From Geobacter sp. FeAm09 (GTDB lineage Bacteria > Desulfobacterota > Desulfuromonadia > Geobacterales > Pseudopelobacteraceae): a DNA stretch of 64,000 bases. The notes below the pieces were generated by a model. That model searched no databases. It was given only the letters and a program-made list of their open reading frames with translations, and was not told where the DNA came from. Location: positions 3,900,001 through 3,964,000 of the forward strand of contig NZ_CP042466.1 in the NCBI RefSeq assembly GCF_008330225.1, written 5' to 3'. This document shows positions 1 through 64,000 of this stretch, piece after piece (the stretch's first letter is position 1; every line of letters begins with the position of its first letter). A program made the position numbers and the translations under genes.

Positions 1-1568
<1,568 letters not shown>

Positions 1569-1632
1569 TTCCTGGTTTGCAGGTGGCCGCAGTTGGCTCT
1601 TTACCCCACATTGAAGGATAATAGCTGTTCTT

Positions 1633-1667
1633 TTAAACGGCCCGTAACTACGGGTCGTTTAACTTTT
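1633..1667 (+). terminator. Intrinsic terminator of gyrB
   Basis: TTAAACG-g-CCCGT, loop AACT, ACGGG-t-CGTTTAA, then CTTTT. The stem is 12 bp with one internal mismatch and lies 65 bases after the gyrB stop. The regulator on the opposite strand ends downstream, so the hairpin may serve both directions. Confidence 0.75.
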
Positions 1668-1720
1668 CAAAACAGTGGGAAATCTTCCAATGCAAGCGAC
1701 CCTGAATTGAAATGGCCGAA

Positions 1721-3349
1721 CTACAGGTAGCGTGTCAACTTGCGGTACAGCGTCGACGGACTAATCCCCAACTGGCTGGCGGCAAGCCGTTTGTTGTCGC
1801 CGGAGGCGCGCAAGACAGCCATGATGTAATCTCGTTCCGCTTCTTCGAGCTTCTTGACCCCGCTGCCTGACGAATAACCCGATATCGACTGCATGGTCTG
1901 GATATGCTTCGGCAGGTCATCCAACTCGATGTATTTCCCCCTGCAAAGCGCCACGCCTCTCGCCACAACGTTTTGCAACTCCCTCACGTTTCCCGGCCAA
2001 CTGTAGTTCAGAAGGCACTCTGATGCCTGAGGGGAGAACCTCGTCACCTTCTGGCTCATGTCCTTGGTGTACTGCTGTAGAAACATCTGGGCGAGGGGCA
2101 AGATATCTTCCGGGCGCTCCCGGAGGGCTGGCACCATCACTTCAATGACGCAGAGCCGATAATAGAGGTCGCACCGGAAGCGACCCGCCGCTACCTCGTC
2201 GGCCAAGTTGCGGTTGGTTGCCGCAATGATCCTCACGTCAACCGGACGAACCTTGTTTTCCCCCACCCTCCGTACTTCCTTTTCTTGCAGGACCCTTAAC
2301 AGCTTTACCTGCATGCCTGGCGAGATTTCCCCGATTTCATCGAGAAACAACGTGCCACCACAGGCCTCCTCGAATATGCCGGGACGGTCCCGGTCTGCAC
2401 CAGTAAAAGCGCCTTTAGCGTGTCCAAAGAGTTCGCTCTCCAGAAGCGATTCAGTAAGAGCGCCGCAGTTTACGGCGATAAACGGTTTTGCTTTCCGGTT
2501 CGACTGACTGTGTATTATCTGCGAGATGCGCTCCTTCCCCGTACCGCTTTCGCCCATCACGATCGCCGGTGCATTGACCCGCGCGACGTGCTTTGCCAGG
2601 TCGATGACCTGCTTCATAGCCTTGCTGCGTATGATGACACCGAACTGCTCTTCGTCAGTTTTCTCGAGTAAGCCGAGTTGTCGCTGCCTGCTGGCAATAT
2701 TATGCTCGGTCTTCTTTAGTTTCTTTGTCAATTCTTGGAGTTTCTCATCGACAGAGGATAAACAGTAAAAGGAAAGCTGCTCCTTGTACTCCGGTCCCCA
2801 CTGTTCCTTGTATCTACCCTCCATCTGGCATGTCGCATCACCTTTTGCCGTGCATTCCCGCTCGATGAAGTATACCTCACGCCCCTTCTTGTAAGACTCA
2901 TATCCGCTGGCAAAGCCGGTGAGGGTCCAGCAGACCGCTTCTTCGGCTTTTCCGATGTACAGCAGGTGCTGTTCGACCTCAAATGAGTTCGCCCATTTGA
3001 CTTGAAAGAGCGGCTCCGGTCCAGTGCCGTCGGTATGCTGAAAGTCGTACGACTTGGTAAGCCCACAGAGCCCGTGTATGTAGGCTCCACCGTGGAGGTT
3101 GTTGTAAATGTGCGGATATTGGGCCCGTTGGACCTCGGCCGTCCGCCAGCCATGTGCGTATCCAAATCGGGTGAGGATCGTCCTGGCTGCGGTGTGACCC
3201 AGAGTTTTGATGAGCTCCGCCCGCAGCAGGCCGAGTGCCGTTGCGTCAAACAGCAGGACCCTGCGGTCCATCAAACGGACGATGCCGTTGGCGCTGTCAT
3301 AGGTCAAAAGGTGCTCGAGATTTACATCCTTGATCTCTTCAACATCCAT
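1721..3349 (-). CDS. XylR/DmpR-like sigma-54-dependent activator with V4R sensor domain
   Basis: Enhancer-binding protein of 542 aa that would activate RNA polymerase-sigma54 on binding a small effector. Domains in order: XylR_N-type region (about 5-105), V4R effector domain (about 110-180, with Cys-containing ...CTAKGDATCQ...), charged linker (about 195-235), AAA+ domain with Walker A GESGTGKE (266-273), sigma54-contact GAFTGA (313-318) and Walker B GGTLFLDE (331-338), and a Fis-type HTH at the end (NKRLAASQLGISPSTLYRKL). A GTG start six codons upstream would read through the Shine-Dalgarno GGGAGGAGG, so the ATG of MDVEEIKD is chosen. XylR, DmpR, PoxR and relatives sense aromatics through this architecture; the ligand here is unknown. 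It is divergent from a sigma54 promoter and is very probably its regulator (inference). Confidence 0.93.
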   Translation of the reverse strand: MDVEEIKDVNLEHLLTYDSANGIVRLMDRRVLLFDATALGLLRAELIKTLGHTAARTILTRFGYAHGWRTAEVQRAQYPHIYNNLHGGAYIHGLCGLTKSYDFQHTDGTGPEPLFQVKWANSFEVEQHLLYIGKAEEAVCWTLTGFASGYESYKKGREVYFIERECTAKGDATCQMEGRYKEQWGPEYKEQLSFYCLSSVDEKLQELTKKLKKTEHNIASRQRQLGLLEKTDEEQFGVIIRSKAMKQVIDLAKHVARVNAPAIVMGESGTGKERISQIIHSQSNRKAKPFIAVNCGALTESLLESELFGHAKGAFTGADRDRPGIFEEACGGTLFLDEIGEISPGMQVKLLRVLQEKEVRRVGENKVRPVDVRIIAATNRNLADEVAAGRFRCDLYYRLCVIEVMVPALRERPEDILPLAQMFLQQYTKDMSQKVTRFSPQASECLLNYSWPGNVRELQNVVARGVALCRGKYIELDDLPKHIQTMQSISGYSSGSGVKKLEEAERDYIMAVLRASGDNKRLAASQLGISPSTLYRKLTRYL

Positions 3350-3406
3350 ACCCCTGCCTCCTCCCACAGCCTACTCGTTTCAGGACGGTGCCCATATGAA
3401 TACATG

Positions 3407-3444
3407 TGTTCTATTTTGCAACTGAATATTTGCATAATAGAACA
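3407..3444. promoter_or_regulatory. Palindromic upstream activating site
   Basis: Arms TGTTCTATTTTGCAA (3407-3421) and TTGCATAATAGAACA (3430-3444) are inverted copies matching at 14 of 15 positions, separated by 8 bases. The centre is about 80 bases upstream of the -24 GG of the following promoter, a normal place for an enhancer-binding protein. It also lies just upstream of the divergent regulator gene, so binding could autoregulate it. Confidence 0.8.
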
Positions 3445-3504
3445 ACAACGTCAATGGCAAGACAAAAAATAATGTTAATACAGTATGTTATGCATGAGTG
3501 CTCG

Positions 3505-3520
3505 TGGCATGGGCGTTGCA
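3505..3520 (+). promoter_or_regulatory. Sigma-54 (-24/-12) promoter
   Basis: TGGCATGGGCGTTGCA fits the sigma54 consensus TGGCAC-N5-TTGCA almost exactly. GG (3506-3507) and GC (3518-3519) are separated by the required 10 bases. Transcription would start near 3531 and give a short leader of about 35 bases before the cytochrome gene. Confidence 0.88.
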
Positions 3521-3564
3521 CAATAATGCGAAAACTATGAAACGCCTGAACAAGGGAGGATGGA

Positions 3565-3909
3565 GTGAGAAAGGAAATAGTTCTGTTAGTGACAAGCATT
3601 TTTGCAGTTAACGCCGCCTACGCACTTGGCCAGCCGAGATCTGTTTCGGGCAAGCATCGAGCCAATCAGCTTGACTGCAGGTCATGCCATGAAACATCCG
3701 AGCCGGCATTTCCCCCGACCAAGGAGGTGTGCATATCGTGCCACGGGGAAGTCGTGAAGATAAGGCCGACCGAGGTAGCGCCGGGGGTTATGGCAAATGT
3801 ACATGAATCGCATTATGGCGAAATAGATTGTCTGGCCTGCCACAGGATACATGCGAAGGGTGAGCTTTACTGCAACGAGTGCCACAAGTTCGGCATAAAG
3901 GTCAAGTAG
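3565..3909 (+). CDS. Periplasmic tetraheme c-type cytochrome, reductase partner
   Basis: Small exported electron carrier of 114 aa. A signal peptide (about 1-20, ending AYA) is followed by four CxxCH heme sites: CRSCH (38-42), CISCH (56-60), CLACH (89-93) and CNECH (103-107). Size and heme spacing resemble the tetraheme N-terminal domain of flavocytochrome c fumarate reductase and the separate cytochrome of two-subunit periplasmic reductases such as Geobacter methacrylate reductase. The start is GTG, preceded by GGGAGGATGGA; an overlapping ATG at 3560 stops after two codons. It is the first gene after the sigma54 promoter and would deliver electrons to the flavoprotein encoded next (inference from pairing). 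Confidence 0.9.
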   Translation: MRKEIVLLVTSIFAVNAAYALGQPRSVSGKHRANQLDCRSCHETSEPAFPPTKEVCISCHGEVVKIRPTEVAPGVMANVHESHYGEIDCLACHRIHAKGELYCNECHKFGIKVK

Positions 3910-4062
3910 GTGGTTGCCCAAATCCCAAAACGTGAGGCTGAAAAAACGGTGCTGGATATTGCGCCGGCAATGCTGAAAGGAGGGAAAAGATGTAATCCAT
4001 ATGCCATGCGGCCTTCAGTTCAAAGCTTGACAGAGTGTTACTACAAATAGCGGAGGGACATC

Positions 4063-5772
4063 ATGAACAGGGAAAACAATACAGAAAACGGTATTTCACG
4101 CAGGGATTTTTTTAAGGGTAGTACGGCGACGCTGGCTGGTCTGGCTGTCGCCAGCGCCATGCCCGTGAAAAGTGTGGCCGGCGATATTCCGGCTGCCTAT
4201 GCAGAGCCCAAGTGCGGCGGCTGGAGTTGGGAGAAGAAGGTGAAGATCACTGCCGGGGAGATCAAGAAGGAAATCAAAACGGACGTTGTCGTCATCGGAG
4301 CGGGGCTTTCCGGCATCGTGGCAGCAATTTCAGCCGCTGAGCAAGGTGCAAAGGTTCATCTGGTCGACAAAAATCACATATGGGCTGCCCGCGGCGGCCA
4401 TATCGCCGCGTTTGGCAGCAAGATCCAGAAGCAGATCGGGGTCAGTCCCGATTACCGCCAGATCATCCGGGCTTGGGTGGCGTGGGCCCAGGGACGGGTC
4501 GACGAAAAGCTTCTCTGGGACTTCGCCCACAAAAGCGGCGCCTGCATGGACTGGATGATGGACATTTGCCAAAAGAACGGCCTCACGGCGGCGCTGTGGG
4601 AAGGCTATTACAAGGGGCCTGACTACACCGAATATCCGGTTACCCATTTCGTCCACGAGCGTGGCGCGGACCTGACCTATGCCAACGGCAGCGCCAAAGG
4701 GGTCGGCAACATCGTCCTTCTGCCCGTGCTTGAGAAGACGGCCAAGGAGTTGGGGGTAACCATCAGCTACAAGACGCCAGCCGTGCAGGTCCTGACCGGT
4801 GACAACGGCAGGGCGACAGGCATCATAGCGGGAAAGGCGGGGAACTACACCAAGTACACCGCCAACGCCGTTATCATAGCAACTGGCGACTACGCCTCGA
4901 ACAAGGAGATGGTCAAGCGCTACTCCCCGTTCTCTCTTCACGCCGACGCCCAGATATATTTCCCGAACAAGTGTAATACCGGTGACGGCTTGATCATGGC
5001 CATGCATGCCGGCGGAGCCATGCAGAAACACGAACCGCACGCTGCGGTTATTCATCTCGAGGCCGGGGCGGCCAGCTACGGTTTCCTCCATGTCAATGCC
5101 AACGGCGAGCGTTTCAAGAATGAAGACGTGAACACGCAGTCCAAGAGCTGCACCAAGGAGTTGCAGCCGCACGGTATTGCATGGTCCGTCTATGACCGGG
5201 ATTGGGCCGAACAGGTGAAAGAGCAGGTCGATAACAACATCGCAGGGGGGCTGTTCTTCGGCCAGACCTTCCAGCCGTGGGGCAAGGGTTTCGATATCCG
5301 CATGGAAAAGGCTATCCAGGAAGGACACATCAAGGATGGCAAAGTCGTGGTCGCCAATTCACTTGAAGAGTTGGCAAGAAAAATGGGAGTCCCTGCCGGA
5401 AACCTCAAAAAAGCCGTCAAGCGGTACAACGACCTTTACGAGATGCAAGACGATCCTGATTACGGCAAGCGTGCGAAATTGCTCACGCCTATCGTGAAGC
5501 CTCCCTTCTATGCGGGCAAGTTGCAAAGCACGGTCCTTACCATGTGTGGCGGCCTGCACACGGACAGCCGGTTGCTGGTTCTGGACAAGGACGACAATCC
5601 CATCGAGGGGCTGTACGTGGTCGGCGCCGCCCAAGGCGACTTCTTTGCCAATGATTACCCAACGATCTGCCCAGGTATCGGGCACGGTCGCTGCCTCACC
5701 TTTGGCCGGTTGGCCGGCATCAAGGCGGCAGGCGGCGACATCGACAAAGCGGTCCCGTCGCTCAAGATTTGA
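4063..5772 (+). CDS. Tat-exported FAD-dependent reductase, flavocytochrome c flavin-subunit family
   Basis: 569 aa flavoprotein. Tat signal SRRDFFK (12-18) plus hydrophobic stretch, then a Rossmann FAD motif GAGLSG (79-84) with Asp102 ending strand 2, the GGHIAAFGS region, the capping domain (HVNANGERFKNED) and a C-terminal FAD-closing segment (PGIGHGRCLTFGRLAG). The family comprises periplasmic fumarate, urocanate, acrylate and methacrylate reductases that reduce activated C=C bonds. Two hallmark fumarate-reductase positions differ when aligned by eye: the catalytic Arg (TTRDK) falls on Gln359 (NTQSK), and the His of VHHTMGG falls on Leu492 (TVLTMCGG). Fumarate is therefore unlikely; an aromatic or other enoate is possible. 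It lies 153 bases after its cytochrome partner, probably in the same transcript. Confidence 0.88.
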   Translation: MNRENNTENGISRRDFFKGSTATLAGLAVASAMPVKSVAGDIPAAYAEPKCGGWSWEKKVKITAGEIKKEIKTDVVVIGAGLSGIVAAISAAEQGAKVHLVDKNHIWAARGGHIAAFGSKIQKQIGVSPDYRQIIRAWVAWAQGRVDEKLLWDFAHKSGACMDWMMDICQKNGLTAALWEGYYKGPDYTEYPVTHFVHERGADLTYANGSAKGVGNIVLLPVLEKTAKELGVTISYKTPAVQVLTGDNGRATGIIAGKAGNYTKYTANAVIIATGDYASNKEMVKRYSPFSLHADAQIYFPNKCNTGDGLIMAMHAGGAMQKHEPHAAVIHLEAGAASYGFLHVNANGERFKNEDVNTQSKSCTKELQPHGIAWSVYDRDWAEQVKEQVDNNIAGGLFFGQTFQPWGKGFDIRMEKAIQEGHIKDGKVVVANSLEELARKMGVPAGNLKKAVKRYNDLYEMQDDPDYGKRAKLLTPIVKPPFYAGKLQSTVLTMCGGLHTDSRLLVLDKDDNPIEGLYVVGAAQGDFFANDYPTICPGIGHGRCLTFGRLAGIKAAGGDIDKAVPSLKI

Positions 5773-5915
5773 GACCGGCAAACGTCACGCCCCGTATCAT
5801 GAGGTGACCTTGAGGCTGTCCCTGCTTCGGCCGAGCCTTTGCCAAAGAATCTCACACTACCGGGCCCAGATTATGACGAATCGATGAGGCTTCGTCACAT
5901 CACAGGGAGATTCAG

Positions 5916-6764
5916 ATGAAAATTTTATGGAGAGCTCTATTCGCATGCCTGTTACTGCTGTCCCCGACTGTGTCGCATGGCGGCGACACCAACGCCCGAG
6001 ACTACCTTCCGGCGCCATCCGGCACCAAGGTAATGTTGACCTATTACAAGCACATTACTGCCGACAGCCTTTATGTCGGCGGAGAGCGCACGAGTGGCTT
6101 CAACTATACACAGGACCTCGGCTTCTTTAGGTTCGTCTACTTCAACACCCTGTTCAACATGCCGATCGACTACCAGGTGCTGGGTTTTTACAACAATCAG
6201 ACCTTGAATGGCACCATGTCCAGCTCCGGCGTGATGGACCCGTCACTGGTGTCAACCATCTGGCCGGTCAGCAATCCGGCCTCAAAAACCTGGGTTGGCT
6301 TCACCCAGTACGTTTCGATGCCGATCGGCCAATACAACAAGAACAACGCACTGAATCCGGGGAACAACGTCTGGGCTTTCAAAGAGGAATTGGGATTAGC
6401 CCAGGGCATCGGCGAAAAGCTCCTCTTCGAGTTGGAACCTTCCGTGGAGTTTTACACGGACAATGAGGACAACTCCACCGGGCGGTTATCCAAACGTCCG
6501 CTGTTTCAGCTTAACAGCCACCTGAGTTACGACGTAACCCCCAAATTTTTTGTCTCCGCCGACTATACCTATCAAAACGGCGGCGAGACCACCACAGCCG
6601 GGGTCTCCGACAACAATAGGACCCAGTCACATCGGGTCGGAGTCAGCTTCAATTACAAGATAGCTGACGATCTGCAGGCGATGGTTGACTATTCCGCGAC
6701 GGTCGACACCGAGAATGGGCCCAAGGCAAATATTTCGGGTGTGAGACTCATGTACGTATTCTAG
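5916..6764 (+). CDS. Outer-membrane channel, MetA-pathway-of-phenol-degradation (transporter) family
   Basis: 282 aa protein with a signal peptide (about 1-22, ending SHG). The mature part is rich in alternating hydrophobic/polar strands and ends in aromatic RLMYVF, as outer-membrane beta-barrels do. The family (Phenol_MetA_deg) is repeatedly found beside catabolic clusters for aromatic compounds and is thought to pass hydrophobic substrates. It is third gene downstream of the aromatic-type sensor and the reductase, which suggests it brings the reductase substrate into the periplasm (inference). RBS is GGGAGAT. No clear terminator is visible before the convergent efflux gene. Confidence 0.8.
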   Translation: MKILWRALFACLLLLSPTVSHGGDTNARDYLPAPSGTKVMLTYYKHITADSLYVGGERTSGFNYTQDLGFFRFVYFNTLFNMPIDYQVLGFYNNQTLNGTMSSSGVMDPSLVSTIWPVSNPASKTWVGFTQYVSMPIGQYNKNNALNPGNNVWAFKEELGLAQGIGEKLLFELEPSVEFYTDNEDNSTGRLSKRPLFQLNSHLSYDVTPKFFVSADYTYQNGGETTTAGVSDNNRTQSHRVGVSFNYKIADDLQAMVDYSATVDTENGPKANISGVRLMYVF

Positions 6765-6942
6765 ACAAGGATTCGGGAACCATCGTGGCTGTTTGCAGGA
6801 TGGTGGTCATTCCGGAATCATGAAAGAAGTTCGCCGCTAGCGTCGTCGTGTGCGGACCGGGGCTACCGCTCCCGGCCTGCACAGTTGGAGCCCGTGGAAT
6901 TTCCCCTCCTTCCTCCATGGGCTCCTCCCGCTGTCCCGCTCT

Positions 6943-9900
6943 TTAATGGCCAGCCTCGCCGGCGATCCGCTCCAACTCCGCCTGGGCAAGGCGGTATCCC
7001 AACTCAGCCTGAAGTTCATCGGCCTCGGCCTTTGCGACGGCGGCAACCGATTCGGCATGGCGGGCTGCCGTGGTGGCCCCGGCCTTCACCCGGTTGGCGC
7101 TCAGGCGCAGTTGCTCCTTCCGCAGTTGCAGCGCCTCCCGGGCCACATCCACCATCAGCCGGGTCTGTTCCAGCTTCCGGTACGCCTTGGCGACGTCGAC
7201 CGCTATCCGCTGTTCCAGCCGCCTCACGTTTTCCTCGGCCTGGGTCATCTGCGCCCTGCGCTGGCCGACGACGCCCCGGCGGCTCCCCCAATCGAGGATG
7301 TTCCAGGTCATCTGCACGCCGAAGGTTCCGATGTTGTGCACCAGGAACGGCACGCCGTCCTGATAGGTGTGGCGGGCAAACAGGCTGATATCCGGGATAT
7401 ACTCGTCACGGGCGGCGCTCACGGCATGGCCGGCCTTTATCACGGAACCCCGTGCCGCCAGCAGTTCGGGATTGCGGGAGAGCGCGTCCCGGAGATACCC
7501 GGAGAGGGGCTGAGGGGCGGGCGGCGCTTCAGCCACCGTCGCCAGAATCAGTTCCGTATCCGGCGCAAGCCCCAGAAGGTCGTTCAGTTCCGCCGTCAAA
7601 TCGGTTATCAGGATCTCGGCGGCCAGGAGCGAATGCCTGCTTTGGAGGCTCTGCACGCGGCTGCCCGCTGCCGCGACATCGAGCAGATTGCCGGCCCTGA
7701 CGCCATCCTCGCTTTCCCGCACCTCTTCCCGTGTAGCCGCCACTGCCGCCTGGGCCGCCTCTTGCTGTTTGTGGGCGATCAACACGCCATAATAGAGTTG
7801 GTGTACCCCAAGGATCACCTCATGTTCCGCCTTCCTGGCGTCCGCTTCCGCGATCTTCTGGTCCGTATCCGCAATCTTGTTGGCTTCGTGGACCTTGAAC
7901 AGTTGCGTCAACGGCTGGCTCAGGGTCGTGGTGCTGAGCAATGTAGCGGCGGCACCCTGGCGGAGCGTGGTGGTTTGCGACGGAAAGGGCCCTGCTCCCG
8001 GGATGGTGCCCAGGCTGCCGGCGGGTACGGTGACCAGTTCCTGGTCGGAAACGCCCACATACGACGTCGTGTTGGACAGCCGGGGGAAATAGTCCGCCCG
8101 GGCCGAAACAAGGCGCTGCCGATTCTCCCGAACCTTTGCCTGGGAGATCTTCAGCGCGGCATTCTGTTTCCGCGCCAGGTCCACCGCTTCGTGGAGCGTG
8201 AGCTTCACCTGCTCCGCCCAAGCCTGCCCCGTTCCGGCCGCCAGCAGGCCGGCCGCGGCCAGGATCACGGCCATGGCAGGGGGGGCGGCCCCCCTCCTCC
8301 GCGACATGACGAGCACGTAGAGGACCGGCACCACCAAGAGCGTAAAGAACATGGAGAGGATCAACCCCACCGCGATGACGCTGGCCAGGGGGCTCCAGAG
8401 GCTGGACCCGGAGAGGATCATGGGCGTCACCCCCACCGCAGCGGCCATGGTCGTCAGGAAGATGGGACGCAGCCGGCGTTCCCCCGCCTCCCTTGCCGCC
8501 TGCTCCAGGCTTTCGCCCTCGGCTATTTTCTCCTTGATGTAGTCCACCAGGATGATGGCGTTGCGCACCACGATGCCGCAGAGGCTGATCATCCCCATGA
8601 AGGCGGTAAAGCCGAAGGGATTGTGCGTGAGCAACAGGCCAAGCACCGCCCCGGGCAGGGCCAACGGTATGGACGACATGATGACCAGAGGTTCGCTCAC
8701 GGTCCTGAACTGGACGAGAAGGACCAGGAAGATGGCCAGCAGGCTGATGCCGAGGGCCACTGTCATCTCCGGCAGGGTCTGCTCGCTGTTGGAACTTTCC
8801 CCGCCGTATTCGATCCGGTAGCCCGGGGGGAGCGGCAGGTTTTTTATGTGCGGCCGGACGGTTTTCAACAGGTCGGAGGCATACCACCCCTGCTTGACGA
8901 AACCTCGCACCGTGATGGTCCTCACGCCGTTGCGGCGGACAATCCGGCTGGTTTGCCATTCAGGCTGGAGGGTCGCAATGGAGCGGAGCGGCACGCTGGC
9001 GTTGGTAAGCCGGGATGTCAGGTAGGCGTTTTGCACATCGGCGAACGAGGTGCGGGAGCCCTGGTCGAGGCGAAGCAGTATGCTCACCGGCCGGTCCCCC
9101 TCCCACAGGGTGTTGACCGGGCCGCCGTCAAGGGCGCCGCTCAAGAGCCGGGAAACGGAGGAGTTCGTTATGCCGAGCCGGTTCGCCAGTTCGTTGTTGA
9201 CGTTCACATCCACCAGGCACGAATCGTTGAAAAAATCGTTGTGGACAAACTGGGCGTACGGGACGGCGGAAACGATGGTCTGGACCTGGGCGGCCAGGCG
9301 CTTCAGTTCGCCGATATCGTCGCCGGAGATGCGGACCTCGATCGGGGCTTCCAGCAGTTCCCCCTGCTGCAGCTCCTTGACGATGACCAGCGCCTCGGGG
9401 GCCAGATTGGCCAGGCTGGTGCGCAGTTCGTCGACGAGCAGCGGCGTCGCTTCGACAGATTTCGTGTTGACGATGAACTGGCCATAGGCCGCGTCCGGCA
9501 ACTGGGGGTTCACGTTGTAGTAGAAGCGCGGGGCGCTCTGCCCGACAAAGCTGGCGTAGTGGGTGATCCCGGGCCTGCTCGCCAGGTGGCTCTCGATGCG
9601 GCGCATTACCGCGTCCGTGCTCTCGATGCGCGCTCCCTGGCTCATCCACACGTCGATCACGAACTGGTTGCGCTCGGCGGAGGGGAAGAACTGCTCCCGC
9701 ACGGTCCCGAAGAGGAGCACGCCGGCGGCAAAGGCGCCGGCGCCGAGCAGTACGGCAAACCTCTTTTTCGCCATGAACCGGGCAATCAGGATCTTGTAGC
9801 CGGCCTGGAGTGCATCCAGCACGCTGAACGTCTTTTTCGCACCCTTCGTTTCCCCGTTTTCGTGGTCGTGCAGCCCCTTTTTGATAAAGAACCGGCAGAG

Positions 9901-11355
9901 TATGGGGGTGAACAGCACCGCCACGATGAAGGAGACCGTCAGGGCGATGGCGACCGTGAGCGGCAGCGCCATGATGAACTCACCCACCGACCCGCTGATG
10001 ATGAGGAGCGGCAGGAAGGAAAAGACGATCGTCACCGTCGCCGTGAATACCGGGACCACCACGTCGGTAGCCGAACGCCAGGCCGCCTCGGCTTTCGGTA
10101 CCTTCCGGTCGAGAAGCTCCACATAGTTGTCCGCAATGACGATGGCGTCATCCACAACGATCCCGAGCACCACGATCAGGGCGGCGATGGAAACCTGGTG
10201 CAGGGCGATGCCCAGGGCGTTCATGACCCCCAGGGTCGCACACAGCGTGATGGGTATGGCCAGGGCCGCGATCACGGCAACGCGGATCGGCAGGAGGATG
10301 ACGGTCACGAGGATCACGGAGCCGATCGCCAGGAGGAACTCGTGGCTCAGGCTCGTCATGCGGCTTTTCACGACCGCCGGCTGATTGGCGATCAATTCGA
10401 GCTGGACGTCCGGCGGCAGGGCGTTTTTCAGGCGGGTGAAGACCCGGTCGATCTGTTCCCCGAGTTGGACGATGTTCTTCCCCTTTTGCATCTCCACGGA
10501 CAGAAGGATGCTCGGCTCGCCGTCGTGGCGCACCAGAAAGGTGGGGTCCTGATAGCGGCGTTCGACCGTGGCGAAGTCGCGCAGGTAGACCGGTTGCCCG
10601 GTTTTGGACACATCGACCATGGTGGAGCGGATCTGCTCCTCCGTGGTGAAAAAGCCGGTGGTGCGCAGGGGGATCTTGGCATGGGCCGCCTCGAAGTTCC
10701 CGGAGCCGGCGATGATGTTTTGCTGTTGCAGCGCCTGGACCACCCGGGACGGATCGGCAAAATACTGAGAAACCCGCTCAAGGCTGCTGGTGATCAGGAT
10801 CTCCTCGCTCTGGCCGCCATAGGTGGCCAGCTTGCCGATATCCCGGACCGACCGCAGCTCATCCTGAATCCGGTCCACGTAATCGCGCAGTTCCCGGTAG
10901 CCGTAGCGTTTCCCGTGCACGGCGATGAGCATGGCCACCGTATCGCCGAAATCCGAGTTCACCATGGGGCCGCGCACGCCGTCGGGCAGTTCCGTGGCCC
11001 GGGCCTCGTTCAGTTCATTGCGCAGCTTGGCCCAGAATTGATCCGCATTTTTTACGTAGTCCTCAAGCTCCACATTGATGGCGACCAGGCCGGGGCGGCT
11101 CGTCGAATAGGTCTTGCCCTTCCTGACTTCGGGGAATTTGAAGATATGCTTTTCCAGGGTTTTGGTGACCTGCTTTTCCACCTGTTCGGATGTGGCGCCC
11201 GGGTAGAGGGCCAGCACCAGGCCGGTGCGTATCGTTATGGTGGGGTCTTCCGTGCGGGGCATGACGAGGAACGCGCGGATGCCGACGATGACCAGCAGTG
11301 CCGCGAGGATCACGGTAACGGTCGGATAACGTAAGGAGGCCTTGGCCAGATTCAT
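6943..11355 (-). CDS. RND efflux permease fused in frame to a TolC-like outer-membrane factor
   Basis: 1470 aa, about the sum of an RND permease and a TolC protein. Residues 1 to about 1015 are the proton-driven permease: TM1 near 12-30, proton-relay pair D402-D403 in GIVVDDAIVIADN, a TM10 GIVVRNAIILVDY, and a last TM ending VLYVLVMSRRR. A second signal-peptide-like segment follows: RRR, hydrophobic core from Met1028, AWA-EQ cleavage site near 1047/1048. The remainder has two OEP repeats (LHEAVDLARKQNAALK and the half starting near LRDALSRNPELLAARG). If translated as read, signal peptidase I could release the TolC part. The junction holds a G6 run and a C7 run, so a one-base error could have joined two overlapping genes. 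Its ATG overlaps the adaptor stop by one base (TAATG). Confidence 0.85.
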   Translation of the reverse strand: MNLAKASLRYPTVTVILAALLVIVGIRAFLVMPRTEDPTITIRTGLVLALYPGATSEQVEKQVTKTLEKHIFKFPEVRKGKTYSTSRPGLVAINVELEDYVKNADQFWAKLRNELNEARATELPDGVRGPMVNSDFGDTVAMLIAVHGKRYGYRELRDYVDRIQDELRSVRDIGKLATYGGQSEEILITSSLERVSQYFADPSRVVQALQQQNIIAGSGNFEAAHAKIPLRTTGFFTTEEQIRSTMVDVSKTGQPVYLRDFATVERRYQDPTFLVRHDGEPSILLSVEMQKGKNIVQLGEQIDRVFTRLKNALPPDVQLELIANQPAVVKSRMTSLSHEFLLAIGSVILVTVILLPIRVAVIAALAIPITLCATLGVMNALGIALHQVSIAALIVVLGIVVDDAIVIADNYVELLDRKVPKAEAAWRSATDVVVPVFTATVTIVFSFLPLLIISGSVGEFIMALPLTVAIALTVSFIVAVLFTPILCRFFIKKGLHDHENGETKGAKKTFSVLDALQAGYKILIARFMAKKRFAVLLGAGAFAAGVLLFGTVREQFFPSAERNQFVIDVWMSQGARIESTDAVMRRIESHLASRPGITHYASFVGQSAPRFYYNVNPQLPDAAYGQFIVNTKSVEATPLLVDELRTSLANLAPEALVIVKELQQGELLEAPIEVRISGDDIGELKRLAAQVQTIVSAVPYAQFVHNDFFNDSCLVDVNVNNELANRLGITNSSVSRLLSGALDGGPVNTLWEGDRPVSILLRLDQGSRTSFADVQNAYLTSRLTNASVPLRSIATLQPEWQTSRIVRRNGVRTITVRGFVKQGWYASDLLKTVRPHIKNLPLPPGYRIEYGGESSNSEQTLPEMTVALGISLLAIFLVLLVQFRTVSEPLVIMSSIPLALPGAVLGLLLTHNPFGFTAFMGMISLCGIVVRNAIILVDYIKEKIAEGESLEQAAREAGERRLRPIFLTTMAAAVGVTPMILSGSSLWSPLASVIAVGLILSMFFTLLVVPVLYVLVMSRRRGAAPPAMAVILAAAGLLAAGTGQAWAEQVKLTLHEAVDLARKQNAALKISQAKVRENRQRLVSARADYFPRLSNTTSYVGVSDQELVTVPAGSLGTIPGAGPFPSQTTTLRQGAAATLLSTTTLSQPLTQLFKVHEANKIADTDQKIAEADARKAEHEVILGVHQLYYGVLIAHKQQEAAQAAVAATREEVRESEDGVRAGNLLDVAAAGSRVQSLQSRHSLLAAEILITDLTAELNDLLGLAPDTELILATVAEAPPAPQPLSGYLRDALSRNPELLAARGSVIKAGHAVSAARDEYIPDISLFARHTYQDGVPFLVHNIGTFGVQMTWNILDWGSRRGVVGQRRAQMTQAEENVRRLEQRIAVDVAKAYRKLEQTRLMVDVAREALQLRKEQLRLSANRVKAGATTAARHAESVAAVAKAEADELQAELGYRLAQAELERIAGEAGH

Positions 11356-12485
11356 TACCGCGCCCCCTTTTCAGGTGCCGCTGTCTTCTTTCCGGGAACC
11401 TCCCCGGCCGGTATGGCGGAAACGGGGGCGCCGTCCCGGAGGCGCTCCTGGCCGGCAAGGATGACAGGCTCGTCCCCCGTGAGCCCCTTGATTTCGATCT
11501 CCTTACCGTGCATGGCGCCGGTTTCGACCCGTTTGGCATACGCCCGGCCCTGGGCGGGATAGTAGACGTAGACCATGGTGGCGCCCTGCGGGTCGCGCAC
11601 GATGGCCTCCACCGGCAGGGTCAGCAGCTTTACCGTCCTGTCGCCGCGGATGTGCGCTTCCGCAACCATGCCGATCCTGAGCTCGTGTTTCGGGTTCGGG
11701 ACGCTGATGCGGGCCATATAGGTGCGCGTGCCGGGATCGGCGGAAACATTGACGAGACGTACGGTCCCCTCGAATGATCTCCCCGGCAATGCCGGCAGCG
11801 TAACCTCGGCCTTCTGCCCCGCCCGGACGAGGTGCACGTCGGTCTCGGGGACCCCCACGCTGATCTCTACGGTATCCAGCGTGACGATTTCAAAGACCGG
11901 GCGTCCAGGGCTCGCCATTTCGCCCGGTTCGATGGCGCGTTTGGCAATGAACCCGCTGACGGGGGCGTGGAGCGTTGCGTCGGCCACATGTTTCCGGGAC
12001 AGCTTTTCCGAGGCAGCGGCCTGCTCCACCTGCTGCCGGGCGGATTCGAATGCGGCCCTGAATTTCTGGTAGTCGTTGGGCGCCAGGCTCTTGGAGTCGA
12101 ACAGCATCTTCATCCGCCGATGCTCGTCCTCGGCACGTTCACAGGCGACCCGGGCCATGTCGGCCTGTGCCGTGGCCGTTGCCAGGGCCAGCCGGTAATC
12201 GGTGGGATCGACCGATGCCAGCAGTTGCCCCTTCCTGACGGGGTCCCCTTCCCGCGGGCCGACCTGGATCACCTTGCCGGATACGAGGAACGAAACATTT
12301 GCCGGCGCATCCGGAGCGGCGGTGGTCCCGCTGACCGACACGGCCTGCCGGTCTTCCCGATGGTACGGCGTGCCGATCTTCACCGGTATCGCCGAAGCGG
12401 CGCCCTGTTCACTCTTTTTGCCCGATGAACAGGCCGGAAGCGTCATGGCCACCACCCCTGCCAGAAATAGAACGACTGCTTTCAT
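11355..12485 (-). CDS. RND periplasmic adaptor (membrane fusion protein), lipoprotein
   Basis: HlyD/AcrA-type adaptor of 376 aa that would link the permease to the outer-membrane factor. The N-terminus MKAVVLFLAGVVAMTLPACSSG is a lipoprotein signal with a PAC lipobox. It continues with a biotinyl-lipoyl half (GPREGDPVRKGQLLASVDPTD), an alpha-hairpin (about 95-165), the second lipoyl half (HAPVSGFIAKRAIEPGEMA) and beta-barrel (VRLVNVSADPGTRTYMARIS). A TTG start five codons earlier includes the Shine-Dalgarno GGAGGAG, so the ATG at 12485 is used. The stop overlaps the permease ATG, giving translational coupling. Confidence 0.93.
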   Translation of the reverse strand: MKAVVLFLAGVVAMTLPACSSGKKSEQGAASAIPVKIGTPYHREDRQAVSVSGTTAAPDAPANVSFLVSGKVIQVGPREGDPVRKGQLLASVDPTDYRLALATATAQADMARVACERAEDEHRRMKMLFDSKSLAPNDYQKFRAAFESARQQVEQAAASEKLSRKHVADATLHAPVSGFIAKRAIEPGEMASPGRPVFEIVTLDTVEISVGVPETDVHLVRAGQKAEVTLPALPGRSFEGTVRLVNVSADPGTRTYMARISVPNPKHELRIGMVAEAHIRGDRTVKLLTLPVEAIVRDPQGATMVYVYYPAQGRAYAKRVETGAMHGKEIEIKGLTGDEPVILAGQERLRDGAPVSAIPAGEVPGKKTAAPEKGAR

Positions 12486-12527
12486 TGCTGACTCCTCCAA
12501 TGTGTTCTCTACCGTAATGTGTGTCGA

Positions 12528-12558
12528 TTAGCACTGTGAATCAAAAGAACAGTGTTAA
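12528..12558. promoter_or_regulatory. Two TetR-type operator copies before the efflux operon
   Basis: TTAGCACTGTGAA (12528-12540) and AGAACAGTGTTAA (12546-12558) each match the palindrome TTAACAcTGTTAA found before the adjacent tetR gene at 11 of 13 positions. Their centres are 18 bases apart. They lie between tetR and the adaptor start, where a repressor would block transcription. Confidence 0.65.
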
Positions 12559-12592
12559 GTTGCTGGGTAAAAAAAAGTCGCGCGACGGCGGG

Positions 12593-13201
12593 TCAGCGCA
12601 GTAACCCCTTCAAGCTTATATCGATGTTCGTTCCAATGAGCTTGTCCCGTTCAACCCAGGGGAAGTCGGGGCAGCTTATCAAAAGCGACACGAGGCCGTG
12701 ACTATGGGCCCAGAGCGCCTGGAAGACGCTTTCCGGGTCCAGGGCCGACCCGGATTCCACGAGTACGTCGTTCAGCCGCCGCCGCACCAATTCGAGCAGC
12801 TTATTGCCGAAGCTCCCTTCGTTCAATATGCTGGTCACGCTGACATACGGGGAAATATCGGTCATGTAGGTAATCTGGTAGCGGTCCGGTTCGGAGAGGC
12901 CGAAATCGATATAGGCCCGCAACGTTGCGCGTAACCGCGCCAGGGGGGATGATTTGTCGTCGGCCGCCGCATCCATAGCCTCGAATTGGCGCTCCAGCGA
13001 TTCGTCGCAGAGGTGGAAGAGGATTTCGTCCTTGTTTTTGAAATAGAGGTAGATCGTGGTGGGGGAATACTCGATGCGCTTGGCTATGCTGCGCATGGAC
13101 AGCTTGGCATATCCCTCGGCGAGGAGGATTTCCCGCGCTGCGTCGAGAATCTCCTGCCGGAGCGATTCTTTCTGCCGTTCTTTTCGTTCGACTATGCCCA
13201 T
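12593..13201 (-). CDS. TetR/AcrR family repressor of the efflux operon
   Basis: 202 aa. The N-terminal HTH is typical: REILDAAREILLAEGYAKLSMRSIAKRI, with the recognition helix in SPTTIYLYFKNKDEIL (about residues 15-62). The C-terminal ligand domain is variable and the inducer cannot be told. It is the first gene of the leftward cluster tetR-adaptor-RND/TolC, and the same 13-base palindrome stands before tetR and before the adaptor, which supports autoregulation and control of the pump. A GTG at 13252 in the same frame would extend it by 17 codons through the operator; the ATG of MGIVERKERQK is preferred. Confidence 0.9.
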   Translation of the reverse strand: MGIVERKERQKESLRQEILDAAREILLAEGYAKLSMRSIAKRIEYSPTTIYLYFKNKDEILFHLCDESLERQFEAMDAAADDKSSPLARLRATLRAYIDFGLSEPDRYQITYMTDISPYVSVTSILNEGSFGNKLLELVRRRLNDVLVESGSALDPESVFQALWAHSHGLVSLLISCPDFPWVERDKLIGTNIDISLKGLLR

Positions 13202-13245
13202 GGGATGGCCCGTCTTTATTCCGTGGAGTACTATTGTTATTGTAA

Positions 13246-13258
13246 TTAACACTGTTAA
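13246..13258. promoter_or_regulatory. tetR operator palindrome
   Basis: TTAACACTGTTAA is palindromic except for its central base and sits about 45 bases upstream of the tetR start. The related copies before the adaptor gene point to one repressor acting at both places. Confidence 0.65.
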
Positions 13259-13494
13259 GCAGCTTTGTCAAGCCACTCGGCGAAGGTGCCTCCCTCCCTC
13301 CCGCTCCCTGGTTTTGAGTCCTTCCTGCCGTTGCCCCATGGCCGTGACGCCTCCCTCTGACCGAAAATTCATTTCTGTGCACCTCTGGGGGCCGGTGTCA
13401 AATTATCGTTGCATCCTGCAGGGAAAGGGGCGTTCTGAAGGGTGTCCCTTTGGTGTTGTGGCCTTCTTCAGACCAAAATAATTTTTAGCGGGGG

Positions 13495-13523
13495 TTGATG
13501 TTTGGTCATTGTGGCAATAGAAT
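13495..13523 (+). promoter_or_regulatory. Sigma-70-type promoter of the formate dehydrogenase operon
   Basis: TTGATG (13495-13500), 17-base spacer, TAGAAT (13518-13523). An inverted pair TTGGTCA (13502-13508) and TGACCAA (13548-13554) overlaps the spacer and the start region and may be a regulator site. The rest of the roughly 380 bases between tetR and this operon shows nothing else. Confidence 0.55.
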
Positions 13524-13585
13524 AGTAGCTTATGAAAATAGGCATGTTGACCAACATTCTCGGCATCCGACCATCCTGAGGAGGC

Positions 13586-16500
13586 GTGGCAATGAACGTG
13601 ACACGAAGACAGTTTTTCAAGATTTCCGCCGGCGGACTGGGCAGTTCCAGCATCGCCATGCTGGGCTTTTCACCCGGCAAGGCCCAGGCCGAGGTCCGCA
13701 CCTTCAAGCTGGCCCGCAGCACCGAAACCCGCAACACCTGTCCCTACTGTTCGGTGAGCTGCGGCCTGATCATGCACAGCCTGGGGGACCGGGCCAAAAA
13801 CGCCGAGTCGGCGATCTTCCACATCGAGGGCGACCCGGACCATCCGGTGAATCGCGGCACCCTCTGTCCCAAGGGGGCGGGGCTGCTGGATTTCGTCCAT
13901 AGCGAAAGCCGGCTCAAGTATCCGGAGTACCGGGCCCCCGGTTCCAAGGAATGGAAGCGCATCTCCTGGGACGAAGCACTCACCAGGGTGGCCCGGCTGA
14001 TGAAGGACGACCGGGACAAAAATTTCATCGCCACAAACGCCGCCGGCGCCACGGTCAACCGCTGGGTGACCACCGGCTTCCTGGCGGCCTCCGCCTCCAG
14101 CAACGAGGCGGGCTACATCACCCAGAAAGTCATCCGCAACCTGGGAGCCCTGGCGTTCGACAACCAGGCCCGAGTCTGACACGGACCCACGGTGGCCAGT
14201 TTGGCCCCCACATTCGGTCGCGGTGCCATGACCAACCATTGGGTTGACATCAAGAACGCCAACGTCATCATCGTCATGGGGGGCAACGCCGCCGAGGCGC
14301 ACCCCTGCGGCTTCAAATGGGTGACCGAGGCCAAGGCCCACAACCGGGCCACGCTCCTCGTGGTGGACCCCCGCTTCACCCGTTCCGCATCGGTGGCGGA
14401 CTTCTACGCCCCCATCCGTACCGGCACGGATATCGCCTTTCTGGGGGGGGTGATCAACTACCTGCTCTCCCACGACACGATCCAGCACGAATACGTCAAG
14501 GCCTATACCAACGCCACCTTCATCGTCAATGAAGGGTACAAATTCGACGAGGGGCTCTTCTCGGGCTATGACGCGGCCACGCGCAAGTACGATCGCTCAA
14601 CCTGGTCCTACGAGATCGGGCCGGACGGCTTTGCCCGGGTGGACGAAACCATGCAGCACCCCCGCTGCGTCATGCAACTGCTCAGGCAGCACTACTCCCG
14701 CTACACGCCGGAGGTGGTGACCTCGACCTGCGGTACGCCCAGGGACGCCTTCCTCAAGGTGTGCGAGACCATCGCCACCACCGCGGCGCCCGACCGCACC
14801 CTGACCCTCCTGTACGCCCTGGGGTGGACCCAGCACTCGGTGGGGTCGCAGATGATCCGCACCGCGGCCATGCTGCAGCTCCTCCTGGGGAACCTGGGCA
14901 TGGCGGGCGGGGGGATCAACGCCCTGCGGGGCCACTCCAACATCCAGGGGCTTACCGACCTGGGGCTCCTGTCCGACCTCCTGCCCGGGTATCTCACCCT
15001 GCCGGGTGAAAAGGAGACCGATTACCAGGCGTACATCGACAAGCGGGCCCTCAAGCCGCTGCGCCCCGGCCAGATGTCCTACTGGCAGAACTACGCCAAG
15101 TTCCACGTCAGCCTGATGAAGTCCTGGTACGGCGACATGGCGGCCAAGGAGAACAACTGGTGCTTCGACTGGCTGCCCAAGCTGGACAAGGTGTACGACG
15201 TGCTTCAGGTGTTCGAGCTGATGCACCAGGGCAAGCTGAACGGCTACGTCTGCCAGGGCTTCAACCCCCTGGGGTCGATCCCCCACAAGGGCAAGCTGAT
15301 CAAGGCCATGTCCCAGTTGAAATACCTGGTGGTGATCGACCCCCTGGCCACGGAGACCTCGTGCTTCTGGGAAAACCACGGGGAATACAACGACGTGGAC
15401 CCGGCCGCGATCCAGACCGAGGTGATCCGTCTCCCCTCCACCTGCTTCGCCGAGGAGAACGGGTCGCTGACCAACAGCGGGCGCTGGCTGCAGTGGCACT
15501 ACAAGGGCGCCGAACCGCCGGGAGAGGCCAGGCCCGATGTGGACATCATCGCCGGACTCTTCCTCAAGCTGCGGGAACTGTACCGGAAGGAGGGGGGCGC
15601 CTTCCCCGACGCGCTCATGAACCTCACCTGGAACTACAAGATTCCCCATGCGCCGGCTCCCGAGGAACTGGCCATGGAGTACAACGGCAAGGCCCTGGCG
15701 GACCTGGCCGATCCCAAGGACCCGACCAAGGTCATCCTGAAGAAGGGGCAGCAACTGGACGGCTTCGCCCAGCTCAAGGACGACGGCACCACTGCGTGCG
15801 GCTGCTGGATCTATTCGGGGGCATGGACCGAGAAGGGGAACATGATGGCCCGGCGGGACAACTCCGACCCCTCGGGGCTGGGCAACACCCTCAACTGGGC
15901 TTTCGCCTGGCCGGCCAACCGGCGCGTCCTGTACAACCGCGCCTCCTGCGACCTGTCCGGGAAACCGTGGGACCCGAAGCGCAAACTGGTGTACTGGGAC
16001 GGCAGCAAGTGGGCCGGCCCCGACGTGCCCGATTTCAAGCCCGATTCCGACCCCGCGGACCACATGAACCCGTTCATCATGCTCCCGGAGGGCGTGGGGC
16101 GGCTCTTTGCCCTGGACAAGATGGCGGAAGGGCCCCTGCCGGAGCACTACGAACCCTTCGAGACCCCCATCGACACCAATCTCCTGCACCCGAAGGTCGT
16201 CAGCAACCCGGCGGCCCGGGTGTTCAAGGGTGACCTGGCGGCTTTCGGCAAGAGCAAGGAATACCCCTACGCCGCCACCACCTATCGCCTCACCGAGCAC
16301 TTCCACTTCTGGACCAAGCACACCAAGCTGTCGTCCATCATGCAGCCGGAGCAGTTCGTGGAGATCAGCCAGGAATTGGCCAGGGAAAAGGGGATCAAGG
16401 AGGGGGACCGGGTCAAGGTCTGGTCCGCCCGCGGCTTCATCAAGGCGGTGGCGGTGGTGACCAAGCGCATCAAGCCGCTCCAGGTGAACGGCAAGACCGT

Positions 16501-16648
16501 CCACCACGTGGGCATCCCGTTCCACTGGGGGTTCAAGGGGGTTGCCAAGAGCGGGTACCTGGCCAACACCCTGACCCCTTTCGTGGGCGATGCGAACACC
16601 CAGACGCCGGAATTCAAGTCGTTCCTCGTCAACATCGAGAAGGCATAG
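13586..16648 (+). CDS. fdnG: Selenocysteine formate dehydrogenase, catalytic alpha subunit (FdnG type)
   Basis: 1020 aa molybdo/tungstopterin enzyme oxidising formate to CO2 on the periplasmic side. Tat signal TRRQFFK, then a [4Fe-4S] site C50, C53, C57, C92. The in-frame TGA at 14177-14179 encodes Sec198 in the family motif [21 protein letters not shown]; the protein continues without shift to 16648, with the molybdopterin domains and the C-terminal dinucleotide-binding domain ([19 protein letters not shown]). A hairpin right after the UGA fits a SECIS. Annotating the TGA as a stop would split the gene. It is followed by beta and gamma subunits and fdhE. RBS is TGAGGAGG. Confidence 0.95.
14177..14211 (+). 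promoter_or_regulatory. Selenocysteine UGA and putative bacterial SECIS hairpin
   Basis: After the UGA (14177-14179) the mRNA can fold GUGG (14192-14195) with CCAC (14208-14211) and inner CCA with UGG around a small GUU loop about 20 bases from the UGA, the distance expected for SelB-dependent recoding. The flanking protein sequence is the conserved Sec context of FdnG. Confidence 0.65.
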
Positions 16649-16658
16649 GAGGTGGCTC

Positions 16659-17537
16659 ATGGCACTGCAATCCCTTGACATCACCCGCCGTTCCGCCACC
16701 ACCACCCCTCCGCCGGGCCAACGCCAGGCGCTGGAGGTGGCCAAGCTGATCGACGTCACCAAGTGCATCGGCTGCAAGGCCTGCCAGGTGGCGTGCATGG
16801 AGTGGAACGACACCCGCGACGCCGTAGGCCAAAACCACGGCGTCCTGGACAACCCGACCGACCTGACCGAAAACTCCTGGACCGTGATGCGCTACGCCGA
16901 GGTGGAACTGGAACCGGGCAAGCTCGAGTGGCTGATCCGCAAGGACGGCTGCATGCACTGCGGCAATCCGGGCTGTCTCAAGGCCTGCCCGGCGCCGGGG
17001 GCCATCGTCCAGTACAGCAACGGCATCGTGGATTTCCACGAGGAAAACTGCATCGGCTGCGGCTACTGCATCACCGGCTGCCCGTTCAACATCCCCCGCC
17101 TCTCCAAAAAGGACAGCAAGGTCTACAAGTGCACCCTCTGCTCCGACCGGGTGGCGGTGGGGCTGGAGCCGGCCTGCGCCAAGACCTGCCCCACCGGCGC
17201 CATCGTGTTCGGTTCCAAGGAGGCGATGCTTCACCACGCCGAGGAGCGGATCGCGGACCTGAAGAGCCGTGGCTTCGCCAAGGCGGGGGTCTACGACCCC
17301 AAAGGGGTGGATGGCACCCACGTGATCTACGTGCTGCACCACGCGGACCGGCCCGAGATCTACAGCGGCCTCCCCAAGGACCCCTCCATCGGCCCCCTGG
17401 TCGAGCTCTGGAAGGGGGCCGCCAAGCCGCTGGCCTCCCTGGCGCTGGGTGCGGTCGCCGCCGGCGCGTTTGTCCACTACGTGACCAAGGGTCCCAACGA
17501 GGTCTCGGAGGAGATCGAGAAGGAGTTCGAGGAATGA
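16659..17537 (+). CDS. fdnH: Formate dehydrogenase iron-sulfur (beta) subunit
   Basis: 292 aa electron-transfer subunit. It has four [4Fe-4S] motifs: [43 protein letters not shown] and CTLCSDR...CAKTCPT. A single C-terminal membrane helix ([19 protein letters not shown]) anchors it, as in E. coli FdnH. The ATG at 16659 is preceded by AGGAGGTGG; longer upstream frames overlap fdnG and are not needed. Its stop overlaps the gamma-subunit ATG (ATGA). Confidence 0.95.
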
Positions 17538-18166
17538 AACGAGATCCCGAAAAATTAGACCGTTATACGGCCCCCGAGCGGCTCAACCACTGGCTGGTGG
17601 CGCTTACCTTCATCCTCCTGGCCCTGACCGGCCTGGCGCTGTTCCACCCGTTCTTCTTCCCCCTGAGCCAGCTGTTCGGCGGCGGCGTCTGGACCCGCAT
17701 CCTCCACCCCTTCATCGGGGTGGCGCTCATCTGCTTCTTCGGCAGCATGTTCTTCCGGTTCCGGAAACTGTGCCTCCTGACGCCGGGTGATTGGGAGTGG
17801 CTGCGCCATGCCCACGAGATGATGCTCGGCGAGCACCGGAACATGCCGGAAGCGGGCAAACTGAACGGCGGCCAGAAGCTTCTGTTCTGGCTGCTGGCCG
17901 CCTGCATGGCGCTGCTCGTCCTCTCCGGCATCGTCATGTGGCGCGCCTATTTCTCGTTTCTCTTCCCCCCGGTCGTGATCCGCCTGGCCGCGGTCGTGCA
18001 TGCGGCGACCGGGGCGGGGATGATCTCCCTGATCATGGGGCACATCTACCTCGCCATCTGGACCAAGGAGAGCATCGGCGCCATGCTGTCCGGCAAGGTC
18101 AGGCGCGCCTGGGCGAAACAGCACCACCCGGCATGGTTCCGGCAGATGACGGGAGGGGACAAATGA
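17534..18166 (+). CDS. fdnI: Formate dehydrogenase cytochrome b556 (gamma) subunit
   Basis: 210 aa integral membrane subunit passing electrons from the beta subunit to quinone. About four membrane helices are visible ([77 protein letters not shown]), with histidines in helices 1, 2 and 4 placed as heme b ligands in FdnI. The start overlaps fdnH by 4 bases, and the stop overlaps the fdhE start by ATGA. The pathway is periplasmic formate to menaquinone. Confidence 0.93.
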
Positions 18167-19089
18167 ACAACACCGAAACCCGCATCCTCGAACCGGGTCA
18201 GATTGCGCCCCCGACCGGGGAGATCCGTTTTCTGCTCCTCCCCGGCCGCGACCTGTTTGCCCGTCGCGCCGAGCGTTTCCGGGTGCTTGCCCCCGGCCAT
18301 CCCGTGGGGGAGTATCTGGGCTTTCTGGCACTGCTGGCCGATGCCCAGCAGGAGGCCCTGGACCGGTTCCCCCCGCTGCCTTTGCCCACCCCCGAAGAAC
18401 AGGCGCTCTGCCGCCGGCACGGCATGCCGCTTCTGGCCGTCCGTTCCTGGCCGCGCAACCCGGCCTGGCGCGAGGGGCTGGCCCTGATCCTGCGCCGCAT
18501 GGCCGGGGCGGACGTGCCGGCGGCTGTCCGCGAGACCGTAGACGGCTTGGTGTCTCTGCCCGAAAACAGGCTGGAGGAGATGGCAGACGGGATACTGTCG
18601 GGCGACCTGGCCGCGGCCCCTCCCCGGGAGCTGCCGTTCGTGGCCGCAGCCCTGCAGGTCTACTGGGTGTACCTGGCGACGGCCGTGGGAGAGCAGGCCT
18701 TTGCCCGGCTGGAGGCGGGGGGGGTATGCCCGGTGTGCGGGTCGCACCCGGCCGCCGGCATCGTGCGCGCCGACGGGACGGAGCAGGGGTTGCGCTACCT
18801 CTCCTGCTCCCTCTGCGCCTCCCAGTGGCACATGGTGCGGATCAAGTGTAGCGCCTGCGAGGCCACCGAGGGGATCGGCTACTATAGCCTGGAGGGGAGC
18901 AACGGCGCGATCAAGGCGGAGAGCTGCGCCGGGTGCAACACCTACCTGAAGCTGCTCTACCTCGGCAAGGACGGCGCCATGGAGGCCACGGCCGACGACC
19001 TGGCGAGCCTGGCGCTGGATATGCTCATGGCCGAGGCGGGCAAGGTGCGCGGCGGCCCGAACCTGTTTCTCCATCCCGGCGGGGCCTGA
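18163..19089 (+). CDS. fdhE: Formate dehydrogenase accessory protein FdhE
   Basis: 308 aa cytoplasmic protein needed for maturation of Tat-exported formate dehydrogenase. Rubredoxin-like cysteine pairs are intact in the C-terminal half: CPVCGSHP, CSLCASQWHMVRIKCSACE and CAGCNTYLK. It is the last gene of the translationally coupled fdn operon (ATGA overlap; RBS GGGAGGGG), and a strong hairpin follows. Confidence 0.93.
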   Translation: MNNTETRILEPGQIAPPTGEIRFLLLPGRDLFARRAERFRVLAPGHPVGEYLGFLALLADAQQEALDRFPPLPLPTPEEQALCRRHGMPLLAVRSWPRNPAWREGLALILRRMAGADVPAAVRETVDGLVSLPENRLEEMADGILSGDLAAAPPRELPFVAAALQVYWVYLATAVGEQAFARLEAGGVCPVCGSHPAAGIVRADGTEQGLRYLSCSLCASQWHMVRIKCSACEATEGIGYYSLEGSNGAIKAESCAGCNTYLKLLYLGKDGAMEATADDLASLALDMLMAEAGKVRGGPNLFLHPGGA

Positions 19090-19107
19090 CGGCCCGGAAG
19101 CCGTACC

Positions 19108-19138
19108 GGAGAGGATGGGGGCCACCCCCATCCTCTCC
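19108..19138 (+). terminator. Terminator-like hairpin after fdhE
   Basis: GGAGAGGATGGGGG, loop CCA, CCCCCATCCTCTCC: a perfect 14-bp stem with a 3-base loop. The following sequence GAATTTC is only weakly T-rich, so it may stabilise the 3' end as much as terminate. Confidence 0.7.
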
Positions 19139-19166
19139 GAATTTCAACCCATGTGAGAAGGTACCC

Positions 19167-20156
19167 ATGCCCCGCTCCACCACGATCAGCTATGTCCTGG
19201 CCGTAACGGCCACCGTGGCCGTCCTCCATTTCCATCTGCTGCCGGCCGCATTTGCCGGGCTTGCGGTGTATGTACTGACGTTGAAACTCGCCCGCCACCT
19301 CCCCCGGAACATGAACCGGGTTGCGCACACGGTCGCCCTGGGTGTCGTCGTCCTGTGCGTCATCACCGGCCTCATCAGCGTGTGCACCGCCGTCTGGTCC
19401 TTCGTCGGCAGCAGCCAGGGCGTCGGCGCCCTCCTGGCCATGGTGATGGAGACCCTCGACAGCCTGCGCCGGACCCTCCCGGCATCGGTTGCCGAGCTGC
19501 TGCCGACGACCATCGAGGGGCTGCGCCAGCAGATGGCCGAGATGGTGGGCGACCATGTGCAGAAGATCTCCATCGCCGGCATGGAGGGGCTCAAGGTCTT
19601 TGCCCATATCCTCCTGGGCATGGTCGTCGGCGGGATGGCGGCCGTCCATCACTTCAAGGAGCACGACCAGGTGCCGCCGTTCGTGGCGGCGCTGCGCTCC
19701 CGGCTGCGCGCCCTGACCACCGCCTTCGACAAGGTGGTGTTCGCCCAGGTGAAGATTTCCGCCCTCAACACCACCTTGACCGCCGTCTACCTGCTGATCG
19801 CCCTGCCGCTCTGCGGCGTGCGCCTCCCCATGGCGACGGTTCTGGTCCTGCTGACCTTTGCCGTCGGGCTGCTCCCCGTGGTGGGCAACCTGGTGTCCAA
19901 TACGGTGATCGTGGTGATCAGCCTCGGGGTTTCCCTGGGGGTCGGCGCCGCCTCGCTGCTCTTTTTGGTGGTGATCCACAAGGCCGAGTACTTCATGAAC
20001 GCCAGGATTGTGGGGCACGAGGTGCAGGCGACCGCCTGGGAGCTCCTGAGCGCCATGCTGCTCATGGAGGCGGTGTTCGGCCTTGTGGGGCTGGTGGCGG
20101 CGCCGGTGGTGTATGCCTGGCTCAAGGCGGAGGTCAAGGAACAGGGGTTCATCTGA
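19167..20156 (+). CDS. AI-2E family transporter (UPF0118-type membrane protein)
   Basis: 329 aa protein with about seven to eight membrane helices. It opens with paired helices (TISYVLAVTATVAVLHFHLLPAAFAGLAVYV is split between the first two), has a central amphipathic, non-membrane part (about 85-145, LLPTTIEGLRQQMAEMV) and the conserved C-terminal block with LPLCGVRLPMATVLVLLTF and LLPVVGNLVSN. Members transport diverse small solutes or act in sodium/proton exchange; the substrate is unknown. It is probably transcribed with the tautomerase gene 55 bases downstream. Confidence 0.8.
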   Translation: MPRSTTISYVLAVTATVAVLHFHLLPAAFAGLAVYVLTLKLARHLPRNMNRVAHTVALGVVVLCVITGLISVCTAVWSFVGSSQGVGALLAMVMETLDSLRRTLPASVAELLPTTIEGLRQQMAEMVGDHVQKISIAGMEGLKVFAHILLGMVVGGMAAVHHFKEHDQVPPFVAALRSRLRALTTAFDKVVFAQVKISALNTTLTAVYLLIALPLCGVRLPMATVLVLLTFAVGLLPVVGNLVSNTVIVVISLGVSLGVGAASLLFLVVIHKAEYFMNARIVGHEVQATAWELLSAMLLMEAVFGLVGLVAAPVVYAWLKAEVKEQGFI

Positions 20157-20211
20157 CGCAACGGCGGCCGGGCAGACCGGGCCGCTACCGTTTTTTCGAG
20201 GAGGCCACGGC

Positions 20212-20415
20212 ATGCCGTACGTGAACATCAGGATCACCCGTGAAGGGGCGACCGCCGAGCAGAAGGCGCGCCTGATCGAGGGCGCCACCCAACTGCTGGT
20301 GGACGTGCTGGGGAAGAACCGGGCCACCACGGTGGTGGTGATCGACGAGGTGGAGACGGACAACTGGGGCATCGGCGGGGAGACCGTGACGACGCTGCGC
20401 ACGCGGAAGGGCTGA
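20212..20415 (+). CDS. 4-oxalocrotonate tautomerase family protein
   Basis: 67 aa, the usual size of 4-OT monomers. After removal of Met the N-terminal Pro of MPYVNIRITREG would be the catalytic base. The helix GATAEQKARLIEGATQLLVDVLGK and the C-terminal strand with NWGIGGETV are typical. The substrate is unknown and no ring-cleavage genes lie nearby. RBS is GAGGAGG before ATG 20212. Confidence 0.87.
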   Translation: MPYVNIRITREGATAEQKARLIEGATQLLVDVLGKNRATTVVVIDEVETDNWGIGGETVTTLRTRKG

Positions 20416-20428
20416 ACCGGGAAAAGGC

Positions 20429-20484
20429 ATGTGCCGCAGAGCAACGGAGGTAACCAAGCGAGAGCGGCTTCCGTTGTGGCACGT
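20429..20484. repeat. Imperfect inverted repeat after the tautomerase gene
   Basis: ATGTGCC...CAACGGA (20429-20448) pairs with TCCGTTG.GGCACGT (20470-20484), separated by about 21 bases. It is an intergenic element between convergent genes. It resembles the longer inverted repeat at 29966-30096 only in its GTGCCGCAGAG/CTCCGTG flavour. It may act as terminator. Confidence 0.4.
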
Positions 20485-20581
20485 GGTTTTCTGGTAAAGG
20501 GTTTCCTGGTTTTCTCCGTGCCTTCATGGCCAACCTGCCGTTTTCAGGGTTAGCCGCCGGTTGCCCTGTGAAAAGGGGGGA

Positions 20582-20998
20582 TCAGTACGTCATGCAGGCG
20601 GCGCTGAGTATCCCGGCCGCCACCGAGAGCACCGCCAGGAGGATGGCCGGGGCGCGCTGGTCGTCGGCTATCCCCCGGCAGAGCCCGGCACAGCAGCTGC
20701 GCAGCGCCAGAAACACCAGGACCTGGACCACGAGGGCGACCACTGACCAGACCAGCATGTCCAGGAATGAGACGCTTTCGGATATGGCCCCGGCCAGGGG
20801 GATGACGAACCCGAGGAGCGCCCCGCCGAAGCTGATGGCCGGGGCTACCTTCCCCTCGCGGATGAGCCTGAACTCGGCGTAGGGGGTGATCCACACGTAG
20901 AGCGCCGAAAAGAGCGCGACCAGCACCACGGCAGCCAGGAAATGGAGGAGAAAGCCGTTCAACCCTCCCAACGATTCTGCCATTGTCACGGTATCCAT
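20582..20998 (-). CDS. DUF350 family membrane protein (YjfL-like)
   Basis: 138 aa with four predicted membrane helices: FLLHFLAAVVLVALFSALYVW, ISFGGALLGFVIPLAGAIS, FLDMLVWSVVALVVQVLVFL and APAILLAVLSVAAGILSAA. It has the pattern of DUF350, which occurs as paired-helix repeats. It starts 1 base after the stop of the ATP-grasp gene and is the last gene of a three-gene leftward operon matching the E. coli yjfL/yjfM/yjfC set. The molecular role is unknown; the association points to envelope stress. Confidence 0.8.
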   Translation of the reverse strand: MDTVTMAESLGGLNGFLLHFLAAVVLVALFSALYVWITPYAEFRLIREGKVAPAISFGGALLGFVIPLAGAISESVSFLDMLVWSVVALVVQVLVFLALRSCCAGLCRGIADDQRAPAILLAVLSVAAGILSAACMTY

Positions 20999-20999
20999 A

Positions 21000-22133
21000 T
21001 TACCCCTCCACGAAATAGTGCGGAATGAACCTGCTCCCGTTGGTGGTGATCTCCGTCCGGTCCTCGCGAATGCCGATCCCCGCCGGCTCGCCGCCGATTA
21101 TCCACGACCCGATCACCGGGTAGTTGCCGTCGAACGCGGGAAGCGGCGCGTAGCGCTGGCAGATGTACCCCTCGCTGCCGTAGCTTCCCGGGGTCCCCAC
21201 CACAGAGCCGCCCCGGTGGATCTCGATGTTGCTCCCCTCCCGGGAAAAGAGCGGTTTTTTGACGTGGTCCCCGGGCAGGGGGTCCTCCCCAAAGGTGGCC
21301 GGGAGGAGATTGGGGTGCCCTTCGAACAGCTCCCAGAGGATCGGGAGAATCCCCTTGGTGCTGAGGATCATCTTCCAGGCCGGCTCCATGATGCGCAGGC
21401 CGCTCTCCGCCAGGTGGGGGCCGAACTCCTCCCGCACCAGCCATTCCCACGGATAGAGCTTGAACAGCGTACGGATCGGTTCGTCGGCCAGGTCGACAAA
21501 GCGGCGGCGCTCCCGGTCCCACCCCACCTCCTCCACGAACAGCCGTTGGGTGGCGAAGCCCCCCTGCACCGCGGTGTCCCGCAGGTACTCCACGTTTCCC
21601 AGGTCTTCCACGCTCCCGGAGGAGCAGATGAAGTGGACCGGGTCCCGCTGCACGTAGGGCCACCGCTCCCAGAAGGAGATCAGTTTCTCGTGGATGGAGT
21701 TGAACTGGTCGGCCCCGGGATACCGGTCCCGGAGCCAGAACCACTGGACCACGCTCGCCTCCAGGAGCGAGGTCGGGGTGTCGGCGTTGTACTCGAGCAT
21801 CTTCGGCGGGCCGCTGCCGTCCCAGGCCAGGTCGAAGCGGCCATAGACGGACGGTTCGTCCATCTCCCAGGAGTACGTGACGGTGGGGACAAGCCACTCC
21901 GGTATGCAGAGGCGGGAGAAGAGGTTGCGGCGGATCACCTCCTCGACCGCCTGGAGGCAGAGGGCGTGCAGTTCCGTCGTGGCCAGGTCGAGGGTGTCAA
22001 CCTCGCGGCTCGTGAACCGGTAGCAGGCGGATTCGTCCCAGTAGAGCTCGTCGTCAATGGTGTGGTAGAGCATACCCACCGATTCCACCCGTTCCCGCCA
22101 GTCAGCCCGCGGTGCTATGGCCACCCGTTCCAT
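21000..22133 (-). CDS. Glutathionylspermidine synthase-like ATP-grasp protein (YgiC/YjfC family)
   Basis: 377 aa, matching the stand-alone C-terminal synthetase domain of glutathionylspermidine synthase. Visible signatures are YGRFDLAWDGSGPPKMLEYNADTPTSLLEA, PLPGDHVKKPLFSREGSNIEI (ATP-grasp phosphate-binding part) and a C-terminal GSWIIGGEPAGIGIREDRTEITTNGSRFIPHYF. No amidase domain is present, so the product is unlikely to be glutathionylspermidine itself; the peptide-like substrate is unknown. RBS is GGAGGGTAGGGG. It lies between the DUF1190-tailed membrane protein and DUF350 with gaps of 3 and 1 bases. Confidence 0.88.
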   Translation of the reverse strand: MERVAIAPRADWRERVESVGMLYHTIDDELYWDESACYRFTSREVDTLDLATTELHALCLQAVEEVIRRNLFSRLCIPEWLVPTVTYSWEMDEPSVYGRFDLAWDGSGPPKMLEYNADTPTSLLEASVVQWFWLRDRYPGADQFNSIHEKLISFWERWPYVQRDPVHFICSSGSVEDLGNVEYLRDTAVQGGFATQRLFVEEVGWDRERRRFVDLADEPIRTLFKLYPWEWLVREEFGPHLAESGLRIMEPAWKMILSTKGILPILWELFEGHPNLLPATFGEDPLPGDHVKKPLFSREGSNIEIHRGGSVVGTPGSYGSEGYICQRYAPLPAFDGNYPVIGSWIIGGEPAGIGIREDRTEITTNGSRFIPHYFVEG

Positions 22134-22136
22134 CCC

Positions 22137-23447
22137 CTACCCTCCGAACGAGGCGTGGAAGCTCCCGAGGGAGCCGAACCCGCCGCGGCTGATGGTGCCC
22201 ACCCCCACGGAGCGGGTGGCCCGGCCGCCGGCGCTTCCGTACCTCGGGCCATAGTAGCGCCCGCCAGCGTAATGGCCGCTCCCGGCCGGGGCCTCCTGGC
22301 AATCCTTGTCCCCCCAATCCTCCCGGCAATCCTGACGGTTGGCATAGAGGTAGCGGTTGGTTTCCCCGTAGCTTAACACCGAAAGGGTGCCCATGAGCAC
22401 GAGGGAGACCTGAAGCGACCGCCGGGGCGATACGGCCACCTCCCCCGGGGCGGGTGCCGCTGCGCCTTCGCCGCGGACGATCCGCTCCCAGGTGGACAGG
22501 CGCGGGTAATAATCGAAGAAGGAGAGGATGCCCACGATGATGAAGAGATAGAAATCGAGCATGTTGCCGAACAGGAGGAAGAGGAGGACCCCGAGGCCCG
22601 CCATGCCGTTTGCCGTCAGGGCGGAGAGGAAGGCGCGCCGGTCCGCCCTTTGCAGCCGTACCGTCACGGGGGTTCCCTGGGCGGGCCCCCCCTGGGCGAT
22701 AGGCGTCGCCAGCCGCCGCAGCAGGAGGAAACCGGCAATGGCCAGGCCGATGCAGGCGAGCCGGGCAAGATCGGCGGAGAGGGCCGGCGCCAGGCCGAAA
22801 AATCTTTCCGAGAGCCCGGCGGTAAAGATCGCGATCAGGGCGTAGACGGCGAAAAACACGGCCGTGGTCCGGTAGGTCGAAACCGATCGTTGATACTCGA
22901 CCAGGGCCAGCCCGCTCGGCCCCTGGTTCCCCCCGGCGTTGCCCGCCTTTTTCCGGTTGGCGCCGACGTGATAGGCGCCCTTGGCATATGCCTGTATGCC
23001 GGCGCTTTCATCGGGGGTTATGAAATAGCGGCGGATCGTCACCGCTTCGCGGATGTTCCTGTCGGTCCCGCGGGAAAGCCGGATGGTCTGCTCGGTGACG
23101 GTCATGACCAGCCCATCGGCCGGCAGAACGGTTTGGCCGATGAAGCCCCGCTTGACGACCCTGTCGGGGGAGAAGGTGAAGTCGCGGGTCATGAGGCAAT
23201 CGCCCAGATACCAGACGCCGATGGCAACCGCCGCGGCCGCCAGGGCCTCAAAGGCAAAAAAACCGCTGGAGAGAAGGGATTGGAGAACGAGCCCCGCGAA
23301 CAGGGGGTAGAGGAGGAGTACCGCCTTTTTTCCCGGCTGGTAGGCGACGGTGAGCGTCGCCCCGGGCCGCGGCCGGGACGGCTGGGGGGCGTCTCCCGGT
23401 TCTTCCGGCTCTATCGGCTCAAGCTCGATCTTTTCAAAAAGCCCCAT
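22137..23447 (-). CDS. Multi-helix membrane protein with DUF1190-like (YgiB/YjfM) C-terminal tail
   Basis: 436 aa. The N-terminus is acidic and Pro-rich (LEPIEPEEPGDAPQP), followed by two helices, a beta-rich soluble stretch (about 85-160, bPH-like), and at least four more helices. The last about 70 residues (RQDCREDWGDKDCQEAP, YYGPRYGS, then SRGGFGSLGSFHASFGG) have the Cys pair and Gly/Tyr/Arg-rich ending of the small E. coli proteins YgiB and YjfM. This looks like a fusion of that small protein onto a membrane module (inference). The upstream GTG frame reads through GGGAG, so the ATG 23447 is taken as the start. It is the first gene of the operon with the ATP-grasp and DUF350 genes. Confidence 0.75.
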   Translation of the reverse strand: MGLFEKIELEPIEPEEPGDAPQPSRPRPGATLTVAYQPGKKAVLLLYPLFAGLVLQSLLSSGFFAFEALAAAAVAIGVWYLGDCLMTRDFTFSPDRVVKRGFIGQTVLPADGLVMTVTEQTIRLSRGTDRNIREAVTIRRYFITPDESAGIQAYAKGAYHVGANRKKAGNAGGNQGPSGLALVEYQRSVSTYRTTAVFFAVYALIAIFTAGLSERFFGLAPALSADLARLACIGLAIAGFLLLRRLATPIAQGGPAQGTPVTVRLQRADRRAFLSALTANGMAGLGVLLFLLFGNMLDFYLFIIVGILSFFDYYPRLSTWERIVRGEGAAAPAPGEVAVSPRRSLQVSLVLMGTLSVLSYGETNRYLYANRQDCREDWGDKDCQEAPAGSGHYAGGRYYGPRYGSAGGRATRSVGVGTISRGGFGSLGSFHASFGG

Positions 23448-23740
23448 GGTGGACTCCCGGGATGGTTTCACGGACGCTGGCGGTGATGCTTATCCTTCTA
23501 CAGGATGGCGGCATATATTTCAACTGTACTATCAGCACGTTAAAATATTGTCGCCGGTTTTGGGCGATTACGTGGCGTGTCCGCAGGGGATGCCGGCTGG
23601 AACAGTGGCCCCTGTGCCGGAACTGGTGCCGGGCAGGGGGATTTTTTCATCCCGGTACCGTGGCTGAGAAATATGGTTGCCGTCACCGCCGGGAACTTGT
23701 ACCCTTGGGAAAGGTTGAAAAGGAGAAGGAGAAAGATATC

Positions 23741-24631
23741 ATGACCGATAGGATCGTCCGCGCCATGAGCGCGTCCGGCGGGATACGCGTACTGGCCGGC
23801 AGCGTCAGCGGGCTTGCCCGTGAGATATGCTCGTTGCAGCAGGCGTCAGCCACGGTAAGCGTGGCCCTGGGCCGCGGCCTGGCGGGTGGCGCATTGCTTG
23901 GAGCCCAACTCAAGCCGGGCCAGAGGGTGGCGCTCAAATTCGAGGGCAACGGCCCCATGCGCAAGATGATCATCGAGGCGGAAGCGGATGGCGCGGTGCG
24001 GGGATGCGTTGGCGACCCCGGCGCCGAGGCCGAACCGCGCAACGGAAAATGGAATGTCCCGGGGGTGCTGGGGAATGCCGGCTTTCTCACGGTCTCAAAG
24101 GATCTGGGGTTGGGGGGGGAGCCGTACCACGGCATGGTGCAGCTGCGCACCAGCGAGATCGGCGACGATCTGGCCTACTACCTGACCGACTCGGAGCAGG
24201 TCCCCTCGGCTGTCGGCCTGAGCGCTTCGCTGGATGAAGGGGGCGCCGTGGTGTTGTGCGGCGGTTTTCTGGTGCAGGCCCTGCCCAAGGCGGACAGCGC
24301 GGAGATCGATGGGATGATGCGGCGGATTACGGAACTGCCGGCGCTCCCGGCGCTTTTGCAGGAGGGTGGGCCTGAAGCGATCGTGGAGCGGCTGTTCGGC
24401 GGCGCGGCCTACAACCTGCTGGAGACGCGCGAGGTGTTCTTCCGCTGCGGCTGCAGCAGGGCAAAGGTCGAACGCGCCCTGCTGACCCTGGGACCGGATG
24501 AACTCAGGGAGATGGGGGAGAAGGAGCATGGCGCCGACATCACCTGCGAGTTCTGCCGGCAACGGTACCGTTTCGACGAGGCCGAACTGGGGGCGCTTGC
24601 CGACCGGTCCCCCGCGCCGGCCGGCGCCTGA
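23741..24631 (+). CDS. hslO: Hsp33 redox-regulated holdase chaperone
   Basis: 296 aa cytoplasmic chaperone activated by oxidation. The C-terminal zinc switch is complete: C236-x-C238 (RCGCS) and C269-x-x-C272 (CEFC). The N-terminal domain shows the family text GRGLAGGALLGAQLKPGQRVALKFEGNG (in two parts) and YYLTDSEQVPSAVGL. RBS AGGAGAAGGAG stands before ATG 23741. truA follows after 3 bases, so the two are cotranscribed. The 290 bases upstream show no other gene. Confidence 0.95.
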   Translation: MTDRIVRAMSASGGIRVLAGSVSGLAREICSLQQASATVSVALGRGLAGGALLGAQLKPGQRVALKFEGNGPMRKMIIEAEADGAVRGCVGDPGAEAEPRNGKWNVPGVLGNAGFLTVSKDLGLGGEPYHGMVQLRTSEIGDDLAYYLTDSEQVPSAVGLSASLDEGGAVVLCGGFLVQALPKADSAEIDGMMRRITELPALPALLQEGGPEAIVERLFGGAAYNLLETREVFFRCGCSRAKVERALLTLGPDELREMGEKEHGADITCEFCRQRYRFDEAELGALADRSPAPAGA

Positions 24632-24634
24632 CGG

Positions 24635-25420
24635 ATGCGAACCGTCAAGCTGACCATAGAGTACGATGGCACCAACTATGCCGGTTGGCAGATCCAGCCC
24701 AACGGCCTGGCGGTACAACAGGTCGTCGAGGAGGCCCTGGAGCGCCTGCTGGGCGAAGCGGTGCGGCTCCGCTCGTCGGGGCGGACCGACGCCGGCGTGC
24801 ACGCCCGCGGCATGGCGGCGGCCTTTACCACGCACCGCGACCTGCCGCTGCGCGCGTTCGTGGAGGGAACCAACAGGTTTCTGCCGGCGGACATCGCCAT
24901 CATCGACGCCAGCGAGGCCCCCCGCGGTTTCAAGCCGATCGGCGATGCCCTGGCCAAGCATTACCGCTACACCATTCTCCTCTCGCCGGTGCGCTCGCCG
25001 CTACACCGTTTCCACGCCTGGCACGTCAAGGACCCGCTCGACCTTGAGGCCATGGGCGAAGCCCTGCCCGCCTTCGAGGGGCGGCACGATTTCGCGGCGT
25101 TCCGAGCCTCCAACTGCGCCGCCAAGACGACGGTGCGGAGGATCGACTCCGTCGCCATGCGCCGGGAGGACGGGTTTCTGTTCATCGACGTGGTGGGAGA
25201 GGGATTCCTGAAAAACATGGTGCGGGTCATGGTGGGGACGCTGGTCGATATCGGCAGGGGGCGTTTTGCGCCGGACCACGTCGCCTGGCTGCTGCAGAAC
25301 CGGGATAGAAAAAAGGCCGGCGTTACGGCGCCGGCCTGTGGACTCTGTCTGATGAAGGTCTTCTACGCCCCGGATGACGGGGGCGACGAGCGGCCTATTT
25401 TTCAGCCAGCAGTTTTTTGA
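24635..25420 (+). CDS. truA: tRNA pseudouridine(38-40) synthase TruA
   Basis: 261 aa. It carries the N-terminal YDGTNYAGWQ, the catalytic-Asp motif GRTDAGVHA, YRYTIL, HDFAAF and the late FLKNMVRVMVGTLVDIGRG, all diagnostic for TruA. It modifies U38-U40 in the anticodon arm. Its last 26 bases overlap the 3' end of the convergent TlpA-like gene, which leaves no room for separate terminators. Confidence 0.96.
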   Translation: MRTVKLTIEYDGTNYAGWQIQPNGLAVQQVVEEALERLLGEAVRLRSSGRTDAGVHARGMAAAFTTHRDLPLRAFVEGTNRFLPADIAIIDASEAPRGFKPIGDALAKHYRYTILLSPVRSPLHRFHAWHVKDPLDLEAMGEALPAFEGRHDFAAFRASNCAAKTTVRRIDSVAMRREDGFLFIDVVGEGFLKNMVRVMVGTLVDIGRGRFAPDHVAWLLQNRDRKKAGVTAPACGLCLMKVFYAPDDGGDERPIFQPAVF

Positions 25421-25919
25421 CCAGGGTCTCCATGGAGCCGGCGATCTCGTCGGAAAATCCCCGGAACACCTCGGCAACCCTGCCCCGCTTGTCGATGACG
25501 ATCATGACCGGAACCGACCGGACGCCGAACCCTTCCGTCACCGGGTCTCCCGCCAGGGCGACGGGATAGTTGATGCGGTGTTCCGCGGCAAACGATTTGA
25601 CGACCCGCTCCCCATCCTCATCGGCGCTCAGGCCCAGCACCTGCAGCCCCTGCTTTCCGTATTTCTGGTTCATCTTCACCAGGTGGGGGATGGACATGCG
25701 GCAGGGCTCGCACCACGTGGCGAAGAAATCCAGCACCAGCACATAACCACGGTAGTTTTCCTGGGTCACCGGCTGGCCCGACGTGGTGACCACCTTGAAC
25801 GCGGGGGCCGGCTGCCCCGCCTTGGGCAGGGCCAGGAGCTGGGCCGGCGCCAGGGCCATGAGCCCGGTCATGAGAAGGCCCAGGACAAGCCGTCGGACAG
25901 GTCCGATACGTTTCGTCAT
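25395..25919 (-). CDS. TlpA/ResA-type exported thioredoxin-fold protein
   Basis: 174 aa. A signal peptide or N-terminal anchor (RRLVLGLLMTGLMALAPAQLLA) precedes a thioredoxin fold with FFATWCEPCRMSIPHL (active site CEPC) and the cis-Pro VRSVPVMIVID. It would act as a periplasmic thiol reductase, for instance in keeping apocytochrome CxxCH cysteines reduced, fitting a cytochrome-rich host (inference). It starts 5 bases after the trx stop, so it is the second gene of the operon, and its 3' end overlaps truA. Confidence 0.9.
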   Translation of the reverse strand: MTKRIGPVRRLVLGLLMTGLMALAPAQLLALPKAGQPAPAFKVVTTSGQPVTQENYRGYVLVLDFFATWCEPCRMSIPHLVKMNQKYGKQGLQVLGLSADEDGERVVKSFAAEHRINYPVALAGDPVTEGFGVRSVPVMIVIDKRGRVAEVFRGFSDEIAGSMETLVKKLLAEK

Positions 25920-25924
25920 GGTTG

Positions 25925-26254
25925 TCAGAGCGCCTTGGCGATCAGGGCGTCCAACTGGGATTTGGGCACCGCCCCCACGATCTGGTCGATGACGGCCCCA
26001 CCCTTGAACAGGATGATGGTGGGGATGCCGCGCACGCCGTATTTGCCGGGCGTTGCCTGGTTTTCGTCCACATTGACCTTGCCGACCTTGACCTTGCCGG
26101 CATATTCGTCGGCAACCGCGTCCACAAGCGGGGAGATGGCCTTGCAGGGGGCGCACCACGTGGCCCAGAAATCAACGAGCACCGGAATATCGGACTGGAT
26201 TACCTCGCGCTCAAAATTTGCATCGGTGAATGCAAGAACTTTTTCACTGGACAT
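25925..26254 (-). CDS. trxA: Thioredoxin
   Basis: 109 aa cytoplasmic thioredoxin. The active site is WCAPCK instead of the usual WCGPCK, and cis-Pro is in RGIPTIILFKGG. The surrounding text DFWATWCAPCKAISPLVDAVADEY and KVNVDENQ is standard. Of two in-frame ATGs three codons apart, the downstream one (MSSEKV) has AAAGGAG at a correct 9-base spacing; the upstream ATG follows it directly. Confidence 0.94.
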   Translation of the reverse strand: MSSEKVLAFTDANFEREVIQSDIPVLVDFWATWCAPCKAISPLVDAVADEYAGKVKVGKVNVDENQATPGKYGVRGIPTIILFKGGAVIDQIVGAVPKSQLDALIAKAL

Positions 26255-26291
26255 AAAAAGCATCTCCTTTTGGTGAGTTCATATCTAAAAA

Positions 26292-26319
26292 ATCATATAC
26301 CAGCCGGGGAAAAAATCAA
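26292..26319 (-). promoter_or_regulatory. Probable sigma-70 promoter of trxA
   Basis: On the minus strand TTGATT (26319-26314), 16-base spacer, TATGAT (26297-26292), about 40 bases upstream of the thioredoxin ATG. It lies in an AT-rich stretch between divergent genes. Confidence 0.5.
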
Positions 26320-26472
26320 GAATAAACTCGGTAGGTATCCCATTTGTTGAATTACGGCGCCAAAGGTTGTATGTTGTCAATTCTTCGACCAAAATAGCAG
26401 ATTTCAGCCGGTCCCTCCGCCTTTCCGGCTCAAGAAGCCGGGGCGGCCGGAGACCTGGTGCGGAAGAGAACG

Positions 26473-27066
26473 ATGCCATACCTGGCCCTTAACATAGATA
26501 TGGGGAAGCGGACCGCCCTGCTCGTGGGGGGCGGGAGAGTGGCCGCCCGCAAGCTGCGGACCCTGCGCGAGGCGGGGGCCAGGGTCCGGGTCGTTGCCCC
26601 GGCAGTGCTCCCCGCGATACGGGAGCAGGAAGCGCCCGGCGCCGTGACGATACGGATCGGCGGCTATGAGACCGCGGACCTGGACGGCGTTGCCCTGGTG
26701 GTGGCGGCGACCGATGACCCCGCCGTGAACCGCAGGGTGGCGGCAGAGGCCGGAGAGAGAGGCCTCCTGGTCTCCGTCGCCGACCAGCCGGAAGTTGGGG
26801 ATTGCCACTTCCCCGCGCTCCTGCGGCGGGGCGGGCTGGAGATCGCCGTTGCCACGGGAGGGCGCTGCCCGGCCCTCGCCGCCGAGGTGCGCGACGCTAT
26901 CGCCGACGTGATCGGCAATGATTACGCAGACCTTGTGGAGCAACTGGCCGCCGACCGAGAAAAGCTATTGACGGAAGGGAACGGCACCACATACAATAAA
27001 GAGCTGTTACGCACGAAGGCGAGACGCCTGATCGCCGAGCTTTCCGCACCCAAGGACATTTCATGA
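26473..27066 (+). CDS. Precorrin-2 dehydrogenase / sirohydrochlorin ferrochelatase-type protein (siroheme branch)
   Basis: 197 aa, matching stand-alone CysG-N/Met8/SirC proteins. It has the NAD-binding LLVGGGRVAARKLRTL, a VAATDDPAVNRRVA motif, and DCHFPALLRRGGLEIAVATGG followed by CPALAAEVRDAI. It would oxidise precorrin-2 to sirohydrochlorin. The first ATG of this frame lies 5 codons earlier; MPYLALNIDM is preferred because GGAAGAG precedes it. Its stop overlaps the ccsB-like ATG (ATGA), and it opens the heme-related operon. Confidence 0.87.
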   Translation: MPYLALNIDMGKRTALLVGGGRVAARKLRTLREAGARVRVVAPAVLPAIREQEAPGAVTIRIGGYETADLDGVALVVAATDDPAVNRRVAAEAGERGLLVSVADQPEVGDCHFPALLRRGGLEIAVATGGRCPALAAEVRDAIADVIGNDYADLVEQLAADREKLLTEGNGTTYNKELLRTKARRLIAELSAPKDIS

Positions 27067-27878
27067 GCCAAATTTTCTTCTCTTGCACCCTGGCGTTGTA
27101 CGGTTTGGCCACCGCGCTCTACCTGGCCTATCTGCTGCGCACCACGCAGGGCATGGCGACCTGGGCGAGCCGGATGGTCGCCGCCGGCTTCGTGACCCAT
27201 TTCCTCTCCACCATCCACCGCTTCAATTCGGCCGGCTACCTGCCGATCACCAACATGCACGAATCCCTCTCCTTCTTCAGCCTGGTCATCGTGGGGGCGT
27301 TCCTCCTGTTCGTGCGCAAGTACAAGATCGCCATCCTGGGCTCGTTCGTCATCCCCCTGGCGCTGCTCATGATCATCGCCTCCAGCGCGTTCCCGTCGGT
27401 GATCAAGGAGCTCAACCCGGCCCTCAAGAGCGGCTGGCTGTGGGTGCATACCATCATGGCCTTCGTCAGCTATGCGACCTTCACCATCGCTTTCGCCGCT
27501 GCCGTGATCTACCTGATCCAGCAGCATTTTCTCAAGAAAAAGAAGTTCGGCGCCCTGTTCCAGAAGCTTCCCTCCCTCGACACCCTGGACGACATCAACT
27601 ACCGCTGCCTGACGGTCGGGTTTCCGCTTTTGACGGTTGCGATCATCTCGGGCGCCATCTGGGCCGAAAAGGCCTGGGGCACCTACTGGAGCTGGGACCC
27701 CAAGGAGACGTGGTCGCTGATCACCTGGTTCATCTACGCCGCCCTCCTGCACGGCCGCATGACCACCGGCTGGCGCGGCAAGCGCGCCGCCCTGCTCTCC
27801 ATCGCCGGATTCCTGATCATGCTGTTTACCTTTGTCGGGGTGAACATGTGGCTGCCCGGCCTTCACAGCTACAAATAG
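27063..27878 (+). CDS. ccsB: Cytochrome c biogenesis / HemX-like protein, CcsB (CcsA) family
   Basis: 271 aa with eight predicted membrane helices. The heme-handling WWD-type motif is clear: WAEKAWGTYWSWDPKETWSLITW (in two overlapping parts around residues 200-222), with conserved His residues in ITNMHESLSF and VHTIMAF. Such proteins present heme to apocytochromes; the variant beside hemA is often called HemX. It overlaps the preceding gene by 4 bases, linking heme production to cytochrome assembly. Confidence 0.88.
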   Translation: MSQIFFSCTLALYGLATALYLAYLLRTTQGMATWASRMVAAGFVTHFLSTIHRFNSAGYLPITNMHESLSFFSLVIVGAFLLFVRKYKIAILGSFVIPLALLMIIASSAFPSVIKELNPALKSGWLWVHTIMAFVSYATFTIAFAAAVIYLIQQHFLKKKKFGALFQKLPSLDTLDDINYRCLTVGFPLLTVAIISGAIWAEKAWGTYWSWDPKETWSLITWFIYAALLHGRMTTGWRGKRAALLSIAGFLIMLFTFVGVNMWLPGLHSYK

Positions 27879-27930
27879 GATTGGCTCATCGTTTCAGCAG
27901 TTATCACATGCTGTAAGGAATGCGTGCTGA

Positions 27931-29232
27931 ATGAACATTATCGTCGTTGGTCTCTCCCATAAGACCGCAACCGTTGAAATACGGGAAAAGGTTGCTTTTT
28001 CGCCCAACCTGATCGAGAAACCGCTCCGTGACCTGGTGTCGCTCGACGAGATCGTCGAAGGGGTGATCGTCTCCACCTGCAACCGGGTGGAGATCTACGC
28101 CACGACCCGCGACATCGCGGGGGGCATCGCCCGGATCAAGCGTTTCATGGCGGAATACCACCATCTCCCCTTTGAAGCCCTCGAGCCCCACCTCTACAGC
28201 TACCATTCCGAGGCGGCCATCCGCCACGTCTTCCGGGTCGCGTCAAGCCTGGATTCCATGGTCGTGGGGGAGCCCCAGATCCTGGGCCAGATCAAGACCT
28301 CCTACGGCTACGCCGCCGAGTACAAATCCTCCGGCATCATCCTGAACCGTTTCCTCCACAAGGCCTTCTCCGTCGCCAAACGGGTGCGCACCGAGACCAA
28401 GATCGCCTCCTCGGCGGTTTCCGTGGCCTTTGCCGCGGTGGAGCTGGCCAAGAAGATCCTGGGCAACCTGTCCGACAAGACCGTGATGCTGATCGGCGCC
28501 GGCGAGATGTGCGAACTGGCCGCCAAGCACTTCCTGAACAGCGGCGCCCGGGGCGTGATGGTGGCCAACCGCACCTTCGAGCGGGCCGAGCGCCTGGCCG
28601 AGGAGTTCGGCGGCGAGGCGGTGCCCTTCGAGGAGTTGTTCCAGCACCTCCATCGGGCCGACATCGTCCTCTCCTCCACCGGCGCGCCCCATGTCATCAT
28701 CGGCCCCAAGGACGTGGTGGAGGTGGTCAAACGGCGCAAGTTCAAGCCCATGTTCTTCATCGACATCGCCGTGCCCCGGGACATCGACCCCAAGGTGGAC
28801 GACCTGGAGAACGCCTACCTCTTCACGGTGGACAACCTGCAGGAGATCGTCCAGGCCAATCTGGCCCAGCGGAGCCTGGAGGCGGAGAAGGCCGAGGAGA
28901 TCGTCAACCAGGAGATCGGCCAGTTCTTCAAGTGGCTTTCGTCCCTGGAGGTCACCCCCACCATCGTCGCCCTGCGCAACCACTTCGACGAGATCCGCAG
29001 GGCGGAGCTGGAAAAAACCCTGGCCGGCTGGAAGGACCTCCCCCCGGACGCCGAGAAGCGGCTGGAGGCCCTGACCATGGCCATGATGAACAAACTGCTC
29101 CACACCCCCACCACGGTGCTGAAAAAGGCCGGCCAGGGGGGGCGCGTCGATCTGTACGTGGATGGCCTGCGGCAGCTCTTCGAGCTTGAAGCCGCCCACG
29201 AAGACCACGAAGAGCTGGAACTTGAAGCGTAG
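27931..29232 (+). CDS. hemA: Glutamyl-tRNA reductase
   Basis: 433 aa, first enzyme of the C5 pathway to 5-aminolevulinate. It shows [17 protein letters not shown] at the N-terminus, the catalytic Cys in [10 protein letters not shown], the substrate segment [22 protein letters not shown] as [17 protein letters not shown], and the NADPH Rossmann [13 protein letters not shown]. The C-terminal dimerisation helix is complete. It follows ccsB by 52 bases. Confidence 0.97.
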
Positions 29233-29247
29233 TCGCCGCGTCGCGCC

Positions 29248-29940
29248 GTGAGATTGCCGCCGCTGATTCCGGGCCGCCTGGTCAAACGTTACAAACGCTT
29301 TCTGGCGGATGTGGCACTGGAGGACGGCACGGTCGTCACCGCCCACTGCCCCAATTCGGGCAGCATGAAGGGATGCGCCGTTCCCGGCAGCCGGGTGTAC
29401 CTCTCCCGCAGCGCCAACGCGGGGCGCAAATTCCCCTTCACCTGGGAACTGGTGGAGGCGGACGGCTTCTGGGCCGGCATCAACACCGCCCTGCCCAACC
29501 GTTTGACGCGGGAGGCGATCGAAGACGGTACGGTGGCCGAGGTGCAGGGGTACGGGTCGATCCGCCCCGAGGTGCCCTACGGCGAGCACAGCCGTATCGA
29601 CCTGCTCCTGGAAGGGGTAAAGGGGCGCTGCTTTGTGGAGGTCAAGAACGTCACCCTGGTGGAAGACGGCCGAGCCCTGTTCCCGGATGCCGTCACCACC
29701 CGCGGCCAGAAACACCTGCGGGAGTTGATGCGGGTCGTCGCGGAGGGGGACCGGGGCGTGATCTTCTTCACGGTCCAGCGCGGGGACGGCCACTCGGTCT
29801 CCCCGGCCGACGCCATCGACCCGGAATACGGGCGCTTGCTCAGGCTGGCCCTGGACAACGGCGTGGAGGCCCTGGCCTACCGGGCCCTGGTGACGCCGGA
29901 GGAGATCAGGCTGACGGAGCGGCTGCCGGTCATCGTGTAA
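29248..29940 (+). CDS. sfsA: SfsA family DNA-binding / sugar fermentation stimulation protein
   Basis: 230 aa, full length for SfsA. Motifs: GRLVKRYKRFLADV, HCPNSGSMKGC, RIDLLL and the nuclease-fold-like CFVEVKNVTL with FPDAVTTRGQKHLREL. In E. coli it affects maltose gene expression; the biochemical role is not settled. It starts at GTG 29248, 15 bases after hemA, so it interrupts the hem genes. Confidence 0.92.
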   Translation: MRLPPLIPGRLVKRYKRFLADVALEDGTVVTAHCPNSGSMKGCAVPGSRVYLSRSANAGRKFPFTWELVEADGFWAGINTALPNRLTREAIEDGTVAEVQGYGSIRPEVPYGEHSRIDLLLEGVKGRCFVEVKNVTLVEDGRALFPDAVTTRGQKHLRELMRVVAEGDRGVIFFTVQRGDGHSVSPADAIDPEYGRLLRLALDNGVEALAYRALVTPEEIRLTERLPVIV

Positions 29941-29965
29941 GGCCCGAAAGCTAAACGGCATAAAT

Positions 29966-30096
29966 CTGCCACAGAGACACGGAGACACAGAGAAAACCAA
30001 AAGAGCAGGGCAGACAAAAAGAGAGAATTCCCGTTTTTCCCGAAAACCGCTTTGCCTTTCTCTGTGAACCTCTGTGTCTCCGCGTCTCTGTGGCAG
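29966..30096. repeat. Long inverted repeat of the 'CACAGAGACACGGAGACACAGAG' kind
   Basis: Left arm 29966-29992 starts CTGCCACAGAGACACGG; right arm 30070-30096 ends CGTCTCTGTGGCAG. The 27-base arms match at 26 positions and enclose 77 bases. RNA across it would form a large stem between sfsA and hemC. Repeats of this wording are common between genes in Geobacter-like genomes (from memory, unchecked). Confidence 0.75.
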
Positions 30097-30153
30097 ATGT
30101 CGATTTTTGAAAAGCATTGAATGTTTGAATTTCCCCGTGAATGGAGACAGATT

Positions 30154-31104
30154 ATGCCCCCCAAACAGTTACGCATCGGCACCCGCGCCAGTCAACTGGC
30201 CCTCTGGCAGGCAAACTGGGTCAAGTCCGAGCTGGAGAAACGCTATCCCGGCATGGAGGTCACCCTGACCAAGATCAAGACCATCGGCGACAAGATCCTC
30301 GACGTGCCCCTGGCCCAGGTCGGCGGCAAAGGGCTGTTCGTCAAGGAGATCGAAGAGGCGATGCTGCGGGGGGAGATCGACATCGCCGTGCACAGCATGA
30401 AGGATGTCCCGACCGAGTTCCCGGAAGGGCTGGGACTGCACTGCATCACCGAGCGGGAAGACCCGCGCGACGCCGTCATATCCCGCAATGTCACGTTCAG
30501 CGAGCTGCCCCAGGGAGCTCGCATCGGCACCAGCGCCCTGCGCCGCCAGGCCCAACTTTTGAAGGTGCGCCCCGACCTGCAGATGGTAATTATCCGCGGC
30601 AACGTGGAGACCCGCATCCGCAAGCTGGAGGACGACAATCTGGACGCCGTCATCCTGGCCGCGGCCGGCCTGAAGCGGCTCGGTTTCACCGAAAAGGTCG
30701 CCGAATACCTGGATACGGACCTCTCCATCCCGGCCATCGGCCAGGGGGCGCTGGGGATCGAGTGCCGCCTGGACGACGCCGTAATCACGGAGACCATCGA
30801 TTTCTTCAACCACCCGGACACCAGCTATGCGGTACGGGCCGAACGCGCCCTTTTGAAGCGCTGCGAGGGGGGGTGCCAGGTGCCCATCGCGGCCCACGGC
30901 ACCGTCTCCGGCGGGACCTTGCGCCTGGTCGGCTTCATCGCCGCGGTGGACGGCCAGCGCTCCGTACGGGGCGAGGTCAGCGGCCCGATGGCGGAATGCG
31001 AGAAGCTGGGCATCCAACTGGCCGACCACCTCCTCGGCGAGGGGGGCAAGGCCATCCTCGAAGAGGTCTACCAGCGGGAGATCGCCTCCCCGTCCCATCC
31101 ATGA
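30154..31104 (+). CDS. hemC: Porphobilinogen deaminase (hydroxymethylbilane synthase)
   Basis: 316 aa. It joins four porphobilinogens to hydroxymethylbilane. Motifs: RIGTRASQLALWQA, the active-site HSMKDVPTEFPEG, RRQAQLL and the dipyrromethane-cofactor Cys in LLKRCEGGCQVPIAAHG. Start at ATG 30154 (MPPKQLRIG), preceded by GGAGAC; an ATG 33 bases upstream is also in frame but has no RBS. The stop overlaps the start of the cobA-hemD gene. Confidence 0.95.
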   Translation: MPPKQLRIGTRASQLALWQANWVKSELEKRYPGMEVTLTKIKTIGDKILDVPLAQVGGKGLFVKEIEEAMLRGEIDIAVHSMKDVPTEFPEGLGLHCITEREDPRDAVISRNVTFSELPQGARIGTSALRRQAQLLKVRPDLQMVIIRGNVETRIRKLEDDNLDAVILAAAGLKRLGFTEKVAEYLDTDLSIPAIGQGALGIECRLDDAVITETIDFFNHPDTSYAVRAERALLKRCEGGCQVPIAAHGTVSGGTLRLVGFIAAVDGQRSVRGEVSGPMAECEKLGIQLADHLLGEGGKAILEEVYQREIASPSHP

Positions 31105-32641
31105 GCGACCCGAGCCGCCATACCGGGATGATTTATCTCGTCGGCGCCGGTCCCGGCGACCCGGGGCTGATCACGCTCAAGGGGGTGGAGTGCCTGCAAC
31201 GGGCCCAGGTGGTGGTCTACGACTACCTGGCCAACGAGCAGCTGCTGGCCCATGCGCCGGCGGATGCGGAACTGATCTATGCCGGCAAGATCGGCGGCCG
31301 CCACAACCAGGACCAGGAGGAGATCAACCGCCTCCTGGTGGCAAAGGGGCGCGAGGGGAAGGCCGTGGTCCGGCTCAAGGGGGGGACCCCTTCGTGTTCG
31401 GGCGGGGCGGCGAGGAGTGCGAGGCGCTGAGCGACGCCGGGATCCCCTTCCAGGTCGTGCCGGGGGTTACCGCCGCCGTGGGTGCGGCGGCCTATAGCGG
31501 CATCCCCCTGACCCACCGCAATTTCACCGCCTCGGTGGCCTTCGTCACCGGCCACGAGGGAAAAGACAAGAGCGAGTCGGCCATCGACTGGGACCGCCTC
31601 TCCCTGGGCAACGGCACGGTGGTCTTTTACATGGGGATCACCACCCTGCGGAGCAACATGGAGCGTTTGCTGCGGCACGGCCGCAGCCCGCAGACGCCGG
31701 TGGCGCTGGTGCGCTGGGGGACGGCGCCGACCCAGCAGGTCCTGACCGGCACCCTGGGCGACATCGCCGACCGGGCCGAGGCTGCCGGCTTCAAGCCGCC
31801 GGCCGTGACCATCGTGGGGGAGGTGGTTGCCCTCAGGGACCGGTTGCGCTGGTTCGACAACCGCCCGCTCTTCGGCCGCAAGGTCCTGGTGACGCGGGCC
31901 GCCGACCAGGCGGGAGAATTTGCCGCCATGCTGGCTGACCGCGGGGCGCTGGTCATGGAGTGCCCCACCATCAAGCTGGTGGACCCGGAATCCTGGGAAC
32001 CGCTGGATGCCGCCATCCGTACCATGGGCAGCTACGACTGGCTGGTGCTGACCTCGGTCAATGGTGCGCGCCGCTTCTTCCAGCGCCTCGCCGCCCTTGG
32101 CCTGGATGCCAGGGCGGTGGGAAACTGCCGGGTCTGCGCGGTGGGGCCGAAGACGGCCGAAGCGATACGCGCCTGTGGCATCTGCCCCGACATGGTGCCC
32201 TCGGATTACAAGGCGGAAGGGGTGGTGGCCGAGTTCGCCAAGCTGGCGATGGACGGCGCCCGGGTGCTTTTCCCCCGTGCCGACAAGGCCCGGGAGGTCA
32301 TCCCCTGCGAGCTGAAGCGCCTGGGGGCCCAGGTGGACAGCCCGGTGGCCTACCGCAACGTGATGCCCGACCGGTTGCCGCCCGAAGCGCTCTTTTCCCT
32401 TGAAAAGCGCACCGTGGACTGCATCACGTTCACCTCCTCCTCCACGGTCCACAACCTGGCCGACATGCTGGGCAGCGACCTGCTGGTGAACATGCTGAAA
32501 GGGGTGTCGGTGGCCAGCATCGGGGCCATTACCTCCAAGGCCTGCCGGAGCCTGGGGCTCAAGGTCGATATCGAGCCTGCCAGTTCCACCCTGGCGCACT
32601 TGGCCGAAGAGATCGAACGCCATTACCGCACCGCCCGCTAG
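31101..32641 (+). CDS. cobA-hemD: Uroporphyrinogen-III methyltransferase / uroporphyrinogen-III synthase fusion (cobA-hemD), frameshifted
   Basis: About 513 aa when repaired. The N-terminal methyltransferase starts IYLVGAGPGDPGLITLKG and has VVYDYLAN. At the family motif VVRLKGGDPFVFGRGGEE the frame breaks: the run at 31379-31385 has seven G where eight would keep GGDPF, so the first frame ends at 31430 and the rest continues in another frame (PFVFGRGGEECEAL...). The C-terminal HemD domain (FGRKVLVTRAADQAGEFA ... LTSVNGARRFF ... TFTSSSTVHNL) is complete. HemD is needed for heme in an organism full of cytochromes, so a sequencing or assembly error is the likelier explanation than a dead gene. 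ATG 31101 overlaps the hemC stop. Confidence 0.9.
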
Positions 32642-32730
32642 ACCGTCCAACCCCACACCACCATCGCACGATGACGGCGCGGCTTCCCCGACCGAAGCGG
32701 TGCCGCCGCGGCCTTTCCCCATCCCCATCC

Positions 32731-32752
32731 ACCCTGATGCGCAGGGTTTTTT
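32731..32752 (+). terminator. Terminator of the hem operon
   Basis: ACCCTG (32731-32736), loop ATGCG, CAGGGT (32742-32747), running into six T (32747-32752). It is a compact intrinsic terminator 90 bases after cobA-hemD. Confidence 0.8.
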
Positions 32753-32826
32753 CAGGGTAGAGTAACCTTTTCGGGGGCAGTGATGTCTAGAAGGTAGATG
32801 TCACTATTTACCGGAGGTGCAAAACC

Positions 32827-33288
32827 ATGGGAAATTCTCACAACGGTATCAAAAGAATTGCCGCGATGCTGTGCATCACGGCAGCAACGGCCTTCGCCGG
32901 CATTGCCCAGGCGCACGACGGCGGGTGGGAAGACGGCGGCTGCGGCCGGCAACACCACAAGCACGTGGGTAAACTCTTCGGCAAGCTCGGCCTGACCGAC
33001 GCCCAGAAGGCCCAGGCCAAGGCGATCTTCCAGGGGAACAGGGAGGTGGTGAAGCCGATAGTCGCCAATCTCAGGGCCGAGCGTAAAAACCTGGAGACGC
33101 TGCTCCATGCCGACAGCATAGACGAAGCGGCCATCCGTGCCCAAACCGCCAAGATTGCCGGCATCCAGGCGGACCTGAATATCAACAAGGCCAAGGTCGG
33201 CGCCAAGTTCCGGGCCATCCTGACGCCGGACCAGCTTGCCAAGTTGAAGGCGCTGCAGCAGAAACACACTGAAGCCAAGGATAAGTAA
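32827..33288 (+). CDS. Spy/CpxP family periplasmic protein
   Basis: 153 aa. A signal peptide ends near GIAQA-HD; the mature protein is helical and charged, with two LTxxQ motifs (GLTDAQKAQAKAIF and LTPDQLAKLKAL) that define the Spy/CpxP/zinc-resistance-associated group. It probably serves as an envelope chaperone or metal sensor in the periplasm. The His/Asp/Glu-rich N-terminus (HDGGWEDGG, RQHHKH) could bind metals. RBS CGGAGG. It has its own terminator region downstream. Confidence 0.82.
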   Translation: MGNSHNGIKRIAAMLCITAATAFAGIAQAHDGGWEDGGCGRQHHKHVGKLFGKLGLTDAQKAQAKAIFQGNREVVKPIVANLRAERKNLETLLHADSIDEAAIRAQTAKIAGIQADLNINKAKVGAKFRAILTPDQLAKLKALQQKHTEAKDK

Positions 33289-33297
33289 CCGGAGAGG

Positions 33298-33374
33298 GGG
33301 CGCCTATCGCCGCTGGGGGATAGGCGCCCAAAGATCGGTCCACAAGGCCGGGCCGCGCGGTCCGGCTGCTTTTT
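33298..33374 (+). terminator. Two hairpins after the Spy-like gene
   Basis: First hairpin: GGGCGCCTATC (33298-33308) pairs perfectly with GATAGGCGCCC (33319-33329), no T-tract. Second: GCCGG (33347-33351) with CCGGC (33362-33366) around the self-complementary CCGCGCGG, followed by TGCTTTTT (T-run 33370-33374), a likely intrinsic terminator. Confidence 0.65.
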
Positions 33375-33394
33375 GCTTTCTGGAGAGCCGAACG

Positions 33395-34177
33395 ATGAAG
33401 AGAATCCTGAGTGCCATGGTTATTGCCGCCCATCTTACGGGATGCGTCGCGTATCAAAGCAGGTCCGTCCCCTTTCTCGCCCCCCAGGACAACGCCGCCT
33501 CCCTGGAGGTGAACGGCGTGCGGGTCGGGGCCGAGGCCTTTGCCGATCCCGTCAGGGCGGAGGATGCTTTTGGCTTCGATGTCAGAAGCGCCGGCCTCCT
33601 CCCGGTCCAGCTGGTGCTGGACAACCAGAGCGGCCAGGGGGTTGAAGTCATGGCGGCGCAAACCTTCCTCATTGACGGGGGCAACCGTTACTGGAAGGTT
33701 CTGGCACCGGGCGAGGCCGCAAGCCGTGTCGATGCGGCGACCGCCGGAGGCGCCATCGGCAGCGGCGCCGGCAAGGGGGCCATGTACGGCGCTGCGGCCG
33801 GCTCTATCCTCGGTTTGGCCCTGGGGGTCGTCTCGGGCCATGGGGCGGGCGGCGCGGCGCTGACGGGCGGCGTCCTGGGCGCAGCTGGCGGCGCCGTCAT
33901 CGGCGGGGCAGCGAAAGCCGACGATCGGGAAGAGCGGTCGCGGATTGCCGGCGATGTCCGGGAAAAGGTGATAGAAGGCAAGGCCATCCCGGCCGGTTCA
34001 CTGACCAGCGGCTTCATCTTCTTCCCGGGGGAGGCCCAAAGCGCCAAGGCGCTGCGGCTGCAGATCCGCTTTCGGAGCAGCGGGCTCCAGCAGACCCTGC
34101 TGCTGCCGCTCACGCCGGGCGAATCCCCCCGGATTCTGCCCGGATCACCCGTGCGGCCGACGCCCGCCGATGGTTAG
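33395..34177 (+). CDS. Glycine-zipper lipoprotein of unknown function
   Basis: 260 aa. Lipobox LTGC at Cys17 marks an outer-membrane or periplasmic lipoprotein. Residues about 112-175 form a Gly/Ala-rich zipper (AGGAIGSGAGKGAMYGAAAG, then a second GVLGAAGGAVIGGAAK), flanked by beta-rich parts. The ending LLLPLTPGESPRILPGS is Pro-rich. I do not recognise a specific function. It is followed after 69 bases by an SH3-type exported protein, probably in the same envelope-related group. Confidence 0.78.
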   Translation: MKRILSAMVIAAHLTGCVAYQSRSVPFLAPQDNAASLEVNGVRVGAEAFADPVRAEDAFGFDVRSAGLLPVQLVLDNQSGQGVEVMAAQTFLIDGGNRYWKVLAPGEAASRVDAATAGGAIGSGAGKGAMYGAAAGSILGLALGVVSGHGAGGAALTGGVLGAAGGAVIGGAAKADDREERSRIAGDVREKVIEGKAIPAGSLTSGFIFFPGEAQSAKALRLQIRFRSSGLQQTLLLPLTPGESPRILPGSPVRPTPADG

Positions 34178-34246
34178 CGTCTTGTACGGAGTTCCGCGAA
34201 CGGGGCGGTGCGACGTACCACAAGGTAAAAACAGGAGGTCATGGCT

Positions 34247-34873
34247 ATGACAATGTTCAAGAAACGGGGATGGTACCCCCTGGCGGCGGGCCTGGCGCTC
34301 CTCGGGACGTCGCTTGTGACGTTCGGGGACGCGTGGGCATGGCGGTCGCCGCCACCCGCATACTGGTCCGGTCCGCGTTTCCGGGAACTGCCCCGGGAAC
34401 ACCGGGTTATAGGGTACGGCAGGGATTCGTTCTATTACACCCGGGGCCGCTATTATCGCCGGGGGGCTGACGGGTTCTTCCTGGTGGCGCCGCCGTTCGG
34501 CCTGGTCGTCCCCACGCTTCCCCTGGGCTTTGCCGCGCTGGTGGTGGGTGGACTCACCTACTACGAGCTGAACGGCATCTACTACCGGCAGGCCCCGGAG
34601 GGGTATGTGGTGGTGGAACCGCCGGCGGCGGTGGGCGCCCCCGCACCGAGCGCCGGTCAATCCGGCCAGCGGGTCGTGGTGCAGAGCGAGTTGTTGAATG
34701 TGCGCAGTGGCCCGAGCCTGGAGCAGGATATCCTGACGGAGGTCGGCCGGGGAACGGTCTTGAACGTGCTCGGCAAGGTGCCGGACTGGTACTATGTGGA
34801 GTTGACGAACGGCGAGCGCGGCTGGGTCATGGAACGGTTCGTCACGCCGGTGAAACCGGTGCCCGAGGGATAG
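34247..34873 (+). CDS. Exported SH3-domain protein (DUF6515-like N-terminal half)
   Basis: 208 aa. The signal peptide ends at AWA-WR. The middle part (residues 30-110) is rich in Tyr, Arg and Gly (YYTRGRYYRRGADGFFLVAPP), as in DUF6515-type proteins. The C-terminal 65 residues are a bacterial SH3 domain (LLNVRSGPSLEQDILTEV ... DWYYVELTNGERGWVMERF), usually binding cell wall or protein. AGGAGG is only 2 bases from an ATG at 34241 but 8 bases from the ATG at 34247, so the latter is chosen. A terminator follows. Confidence 0.78.
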   Translation: MTMFKKRGWYPLAAGLALLGTSLVTFGDAWAWRSPPPAYWSGPRFRELPREHRVIGYGRDSFYYTRGRYYRRGADGFFLVAPPFGLVVPTLPLGFAALVVGGLTYYELNGIYYRQAPEGYVVVEPPAAVGAPAPSAGQSGQRVVVQSELLNVRSGPSLEQDILTEVGRGTVLNVLGKVPDWYYVELTNGERGWVMERFVTPVKPVPEG

Positions 34874-34913
34874 CGCGGCTGTTGACCGGGACATTTTGGA
34901 GAGTGGAGCACGG

Positions 34914-34940
34914 GGCCCCGAAACAGGGGCCTCTTTTTTT
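34914..34940 (+). terminator. Intrinsic terminator after the SH3 protein gene
   Basis: GGCCCC (34914-34919), loop GAAACA, GGGGCC (34926-34931), then T-C-TTTTTTT (seven T at 34934-34940). It separates the rightward gene from the convergent transporter. Confidence 0.85.
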
Positions 34941-34981
34941 GCCCTGGGCAGTGCCCCGCTTCCCGTGGGAATGCACCGTGC

Positions 34982-36214
34982 TCATTGTCGGTGGCTCTGC
35001 AATCGACCCATAAGCAGGACGCCCCCGGCCAGCAGCCCGCACGCCAGGATCATGGCGGCCATGGGGTAGGCCGTGCCGTTATGCAGCATGCTCACCAGGG
35101 CACTGACGAGACTTGCCAGGCCGAATTGCAGAACGCCCACAAGGGATGAGGCGCTGCCGGCATGGCGGCCGCTTTGGGCCATGGCCGCGGCGACGGCATT
35201 GGCGCCGATTACCGGGATCGTGGCAAGGCAAAAGAAGAGCGGCAGCATCAGCAGCGCCAGATGGGTGGTCGTGGCCAGGGCGAGCAACAGCGCCGCCGCG
35301 ACGACATGCACCAGCAGGGCCCTGATGAAGATGGTCCGGGGTGAAAACCGCCGCAGCAGCAACCTGTTGAGCTGGCTGGCGGCAACCATGCCCACGGTGT
35401 TGACGCCGAACAGCCACCCGTATTGCTGCTGGCTCACACCGTGCAGACCCATGAAAACGAAAGGCGACCCGCTGATAAAGGCGAACATGGAGGCCAGAAC
35501 CAGGCTGCTGGCAAGGGCCGGGACCATGAACTCCCGCCGGCGCATCAGGTTGCCGAAGGCCTTGAGCACGTGGCCGGCCCCCTGTCTCTGGCGGTCATGC
35601 ACCGGCAGGGTCTCCGGCAGTCCCCGCGCCGCAAGGATGAAGCAGGCCGCACCGAAGAGCGTCAGGGACACGAACACGGCCGGCCAGCCGCCGATCAGGT
35701 GGATGTAGCCGCCAATGATCGGCGCCGCTATGGGGCCCGCCCCCTGCACGAGCATCACCGCCGATAATGCCTGGGCCGCCTGCTGCTCATCGAAGAGATC
35801 CGTGATCACGGCCCGGCTGACAATCATGCCGGCGCAGCCTCCCACGGCCTGCAGGAAGCGCAGGCCGGTAAAGGTGGCAATGTCCGGCGCCCAGACCGTC
35901 AGCAGGGAGGTGACGGTGAATATGGCGACCCCCGCCAGGAGCGGAAGCCGCCTGCCGAACCGGTCGATCAGCGGGCCGTAGAACAACTGGCCCACCGCCA
36001 GGCCGAGGACAAACGCGGAAAGGCTGTACTGTACCTGCTCCACGCCGCAGCCCAGGCTTGCCGCTATGCTCGGAAAGCTGGACAGGTACATGTCGGTGGA
36101 AAGCGGGGCAAAGACAAAGAGCATACCCAGGATCAGGGTGATTTTGTTGATGTTGACGGCCGTCCTGTGTTCAAGGGGCTCTAGTTCGGCGAGCTGGAGA
36201 GAGTTTTCCTGCAT
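34982..36214 (-). CDS. Bcr/CflA family drug-resistance MFS transporter
   Basis: 410 aa, twelve membrane helices. The MFS motif A lies between helices 2 and 3 (GPLIDRFGRRLPLLAG), and the Bcr-type signature appears early (FAPLSTDMYLSSFPSIAASL) with RFLQAVGGCAGMIVSRAVITDLF in helix 4. It would export hydrophobic compounds by proton antiport. A TetR gene starts 101 bases upstream in the same direction and may control it. Confidence 0.92.
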   Translation of the reverse strand: MQENSLQLAELEPLEHRTAVNINKITLILGMLFVFAPLSTDMYLSSFPSIAASLGCGVEQVQYSLSAFVLGLAVGQLFYGPLIDRFGRRLPLLAGVAIFTVTSLLTVWAPDIATFTGLRFLQAVGGCAGMIVSRAVITDLFDEQQAAQALSAVMLVQGAGPIAAPIIGGYIHLIGGWPAVFVSLTLFGAACFILAARGLPETLPVHDRQRQGAGHVLKAFGNLMRRREFMVPALASSLVLASMFAFISGSPFVFMGLHGVSQQQYGWLFGVNTVGMVAASQLNRLLLRRFSPRTIFIRALLVHVVAAALLLALATTTHLALLMLPLFFCLATIPVIGANAVAAAMAQSGRHAGSASSLVGVLQFGLASLVSALVSMLHNGTAYPMAAMILACGLLAGGVLLMGRLQSHRQ

Positions 36215-36315
36215 GATGGCGGGTCCTCGTTGCGTCGTATCGGAAAGGGGGCAGCGGATGCTGCCCCCCCCCGTTGGAGTGTCTGTGGCGGCAACCGCCC
36301 GGCGGTTGCCGGTCT

Positions 36316-36957
36316 TCAGAGCTGTCTGCGGAGGGCGGCAATGCCGGCCAGGGCGAACGCCACCACATGGTCGGCAAATGCCCCAAGGTCGTCAACAAAG
36401 GCGACGGGCGGGCCGATGGCCGTCGCTCCGTGCCGGAGCCGAACCCTGCGCATCATCATGGGGTAGATGCACATGCTGATGATGCCGGTCTCGCAAAAAT
36501 CAACGTGTCGTTCCGTAGCGTCAGGCCCGAGCAGTTCGCGCACAACAGCCAGGGTCTTGTCACGCAGCGGGTCGAACTCAAGTCTCATGACCTCCTCCAA
36601 GAGCCCGGTCGGGTTGGCGACCTCCATCTGGGAGATGAAGAAGTCCCGGGTGCTCTCGTCGGCGATCCGCTCGACGAGAGCTTTCAGATGGCCACGCAGG
36701 CGCTCTTCGGCGGGGGCGTCTGCGCTCACCCCGCCGTCTTGGGGGTGGGCCTTCATTGATTCGGCGAAAGAGTGGTGCCACGTCTCCTGGTACAGGGCCT
36801 CTTTGCTGCCGAAGTAATAGTTCACGGCGGAGATGTTGGCGCCGGCCCGTTTGCAGATCTCCGCCACCGTGGCATCCCGGAACCCTTTCTCCACAAACAC
36901 GTCGCACGCCGCCGACAGTATCTTTTCCCTGGTGGTATGTGACTTTTTCCGTGACAT
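36316..36957 (-). CDS. TetR family regulator (CerR/DUF1956-type C-terminal domain)
   Basis: 213 aa. The HTH is clear: TREKILSAACDVFVEKGFRDATVAEICKRAG with NISAVNYYFGSKEALY. The C-terminal domain contains DESTRDFFISQMEVANPTG and ETGIISMCIYPMMM, like the CecR/YbiH group that controls exporters. It is encoded directly upstream of the Bcr transporter in the same direction. The frame can extend 6 codons further, but MSRKKSHTTRE is the more usual start. A palindrome stands just upstream. Confidence 0.88.
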   Translation of the reverse strand: MSRKKSHTTREKILSAACDVFVEKGFRDATVAEICKRAGANISAVNYYFGSKEALYQETWHHSFAESMKAHPQDGGVSADAPAEERLRGHLKALVERIADESTRDFFISQMEVANPTGLLEEVMRLEFDPLRDKTLAVVRELLGPDATERHVDFCETGIISMCIYPMMMRRVRLRHGATAIGPPVAFVDDLGAFADHVVAFALAGIAALRRQL

Positions 36958-36968
36958 GGCGCCCCATT

Positions 36969-36990
36969 GAAACAAATTGTTATTTCAATT
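36969..36990. promoter_or_regulatory. Candidate operator of the CerR-like TetR gene
   Basis: TTGAAA (36969-36974) and TTTCAA (36985-36990) flank the inner palindrome AACAAATTGTT. It lies 12 bases upstream of the TetR start, in an AT-rich island. The next 200 bases to the right are G-rich and show no gene. Confidence 0.5.
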
Positions 36991-37198
36991 TTTAATTTAA
37001 AATATGTATTTGAATAAGTCAAGCGGGAAAAGGGTGGGAGGGGGGTGCTCGGCGCGGGGGGAATGCGCCAAAGGTTGGCAAGGCTTCACTGTGGGGCCGT
37101 TCAAGGGGTCTTTGCGGCGGCTAAGGCGGTGGGGAAAACCGGGGGAGCCGCCTGTGAAGGCGGCGGGCGGGGCAGAAAACCGCGGGGCATGTCGGCCT

Positions 37199-37239
37199 GG
37201 GTACTGTCCGGGTTACTCCCTTTCACCCGGACAGTGCCC
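37199..37239 (-). terminator. Hairpin downstream of rubrerythrin
   Basis: GGGTACTGTCCGGGT (37199-37213) and ACCCGGACAGTGCCC (37225-37239) pair at 14 of 15 positions with an 11-base loop, 20 bases after the rubrerythrin stop. There is no T-run, so it may be an RNA-stabilising end or a protein site. Confidence 0.5.
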
Positions 37240-37259
37240 AGCGCTTTTCCCTGATCGGA

Positions 37260-37802
37260 TCAGAAGTAACGTTTCAACAGTCCGGCAAAGACCTGCCCGT
37301 GGCGGGCCTCGTCCTTGCACATCTCGTGAACGGTGTCGTGGATGGCGTCATAGTTGAGCTGCTTGGCCTTGGTCGCCAGATCCTTCTTGCCTTTGCAGGC
37401 CCCGTTTTCCGCTTCGATGCGCACGGTGAGGTTTGCCTTGGTATCGGCCTTGACGACCTCACCCAGCAGCTCGGCAAACTTGGCGGCATGCTCGGCCTCC
37501 TCGAAAGCGATCCGCTTATAGGCTTCAGCCACTTCGGGGTAGCCCTCCCGGTCGGCCTGGCGGCTCATGGCCAGATACATGCCGACTTCGGTACATTCTC
37601 CCATGAAGTTGCTTCTGAGCCCTTCGATGACCTCCTGATCAACCCCTTGTGCGACACCGATCCGGTGTTCATCGGCCCAACTGAGATCACGGTCGTCCTT
37701 CAGGGCGAATTTCTCGGCCGGCGCCTTGCATTGGGGGCACTCGGCCGGGGGGGCGTCTCCCTCGTGGACATAACCGCAGATGGTGCAGACAAACTTCTTC
37801 AT
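37260..37802 (-). CDS. Rubrerythrin with N-terminal rubredoxin domain (reverse rubrerythrin)
   Basis: 180 aa peroxide-reducing di-iron protein. Domain order is reversed relative to classical rubrerythrin: rubredoxin first ([23 protein letters not shown]), then the ferritin-like domain with glutamate/histidine ligands ([40 protein letters not shown]). It would detoxify H2O2 in the anaerobic cytoplasm using electrons from rubredoxin-type carriers. It is close to nitroreductase, pirin and peroxiredoxin genes, forming an oxidative-stress cluster. Confidence 0.93.
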
Positions 37803-37901
37803 TACCTTCTCCTTTTCATTTCAGTCGATTTTTGCCGCGCCGTTACGCGGGCCCTGCCGTGCGACGCTGCACCGGGGCCAGGAAACAAGCGTTGATGACT
37901 A

Positions 37902-38084
37902 TTACTCCAAATCGCCAGGCATGCAAACGTTTTTGGCGGAATTTGCCACATTGCCGCAATTTTCGCACCTCACGGCGGGGCGGTCGGTGACCTGGCGGAT
38001 GATATCCCACTCCTGTTGGCTTTCCAATTCGCAGAGGTGCCCCTGGTGCTCCTCGCAGCTGCTGCAGGCCGTGTCTTCAGTCAT
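37902..38084 (-). CDS. Small cysteine-rich (zinc-ribbon-like) protein
   Basis: 60 aa. It has CSSCEEHQGHLC in the N-terminal half and CENCGNVANSAKNVC in the C-terminal half, two CxxC knuckles that could hold zinc or iron-sulfur. The frame extends upstream, but AAAGGAG precedes the ATG 38084 (MTEDTACS), giving a normal start. It is encoded between nitroreductase and rubrerythrin and is probably cotranscribed. I do not recognise a function; a small metal-binding partner of rubrerythrin is one guess. Confidence 0.65.
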   Translation of the reverse strand: MTEDTACSSCEEHQGHLCELESQQEWDIIRQVTDRPAVRCENCGNVANSAKNVCMPGDLE

Positions 38085-38131
38085 GGCATCATGCTCCTTT
38101 CTTTGTGGTCGCTGCAGAAAACGGGCAGCGG

Positions 38132-38734
38132 TTATTTGAAGAGTTTTATCCGATCCGCGCACGGCTGGAACGCTTTTTCATCGGGTTGGGAGACCGGTTT
38201 GCCGAAAGGCATCTGGGCCATCAGCTTCCACGTTGCCGGGATGTTCCAGGCGGTCTTTACCGCCTCGTCGATAACCGGATTGTAATGCTGCAGCGTGGCG
38301 CCGAACCCTTCTATTTCCAGGGCCGTCCAGATGGCAAACTGCAGCATGCCCGACGACTGGCTGGACCAGACGGGGAAATTGTCCTTGTATAAAGGGAACT
38401 TCTGCTGCAACCCCTCGACGATGCCGGTGTCTTCGAAATAGAGGATCGAACCGTAGCCGCTGCGAAACGCCCCGTCGATCTTGCCTTCGGTCGTTTTGAA
38501 GGCCTCCGTCGGCACGATCTTGCGCAATTCGTCCTTGGTCAGATCCCACAACCGGTCATGCTGCTCACCCAGGAGGATAACCACCCGGGAGCTTTGGGAA
38601 TTGAACGACGACGGCACGTGCTTTACCGCCTCCCCCACAATCTCCGCGATCCGTTCGTCGGAGGTGACCGGTTCTTTGCTGATGGTGTAGCAGGACCTTC
38701 TTGTCTTCACGGCATCCCAAAATGAACTCTGCAT
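38132..38734 (-). CDS. Nitroreductase family FMN protein
   Basis: 200 aa. The N-terminal FWDAVKTRRSCYTISKEPV and the HVPSSFNSQSSRVVILLGEQH segment are typical of the YdgI/HBN1-type nitroreductases that bind FMN and reduce nitro compounds or quinones with NAD(P)H. WSSQSSGMLQFAIWTALEIEGFGATLQHYNP forms the central helix region (quoted in parts). It lies 45 bases after pirin in the same direction, so both probably share the promoter near 39500. Confidence 0.9.
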   Translation of the reverse strand: MQSSFWDAVKTRRSCYTISKEPVTSDERIAEIVGEAVKHVPSSFNSQSSRVVILLGEQHDRLWDLTKDELRKIVPTEAFKTTEGKIDGAFRSGYGSILYFEDTGIVEGLQQKFPLYKDNFPVWSSQSSGMLQFAIWTALEIEGFGATLQHYNPVIDEAVKTAWNIPATWKLMAQMPFGKPVSQPDEKAFQPCADRIKLFK

Positions 38735-38779
38735 AAAACGTCTCCTTTTTCTCGATTCGTGTTGTATGGTTTTTCTGCA

Positions 38780-39478
38780 TCAGGCCAGGTCGAAGAGCAG
38801 CAGTTCCGCCTTTTCCCGTCCTGTTATCAGCACCTGCTCCTCACCGCTTACGGCAGCGCCGTCACCCTGCTCCAGCGCCAGGCCATTCACGAGAACCGGG
38901 CCGCGGGCAACCTGGAGCCAGGCATGCCGGCCGGCGGGAATGGGGTGAACAAGCTCTTCGCCCGGCACCAGCGCCGTCGCATACAGATTCACATCCTGAT
39001 GGATCATGACCGACCCGGCCCGGCCATCGGGAGAAGCAACCAGCCTGAGGACGCCACGCTCTTCCCGCTCGGGAAAAGTCTTCTGCTCATACCCCGGCGC
39101 CACACCCTCCCGTGAGGGCAGAATCCATATCTGGAGGAAATGAACCTGTTCCGTTGGGGAATGGTTGTATTCGCTGTGGGTTATGCCGGTGCCGGCACTC
39201 ATGCGCTGCACGTCGCCGGGGCGGATGACCGAGCCGTTGCCCATGCTGTCCCGATGCTCCAGCGCCCCTTCCAGGACGTAGGAGATGATCTCCATGTCCC
39301 GGTGCGGGTGAGTGGGGAAACCTTTCCCCGGTTGGACCCGGTCTTCGTTGATGACCCGCAGCGCCCTGAACCCCATGTGCCGCTGGTCGTAGTAGTCGGC
39401 GAAGGAGAAGGTATGCTGGCTGTTCAGCCAGCCGTGGTCGGCATGCCCGCGGTCGTGTGATTTTCGTATGGTGATCAT
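38780..39478 (-). CDS. Pirin family protein (YhhW-type)
   Basis: 232 aa bicupin. It shows HPHRDMEIISYVLEGALEHRDSMGN and GTGITHSEYNHSP, with the metal-ligand histidines/glutamate of quercetin 2,3-dioxygenase-type pirins. The biochemical role in anaerobes is not clear; pirins are often linked to redox stress. It is the first gene of the leftward group pirin, nitroreductase, small Cys protein, rubrerythrin. RBS is GGGGGGCAG. Confidence 0.92.
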   Translation of the reverse strand: MITIRKSHDRGHADHGWLNSQHTFSFADYYDQRHMGFRALRVINEDRVQPGKGFPTHPHRDMEIISYVLEGALEHRDSMGNGSVIRPGDVQRMSAGTGITHSEYNHSPTEQVHFLQIWILPSREGVAPGYEQKTFPEREERGVLRLVASPDGRAGSVMIHQDVNLYATALVPGEELVHPIPAGRHAWLQVARGPVLVNGLALEQGDGAAVSGEEQVLITGREKAELLLFDLA

Positions 39479-39528
39479 CTTCGCTGCCCCCCTGTGGCGG
39501 ACTGTGGTGGGTGCTTGGTTGTCAAATG

Positions 39529-39542
39529 GTTTAATATTAAAC
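39529..39542. promoter_or_regulatory. Perfect palindrome upstream of pirin
   Basis: GTTTAATATTAAAC is a perfect 14-base palindrome about 50 bases upstream of the pirin ATG. It is AT-rich in a GC-rich genome and suits an operator of the MarR or Rrf2 kind (inference). Confidence 0.55.
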
Positions 39543-39664
39543 TATATCCCCCGCTGCAAAGAGTCAAGAACATTTTTTGCCGCACAGTTTCCAGCGGCAC
39601 CCGGATAGAACCAGTTCACGACCCTCCCCGAAACGAAAAAGACTAAAAGACTATTTTTATCCTC

Positions 39665-39693
39665 TTGACAGGTGCGGGATTGGCTGGTATTAG
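39665..39693 (+). promoter_or_regulatory. Promoter of the peroxiredoxin gene with adjacent dyad
   Basis: TTGACA (39665-39670), 17-base spacer, TATTAG (39688-39693). Just downstream, TAGTGCAT-TCG-ATGCaACTA is an imperfect dyad that overlaps the expected transcription start and could be a repressor site. Confidence 0.7.
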
Positions 39694-39737
39694 TTTAGTG
39701 CATTCGATGCAACTATCTACAAAAAGGAGAGAATCCC

Positions 39738-40337
39738 ATGTCCATCGCGACCCTCGTCACCCAACAGGCCCCCGATTTCACTGCGGATGCAGTCCTGCCG
39801 GACAATACTTTCGGTCAGCTTACCCTTTCCGGCTTCAAGGGGAAGAATGTCGTCCTGTTTTTCTACCCGCTGGACTTTACCTTTGTCTGCCCGTCCGAGA
39901 TCCTGGCCTTCAACAAGAAGCTGGATGAATTCAAGAAGCGCAATACCGAGGTGATCGGGGTTTCCATCGATTCCAAATTCACCCATCTGGCCTGGAAAAA
40001 CACCCCGGTCGAGGACGGCGGTATCGGCCAGATCCAGTATCCGCTGGTGTCCGACCTGAACAAGAACATCGCCCGGGAATACGGCATCCTGTTCAATGAA
40101 TCCGTCGCCCTGCGCGGCCTCTTTCTCATCGATACCAAGGGCGTCATCCGCCACGCCGTCATCAACGACCTGCCCTTGGGGCGCAATGTGGCCGAAGCGC
40201 TGCGCATGGTGGACGCCCTCCAGTTCGTCGAAACCCACGGCGACCAGGTCTGCCCGGCCAACTGGCAGGAAGGCGAGGAAGCCATGAAGCCGACCGAGGA
40301 AGGGGTTGCCAGCTACCTTGCCAAGCACGCCAAATAG
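39738..40337 (+). CDS. 2-Cys peroxiredoxin (AhpC/Prx1 type)
   Basis: 199 aa peroxidase. The peroxidatic Cys lies in FYPLDFTFVCPSEILAF, and the resolving Cys in HGDQVCPANWQEGEEAM near the C-terminus; DSKFTHLAW and LRGLFLIDTKGVIRH are standard. It reduces H2O2 and organic peroxides with thioredoxin or AhpF-like donors. RBS AAAAGGAG. It is divergent from the pirin group and has its own strong promoter. Confidence 0.95.
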   Translation: MSIATLVTQQAPDFTADAVLPDNTFGQLTLSGFKGKNVVLFFYPLDFTFVCPSEILAFNKKLDEFKKRNTEVIGVSIDSKFTHLAWKNTPVEDGGIGQIQYPLVSDLNKNIAREYGILFNESVALRGLFLIDTKGVIRHAVINDLPLGRNVAEALRMVDALQFVETHGDQVCPANWQEGEEAMKPTEEGVASYLAKHAK

Positions 40338-40366
40338 TTTCCATCCGGAAATACCGGATGAGAAAC
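40337..40366. repeat. CATCCGG hairpin element, copy 1
   Basis: GTTTC-CATCCGG, loop AAATA, CCGGATG-a-GAAAC. A close relative with a GAAA loop stands at 58300-58325. Both directly follow a stop codon, so they may be dispersed 3'-end elements. Confidence 0.6.
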
Positions 40367-40380
40367 TATTGATTACGCGG

Positions 40381-40412
40381 AAAGGCGCGGCAGGAATTGC
40401 TGCGCCTTTTTT
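40381..40412 (+). terminator. Terminator of the peroxiredoxin gene
   Basis: AAAGGCGC pairs with GCGCCTTT around a GGCAGGAATTGCT loop that can fold further, followed by a run of six T. It stands 44 bases after the stop. Confidence 0.8.
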
Positions 40413-40441
40413 GTTCAGCCGCCAGTAACCACGGCTACGAG

Positions 40442-40479
40442 CAGGTTGTTCAAAAATAGTCAGTCGCACCCGCGAGACA
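40442..40479. repeat. Dispersed intergenic repeat, copy 1
   Basis: CAGGTTGTtCAAAAATAGTC followed by AG and TCGCACCCGCGAGACA. Copy 2 at 53811-53852 differs by one base and a 4-base ATTG insertion. Both copies come after an intrinsic terminator and before the next gene. Confidence 0.75.
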
Positions 40480-40513
40480 AGACCAGAGGAGGCCCTCACC
40501 CGGCCTTTGGCCA

Positions 40514-40565
40514 CCCTCTCCCAGAGGGAGAGGGTAACGGTATCCCTTCTCCCCTTGGGAGAAGG
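40514..40565. repeat. Pair of triloop hairpins in the spacer before the DNA polymerase
   Basis: CCCTCTCCC-AGA-GGGAGAGGG (40514-40534) and CCTTCTCCC-CTT-GGGAGAAGG (40545-40565). Both have perfect 9-bp stems. The flanks CCCTCACCC and GATGAGGGGCG are also complementary, so the whole block 40493-40578 can fold. This wording is a widespread intergenic repeat type. The 303-base gap from 40338 is filled by these repeats and the terminator. Confidence 0.65.
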
Positions 40566-40640
40566 ATAGGATGAGGGGCGTTACGCCGCACGAAAGGGCT
40601 TTCGAGGACGGCGACGACAACAACCACAGAGGGTTGCGCC

Positions 40641-42881
40641 ATGCAGATGAGCGATATGGGACAGAATCCGCTGCTGTTCGGCCATGACAGCCGGCCCGGC
40701 ATCATCGCCGTCGAGCCGGCCGGCCCCTTTGTGCGCCTCTTCTTCCGGACGGCCCACGGCGTCCAGTTTCACGACGAGCCGTTCCGTCCCTTCATCCTGC
40801 TCAGCGACCCGGCCCTGGTGAGCGGCTGCCGGGCGCCCTGCTCGGTGCGCCAACTGGCGGGCGACGACTTCTACCGTTTCCAGCTCCTGTTCGATTCATG
40901 GGGCGATTGCCTGACGGCGCGGGATTTCCTTGCCGCCAAGACCGGGATGCCGGCCGGCAGCGCCGATGCCCCCTACCTGTTCATCTCCGACCTTTCCCAC
41001 CAGTATCTCCTGGCCACCGGCGCGACGCTGTTCAAGGGGCTGGACTTCGGCGACCTGCGCTGCCTGGCGCTGGACATCGAGACCTATTGCGCCGAGGGGT
41101 TCGAGTTCTCGAACCCCAAGCGCCGGGAAGACCGGATCGTTTCCATCGCCCTCAAGGATTCCCACGGCACGGAGACCGTGCTGCGCGGGGACCAGCTCGA
41201 CGAGCCGGCCATGCTCCGGGCGCTCAACGAGGCCATCCGGGGCTGCGACCCGGACGTCATCATCGGCCATAACATCTTCCGGTTCGATCTGGAGTACATC
41301 GCCGCCCGCGCCGAACTGCACGGCATCCGCCTCGGCTGGGGGCGCAACGGCGCCCCACCCCACATCACGGCGAATTCCCGCTGGTCCCTGGCGGAAAAGG
41401 TCATCGACTATCCCCGGTGGGACGTGTACGGCCGCCATATCATCGACACCTATTTCCTGGTGCAGCTCTACGACATCTCGCTCCGCAGCCTGGAGAGCCA
41501 CGGGCTGAAACAGGTGGCCCGGCATTTCGGCATCGCGGCGGATGAGCGGGTCTACCTGGCGGGGGGCGGGATCGCCGCCGCCTTCGACAGCGACCCGGAG
41601 ACGCTCTACCGCTACAACCTGGACGATGTCCGCGAGACCCTGGACCTGTTCCGCCTGCTGGGCTACCCCTGGTTCCTGCAGACCCGCATCTTCCCCTACT
41701 CCTTTCAGAACTGCCCCCTGCGGGGCAACGCAACACGCATCAATGCGCTGTTCGTGCGGGAATACCTCCACCGCGGCCATGCGGTGCCCCGGCGCACCGG
41801 CGCGGCGCCCGCCTTCGAAGGGGGATACACGGAGAGTGCGGCGCAGGGGGTGTGGGGGCCGATCGTCCATTGCGACGTGGCGTCCCTTTACCCCTCCCTG
41901 ATGCTGACCTACCGCCTCGGGCCGGCCAAGGACACCCTGGGGCTCTTCCTGCCGATGCTGGCGGAACTGCGCCGCTTCAGGCTGGAGGCGAAACGGGCCG
42001 CCCGGGAGAGCACCGCCCCGGGCGAGCGCCACTACTACGACGCCCTCCAGCAGGTCTTCAAGGTGCTGATCAATTCGTTTTTCGGCTATCTGGGTGCCCC
42101 GCTGCACAACTTTTCCGACCCCGAGGCCGCCGCCGAGGTGACCCGCCTGGGGCGGCTGACCATCAGGAACATGATCGGCCTGCTGAAGGCGGAGGGGGCG
42201 GTGCCGGTGGAGGTGGATACGGACGGAATCTACTTCAGGCCGCCGGAGTCGTGCGCCACGGAGGCGGACGAGGCGGCCCTGGTGGCCCGGGTGTCCCAAG
42301 GGGTTCCCGAGGGGATCGAGGTGGAGATGGATGGCAGGTACCGGTCCATGTTCGCCTACAAGGCCAAGAATTACGCCCTCCTGGGGTATGACGGCCGGAT
42401 CGTCATCAGGGGGAGCGGGCTCCGTTCCCGCGGCATGGAGCGCTACCTGCGGGAGTTCATGCGCGACGCCATTACGCTGCTGTTGGCCGGCTCGCCGGCG
42501 GAGTTGGAGCGGTTGTACCAGCAGTACCTGGCCCGTCTCCGGTCCAAAGAGCTGGACGTGGCATGGGTCGCCCGCACGGAGACGCTCAACGAGTCGCCGG
42601 CAACCTACCGGGAGAAGGTGGAAAAGGGGCGGCGCAACCCCGCCGCCGCCTTTGAAATCGCCCTGGCGTCGCAGCGCCTTTACCGGGCCGGCGATCAGGT
42701 CAGCTACTATGTCGGCGGATCGGCCCGGGACGCGACGGCGTACGAGCACTGCCGCCCCGTGAGCGCCTTCGCCCCCGAACATCCCGACATCAACATCCCC
42801 TACTACGTCGATAAGCTGCGCCATCTCAAGCGGCGTTTCGATCCGTATCTTCCCAAGGAGCCAACGCTTTTCGAGCTGTGA
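40641..42881 (+). CDS. Family-B DNA polymerase (DNA polymerase II type)
   Basis: 746 aa, as Pol II-type enzymes. The 3'-5' exonuclease is intact (LALDIETYC for Exo I, IIGHNIFRFDLEYI for Exo II, YNLDDVRETLDL for Exo III). Polymerase motifs are CDVASLYPSLML (A), KVLINSFFGYLG (B) and VEVDTDGIYF (C, with the DTD catalytic pair). It would act in translesion or repair synthesis. It is preceded by a repeat-filled spacer and no neighbouring replication genes are seen. The first ATG has GAGGG upstream; other ATGs (MSDMGQN) lie within 2 codons. Confidence 0.92.
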   Translation: MQMSDMGQNPLLFGHDSRPGIIAVEPAGPFVRLFFRTAHGVQFHDEPFRPFILLSDPALVSGCRAPCSVRQLAGDDFYRFQLLFDSWGDCLTARDFLAAKTGMPAGSADAPYLFISDLSHQYLLATGATLFKGLDFGDLRCLALDIETYCAEGFEFSNPKRREDRIVSIALKDSHGTETVLRGDQLDEPAMLRALNEAIRGCDPDVIIGHNIFRFDLEYIAARAELHGIRLGWGRNGAPPHITANSRWSLAEKVIDYPRWDVYGRHIIDTYFLVQLYDISLRSLESHGLKQVARHFGIAADERVYLAGGGIAAAFDSDPETLYRYNLDDVRETLDLFRLLGYPWFLQTRIFPYSFQNCPLRGNATRINALFVREYLHRGHAVPRRTGAAPAFEGGYTESAAQGVWGPIVHCDVASLYPSLMLTYRLGPAKDTLGLFLPMLAELRRFRLEAKRAARESTAPGERHYYDALQQVFKVLINSFFGYLGAPLHNFSDPEAAAEVTRLGRLTIRNMIGLLKAEGAVPVEVDTDGIYFRPPESCATEADEAALVARVSQGVPEGIEVEMDGRYRSMFAYKAKNYALLGYDGRIVIRGSGLRSRGMERYLREFMRDAITLLLAGSPAELERLYQQYLARLRSKELDVAWVARTETLNESPATYREKVEKGRRNPAAAFEIALASQRLYRAGDQVSYYVGGSARDATAYEHCRPVSAFAPEHPDINIPYYVDKLRHLKRRFDPYLPKEPTLFEL

Positions 42882-42953
42882 ACCTTCTTGCATGCCGAGG
42901 TCGTTTGTGGTAAGAGGCTACAGAAACAGTAATCGCCGACCAAAGGAGATGCC

Positions 42954-43370
42954 ATGAAGACGAATCTGCTGCTTTCCGTTATGCTGCTGGCCGTCGTACT
43001 GACGGTGCCGGTTACGGCCCGGGCCGAGCAGCAGCCCGAGATGATCGCCGAAAAGATGGCCGTCAAACTCACCCGCGGCGTCACCAACGTCGCCACCAGC
43101 ATTGTCGAAATACCCAAACAGTCGATGCTGACCGTCCGCGACATGGGCAAGGCCGGGTATGTGGTCGGCCCGCTCAAGGGGATCGGCATGACGCTCTACC
43201 GGGGCTTCATCGGCGTGGCGGAGGCGGTGTTCTTCCTCGTCCCCCAGCCCGGGTACTACGATCCCATGATCGACCCGGCCTACGTGTGGGAAGGGTGGGA
43301 CCCCAAGCGGGATACGTCGGCGATTGCCTCCCAAAGCGGCCAGGAGCCTTCCCAACAGGAGGCGCACTAG
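42954..43370 (+). CDS. TIGR04073-type exported protein, paralog 1
   Basis: 138 aa. Signal peptide ending TARA-EQ. The mature part has the family text KLTRGVTNVATSIVEIPKQ, GPLKGIGMTLYRGFIGVAEAVFF and YDPMIDPAYVWEG. The family is called exosortase system-associated, but no exosortase is visible here. Function unknown; probably envelope-associated. RBS AAAGGAG. The paralog follows after 1 base. Confidence 0.8.
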   Translation: MKTNLLLSVMLLAVVLTVPVTARAEQQPEMIAEKMAVKLTRGVTNVATSIVEIPKQSMLTVRDMGKAGYVVGPLKGIGMTLYRGFIGVAEAVFFLVPQPGYYDPMIDPAYVWEGWDPKRDTSAIASQSGQEPSQQEAH

Positions 43371-43371
43371 C

Positions 43372-43755
43372 ATGGGGCAGCTTCGTTCTCTGGTGGCGAC
43401 GGCCCTCCTTCTGGCGGCAAGCCTCTGTGTGCAGCCGGCCCAGGCTACGGACCAGTTTAAAACGGTGGAGACCTCGACCCCCCAGGAGGTGGTGGGGGGC
43501 ATGTCCGTCAAGATGGTCCGCGGGGTGGCCAATGCTACGCTGGGATGGTGGGAGTTGCCGAAGCAGGTCTATCAGACCTTTCACGAGGAAGGGGTTGGGA
43601 TGGGGCTCACCGTCGGCCCGCTCAAGGGGCTCGGCATGACGCTGGTCAGGACGTTGAGCGGCGTGGGCGAGGTACTTACCTTTCCTTTCCCCTACCCCGG
43701 TTTTTACGCCCCTTATTTCGAACCGGAATTCGTCTGGCAGAAGGAACGGAAATAG
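43372..43755 (+). CDS. TIGR04073-type exported protein, paralog 2
   Basis: 127 aa. Signal peptide ending AQA-TD; then KMVRGVANATLGWWELPKQ, GPLKGLGMTLVRTLSGVGEVLTFPF and FYAPYFEPEFVWQ, aligned throughout with paralog 1. Starts at ATG 43372 (RBS CAGGAGG), directly after the first gene. The tandem pair suggests duplication, and the longer in-frame extension upstream overlaps paralog 1 and is rejected. Confidence 0.8.
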   Translation: MGQLRSLVATALLLAASLCVQPAQATDQFKTVETSTPQEVVGGMSVKMVRGVANATLGWWELPKQVYQTFHEEGVGMGLTVGPLKGLGMTLVRTLSGVGEVLTFPFPYPGFYAPYFEPEFVWQKERK

Positions 43756-43798
43756 ACGGCCGCCGCCCCGGGGAAACGGCCCGGGACGGCATCGTCCC

Positions 43799-44665
43799 TC
43801 ACTGTGCCAGTCTCTGATGCAGGTAGCGCTCGAATTCCACCTTAAACTCGCTCCGTTTCAGGGCCATGTCCACCGTGGCCTTGAGGAAGCCCAGCTTGTC
43901 GCCGCAGTCGTGGCGCAATCCCTCGAAAAGACAGCCGTAGACCGCCTCTTCCTTTGAAAGTTTGAGGATGGCGTCGGTAAGCTGGATCTCCCCCCCCTTC
44001 CCCGGTTCCTGCTGCTCCAGAATCTTGAAGATCCGCGGCGTCAGGACGTAGCGGCCGATGATGGCCATGTCCGAAGGCGCTTCCTCCTGCCGGGGCTTCT
44101 CCACCATGTCCTCGACCTGGAAGACGTGCTCGGAGAGCCGGTTCGCCTTTACGCAGCCGTAGGAGGAAATGTTCTCCATGGGGACCTTCTCCAGCGCCAG
44201 CACCGAGCCGGCGCGCTCTTCGAAAACATCCAGCAGTTGCCGCAAGCAGGGGCGTTCGCTGTCGATGATGTCGTCGCCCAGAAGGACGGCAAAAGGCTCG
44301 TTGCCCACAAAATCCTTGGCGCAGAGGATGGCGTGCCCCAGGCCGAGCGCCTTCTTTTGGCGGACATAAAAGATATCGAGCATTTCCGCGATTTCGCGGA
44401 TGGCCTTCAGGGTCTTCTGTTTCCCCTTTTCCTCCAGGTGCCATTCCAGTTCGATGGAGATGTCGAAATGGTCCTCAATGGCCCGCTTGCCCCTGCCGGT
44501 GACGAACAGGATCTGCTCGATACCCGAGGCAACCGCCTCCTCGACCACGTACTGCACCAGCGGCTTGTCGATCAGCGGCAGCATTTCCTTTGGTGAGGAC
44601 TTGGTGGCCGGTAGAAACCTGGTGCCGAGTCCGGCAACCGGAAATACCGCTTTCTTGACTTTCAT
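43799..44665 (-). CDS. galU: UTP-glucose-1-phosphate uridylyltransferase
   Basis: 288 aa. N-terminal nucleotide-binding KAVFPVAGLGTRFLPATKSSPKEML (in two overlapping pieces), VQYVVEEAVASGI, LGLGHAILCAKDFVGNEPFAVLLGDDI and VEKP are all present. It makes UDP-glucose for polysaccharide and lipopolysaccharide. It is convergent with the TIGR04073 genes and single; 387 bases upstream separate it from the next gene. Confidence 0.96.
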   Translation of the reverse strand: MKVKKAVFPVAGLGTRFLPATKSSPKEMLPLIDKPLVQYVVEEAVASGIEQILFVTGRGKRAIEDHFDISIELEWHLEEKGKQKTLKAIREIAEMLDIFYVRQKKALGLGHAILCAKDFVGNEPFAVLLGDDIIDSERPCLRQLLDVFEERAGSVLALEKVPMENISSYGCVKANRLSEHVFQVEDMVEKPRQEEAPSDMAIIGRYVLTPRIFKILEQQEPGKGGEIQLTDAILKLSKEEAVYGCLFEGLRHDCGDKLGFLKATVDMALKRSEFKVEFERYLHQRLAQ

Positions 44666-45009
44666 GTGAGCCCCCCTCGATCATGCCCCGCGCGCTTGGT
44701 TCGTAAGCCGTCCGTACCGGCTCTTCCGTCCGTCGCCATGGTTGCGGCCCCTGGATGCGGCCCTGCTGCACCTCGCGTCGCCGCACCCCGGCCCCAGCCT
44801 AAGGCGGCTCGGGATTACTTCCCACGACCAACCGCACGGGCACCTGTTCTGTATTCGGCTGGCCGCTGCTCCCCGCCCGGTACAATCCGGCCGTGTGCAG
44901 CAAGCCCTGCCCGTTCCAGGTTGTCAAAGCCCGTGTATACTACGTGCCAACCCATGGATTTGTAAAGAAAGATTCGAGGGTTGCCCGAATGCGCCCGTGG
45001 TGGCCAAAA
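44666..45009. other. Spacer upstream of galU, no gene seen
   Basis: GC-rich, with many short palindromic bits, but no credible frame or RNA. On the minus strand a TTGACA (around 44934) lacks a good -10 at 17 bases. It presumably holds the galU promoter. Confidence 0.4.
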
Positions 45010-45033
45010 AAAATCCCCCAAAAGGGGGATTTT
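45010..45033 (-). terminator. Terminator of the FmdB-type gene
   Basis: AAAATCCCCC, loop of four bases, GGGGGATTTT: a perfect 10-bp stem. Read on the minus strand it ends in a run of eight T, 20 bases after the stop. Confidence 0.85.
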
Positions 45034-45052
45034 CAAAGTGGATTGGGGGGAA

Positions 45053-45289
45053 TCAGTGCCCCCCGCAACAGCCGCCGCCCGCACAGGCCGCCGGTTTAGG
45101 GGCATCCGTCTTTGGGCAGTATCCCTGATCGAACCAGCCGCCCCCTTTCAGGCTGAAACTGGTGGCGGATATCATTTTTTCCACGGCCCCGCCGCACTTG
45201 GGGCATTCGCTGGCCGGCGGATCGGAAAATTTCTGGCGGAGCTCGAACTGATGGTTGCAAGCGGAACAACAATACTCGTAGACAGGCAT
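45053..45289 (-). CDS. FmdB family zinc-ribbon protein
   Basis: 78 aa. N-terminal MPVYEYCCSACNHQFELRQKF with the second knuckle CPKCGG defines the FmdB putative regulatory family. The C-terminal tail is Cys/Gly-rich (CAGGGCCGGH). Function is uncertain; such proteins occur near formamidase or as general small zinc-ribbon factors. RBS AAGGAGG. It ends at a strong terminator. Confidence 0.87.
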   Translation of the reverse strand: MPVYEYCCSACNHQFELRQKFSDPPASECPKCGGAVEKMISATSFSLKGGGWFDQGYCPKTDAPKPAACAGGGCCGGH

Positions 45290-46129
45290 ACTCTTTATTC
45301 CAACCTCCTTGGCTGATCGGTTTTTCCTTGGTGCACAAAATATAGTAATAACTATGCGGCCTGTTTGTCAATGTCGATGCTTGACTTTTGCAATATGTCT
45401 AGTATGTCTTTTGTATACGACAGAAGGCCCACCCTTGCAGCGCTGGCCCCCTCTACGGTGAAGCGTGGAGGGGGCTTCGGCCAGTTGGCGGTGCCGGTTT
45501 GGTCAAATCGCGGAGAGCCGCCCCCGAGGGTTCAGATCATTGCCGGCCGTTGCCGTACAACAACTCCCTATCCTGCTATTTTTTCGTCACTTTTATAAAA
45601 CATAATTCTTATCAGCAAGTTACAAACGCTATTGGCCTGTATCGTGCATTCATTAACAGGTCCGTATACGCGTGAGCCCTTGTGTTTGCGCCACTGGAAG
45701 CGGATGACGCGACGTAACGGCCACTAATTAGTATGTTTTTTGGTAGTTCCCTGTCGTTGGGGCAGGCCAATGCGCCAGAAATAAGTCGCACCATGATCCG
45801 GTTATCTCGCGGAGCGAGGCGTGATTTAACAACCTTGCCGGCAGGTTTGTGAGGCGCAACAAAGTTCCCGATGGTTGTCCGGCCCGGCCGTGACGTGGTT
45901 TATGTTTTCGATTTCATGCTGTTATGCGATTGCCGCTTTGCGCCGGATGGTAATGAGCACATGCCCAAAGGCGGGTGTTGGCCGCTATTTCACGGCAAAG
46001 TCGGTGCATCTGTGTTGTGTTTTGGCAATGTTCCCGTTGACCAGATTTTAGAGGAAAGAAAGGTGGTGAAGAGAAGCAAGACCTTGCTTGGTTGTATTGA
46101 GTTGGAGATTACATGAAAGGAGGTTTCTG
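45290..46129. other. 840-base non-coding region before the electron-conduit operon
   Basis: No convincing gene: frames at 45365-45598 and 45871-46116 lack RBS and family resemblance. A strong hairpin stands at 45446-45475 (GCCCCCTCTACG with CGTGGAGGGGGC). AT-rich DNA around 45575-45630 looks promoter-like. TTGGCCTGTATCGTGCATT (45632-45650) has GG-N10-GC spacing as in sigma54 promoters but departs from consensus. If transcription starts there the leader is about 480 bases, unusual enough to suspect regulation. Confidence 0.5.
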
Positions 46130-47347
46130 ATGACATGTAAAAGATTTTTCTGCCTGTTGGCCTGTGCAACGGTTGTGTTGGCATCGACTGCTGCCTGGTC
46201 GGCGGAGATCCACGGCAGAAGCTCGACCCAGTTTGGCTGGTTCAACGACATCTACACCGGCAACAAACAGGCCGAATTCGGAGAGTATCTCAACCTGTCG
46301 ATCACCAAGATCGACAAGGAAGGCAAGCTGACATTTCAGGGCTATGGCCGTGTCACCGAAGACATCCGCACCGGCGAGGGCGTCAATGGCCGTCTCTATT
46401 ACCTGTACGGCGACTACAGCAACCTGTTCGACAAGGTCGATATCCGCCTCGGCCGCCAGTTCGTCAACTATGCGGCCGGTACGGCCCTGATCGACGGCGG
46501 CAAGATCGACCTGAAGAACGTCGGCCCGTTCGCTTTCTCGGTGATGGGGGGGCGTAACGTCTTCTTTGACCTGAACGGCGAGGCTACCCGCTCCCGGGAC
46601 TTTGCCCTCGGCGCAGCCGCCTACCTGACCGGGTTCAAGAATTTCGACCTTGAGGCGAGCTACTTCATGAAGCTGGACAACGACGGCATTGCCCGCGACC
46701 AGGTTGGCGGCGCCCTCAAGTGGTACCTGCTCGACGCGGTCAAACTCTACGGCAACACCCGTTTCGACATCCCGAGCGAGACCTTCAGCGAAGTCCTGGC
46801 AGGCATCAAGTACTTCCCCACTGCCAATCTGGTCCTGACCGGTGAATGGTACCAGAGCTATCCGGTCTTCGACTCCACGTCGATTTTCTCGGTATTTGCC
46901 GTGGACCGTTACCAGGAATTCATAGGCCGGGTGGACTACACCATCAACGACATGCTGTCGGTCAACGCCGGCTACAACAAGGAGTTCTACGGCGACAGCG
47001 GCGATGCTGCCGATGTCGTGGAAGTGGGGTGCCGCATCCGGCCGATCGACAAGGTCGAGTTGCGTCTGAACTACGACCACCGCAACGGCTACGGCGGCAA
47101 CCTGAACGGCGGCACCGCCGACCTGACCTTCACGCCGGTCAAGCCGCTGGAGTTGAACGCCGGCATCGACTTCGACGTGTACGAGCGCGACCGGGTCACC
47201 GGCGAGGAAACTGCCCGCAAATACTGGCTGGGCGGCAAATACAAGCTGGCCAAGAACATGTCCGCGTCCGTCCGGGTTGAAGACAACGTCAATGCCCGCT
47301 ACAAAAGCGACTGGCAAGGTCGTGCCGTCTTCAACTACGACTTTTAG
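46130..47347 (+). CDS. ombB: Outer-membrane beta-barrel of porin-cytochrome conduit (OmbB-like)
   Basis: 405 aa. Signal peptide ends WSA-EI. The rest is a run of amphipathic beta strands with short turns (LDLSITK-type, GRLYYLYGDYSN, VDIRLGRQFVNY) and ends in aromatic NYDF, as porins do. A porin followed by an octaheme and a dodecaheme cytochrome is exactly the ombB-omaB-omcB order in Geobacter sulfurreducens, where the barrel sheaths cytochromes that cross the outer membrane. Symbol given by gene order, not by alignment. Start at ATG 46130 with AAAGGAGG; earlier in-frame codons have no RBS. Confidence 0.85.
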   Translation: MTCKRFFCLLACATVVLASTAAWSAEIHGRSSTQFGWFNDIYTGNKQAEFGEYLNLSITKIDKEGKLTFQGYGRVTEDIRTGEGVNGRLYYLYGDYSNLFDKVDIRLGRQFVNYAAGTALIDGGKIDLKNVGPFAFSVMGGRNVFFDLNGEATRSRDFALGAAAYLTGFKNFDLEASYFMKLDNDGIARDQVGGALKWYLLDAVKLYGNTRFDIPSETFSEVLAGIKYFPTANLVLTGEWYQSYPVFDSTSIFSVFAVDRYQEFIGRVDYTINDMLSVNAGYNKEFYGDSGDAADVVEVGCRIRPIDKVELRLNYDHRNGYGGNLNGGTADLTFTPVKPLELNAGIDFDVYERDRVTGEETARKYWLGGKYKLAKNMSASVRVEDNVNARYKSDWQGRAVFNYDF

Positions 47348-47362
47348 AAAGGAGGGACCTAC

Positions 47363-48052
47363 GTGAAGAGAATTGTATTAATCCTGGCACTTCTCGGTTT
47401 CGGCCTGGTTTGTCTGCAGCAGCGGTCGTACGCCGACAAGAAGATGTCTCACACGGAATACGCCAAGATGGCGATCAAGGAATGCAACGACTGCCATAAG
47501 GGCGAAGGCATTGCACCCAACCACGACGCCGACTTTGTGCGGGGCCACCGGGTCCTGGCCAGCAGGGCGGGCAACAACTGCAGCCAGTGCCACGACCAGG
47601 CCTGGTGCCTCGACTGTCACCAGGGGGGCGGCACGGGCGACAGCCTGTCCCAAAGCAATGCGGGGCGCGATTACAAGCCGAAGACTCACCGCAGCGACTG
47701 GATCAGCATGCACCCGATCAAGGCGCAGGACAACCAGCAGCAATGCTACCGCTGCCATGACCAGAAATACTGCACGGCCTGCCACAGCAAGCTGCCCCAG
47801 ACCGGCCTGAAATCGCTGGGCTTCAAATCCCACGACAACCAGCAGGGGGCTCGGTGGGGGATGGAGCATTCCGGCGAGGCGCGCCGGAATCTGCAAGCCT
47901 GCCAGACCTGCCATGCCGATGGCAACACCTGCAAGAAATGCCACAGCTCCGGCGGGGTAAGTCCCCATCCGAGGGGCTTCAAGGCCGGCAACTACAAGGA
48001 CAGGAGCAACAGCAAGGTTTGTCTGCAGTGCCACTTGCCGGGAAGATTTTAA
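47363..48052 (+). CDS. omaB: Periplasmic octaheme c-type cytochrome (OmaB-like)
   Basis: 229 aa. Signal peptide ends SYA-DK. Eight CxxCH sites are visible: CNDCH, CSQCH, CLDCH, CYRCH, CTACH, CQTCH, CKKCH, CLQCH. It would take electrons from periplasmic carriers and pass them through the barrel to the outer cytochrome. Start is GTG 47363 with GGAGGGACC. 15 bases from the barrel gene and 27 bases before the dodecaheme gene, so one transcript. Confidence 0.9.
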   Translation: MKRIVLILALLGFGLVCLQQRSYADKKMSHTEYAKMAIKECNDCHKGEGIAPNHDADFVRGHRVLASRAGNNCSQCHDQAWCLDCHQGGGTGDSLSQSNAGRDYKPKTHRSDWISMHPIKAQDNQQQCYRCHDQKYCTACHSKLPQTGLKSLGFKSHDNQQGARWGMEHSGEARRNLQACQTCHADGNTCKKCHSSGGVSPHPRGFKAGNYKDRSNSKVCLQCHLPGRF

Positions 48053-48079
48053 GTAATTACCAATTGAAGGAGGAAAATT

Positions 48080-50386
48080 ATGCAGATCAAGAAGTTAAGC
48101 ATCATGATGCTGTTGGCATTGTCGTCTGCCGCTTTCATTACTGGCTGCGGCTCGTCGAACAAGGAAGGATCGGCGTCGCTGAACGACGTGGCCACGGTTG
48201 GGGATACCGTTTGTATCCAGTGCCACGGCGGCAGCAATGCCGATTCGGTAACGGGCGAGGACAAGGTGGTGGAGTATCAGAGAAGTTCTCCGCATCTTGG
48301 TGATCCGGGCGGCTGCGAGGCGTGCCACGGCGGCGGTGCCCAGCACTACGGCGTGGGCCCGATTCCGTATCCCAGCCCTGACGTCGCGCGTTGCCAGACC
48401 TGCCATGACGGCAAAACCGCCCCGATCACGTCGGCACAGAACTATGCAAGCTCGCAGCACACGAACCTCGCCCACCAGTCGGGGGTCTGCATCCGCTGCC
48501 ACACCAATGAGGGAGCACTGCTCTCCAATATGGTCGGTCTGACCGGCGGCGACATTACGCCCACCGGCGGGACGTATTCCGGCCAGTCTTTCTACAACAG
48601 GAATATCGGCAAGGTGTCGTGGGGTTATGCCTACACGGCCATCAACTGCCAGACCTGCCATGAGCACGGCGCCGGCCTCCGCTCCGTCTACGCCCTCTAC
48701 TCCACGGTTTCCGGCAGGGACGCCGGCAAGACCGTGTGGAACCCGAGCAAGGCTGCGGCTGGCTCCCCCACCGGCGACCGCCAGGCCGACAACAAGAACA
48801 ACCAGTTCAACCTCTGCACCAGCTGCCACAACATGTATGATTACAGCGGCACCAACGTACTCTACAGCGGCACCGCCGCCTCCGGCACCCTCACGGCCGG
48901 CCACCACAACACGAGCTGGTACCGGCTCATCCCCAGCACCCACAAGGAAAAAGGGATGACCAAGGTAACCCTGCCCTACGCCAACATGAGCTCTTCGGCC
49001 ACCGGGACCAACACCCTGATCACCGGGTACGTCATCCGCAAGGTTGCGCCTACCGGGGCGGCCACGGCAGCTGATGCCACCAAAACCTATTACACCGATC
49101 CCTACTACAACGGCCCCTGCTTCGACTGCCACGGCCACGAAGCCAAAACCACCGGCGCCACCAACCCCACGAGCGCCAGCGCCGCCACCACAATCCACAC
49201 GGACTGGGCCCAGTCGGCCCATGCCGGCATGATCCTGAGCGCCAAGAAGGTCAATAACGGCGCCACGGCAACGGATAACACCGACAAGGCGATGCAGGCC
49301 TACAGCGACGATACCTTCATGGGCGGCACCAGCGCCTGGAGCCATTACAACTGGGATTCGACCCTGACCAGCGCCGGAGCTGACGACCGCGGTTCCTGCC
49401 AGAAGTGCCACACCGCAACCGGCTTCTCGAACTTCGCCGACAACCCCACCAGCTACGATGCGACGCGCAACGACTTCTCGCATCTGCTGAACTGGACGCA
49501 GAAAACCGCGAGCGGCGCCGCCACCGGCGGTTCGAAGAAACAGAACGAAGTCCTGTACTGCTGGGGCTGCCACAAGAGCGCCGGCAGCGGCACACTGCGC
49601 AATCCGGGTGCGGTCACGGCTGATTACACCTACAATGGCGTAGCCGTTACCTTCCCCAATGTGGGCAACTCCAACGTCTGCGTCGTCTGCCACGGCGGCC
49701 GCGGCAACACCCAGACCGCCCGTTCCTCGCGGTTTGAAGGGCACCACGGGACCACCGCCGGCATGCTGTTCGCCTCGGTGAGCCACATCGGTTCCGAATT
49801 TACCGGGAAGGACTACACGCCTCCCACCTTCTTCGCCCACGACAAGATCAACGCCACAACCTCCGGCCCCTGCGCAAGCTGCCATATGCAGGCTGCCGCC
49901 AAGCACACCTTCTCGGTGGTTTCGACCTCTTCCGTGGACGGCACCATCGCCAAGATCAGAAGCCAGGCGATCTGCGATAGCTGCCACACCGGCACCTACG
50001 CCATGACCCCGGCCAAGCTGGAAGAAGAAAAAACCGGCTTCACGGAGGCAACGAACCTGCTCATCGCCTACCTGGCGAACACGGAGGTGAACGCCTACAA
50101 CACCAACATCACAACCGCGTCCAGCACCGCCGCCGGTCTTGCCGCCCTGTCCAACGCGCAGTACAGCGCCTTCCAGAACGCCAAACTGCCGGCCGACTCT
50201 CCGGGTGCCTGGGCACATAACCGGTACTACGCCAAGCGGCTGATCTTCGACTCGCTGGATTGCATGCAGCACGGCGATACCCTCACGGGTTCGATTACCC
50301 TGTCTGCGACACAACTGGCCGCATATCCCAATGCGGCAACATGGCTGGGTGCCAACGCCACCACCGGGGTGGCAGCTCGCCCCTAG
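48080..50386 (+). CDS. omcB: Outer-surface dodecaheme c-type cytochrome lipoprotein (OmcB-like)
   Basis: 768 aa. Lipobox ITGC places the acyl-Cys at residue 23. Twelve CxxCH motifs are seen (CIQCH, CEACH, CQTCH, CIRCH, CQTCH, CTSCH, CFDCH, CQKCH, CWGCH, CVVCH, CASCH, CDSCH), the same number as OmcB/OmcC. Long Thr/Ala/Gly-rich, heme-free stretches (for example GATAADATKTYYTDPYY) separate them. It would be the terminal reductase of the conduit to Fe(III), minerals or electrodes. A CMQHG near the C-terminus is not a heme site. A terminator follows. Confidence 0.92.
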   Translation: MQIKKLSIMMLLALSSAAFITGCGSSNKEGSASLNDVATVGDTVCIQCHGGSNADSVTGEDKVVEYQRSSPHLGDPGGCEACHGGGAQHYGVGPIPYPSPDVARCQTCHDGKTAPITSAQNYASSQHTNLAHQSGVCIRCHTNEGALLSNMVGLTGGDITPTGGTYSGQSFYNRNIGKVSWGYAYTAINCQTCHEHGAGLRSVYALYSTVSGRDAGKTVWNPSKAAAGSPTGDRQADNKNNQFNLCTSCHNMYDYSGTNVLYSGTAASGTLTAGHHNTSWYRLIPSTHKEKGMTKVTLPYANMSSSATGTNTLITGYVIRKVAPTGAATAADATKTYYTDPYYNGPCFDCHGHEAKTTGATNPTSASAATTIHTDWAQSAHAGMILSAKKVNNGATATDNTDKAMQAYSDDTFMGGTSAWSHYNWDSTLTSAGADDRGSCQKCHTATGFSNFADNPTSYDATRNDFSHLLNWTQKTASGAATGGSKKQNEVLYCWGCHKSAGSGTLRNPGAVTADYTYNGVAVTFPNVGNSNVCVVCHGGRGNTQTARSSRFEGHHGTTAGMLFASVSHIGSEFTGKDYTPPTFFAHDKINATTSGPCASCHMQAAAKHTFSVVSTSSVDGTIAKIRSQAICDSCHTGTYAMTPAKLEEEKTGFTEATNLLIAYLANTEVNAYNTNITTASSTAAGLAALSNAQYSAFQNAKLPADSPGAWAHNRYYAKRLIFDSLDCMQHGDTLTGSITLSATQLAAYPNAATWLGANATTGVAARP

Positions 50387-50453
50387 CAAGCGCTTCCGCA
50401 GGGGCGTAGTTGTGTGCCCGCCCCTGCGCAGCATGGCACCTGTTCAAAAGAAA

Positions 50454-50482
50454 GGCCCCGGAGAAGTCTTCCGGGGCCTTTT
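50454..50482 (+). terminator. Terminator of the conduit operon
   Basis: GGCCCCGGA (50454-50462), loop GAAGTCT, TCCGGGGCC (50470-50478), then TTTT; three As before the stem extend pairing with the T-run. It ends the ombB-omaB-omcB unit. Confidence 0.88.
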
Positions 50483-50562
50483 CCATCGATGCCTGGTGAA
50501 GGCTTCGGTTTTTTTACGTGCGGCAGAAGGGTGGGGTTACCGGGGTGGAAGCGGACTACGCT

Positions 50563-51717
50563 ATGGACATGCATGTTAAAAGAAAGCGCGTGCTGCCTTT
50601 GTACCTTGCGCTGTCGGTGCTGGCACACGGCCTGTTCCTGTTTTCCATGGGGCGGTTCGGGAGCTATACCTTCGTGGCGCCGGTCAATCATATCCAGGCC
50701 GTCATGGTGGATCTGACCAAACCCCGCGACAACAGCGCGCCGGTTGCGCCCCCCAAAGCCCGGGAGGTCAGCGATGAAGGCGCGGGCCCGCAGGAGGTGC
50801 AAGGGGAAAAGCGGCAGGCGCCGCCGGCGAAAAAGGCGGACAGCCCGGCACCAACGACGGTACAGGATGAACGCGGCAAGCAGAAGCCCGTCGATGGCGA
50901 CGTTCCCGCGAAACAGAAGATCGCCCCTCCCGTGGAGGATACAAAGCCGGCAAGCGCCCCGGCACCCCATGTCCCGCGGAAAGCCGCATCAGCGCCGGTC
51001 ATCGCCCCGCCGCTGAGAACGGCAGGAGAGTTCCTGGCGTCGAAGAACGAAAAACTCACCTACCTCATAAGCCTGCTCGGCCTCCCGGTGGGGAGCGCCG
51101 AACTGGAGGCCAAAAACGAAAAGGGCGAAGTCCGGATTACCCTGAGGATCACGTCGAATACCGCCATTTCCAGCGTCTACCCCGTGGACGACTCTGTCGA
51201 AACCCGCCACATCGCCGGAAACTTCCTCATTACGAAGATCAAGCAGCAGGAAGGTTCGTTCAGGAGCGATACCGGGTTCACCCTGTTTCTCCGGGACAAG
51301 AGCGTCTTCTGGGTCGATCTCCTGAAGAAGCGCAGTTCGCGGGAAACCGTCCCGACGAGCGATGTGCTCGACACCCTGTCGGGGTTCTATTACCTCCGCA
51401 ACCGGCCGCTGCTGGCCGGCACCACGGAGACGCTCCACATCTACGACAGCGAGACCTATGCAGATGTGCCGGTGGAGGTGGTGCGCCGGGAGACGATACG
51501 CCTGCGCAATTTCAAGGAAGTAAATACCGTGGTGGTCCGCCCGCTCCAGCAGACCGCCGGGATCTTCAGGCACAGCGGAGAAATCCTGATCTGGATGACC
51601 GACGACGCCAACAAGGTGCCGGTCAAAATCGTCACCTCCATTGCGCTTGGCACGGTAACGGCCGAGCTCGTGTCGGCCGAAACCACACCCGCGGAAGAAA
51701 AAGCCAAGGAAAAATAG
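50563..51717 (+). CDS. DUF3108 domain protein with TonB-like N-terminus
   Basis: 384 aa. One N-terminal membrane helix (VLPLYLALSVLAHGLFLFSM) with basic residues before it, then a Pro/Lys-rich periplasmic spacer (about 50-145, with KQKIAPPVEDTKPASAPAPH) like TonB, and a C-terminal DUF3108 beta domain (KNEKLTYLISLLGLPVGSAELE to the end). The role is unknown; similar proteins occur in Geobacter-like genomes. The start is not certain: frames from 50518 are open, but MDMHVKRKR is preferred since the basic n-region then directly precedes the helix. Confidence 0.75.
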   Translation: MDMHVKRKRVLPLYLALSVLAHGLFLFSMGRFGSYTFVAPVNHIQAVMVDLTKPRDNSAPVAPPKAREVSDEGAGPQEVQGEKRQAPPAKKADSPAPTTVQDERGKQKPVDGDVPAKQKIAPPVEDTKPASAPAPHVPRKAASAPVIAPPLRTAGEFLASKNEKLTYLISLLGLPVGSAELEAKNEKGEVRITLRITSNTAISSVYPVDDSVETRHIAGNFLITKIKQQEGSFRSDTGFTLFLRDKSVFWVDLLKKRSSRETVPTSDVLDTLSGFYYLRNRPLLAGTTETLHIYDSETYADVPVEVVRRETIRLRNFKEVNTVVVRPLQQTAGIFRHSGEILIWMTDDANKVPVKIVTSIALGTVTAELVSAETTPAEEKAKEK

Positions 51718-51755
51718 TTCCCGCCGCAGTCATATTCTGGTAATAATAGTTGCTT

Positions 51756-52697
51756 ATGAAAAAGTTCAGCTATTACATCCTGCTGGTAGTCGTCTGCTAT
51801 TTTGCCTACATCGTCATTTCCCTGAGCCTGGTCCCGCCGGTGTCCGACCTGGCCGACCGAAAATTCAGCATGACCATCCAGGTCAAGGACTGGCAGGGGG
51901 AGTACCATCCCTTTGTGGTCGGGCCCCCCAACCGCTATTGGACCCCTTCCGGGCGCATCCCCCCCGAGATGAAGTGGGCCGTGATCCTGGCCGAGGACAG
52001 CAATTTCTATACTCATGAAGGTTTCGACGTCAAGGCCATCAAGAACGCCATCAAGTACGACCTGGAAAAGAAGAGCCTCAAGCGCGGCGCCTCCACCATC
52101 ACCCAGCAGGCTGCCAAGAACCTGTTCCTCTCCCGGGAGAAGACCATCACCCGCAAGCTCAAGGAGATCTACCTGGCCTGGCGCATGGAGCAGGAGCTGA
52201 GCAAGGGGCGCATCATCGAGCTCTATCTGAACGTGGTCGAGTTGGGGCCCATGGTCTACGGCATCGGCAACGGCGCCCACTACTACTTCGGCAAGCCGGC
52301 CTCGGCCCTGACCCCGAGGGAATGCGCCTTTCTGGCCGCCATGCTGCCCGGGCCGCGGGTCGCCTACAACCCCTACAAGAACCTGGGGAAGGTGCTGCGC
52401 CGTTCCAACATGATCCTGCGGCTGTTGCGCCAGAAAGGGGTCCTGAGCGAGGGCGAGTACCAGGCCGCCCTGGCCCAGCAGCCGAATATCGCGGGGATGC
52501 AGCGCAAGGTGGACAAGAGCATCGCGACGCCGCCGGTGTTCACGGCGCCGTCGTCGGCTAGGAACGAGCCTGCCGAGCCGCCGGCCGATGCGGCACAGGA
52601 GAAGGCGCCCGAGGGAGAGAGTGCGCCCTCCGGGGAGTCCCCGGCCGGTGGCGCGCCGCCGGCGGCATCGGAAGATGCCGGCCAGGAAAAGAAGTGA
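51756..52697 (+). CDS. mtgA: Monofunctional peptidoglycan transglycosylase
   Basis: 313 aa GT51 enzyme polymerising lipid II. It has an N-terminal membrane helix and the motifs [58 protein letters not shown]. No transpeptidase domain follows; instead the last 75 residues are Pro/Glu/Ala-rich and low-complexity ([19 protein letters not shown]). The start is ATG 51756; a TTG two codons earlier is in frame. Confidence 0.93.
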
Positions 52698-52704
52698 TGA
52701 CGCC

Positions 52705-53742
52705 ATGGATATGCTCATGACCGGAAAGACCGACCTCAAAAATCTGACGCTGCCGGCTCTGGAACGGTTCCTCCAGGGCAAGGGCAAGGAGCGCTTCCGC
52801 GCCACCCAGATCTTCAAGTGGATCTACCAGCAGGATGCCCGTTCGTTCGAGGAGATGAGCAACATCTCCAAGGACCTGCGGGCCGAGTTGGCCGAGACCG
52901 CCTTCATCAGCGACCTCGCGCCGGAGGCGGTGGAGGAGGGGAGCGACGGGACGCGCAAGTACCTCTTCGCCCTTGCCGACGGCAATGCCGTGGAAGCGGT
53001 GCTGATCCCGGACGAAGGGCGCAACACCCTGTGCATCTCATCCCAGGCCGGCTGCGCCATGGGGTGCGAATTCTGCCTCACCGGGACCTTCAAACTGACC
53101 CGCAACCTGACCACGGCCGAGATCGTCAACCAGATCATGGCGGTCAGGCGGGAGTTCGACATCCGCAACATCGTCATGATGGGCATGGGCGAGCCGCTCC
53201 ACAATCTGGACAACGTCATCCCGGCCATCCAGATCATGATCGACGGCAACGGCCTGCAGTTCTCCAACCGGCGGGTGACGGTCTCGACCTGCGGGCTGGT
53301 GCCGGAGATGGAGCGGCTCGGCCGCGAGGTGCCGACCGTCAACCTGGCGGTCTCGCTGAATGCCACCACCGACGAGCTGCGCGACCGGCTCATGCCGGTC
53401 AACCGGCGCTATCCGCTCAGGGAGCTGCTCAGGGCCTGCAAGGAGTTTCCGTTGCCGGGCCGGCGCAAGGTCACCTTCGAATATGTCATGCTGGGAGGAC
53501 TGAACGATACGCTGGAGGATGCCAAGCGTCTGTTGCGCCTGACCAGCGACATCCCCAACAAGGTGAACCTGATCCCCTTCAACGAACATGAGGGGTGCGA
53601 CCTCAAGGCACCGACCCGCGCCGCCGTGGACGCCTTCCACAAATACCTGATCGACCGCCATGTGACGGTCATCACCCGGGACAGCCGCGGCGGAGATATC
53701 TCGGCCGCCTGCGGCCAGTTGAAGGGACGGCTGAAAAAATAA
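52705..53742 (+). CDS. rlmN: Dual-specificity 23S rRNA/tRNA m2A methyltransferase
   Basis: 345 aa radical-SAM enzyme. The SAM cluster motif is [11 protein letters not shown], preceded by [10 protein letters not shown]; the C-terminal catalytic Cys lies in SAACGQLKG. It methylates A2503 of 23S rRNA and A37 of some tRNAs. The start is ATG 52705, 8 bases after the mtgA stop, so it is cotranscribed; the longer frame from 52588 overlaps mtgA. Confidence 0.95.
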
Positions 53743-53755
53743 GGGAATGCAACGA

Positions 53756-53791
53756 CAAAACCCCGGAGGCTTTCAAAGCCACGGGGTTTTG
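53756..53791. terminator. Bidirectional terminator between rlmN and the helicase
   Basis: CAAAACCCCG (53756-53765) and CGGGGTTTTG (53782-53791), with GGCTTT/AAAGCC inside. A/T tails on both ends can serve both convergent genes. Confidence 0.85.
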
Positions 53792-53810
53792 TTCATTCAA
53801 AGGCTAATTT

Positions 53811-53852
53811 CAGGTTGTCCAAAAATAGTCAGATTGTCGCACCCGCGAGACA
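53811..53852. repeat. Dispersed intergenic repeat, copy 2
   Basis: CAGGTTGTcCAAAAATAGTC, then AGATTG and TCGCACCCGCGAGACA. Matches copy 1 at 40442-40479 apart from one base and a 4-base insertion. Confidence 0.75.
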
Positions 53853-53895
53853 GGCCCTGAGGATGGCGGCAAGATGGCTGTTTTTCAATAACCTC

Positions 53896-55245
53896 CTAAC
53901 GAGGTTCGGACGGCGCCCGTCTGCTGCGATACTCCACCACCGGCTGGTGGCCCGGTGCACGACGCGGCTTGGCGGCGGATGACTTCCCGGCGTTATTCCA
54001 CGGTTTTCCCTGACCCTGGGAGGCGTTGGACTTGCCGCCAGGTTTGGAGAAACGGTTCCCTCCCGGGCCTCCCGGCCGTTTTGCACCTCCCGAACTCCGC
54101 CGCAGGACGGCCAGCGGGGCCAGCCCTTCGATATTCTGCTCCGGCAGCCGTTTGCCGATGAAGCGCTCGATCTTTTCCAGATAACTCACTTCAGACCGGG
54201 AAACAAAGGAGATGGCGATGCCGGAAGCGCCGGCGCGGCCGGTGCGACCGATGCGGTGGACATAGTCCTCGGCGAAGCGCGGCAGGTCGAAGTTGATCAC
54301 GTGGCTGATCCCGGTGACGTCCAGGCCGCGTGCGGCCACGTCGGTGGCCACCAACAGGCGGATGCCGCCGCGGCGCATGCGCTCGATGGTCTTGTTGCGG
54401 GCGATCTGGTTCATGTCGCCGTGCAACGCCGCGGCCTGGTGGCCGTTGCGGGACAGTTCGCGCGCCAGTTCGTCGGCATCGCGTTTGGTGGCCGAGAAGA
54501 TAATGGCCCGGGTGAGCGTCTGGTCACTGACCAGATGGTTGAGGAGTTCCTTCTTGTGGTGAAGGTTGTCGGCCACGTGCAGGCGCTGCTCGATCAGGGC
54601 GTGGGAGGCGGTGCGCACGGCCAACTCCACCCGTTGCGGGTTGCGCAGCATGCGCTCCGCCATCCTGCTGACGGTGGCGTCCATGGTGGCGGTGAACATG
54701 AGGGTCTGGCGGTCCGCAGGGGCGCGGGCCACGATCTTCTCCATGTCCTCGCTGAATCCCATGTCCAGCATGCGGTCGGCCTCATCCAGGATCAGCATCT
54801 CCAGGCGGTCCAGGCGGACGCTGCCGCGCTCCAGGTGGTCCAGCAGGCGCCCCGGCGTGGCGACGATGATGTCCACCGGCGCGGAGAGCAGGCGCAGCTG
54901 TTCGCGATAGGGCATCCCGCCCAAGAGCGTGCCGCAGCGGGGGCGAAAACCGCGGCCGTAGGCACGGGCGGCGTCCATGACCTGGCCCGCCAGTTCGCGG
55001 GTCGGGGTGAGGACCAGGATGCGGGGGCCCTTGCCCGGTACGGTGGAGGGCGCGGTCAGGCGTTGCAGGGCCGGCAGTACGAATGCGGCCGTTTTACCGG
55101 TTCCGGTTTGGGCCGTGGCGATCAGGTCGTGGCCGGCCATGGCCAGCGGTATGGATTGTTCCTGCACGGGTGTGGGGGTCGCGTAGCCGCAGTCGGCCAC
55201 CGCCTTGAGGATGGCCGCGTTGAGGCCCAGTTCGTCAAACGTCAT
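53896..55245 (-). CDS. rhlE: DEAD-box ATP-dependent RNA helicase (RhlE type)
   Basis: 449 aa. Motifs in order: Q motif PTPVQEQSIP, Walker A AQTGTGKT, PTRELAGQV, DEAD in ILDEADRMLDMGF, TAT in MFTATMD, and HRIGRTGRAG. The C-terminal 80 residues are basic and Gly/Ser/Pro-rich (GGAKRPGGPGGNRFSKPGGK), as in RhlE tails that bind RNA. Start is ATG 55245 after AAAAGGAA; the same frame stays open upstream but without RBS. Confidence 0.93.
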   Translation of the reverse strand: MTFDELGLNAAILKAVADCGYATPTPVQEQSIPLAMAGHDLIATAQTGTGKTAAFVLPALQRLTAPSTVPGKGPRILVLTPTRELAGQVMDAARAYGRGFRPRCGTLLGGMPYREQLRLLSAPVDIIVATPGRLLDHLERGSVRLDRLEMLILDEADRMLDMGFSEDMEKIVARAPADRQTLMFTATMDATVSRMAERMLRNPQRVELAVRTASHALIEQRLHVADNLHHKKELLNHLVSDQTLTRAIIFSATKRDADELARELSRNGHQAAALHGDMNQIARNKTIERMRRGGIRLLVATDVAARGLDVTGISHVINFDLPRFAEDYVHRIGRTGRAGASGIAISFVSRSEVSYLEKIERFIGKRLPEQNIEGLAPLAVLRRSSGGAKRPGGPGGNRFSKPGGKSNASQGQGKPWNNAGKSSAAKPRRAPGHQPVVEYRSRRAPSEPR

Positions 55246-55644
55246 TGAGTCTATTCCTTTTCTGTGGTGTAGAGACAGGCGCGCGCGGGCCGCAGGATCA
55301 ACCGGAATGATCCATGGACAAGACGGCAGTGCCGTGCGGCAGACATAATCTTCGCCTGCCAAAGGGTCTGCTTGGTTCAATGGGATAATTGAATGCAGGA
55401 GGGGCAGAATGCGATGATCAAAAGAAAAACGACGGACACCATGCCGTCGTTTCGGGTGTAAGTCTTTCGCCAGCATAAAGGTCTTGACGCAGAAAGGCAA
55501 GCACTAAATTTCGCCGGCGGGAGGCGGGCCCTATGGGGAGCCGCCCGGAAAGCGGCATTGGTGGAAAAAACGGTTGAAGTTTATGCCCAAAACACTTACA
55601 GTTTACGACGCTTTACCGACGCTATTCGAGAAGGAGCGGGAACC
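55246..55644. other. Divergent promoter region between helicase and MTA phosphorylase genes
   Basis: 399 bases without a credible gene. Rightward TTGAAG (55574-55579), 17 bases, TACAGT (55597-55602) is a fair promoter for the phosphorylase gene. TTGACG/TAAATT with a 15-base spacer at 55484-55510 is weaker. The leftward promoter is not evident. Confidence 0.4.
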
Positions 55645-56511
55645 ATGAAGGATGCGGCAATCGGGGTTATCGGCGGGAGCGGGCTCTACGAGATGGAAGG
55701 GCTGGAAGATGTCCGGCGGGTGCAGGTGGAAACGCCCTTCGGCACCCCTTCGGACGAGTACGTTACCGGCGTGCTGAACGGCGTGCGGATGGCGTTCCTC
55801 CCCCGCCACGGCCGCGGCCACCGCCTGCTCCCTTCCGAAGTCAACTACCGCGCCAACATCTATGGCATGAAAAAGCTGGGGGTGGAGCGGATCATCTCCG
55901 TATCGGCCGTGGGCAGCCTCAAGGAGATCATCGCTCCGGGCCACATCGTCATACCCGACCAGTTCATCGACCGGACCAAGGGCATCCGCAAGGATACCTT
56001 CTTCGGCGAGGGGATCGTGGCCCATGTGGGGTTTGCCGACCCGGTCTGCCTCGATCTGTCGGAGGCGCTTCATGCGGCGGCCCTCAAGGCCGGGGCGGTC
56101 GCCCACAAGGGGGGCACCTACATCTGCATGGAGGGGCCGGCCTTTTCGACCCGCGCCGAATCGTTCATGTACCGCGAGCGCGAGGCGGCGGTCATCGGCA
56201 TGACCAACCTGACCGAGGCCAAGCTGGCGCGCGAAGCCGAGATCTGCTACGGCATCATCGCCCTTTCCACCGATTACGACTGCTGGCACACCTCCCATGA
56301 CGACGTGTCGGTCGAGGCGGTGGTTCAGATCATCCAGCAGAACGTCGCCATGGCCAAGGAGATCATCCGCCACGCCGTGGCCGCCATCGACGGCCGGGAA
56401 CAGAGCTGCCCCTGCGGCAGCGCCCTCCGCTACGCCATCATCAGCGACAGGTCGGTCATTCCGGCTGAAACGAAACAAAATCTCGAACTGCTCATCGGCA
56501 AATATCTGTAG
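55645..56511 (+). CDS. mtnP: S-methyl-5'-thioadenosine phosphorylase
   Basis: 288 aa. It shows the phosphate-binding IGVIGGSGLYEM, RHGRGHRLLPSEVNYRANIY, SVSAVGSLKE and TYICMEGPAFSTRAES, followed by IGMTNLTEAKLAREAEICY. It releases adenine and methylthioribose-1-phosphate from MTA. RBS AAGGAGCGGG. A PfkB kinase gene follows after 30 bases; a metabolic link is possible but not proved. Confidence 0.95.
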   Translation: MKDAAIGVIGGSGLYEMEGLEDVRRVQVETPFGTPSDEYVTGVLNGVRMAFLPRHGRGHRLLPSEVNYRANIYGMKKLGVERIISVSAVGSLKEIIAPGHIVIPDQFIDRTKGIRKDTFFGEGIVAHVGFADPVCLDLSEALHAAALKAGAVAHKGGTYICMEGPAFSTRAESFMYREREAAVIGMTNLTEAKLAREAEICYGIIALSTDYDCWHTSHDDVSVEAVVQIIQQNVAMAKEIIRHAVAAIDGREQSCPCGSALRYAIISDRSVIPAETKQNLELLIGKYL

Positions 56512-56541
56512 CTCGTATTCATAACAAGGAGATGCTTTTCT

Positions 56542-57465
56542 ATGGGAATCGTTGTCGTCGGCACCGTGGCCTTTGATACGGTGGAGACCCCTTTCGGCAG
56601 GGGCGAGAATGTCCTGGGGGGCTCGGCCACCTATTTTTCCACCTCGGCCAGTTTTTTTACCGATGTCTCGCTGGTGGCGGTCGTGGGGGAGGATTTCCCC
56701 GCGGAGCACGTGAGCTTCCTCCAGTCGCGGGATATCAATACCGACGGTCTGCAGCGGATCCCCGGCAAGACCTTCCACTGGAGCGGCAAGTACGGCTACG
56801 ACCTGAACGAGGCCCAGACCCTGGATACGCAGCTCAACGTCCTGACGGAGTTCCGCCCCAACCTGCCCGAGTCCTACCGCGATGCCGACTACCTCTTCCT
56901 GGCGAACATCGACCCGGACCTGCAGATGGAGGTGCTGGACCAGGTGCGCCGGCCGAAGCTGGTGGCGTGCGATACCATGAATTTCTGGATCTCGTCCAAG
57001 CCCGAGGAATTGAAGAAGGTGCTCCGGAAGGTTGACATCGTGGTGATCAACGAGGGGGAGGCGCGCCAGTTCACCAACCAGTCGAACCTGGTCAAGGCGG
57101 CCCGCGAGATCATCGCCCTGGGGTGCAAGCGGCTGGTGGTCAAGCGGGGCGAGTACGGGGTGCTGATGTTCACGGCGGACTCCGTGTTTGCGGCGCCGGC
57201 CTACCCGCTGGAAGAGGTCTTCGACCCGACCGGCGCTGGCGACACCTTTGCCGGAGGCTTCATGGGGTACCTGGCCAATACGGGCGACCTGTCCGAGGAG
57301 GGGCTCCGCCAGGCCATCGTCTTCGGCTCGGTGATGGCCTCCTTCAATGTGGAGGATTTCAGCCTCGACCGCATGAAGCGCCTGGAATACCGGGAAATCG
57401 AGGCCCGCTACCGGAGCTTCAAGGCGTTGACGAGTTTCCGGGATATTAGCGAGCTCAAATCGTAA
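56542..57465 (+). CDS. PfkB family carbohydrate kinase
   Basis: 307 aa. The N-terminus is VVVGTVAFDTVETPFGR and LGGSATYFSTSASFF, and the C-terminal ATP/substrate motif DPTGAGDTFAGGFMGYL contains the catalytic Asp. The substrate is not evident; in this family and position beside MTA phosphorylase it could be a ribose or nucleoside derivative (speculative). RBS AAGGAG. Confidence 0.9.
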   Translation: MGIVVVGTVAFDTVETPFGRGENVLGGSATYFSTSASFFTDVSLVAVVGEDFPAEHVSFLQSRDINTDGLQRIPGKTFHWSGKYGYDLNEAQTLDTQLNVLTEFRPNLPESYRDADYLFLANIDPDLQMEVLDQVRRPKLVACDTMNFWISSKPEELKKVLRKVDIVVINEGEARQFTNQSNLVKAAREIIALGCKRLVVKRGEYGVLMFTADSVFAAPAYPLEEVFDPTGAGDTFAGGFMGYLANTGDLSEEGLRQAIVFGSVMASFNVEDFSLDRMKRLEYREIEARYRSFKALTSFRDISELKS

Positions 57466-57535
57466 CCATTGGATTTATTGACAAGTTTGGATTGTTTTGC
57501 TAGTTTTGCCGCGGGGTTGAATACGGTTTGATCGG

Positions 57536-58300
57536 ATGCCCATGAAATTCTGCCGGTTGCACATCGTTTGCCTTCTTATGGCCCTGGCTGTCGCCGGCTG
57601 CGCCACCGGGCGCCAGCAGGAGGGGAAGAAGGAGCCGGGCTCCTACCATTACCAGATGGGGCTTTCCTACCTGGGAGAACGCAACTATACCAACGCGCTG
57701 ATCGAGCTGACCGAGGCGGAGAAATTCGATCCCGAGAACCCGGAACTGCTCTATAACCTGGGCCTGGCCTACCTGGGCAAGAAGCGTTTCGCCCTGGCCG
57801 AGCAGAAGCTCCAACAGGCCATCATGCTGAAGCAGAACTACTCCCCGGCCCGTAACGACCTGGGGGTGGTCTATCTCGAACTCAAGCGGTGGGACAACGC
57901 CATCCAGCAGTTCAAGATCGTCAAGGACGATATCTTCTACCAGGACAGCGAAAGTGCGGCCATCAACCTGGGGCTGGCCTACCTCGGCAAGGGGGACTAC
58001 CCCAAGGCGCTCGAGGAGCTGCGGGCGGTGATCGTCGCCAATCCGCGCAATCCCGTGGCCCGGCTTTCCCTGGGCCGGGTCTGGTTTGCCATGGACAAGA
58101 CCGAGCAGGCTGTCGCCGAATACCGCAAGGCGCTGGAGATCTTCAAAGAGTTCGGCGCCGCGTATTATTATCTCGGTCTGGCCCAACTCAAGCAGAACAA
58201 CCTTGATGCCGCCAGAAGCTCCTTCAACGAGGTGCTGCGCATCATTCCCGACTCTGAATTGGGACATGCGTCCCTGGGGTATCTGGAGCTTCTCAAGTAG
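57536..58300 (+). CDS. TPR-repeat lipoprotein (PilW/PilF-like)
   Basis: 254 aa. Lipobox VAGC near residue 22, then about six tetratricopeptide repeats starting SYHYQMGLSYLGERNYTNAL, PELLYNLGLAYLGKKRFALA and SAAINLGLAYLGKGDYPKAL. Such lipoproteins help to assemble pilus secretins; no pilus gene is adjacent. Two ATGs are possible (57536, 57542), neither with a strong RBS. Confidence 0.85.
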   Translation: MPMKFCRLHIVCLLMALAVAGCATGRQQEGKKEPGSYHYQMGLSYLGERNYTNALIELTEAEKFDPENPELLYNLGLAYLGKKRFALAEQKLQQAIMLKQNYSPARNDLGVVYLELKRWDNAIQQFKIVKDDIFYQDSESAAINLGLAYLGKGDYPKALEELRAVIVANPRNPVARLSLGRVWFAMDKTEQAVAEYRKALEIFKEFGAAYYYLGLAQLKQNNLDAARSSFNEVLRIIPDSELGHASLGYLELLK

Positions 58301-58325
58301 TTTTCATCCGGAAACGGATGGAAAC
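58300..58325. repeat. CATCCGG hairpin element, copy 2
   Basis: GTTTTCATCCG, GNRA tetraloop GAAA, CGGATGGAAAC. Compare 40337-40366. It lies right at the TPR gene stop. Confidence 0.6.
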
Positions 58326-58343
58326 CAAGTAAGCGAGGACTGT

Positions 58344-59228
58344 TTGTCCGAAACCGTGCACAACGATGATTCCTCTCCCGCCACCCTGGGAGCCGTTCTC
58401 AGGCGATGCCGCGAGTACCACGGCATATCCCTCGATGAGGCCGCCGAGGCGACCAAAATGGGCAAGAACTATCTTCAGGCCCTGGAAAACGAACGCACCA
58501 AGGAATTTGCCAACCAGGCCTATCTGAAGGGCTTCCTGCGCATCTACGCCACCTACCTCGGCCTCAATCCCGACGACATGATCCGGCTGTATGACAAACA
58601 GCAGGCCCAGGGCAGCTCCCTGTCGGCGGCGGCGCACCCCAAAGGGGCTACCGGCGACGCCGAGGCCCCGAAGAAACGCATCTCCCTGCAAAAATTCGCC
58701 TTGCCGGCATTTCTGCTGTTGCTGATCATTATCACGGCGAGCATCATCAACCGCTCGGACGCCCCCCCCCGGCGGGAGCAGCCCCCGCCCCAGGCTTCCC
58801 TGGCGCCGCCGGCGCCGGCCGTCGCGCCGCAGCCCCCGGTCCTGCCGGCACGTTCCAGCGCCCAGGCGCCGCCCCCGCCGGAGAAAGCGGAAAAGAAGCC
58901 GGTTTCCGCCGAGCAGCCCAAGGATGCGCCGCCGCCCGATCCGGGGAGCGCCGCGTCCCAACCGGCCGAGCAGGCGAAAAGTTTCATCGCGCACATGAAA
59001 GTGAGCCAGAACGGGACCCTCAGCGTCACCATCGACGGGGCGGTATCCCAGACCTATGATTTGATGGCCGGCGATGCCATCGAATGGAAGGCCGAAAAGA
59101 GCATCGCCCTTGAATTGTCCAACGGGGGAGGGGTGGAGGTCGAGATAAACGGCAGACCGCTCAAACCGTTCGGACCCGCCGGGAAGCCGGTTTCCATCGT
59201 GCTTGACGCCAACGGCGTCCGGCCGTAG
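58344..59228 (+). CDS. rodZ: RodZ-like protein (HTH, one membrane helix, DUF4115)
   Basis: 294 aa. The N-terminal HTH is LGAVLRRCREYHGISLDEAAEATKM with YLQALENER; one membrane helix follows (FALPAFLLLLIIITASII, about 120-140), then a long Pro-rich linker (about 145-215) and a C-terminal DUF4115 beta domain (MKVSQNGTLSVTIDGA). RodZ links MreB to cell shape, but no mre genes are near. The start is TTG 58344, because GAGGA stands 6 bases before it; the next GTG at 58356 would be too far from it. Confidence 0.85.
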   Translation: MSETVHNDDSSPATLGAVLRRCREYHGISLDEAAEATKMGKNYLQALENERTKEFANQAYLKGFLRIYATYLGLNPDDMIRLYDKQQAQGSSLSAAAHPKGATGDAEAPKKRISLQKFALPAFLLLLIIITASIINRSDAPPRREQPPPQASLAPPAPAVAPQPPVLPARSSAQAPPPPEKAEKKPVSAEQPKDAPPPDPGSAASQPAEQAKSFIAHMKVSQNGTLSVTIDGAVSQTYDLMAGDAIEWKAEKSIALELSNGGGVEVEINGRPLKPFGPAGKPVSIVLDANGVRP

Positions 59229-59286
59229 TCCCATGAGTAACTGCGCGGGGCACGAGCCGATCTGAAAACGTTCCAAGGAGAGCACC

Positions 59287-60033
59287 ATGCAGATAGCAGC
59301 GCGTTGCCGTAAGTGCGGTAAGGTCATGAGCAGCCAGCGTATCGACAACTACCGGGTCAAGATGACCTGCTCCTGCGGATTTTCCGACTTCCGCACCCAG
59401 ACGGAAAAGGTCAAGACCGTCAACCCGTTCTACCACAAGGCCAATTTCACCCCCTATGTGGAAAGCGAAAAGGGGAAGATGGTGCTGACCATGCAGCGGG
59501 CGAACCGGGAGCACATGGAGATCATCTCCCTGGAAGAGATCAGCATGCTGGTGTCGTCCGATTTCGAGCTCTCCGAAGTGCTGCACATGGTGGCGACCAA
59601 GCTGGCCGTGCAGCTCCATGCCAGCGTCTGCAACATCTACCTCCTGGAGGATGGGGAACTGGTGCTGAAGGCCACCTACGGGTACGAGCAGGAAAAGATC
59701 GGCCTGATCCGCCTCAAGATCGGCGAGGGGATCACCGGCACCGTGGCCCGGGAGATGCAGCCCATCAACCTGAGCCGTGCCTCCCAGGACCCGCGTTACA
59801 AGGTCTTCCCCGAGCTGAACGAAGAGAAATACAACTCCATGCTTTCCTTCCCCATAACCGACAAGAAGGACGTCTACGGGGTCATCAACCTGCAGACCAC
59901 CTCCATGCGGAGTTTCCCCGAAGACGAGATTTACTTCGTCTCGATCATCGCCAACCTGATCCTTTCGGCCATCAAGCTCCGCCAGAAAGCCGCATCCGCC
60001 AAAAACGGAGAGAAAAAGCCCGCGCTTTCTTGA
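59287..60033 (+). CDS. GAF-domain signalling protein with N-terminal zinc ribbon
   Basis: 248 aa. CRKCGKVM and MTCSCGF form a zinc-ribbon at residues 7-31. A GAF domain covers about 90-235 (VLHMVATKLAVQLHASVCNIYLLEDGELVLKATYG quoted in parts, KIGEGITGTVAREM, MLSFPITDKKDVYGVINLQT). The GAF resembles the sensor of NifA/PtsP proteins. No output domain is attached, so it may act with the receiver proteins encoded next. RBS AAGGAG. Confidence 0.82.
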   Translation: MQIAARCRKCGKVMSSQRIDNYRVKMTCSCGFSDFRTQTEKVKTVNPFYHKANFTPYVESEKGKMVLTMQRANREHMEIISLEEISMLVSSDFELSEVLHMVATKLAVQLHASVCNIYLLEDGELVLKATYGYEQEKIGLIRLKIGEGITGTVAREMQPINLSRASQDPRYKVFPELNEEKYNSMLSFPITDKKDVYGVINLQTTSMRSFPEDEIYFVSIIANLILSAIKLRQKAASAKNGEKKPALS

Positions 60034-60088
60034 CACGGCGGGGCCCCGTGCTAGACTCACAATACGAGTCCAAGGCGGGGAGTTCGCT

Positions 60089-60457
60089 GTGGTTGAGCAA
60101 CAAAAACGCATACTGGTGGTCGATGACGAGGAAAACGCCCGTATTGCGCTCTCGAAAATCCTGAGCCGCGAGGGGTACGAGGTGGCGTCGGCCGGCAACG
60201 GTTACGAGGCGCTCAATTACCTGCGGGGCAAAGAGGTGGAATTGATCATCACCGACATCAACATGCCGGAGATGAACGGGCTGACCTTTTTGCGGGAACT
60301 GAGCAGGAGCCACCCCGACAGCAATGTGATCATGGTCACCGCCTATGGCGAGGTGGAATCGTACATCGAGGCCATGAACCTGGGGGCCTTCGAGTATATC
60401 AACAAGCCGGTCAAGATCGACGAACTCAAGAAGATAATCAGGAAAATATTCAATTGA
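60089..60457 (+). CDS. Single-domain response regulator
   Basis: 122 aa CheY-like receiver. RILVVDDEENARIAL, phospho-acceptor Asp in LIITDINMPEMNG, TAYGE and the Lys of NKPVKIDEL are present. No output domain. It starts at GTG 60089, 55 bases after the GAF gene. Confidence 0.93.
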   Translation: MVEQQKRILVVDDEENARIALSKILSREGYEVASAGNGYEALNYLRGKEVELIITDINMPEMNGLTFLRELSRSHPDSNVIMVTAYGEVESYIEAMNLGAFEYINKPVKIDELKKIIRKIFN

Positions 60458-60506
60458 TTTTGCACCGGTGCGGCATCTTACTCCATTCACATGAGGGGGT
60501 TGTGAC

Positions 60507-60959
60507 ATGAAACCGTTCAGCAAGATCCTGACGGCCATCGATTTTTCGGAAAACTCGGATTACGCTTTCGACTATGCACTCACCTTGGCGAAACAGTTCG
60601 ATTCCCAGCTTGTGGTGCTGCATGTCATCAATGAACCGGTCGATTTGCGCGGCTTTTATGTCCCCCACATCTCCTTCGAACAGTTGGAGAAGGAGATCGA
60701 AGAGGGGGCCGAAAAGATGATGGCCAAATTCTGCAGTGCGAAGATGGGCGATTTCACCAACTTCACCACCTCCATCGTCACCGGCATCCCCTACGAAGAG
60801 GTCATCCGCACGGCGGAGGAAACGGCCGCCTCGCTGATCGTGCTCGGCACCCACGGCCGTACCGGGATCGACCACCTGATCTTCGGCAGCACTGCCGAGC
60901 GTGTCGTCCGCGGGGCTTCCTGCCCGGTCCTGACGATCCGCCTGCCGGCGGAACAATGA
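60507..60959 (+). CDS. Universal stress protein (UspA family, ATP-binding type)
   Basis: 150 aa. The N-terminal FSKILTAIDFSENSDYAFDYAL and the ATP-loop GTHGRTGIDHLIFGSTAERV (G-2x-G-9x-G-S) indicate an ATP-binding Usp. RBS GAGGGGG. It stands within the signalling block and is probably cotranscribed. Confidence 0.93.
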   Translation: MKPFSKILTAIDFSENSDYAFDYALTLAKQFDSQLVVLHVINEPVDLRGFYVPHISFEQLEKEIEEGAEKMMAKFCSAKMGDFTNFTTSIVTGIPYEEVIRTAEETAASLIVLGTHGRTGIDHLIFGSTAERVVRGASCPVLTIRLPAEQ

Positions 60960-61000
60960 ACGGTGCGTCCGGCACCTTTGCGGCGCGACGCGCCTAAATC

Positions 61001-62191
61001 ATGGACATCCCCCTTCCCGACAGCAAGGCCGCGGTCGTCGTCATCGACGACGACCCCCATATCCTCGAACTCGCCGGCCTGATCCTTTCCCGCAAAGGGT
61101 ATCACGTGCTTGCGGCCTCCACGGCCCGCCAGGGGATGGACATCATTGCCGCCCAGGCGCCGGAGCTGGCGCTTCTGGACTACATGATGCCCGAGATGGA
61201 CGGCCTTGCGACCTTGCGGGAGATCAAGGCGCGCTACCCGGACACCTACGTCATCATGTTCACCGGCAAGGGGAACGAGGAGATTGCCGTCGAGTTGATG
61301 AAGGGGGGCGCCTCCGAGTATATCCTCAAGCCGTTCAACAACCGGGACCTGACCGACCGCCTCGACAGCGTCCTGCGCATCCGCGAGATAGAGCTCCACA
61401 ACAAGGCGCTGCAGCAGGAGCACGTGCGGCTTCTCGAGGAGATCGACACCTGGAACCAGGAGTTGCAGAAGCGGGTCCGGGAGAAGACCGAGGCGCTGCA
61501 GAAGGCCCAGTCCGAGATCGCCCAATCGGAAAAGCTGGCCGCCCTGGGCTACCTTTCCGCCGGCATGGCCCACGAGATCCGCAATCCGCTCAATTCCATC
61601 TCGCTCTTTGCCCAGCTCATGCGCCAGAACGCCGCCGACCATGAGCAGCGGGAGTACCTGGGCAAGATCCTGAAGGAGATCGACCGGATCGACGTCATCA
61701 TCTGCAAGCTGCTGGACGCCTCGCGCCGCAGCCGCACCATCTCCTCGGACGTGCAGATCGACCGGGTGGTGGACAACGCCATCGATGCCTTCTCACCCCA
61801 GATCGAGGCCGGCAACATCCGCGTCGAGCGTCGCTATCACGGGGTGCCTCCCGCCATCAAGGCCGACCCTGCGGAGGTGGAGCAGATCTTCACCAACCTG
61901 TTCCTGAACGCCCTGGACGAGATGCCGGGCGGGGGCCGCCTCGACATAGAGATCTACGAAGAAAACGGCTGGGTGGTGGTCACGGTCGGCGACAGCGGCG
62001 GCGGCATCCCCGCCGAGGTCCTGCCCAACATCTTCGAGCCGTTTTTCACCACCAAGTCCCGGGGCACCGGCATGGGACTGCCGGTGGTCCAGCGCATCGC
62101 CCGCATCTACCAGGGGACCGTTTCCGTCGAAAAGAGTTCGGCGGAGGGGACGGTTTTCCGCCTGGAATTTCCTGCCGTTGTGCCCGCCTGA
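61001..62191 (+). CDS. Receiver-histidine kinase hybrid
   Basis: 396 aa cytoplasmic protein. The N-terminal receiver ([14 protein letters not shown]; Asp in [16 protein letters not shown]) is followed by a coiled-coil (about 130-175), HisKA with [16 protein letters not shown], and HATPase ([39 protein letters not shown]). No membrane helix. It probably senses signalling through phosphorylation of the receiver, with the neighbouring receivers as partners (inference). Confidence 0.92.
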
Positions 62192-62285
62192 AGCGTTAAA
62201 ATTCCGGGGAGCCCGAGCATTCCACTTTTCTTTTGCACCACAAGTGGGATATAGTTGCCCTTATTTTCCCTTGGACGGGCCAGCC

Positions 62286-62684
62286 ATGAAGGAATCGCGC
62301 GGAAAAATCCTGATTATCGACGACGACCCCTTTTTCCAGAAAGTGCTTTCCGACGCCTTCAACGAGAACGGGTTTACCCCCCTCAACGCCAGCGACGGCA
62401 TCGAGGGGATCAAGGTGTTCCTGGAAAAGGCCCCTGATGCCGTTCTTTCCGACCTGGTCATGCCGCGCATGGGTGGCGTCAGCACCTGCATGGAGATCAG
62501 CCGTCTGGCCGGCGACCGGCAGCCGGTGATCGTCCTGTTGACCTCCATGTTCCATGAGCCTCCCCACGAGCATGAAACCCCCGACATGGGGGCCAAGGTG
62601 CATATCCCCAAGTCCACCAAAGCGGTGGACATCGTCATCATTGTCGAGCAACTCCTGGGACGGAAGAAGGTGCAGCAAGGCTGA
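62286..62684 (+). CDS. Response regulator receiver protein
   Basis: 132 aa. KILIIDDDPFFQKVLSDAF and the acceptor Asp in VLSDLVMPRMGG are clear; the region after it (MFHEPPHEHETPDMG) is longer than usual, and the Lys in HIPKSTKAV holds the conserved position. ATG 62286 is chosen because the upstream extension reads as spacer. It is 95 bases after the kinase gene. Confidence 0.9.
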   Translation: MKESRGKILIIDDDPFFQKVLSDAFNENGFTPLNASDGIEGIKVFLEKAPDAVLSDLVMPRMGGVSTCMEISRLAGDRQPVIVLLTSMFHEPPHEHETPDMGAKVHIPKSTKAVDIVIIVEQLLGRKKVQQG

Positions 62685-62687
62685 CGG

Positions 62688-64000
62688 ATGCCGTTTATCT
62701 ATCGTAATCTCATGCTCTCGCCCCATGAGGGGGAAGACCGCCTGCCGGCGCTTGTCGCCGCGCAGTTCGGCGTCCCCCGCGCAGCCCTGCACGGGTTCCG
62801 CATCCTCCGCAAGGGGATCGACGCCCGCCGCAAGCCGCGCATCAAGGTGATCTACACCGTCTCCTTCTCCCTTGCCGACGACGCGCCCCTTTTGGCCCGC
62901 CTCGACCGCGAGCCGGACCTGGAATGGCAACCGGCGCCGGCGCCGGAGGTCTTCCCGACGGTCGGGTCATCCCGGCGGATCGTCATCGTGGGGAGCGGCC
63001 CGGCCGGGCTGTTCGCGGCGCTGCGCCTGGCCAGGTACGGCCTGCCGGCCACCCTGGTGGAGCGGGGGCAGCCGGTGGAGCAGCGCAGCCTGGACGTGCA
63101 GAAGTTCTGGAAGACCGGGCTCTTGGACCCGGAGAGCAATGTCCAGTTCGGCGAAGGGGGGGCCGGCACCTTCTCCGACGGCAAGCTGACCTGCCGCTCC
63201 AAAGACCCTCTGGGCTCCTGGGTGCTGGAACAGATGGCCGATTTCGGCGCGCCGCCGGAAATCCGCTACCTGGCCAAGCCCCATATCGGCACCGACCGCC
63301 TGCGCACGGTGGTGGCCGCCATGCGGCGGCACCTCCTGGAGCGGGGGTTCGCCATCCGCTTCGGCTGCCGGCTCACCGACATCGTGACCGCCCGGGGGGC
63401 GTTGCCTCGGTCATCGTCAATGACGGGACGGAGCTGCCGTGCGACCTCTTGGTGCTGGCCAGCGGCCACAGCGCCCGGGACACCTACGAGATGCTGGAGC
63501 GGCGCCGTGTGCCGCTGGAGCGCAAGGCCTTCGCCATGGGGCTGCGGGTGGAGCACCCCCAGGCCCTGATCGACCGCATTCAGTACGGCGGCCCGCGCCA
63601 CCCCAACCTTCCGGCGGCCGACTATGCCGTCGCCTGGAACAACGGCGCCACCGGCCGCAGCGCCTATTCCTTCTGCATGTGCCCCGGCGGGGTGGTCATC
63701 GGCGGCGCCTCCGAGGAGGGGGGCGTGGTCACCAACGGCATGAGCGGCCAGATGCGGGATACCCCGTTCGCCAACAGCGCCCTGGTGGTAAACGTCACCC
63801 CGGACGATTTTAGCGGCGCCGACCCCCTGGCGGGCGTCCGGTTCCAGCGCCACTGGGAGCGCCAGGCCTTCCTGGCCGGCGGGGGCGGCTACCGTGCCCC
63901 GGCGAGCAACCTCATGGGGTTTTTGGGGCTGCCGGGCAAAGGGCTGCTCTCGTCCAGCTACCGCCCGGGCATCGTCGAGGCCGACCTGGATACGGTGCTG
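62688..64000 (+). CDS. NAD(P)/FAD-dependent oxidoreductase, partial and frameshifted
   Basis: Large FAD protein of the uncharacterised YhiN/CbrA-neighbour kind (FAD-dependent oxidoreductase, about 530 aa); the C-terminus lies beyond the window. Residues 1-90 form a domain (YRNLMLSPHEGEDRLPAL), then RIVIVGSGPAGLFAALRLARYG, FGEGGAGTFSDGKLTCRSKD. At 63394-63399 a run of six G appears where seven are needed: the first frame drifts and stops at 63569, whereas the correct sequence (VASVIVNDGTELPCDLLVLASGHSARDTYEMLERRRVPLE, seen in pieces) continues in another frame to the end of the window. One missing base, probably a sequencing error. Confidence 0.85.

Follow-up and report, generated by a model that had tools for sequence, protein, structure and literature searches.

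A candidate periplasmic flavocytochrome-type reductase cassette adjoining a phenol-type sigma54 sensor in Geobacter sp. FeAm09

Gene layout and promoter of the cassette

In a stretch of 64,000 nucleotides of the Geobacter sp. FeAm09 genome (NZ_CP042466.1, positions 3,900,001 to 3,964,000; hereafter the window), a four-gene cassette at positions 1721–6764 adjoins a DNA gyrase gene. The regulator gene REG is divergent from CYT, RED and OMP, which we infer to form an operon from their adjacency on one strand. The original prediction had placed here a regulator, a tetraheme cytochrome, a Tat-exported FAD reductase and a MetA-type outer-membrane protein, and all four are found where it located them:

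1721–3367, minus strand: REG, XylR/DmpR/MopR-type sigma54 activator with XylR_N + V4R sensor, AAA+ and HTH_8 domains (Pfam; matches to MopR, CapR and DmpR structures)
3407–3444, no strand: inverted repeat with 15-nt arms, candidate activator-binding site, UAS (shuffle test; position)
3505–3520, plus strand: sigma54 promoter TGGCAT-N5-TTGCA (sole pattern match in the window)
3565–3909, plus strand: CYT, an exported tetraheme c-type cytochrome akin to the flavocytochrome c3 heme domain (four CxxCH, PF14537, 1qo8)
4063–5772, plus strand: RED, Tat-type FAD reductase, catalytic subunit of a split flavocytochrome (Pfam, alignments, AF2 model, Foldseek)
5916–6764, plus strand: OMP, outer-membrane barrel protein of the Phenol_MetA_deg family (PF13557; Pfam 6.8e-24)

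The start of REG may be the ATG seven codons in (3349). A gene of an RND-type efflux pump lies directly 3' of the cassette on the other strand.

The divergent sigma54 promoter, also part of the original prediction, was recovered between REG and CYT by a pattern search: TGGCATGGGCGTTGCA at 3505–3520 is the only match to TGGCAYN5TTGCW in 64 kb (0.14 expected). Shuffling the entire window gave one or more matches in 14 of 100 cases. When the 197-base REG–CYT gap was shuffled, as few mismatches were seen in 2 of 200 cases. All 14 divergent gaps tested, among them the REG–CYT gap, contain sigma54-like sites with at most two mismatches directed toward the reductase genes; on the opposite strand of these gaps the best match has three or four mismatches. 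The distant cassette L086 has no good sigma54 site (three mismatches at best). The operon divergent from REG carries the promoter type of operons controlled by such activators. The center of the inverted repeat at 3407–3444 lies upstream of the -24 element at a distance of about 79 bases. The arms of the repeat are 93% complementary, none of 1000 gap shuffles equaled it, and it is likely the activator-binding site.

Sensor, cytochrome and reductase

REG has the domain order of XylR/DmpR/MopR-type activators, with XylR_N (5e-24), Sigma54_activat (7e-70), the Fis-type HTH_8 (2e-12) and a V4R domain (6e-07) whose 29.8 bits are slightly below the Pfam cut-off of 31. It matches the MopR sensor structure 5kbe at 1.2e-25, and CapR/DmpR (6iy8) was also matched. 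The anchors of the phenol hydroxyl, H98 and W125, and the zinc ligands C146, E169, C172 and C180 are kept. The anchoring role of this His/Trp pair is described in the accessible portions of PMC7264223 and PMC10715001, and its presence in the REG sequence points to recognition of a phenolic hydroxyl rather than a carboxylate, although the sensor may respond to a product or to a co-occurring signal.

CYT carries four CxxCH motifs and a Cytochrom_c3_2 domain (PF14537, 3e-16) and is related in sequence to the flavocytochrome c3 heme domain (1qo8, 3e-10); the corresponding flavin domain is matched by RED. The export signals of both proteins were judged by motif, the twin-arginine motif of RED being SRRDFF. 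RED also contains FAD_binding_2 (1.7e-39) and is homologous to flavocytochrome c fumarate reductase (1d4c at 2.8e-31, profile at 9.9e-73). Its AF2 model (pLDDT 84.4, pTM 0.86) gave 6t86 as the best Foldseek match, followed by 1d4c, with 4at0 further down. OMP is 56% identical to the barrel protein of a paralogous cassette in its own genome (L041).

The active site of RED differs from that of fumarate reductase. In FccA, residues R402, H504 and R544 hold the substrate carboxylates and protonate the substrate; at the equivalent positions RED has T358 or Q359, T493 and a loop that lacks Arg and carries Tyr532 instead, and on these residues we reject the reading as a fumarate reductase. Of 25 sensor-linked reductases, 24 combine a Tyr at position 532 with a residue other than Arg at 358/359, and the loop Tyr is invariant in all 38 aligned sequences, RED included. 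The loop with this Tyr presumably resembles that of ketosteroid dehydrogenases. According to the available part of PMC5953540, the Tyr common to Cgr2 and ketosteroid dehydrogenases is dispensable, which is why we do not assign the role of proton donor to Tyr532.

The best NCBIfam match of RED is the vinyl phenol reductase VprA (NF053717), at 183.4 bits and below the cut-off of 600. Phenolic acid decarboxylase (PF05870) is absent from the own genome, so that the cell would depend on an external supply of vinylphenols; given both observations, vinylphenol is not claimed as the specific substrate.

Recurrence of the cassette and comparison with known systems

The 65 XylR_N regulators examined fall into two clades (36 and 29) separated by a branch with support 100. 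When all ORFs were considered, a reductase and a tetraheme cytochrome were found within 3.5 kb of the regulator in 27 of 36 cases in the REG clade, the other nine regulators not adjoining a reductase, and in none of 29 cases in the other clade; 24 of the 27 linked cases have a barrel-type third gene. A lack of joint conservation, which the original prediction had named as the outcome that would speak against it, was therefore not observed.

Both His/Trp anchors are present in 22 of the 27 reductase-linked sensors, and the zinc ligands in all 27. In the other clade the pair is found just as often (26 of 29), so the pair, taken alone, is no marker of respiration. At the position of MopR F132, 26 of 27 linked sensors have V, S, T, N or C, while 18 of 29 regulators of the other clade have F or Y there.

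Relatives of RED with 60–80% identity occur in a Desulfuromonadales MAG, Deferribacterota, and Alpha- and Betaproteobacteria. Among these close relatives only Seleniivibrio (Deferribacterota) keeps all four parts; its reductase is 67–68% identical to RED, and its sensor has Leu instead of the anchor Trp. The other three of the four have no regulator of this kind in the stretch examined: the Desulfuromonadales MAG has no cytochrome of the CYT type there either, the Xanthobacteraceae gene adjoins a LysR gene, and the Sutterella gene, from a MAG of deer rectum, has the cytochrome only. Lactobacillaceae homologs (L132 and L133, not necessarily VprA) are placed outside the RED clade in the reductase tree, which leaves out the L139 and L141 reductases.

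The cassette belongs to a family in which a single sensor clade is coupled to many different reductase clades. We do not claim strict pairing of sensor type with the type of reductase active site, since several loci conflict with it: the L144 and L145 sensors, which adjoin a non-Arg class of reductase, have kept neither anchor; the L143 sensor, next to the same class, retains both; and the L073_6503 sensor, which has lost both, adjoins an Arg-type reductase and has a Tyr-type one on its other side.

The genome of the window has eight XylR_N genes, the maximum among 141 genomes of its order; four of them adjoin a reductase, giving four such cassettes, while none of its Arg-type reductase paralogs (L034, L042 and, largely, L043) lies beside an XylR_N gene. 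BamA was looked for in this genome and is absent. Of 15 genomes that contain the other regulator clade, 14 have BamA; of 21 with the REG clade only, 3 do. For a genome with eight XylR_N genes and no BamA, an aromatic electron acceptor fits better than an aromatic carbon source.

The MopR/DmpR/PoxR/XylR sensors (including MobR and PheR) share with REG the domain order, the His/Trp anchors, the zinc ligands and the sigma54 promoter, but MopR/DmpR-type sensors control aromatic degradation, whereas the REG clade adjoins exported reductases. FccA, Ifc3 and UrdA share the fold, the FAD domain, the heme-domain kinship and the periplasmic plan; in the cassette, however, the heme and flavin parts are on two genes rather than in one chain, RED is without the acid and carboxylate residues, and a sensor and a barrel stand alongside.

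Mrd/Mcc of Geobacter sulfurreducens AM-1 is likewise a Tat flavoprotein and a Sec cytochrome in one operon, and its horizontal transfer, with kin in Deferribacteres, is a further likeness; by its description it is set apart by a promoter of the -10/-35 type and a cytochrome of 231 residues, and the accessible text mentions no XylR_N sensor or barrel (PMC4427408). The digoxin reductase Cgr1/Cgr2 of Eggerthella lenta also combines a PF14537 cytochrome with a Tat FAD reductase lacking the fumarate residues, reduces the C=C bond of a neutral unsaturated lactone and is strongly induced by its substrate. Compared by description, it has a LuxR-type neighbor and a putatively membrane-anchored cytochrome, no such sensor being mentioned in the part of the article available; Cgr2 needs an iron-sulfur cluster, which escaped bioinformatic prediction (PMC5953540). 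VprA of Lactiplantibacillus plantarum has a phenolic alkene substrate and, as far as the accessible sections tell, a LysR regulator versus the XylR_N sensor of the cassette (PMC10295242).

Two further candidates were set aside from what could be consulted of the papers: the benzene flavoproteins of PMC13416013 have glycolate oxidase and VAO/PCMH as their relatives and are unrelated to RED, and the flavocytochrome of the G. metallireducens aromatics paper (PMC1924859) is p-cresol methylhydroxylase. No description of the module was found in open-license PMC papers, subscription journals being mostly outside this search, so that "undescribed" is provisional. The split flavocytochrome reductase is of a known kind, and what provisionally appears new is the phenol-type sensor over it.

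Proposed function and alternatives

We favor, by a narrow balance, the reading that the cassette is an inducible periplasmic respiratory reductase for a phenolic compound used as electron acceptor and not as carbon source; the substrate, the direction and the energy gain are what we infer from sequence. The inducer, a phenolic compound of probably greater size than phenol, would bind the V4R sensor via His98/Trp125, whereupon the activator REG would switch the operon on. Entry of this compound, or of one related to it, would be through OMP, and electrons of the quinol pool would pass via periplasmic cytochromes to the tetraheme CYT and on to the FAD of RED. RED would then use them to reduce a C=C or comparable bond, without a carboxylate clamp to hold it. 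A plant-derived or aromatic compound is probably breathed in this way.

The original prediction proposed an unsaturated acid, such as cinnamate, as the acceptor. Its outline of a periplasmic split flavoprotein/cytochrome reductase under an aromatic-type sensor holds, while the acid was its weaker half, since RED is without the carboxylate-binding and acid residues, and is not supported. An aromatic acid such as cinnamate or caffeate is accordingly an unlikely acceptor: 24 of 25 sensor-linked reductases lack the Arg, and the Arg-type paralogs of the own genome are not beside XylR_N genes. In its favor, hydroxycinnamic acids offer the sensor pair the phenol hydroxyl to which it would bind; they also serve other bacteria as electron acceptors with other flavoproteins, as reported for HcrB in lactobacilli in the available part of PMC10295242 and for a CoA-dependent route in Weissella in that of PMC13101492.

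The reaction could also run in reverse, with a periplasmic dehydrogenase desaturating a phenolic or alicyclic compound and handing the electrons to the tetraheme cytochrome, from which other acceptors would receive them. The invariant-Tyr loop and the presence of 4at0, 4c3x and 8am8 among the Foldseek matches are compatible with analogy to ketosteroid or cyclohexanone dehydrogenases. We nevertheless consider this direction rather improbable, because urocanate and fumarate reductases are better matches in sequence and fold, CYT is akin to the electron-donor domain of fumarate reductase, and no BamA is present to use an aromatic product via the benzoyl-CoA route.

Still poorer prospects are given to detoxification, the removal of a toxic phenolic, quinone or similar compound with respiratory electrons and no growth benefit. 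XylR-type sensors detect toxic aromatics and an efflux pump gene is the next neighbor at this locus, but a tetraheme cytochrome accompanies the reductase in all 27 linked cases, and four cassettes in one genome fit respiration. That the pair is simply a fumarate or methacrylate reductase under an unusual regulator would agree with its sharing the fold and subunit plan of FccA and Mrd/Mcc, but is made highly improbable by the missing active-site residues.

Beyond the single locus, we tentatively suggest, while thinking it rather doubtful, that a phenol-type V4R sensor clade, split from the ring-degradation clade, forms in Desulfuromonadales a plug-in cassette repeatedly coupled to unrelated reductases, each with a tetraheme cytochrome and an entry barrel. 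Aromatics would then be sensed and respired by side-chain reduction without being degraded, and the genome of the window, with its eight sensors and no BamA, would be that of a specialist of humus- or lignin-linked respiration. If so, Geobacter-like bacteria would have neutral phenolic or other aromatic compounds among their soluble electron acceptors, and the presence of aromatic-type sensors in genomes without the benzoyl-CoA pathway would be explained. With the sensor and enzyme genes as neighbors, the sensor offers a guide to the reductase substrate, which would make the substrates of a large uncharacterized reductase family testable. Reductase arsenals of gut bacteria have reportedly been described by Little et al. 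in 2024; the cassette parallels them, and one close relative of RED is that of the deer-rectum Sutterella.

Genes and promoter of the cassette

The placement of four genes and a sigma54 promoter in the original prediction was borne out by Pfam domains and a sigma54 pattern match. The genes are designated REG, CYT, RED and OMP; labels such as L041 denote fetched comparison loci, and Tat and Sec signals were assigned by motif.

1721-3367, minus strand: REG, sigma54 activator (Pfam XylR_N, V4R slightly below the cut-off, Sigma54_activat, HTH_8)
3565-3909, plus strand: CYT, tetraheme cytochrome (Pfam Cytochrom_c3_2; four CxxCH motifs)
4063-5772, plus strand: RED, Tat-type FAD reductase (Pfam FAD_binding_2)
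5916-6764, plus strand: OMP, outer-membrane barrel (Pfam Phenol_MetA_deg)

By sequence, CYT corresponds to the heme domain of flavocytochrome c3 (1qo8, 3e-10) and RED to the flavin domain of these proteins; the pair is therefore a flavocytochrome divided between two genes. The window contains a single match to TGGCAYN5TTGCW, the sigma54 site at 3505-3520; 0.14 matches are expected, and 14 of 100 shuffles contain at least one. About 80 bases upstream of this site lies a 15-nt inverted repeat (3407-3444); shuffling the gap 1000 times gave no equal.

Beyond OMP, an entire RND pump (ACR_tran 4-1016) shares a single 1470-residue frame (6943-11355, minus strand) with a TolC-type outer membrane efflux protein, whose best OEP stretch is 1287-1466. 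The gene that follows, at 11355-12500, encodes a membrane fusion protein.

Regulator clades and their linkage to reductases

A search for XylR_N in 141 genomes of the order was positive in 39 and gave 80 match rows, counted as 79 genes; the Geobacter sp. FeAm09 genome (4.10 Mb, one contig) has the most, eight, followed by four in the next genome. Loci were fetched for 65 of the 79 genes; the scores of the 14 omitted ones (116 to 137 bits) fall in the range of clade A as defined here. After addition of L086 (same phylum, outside the order) and L088 (Seleniivibrio) and removal of the fragments L148 and L149, 65 regulators were divided by a branch with support 100 in a quick tree into clade A (29) and clade B (36), the latter including all eight FeAm09 regulators.

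Of the 36 clade B regulators, 27 have both a reductase and a cytochrome no more than 3.5 kb away, versus none of the 29 in clade A (Fisher 7.5e-11, for related genomes and thus non-independent observations); gene counts come from an ORF search made for this analysis and HMMs partly built from the loci being counted. The cytochrome has four heme motifs in all 27 linked cases, one of which (L071) has its reductase reduced to a broken piece. Eight of the nine unlinked clade B regulators form one subclade, and the ninth, L071_10081, is in the tree the sister of a linked one.

At L071:1800-6213, a tetraheme cytochrome is followed by reductase pieces split, as judged by eye, by insertion-like genes, alongside an intact regulator. 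The subclade free of reductase and cytochrome comprises L029, L032, L033, L036, L072, L079, L083 and L143:11492-13126; in L029, L072, L079 and L083 neighbouring sequences begin, as judged by eye, like MoaA or MobB, so this subclade perhaps controls a molybdoenzyme.

The linked regulators provided 14 divergent gaps, with ends partly set by hand. In all 14, the strand toward the reductase genes carries a sigma54-like site one or two mismatches away from the pattern, the best sites on the opposite strand having three or four; when each gap was shuffled 200 times, 0 to 23 shuffles matched the real site. The Seleniivibrio cassette has two exact sites; in L086, with all genes in one direction, the best site has three mismatches.

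In the 27 linked cassettes, the third gene (same strand, within 1.8 kb) encodes a PF13557-type barrel in four and an exported protein of a 393-residue class in 20. The latter had no Pfam match at 0.001, no PDB match and one NCBIfam match of 21 bits (cut-off 600); it is a putative porin because of its signal peptide and terminal Phe. L075:9899-11080 is an example, and copies with the same start occur elsewhere in FeAm09, in L029 (two) and L043.

Four of the eight FeAm09 regulators adjoin a reductase and a tetraheme cytochrome, one each in the window and L041 and a tandem two in L037; the four in L029, L032, L033 and L036 do not. L041 contains all four parts again, with identities to the window of 60% (regulator), 56% (barrel), 36% (cytochrome) and 30% (reductase). 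The tandem pair of sensor-cytochrome-reductase cassettes at L037:4721-13758 has a barrel gene in the second only. Reductase homologues occur at about 18 places in this genome (after merging of 25 tblastn matches), some further ones adjoining other regulators (TetR, other sigma54 activators). The reductase genes L029:13660-15567 and L030:7219-9021 (413.9 kb and 772.2 kb) are identical across aligned columns; each adjoins a regulator of more than 1000 residues matching the sigma54 part of REG, and only the L030 gene adjoins a tetraheme cytochrome.

A reductase scan with one genome per species yielded 47 loci. The clade that contains RED (support 100) extends to a Desulfuromonadales MAG (80% identity), to Seleniivibrio in the Deferribacterota (67%), to Sutterella in the Betaproteobacteria (61%) and to a Xanthobacteraceae bacterium in the Alphaproteobacteria (60%). 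Among these relatives all four parts occur in Seleniivibrio only: the Sutterella locus has cytochrome and reductase; the Xanthobacteraceae locus, a LysR gene; and the MAG locus, MFS, TatC and nine-heme proteins and no sensor of the REG type. With few candidates scored per genome, RED was found at E up to 1e-90 in two of 141 genomes of the order, including FeAm09, and at 1e-60 in three further genomes of a phylum sample of 395. In a quick tree covering 75 reductases, from which 21 loci (near-copies, partial or remote rows) had been removed, 19 sensor-linked reductases require 10 label changes, nine of them forced by well-supported branches, indicating that in these sequences one sensor clade goes with many different reductase clades.

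Reductase active site and sensor pocket

The AF2 model of RED (pLDDT 84.4, pTM 0.86) has urocanate reductase as its nearest structural match, followed by FccA and, further down, by ketosteroid dehydrogenases. At the positions of the FccA active-site residues R402, H504 and R544, RED has either T358 or Q359, according to the alignment used, T493 and an Arg-free loop containing Tyr532, respectively. Tyr532 is invariant among 38 aligned relatives (alignment A3) and present in 24 of 25 aligned sensor-linked reductases, the exception, L073:4704-6338, being of the Arg type. The FeAm09 paralogues L034 and L042 retain the Arg-type site, and L043 largely does, so both kinds of reductase occur in one genome. 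We do not propose Tyr532 as the acid of RED, because the Tyr that Cgr2 has in common with ketosteroid dehydrogenases can be mutated without loss (PMC5953540).

In the alignment of REG with MopR, H106 and W134 are kept as H98 and W125, and the zinc ligands as C146, E169, C172 and C180. REG thus has the His/Trp pair that holds the phenol hydroxyl in MopR, DmpR, PoxR and their kin, the His being replaced by Tyr in the toluene/xylene sensor XylR (PMC7264223, PMC10715001). Among the 27 linked sensors, 24 have the His, 22 the Trp, 22 both and all 27 the zinc ligands; both residues are lost in L073, L144 and L145 (one subclade), and Trp alone in L071_6506 and L088. Both are present in 26 of 29 clade A sensors, so the pair is not peculiar to clade B. 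At the pocket-lining position of MopR F132, 26 of 27 linked sensors have V, S, T, N or C and 18 of 29 clade A sensors have F or Y, which suggests that the linked-sensor pocket has space for a bigger ligand. The window, L041 and Seleniivibrio sensors form one fork (support 85, quick tree), and L91, A95, T104, E157 and M182 are common to the window and Seleniivibrio pockets.

Ring degradation and related systems

BamA (TIGR03200) is a marker for benzoyl-CoA-type ring degradation. At 1e-50 it was matched in 26 of 141 genomes of the order and not in FeAm09. Among genomes classed by regulator, it occurs in 14 of 15 with clade A versus three of 21 with clade B only (Fisher 3e-06, for non-independent genomes). 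By this marker, ring degradation accompanies clade A but for the most part not clade B, which fits the compound handled by the cassette being an electron acceptor better than a carbon source. The BamA pattern would also be compatible with other aromatic pathways or with detoxification. For the electron-acceptor reading, the substrate, induction, direction and energy of the cassette are throughout what we infer.

The cassette parts belong to known kinds; among the listings of open-access papers searched, we found no clade of phenol-type V4R sensors devoted to exported flavoprotein reductases that come with a cytochrome and barrel of their own. Its closest gut-bacterial counterparts are Cgr1/Cgr2 and the reductase arsenals reportedly described in gut bacteria by Little et al. 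in 2024. The closest Geobacter counterpart is Mrd/Mcc (PMC4427408).
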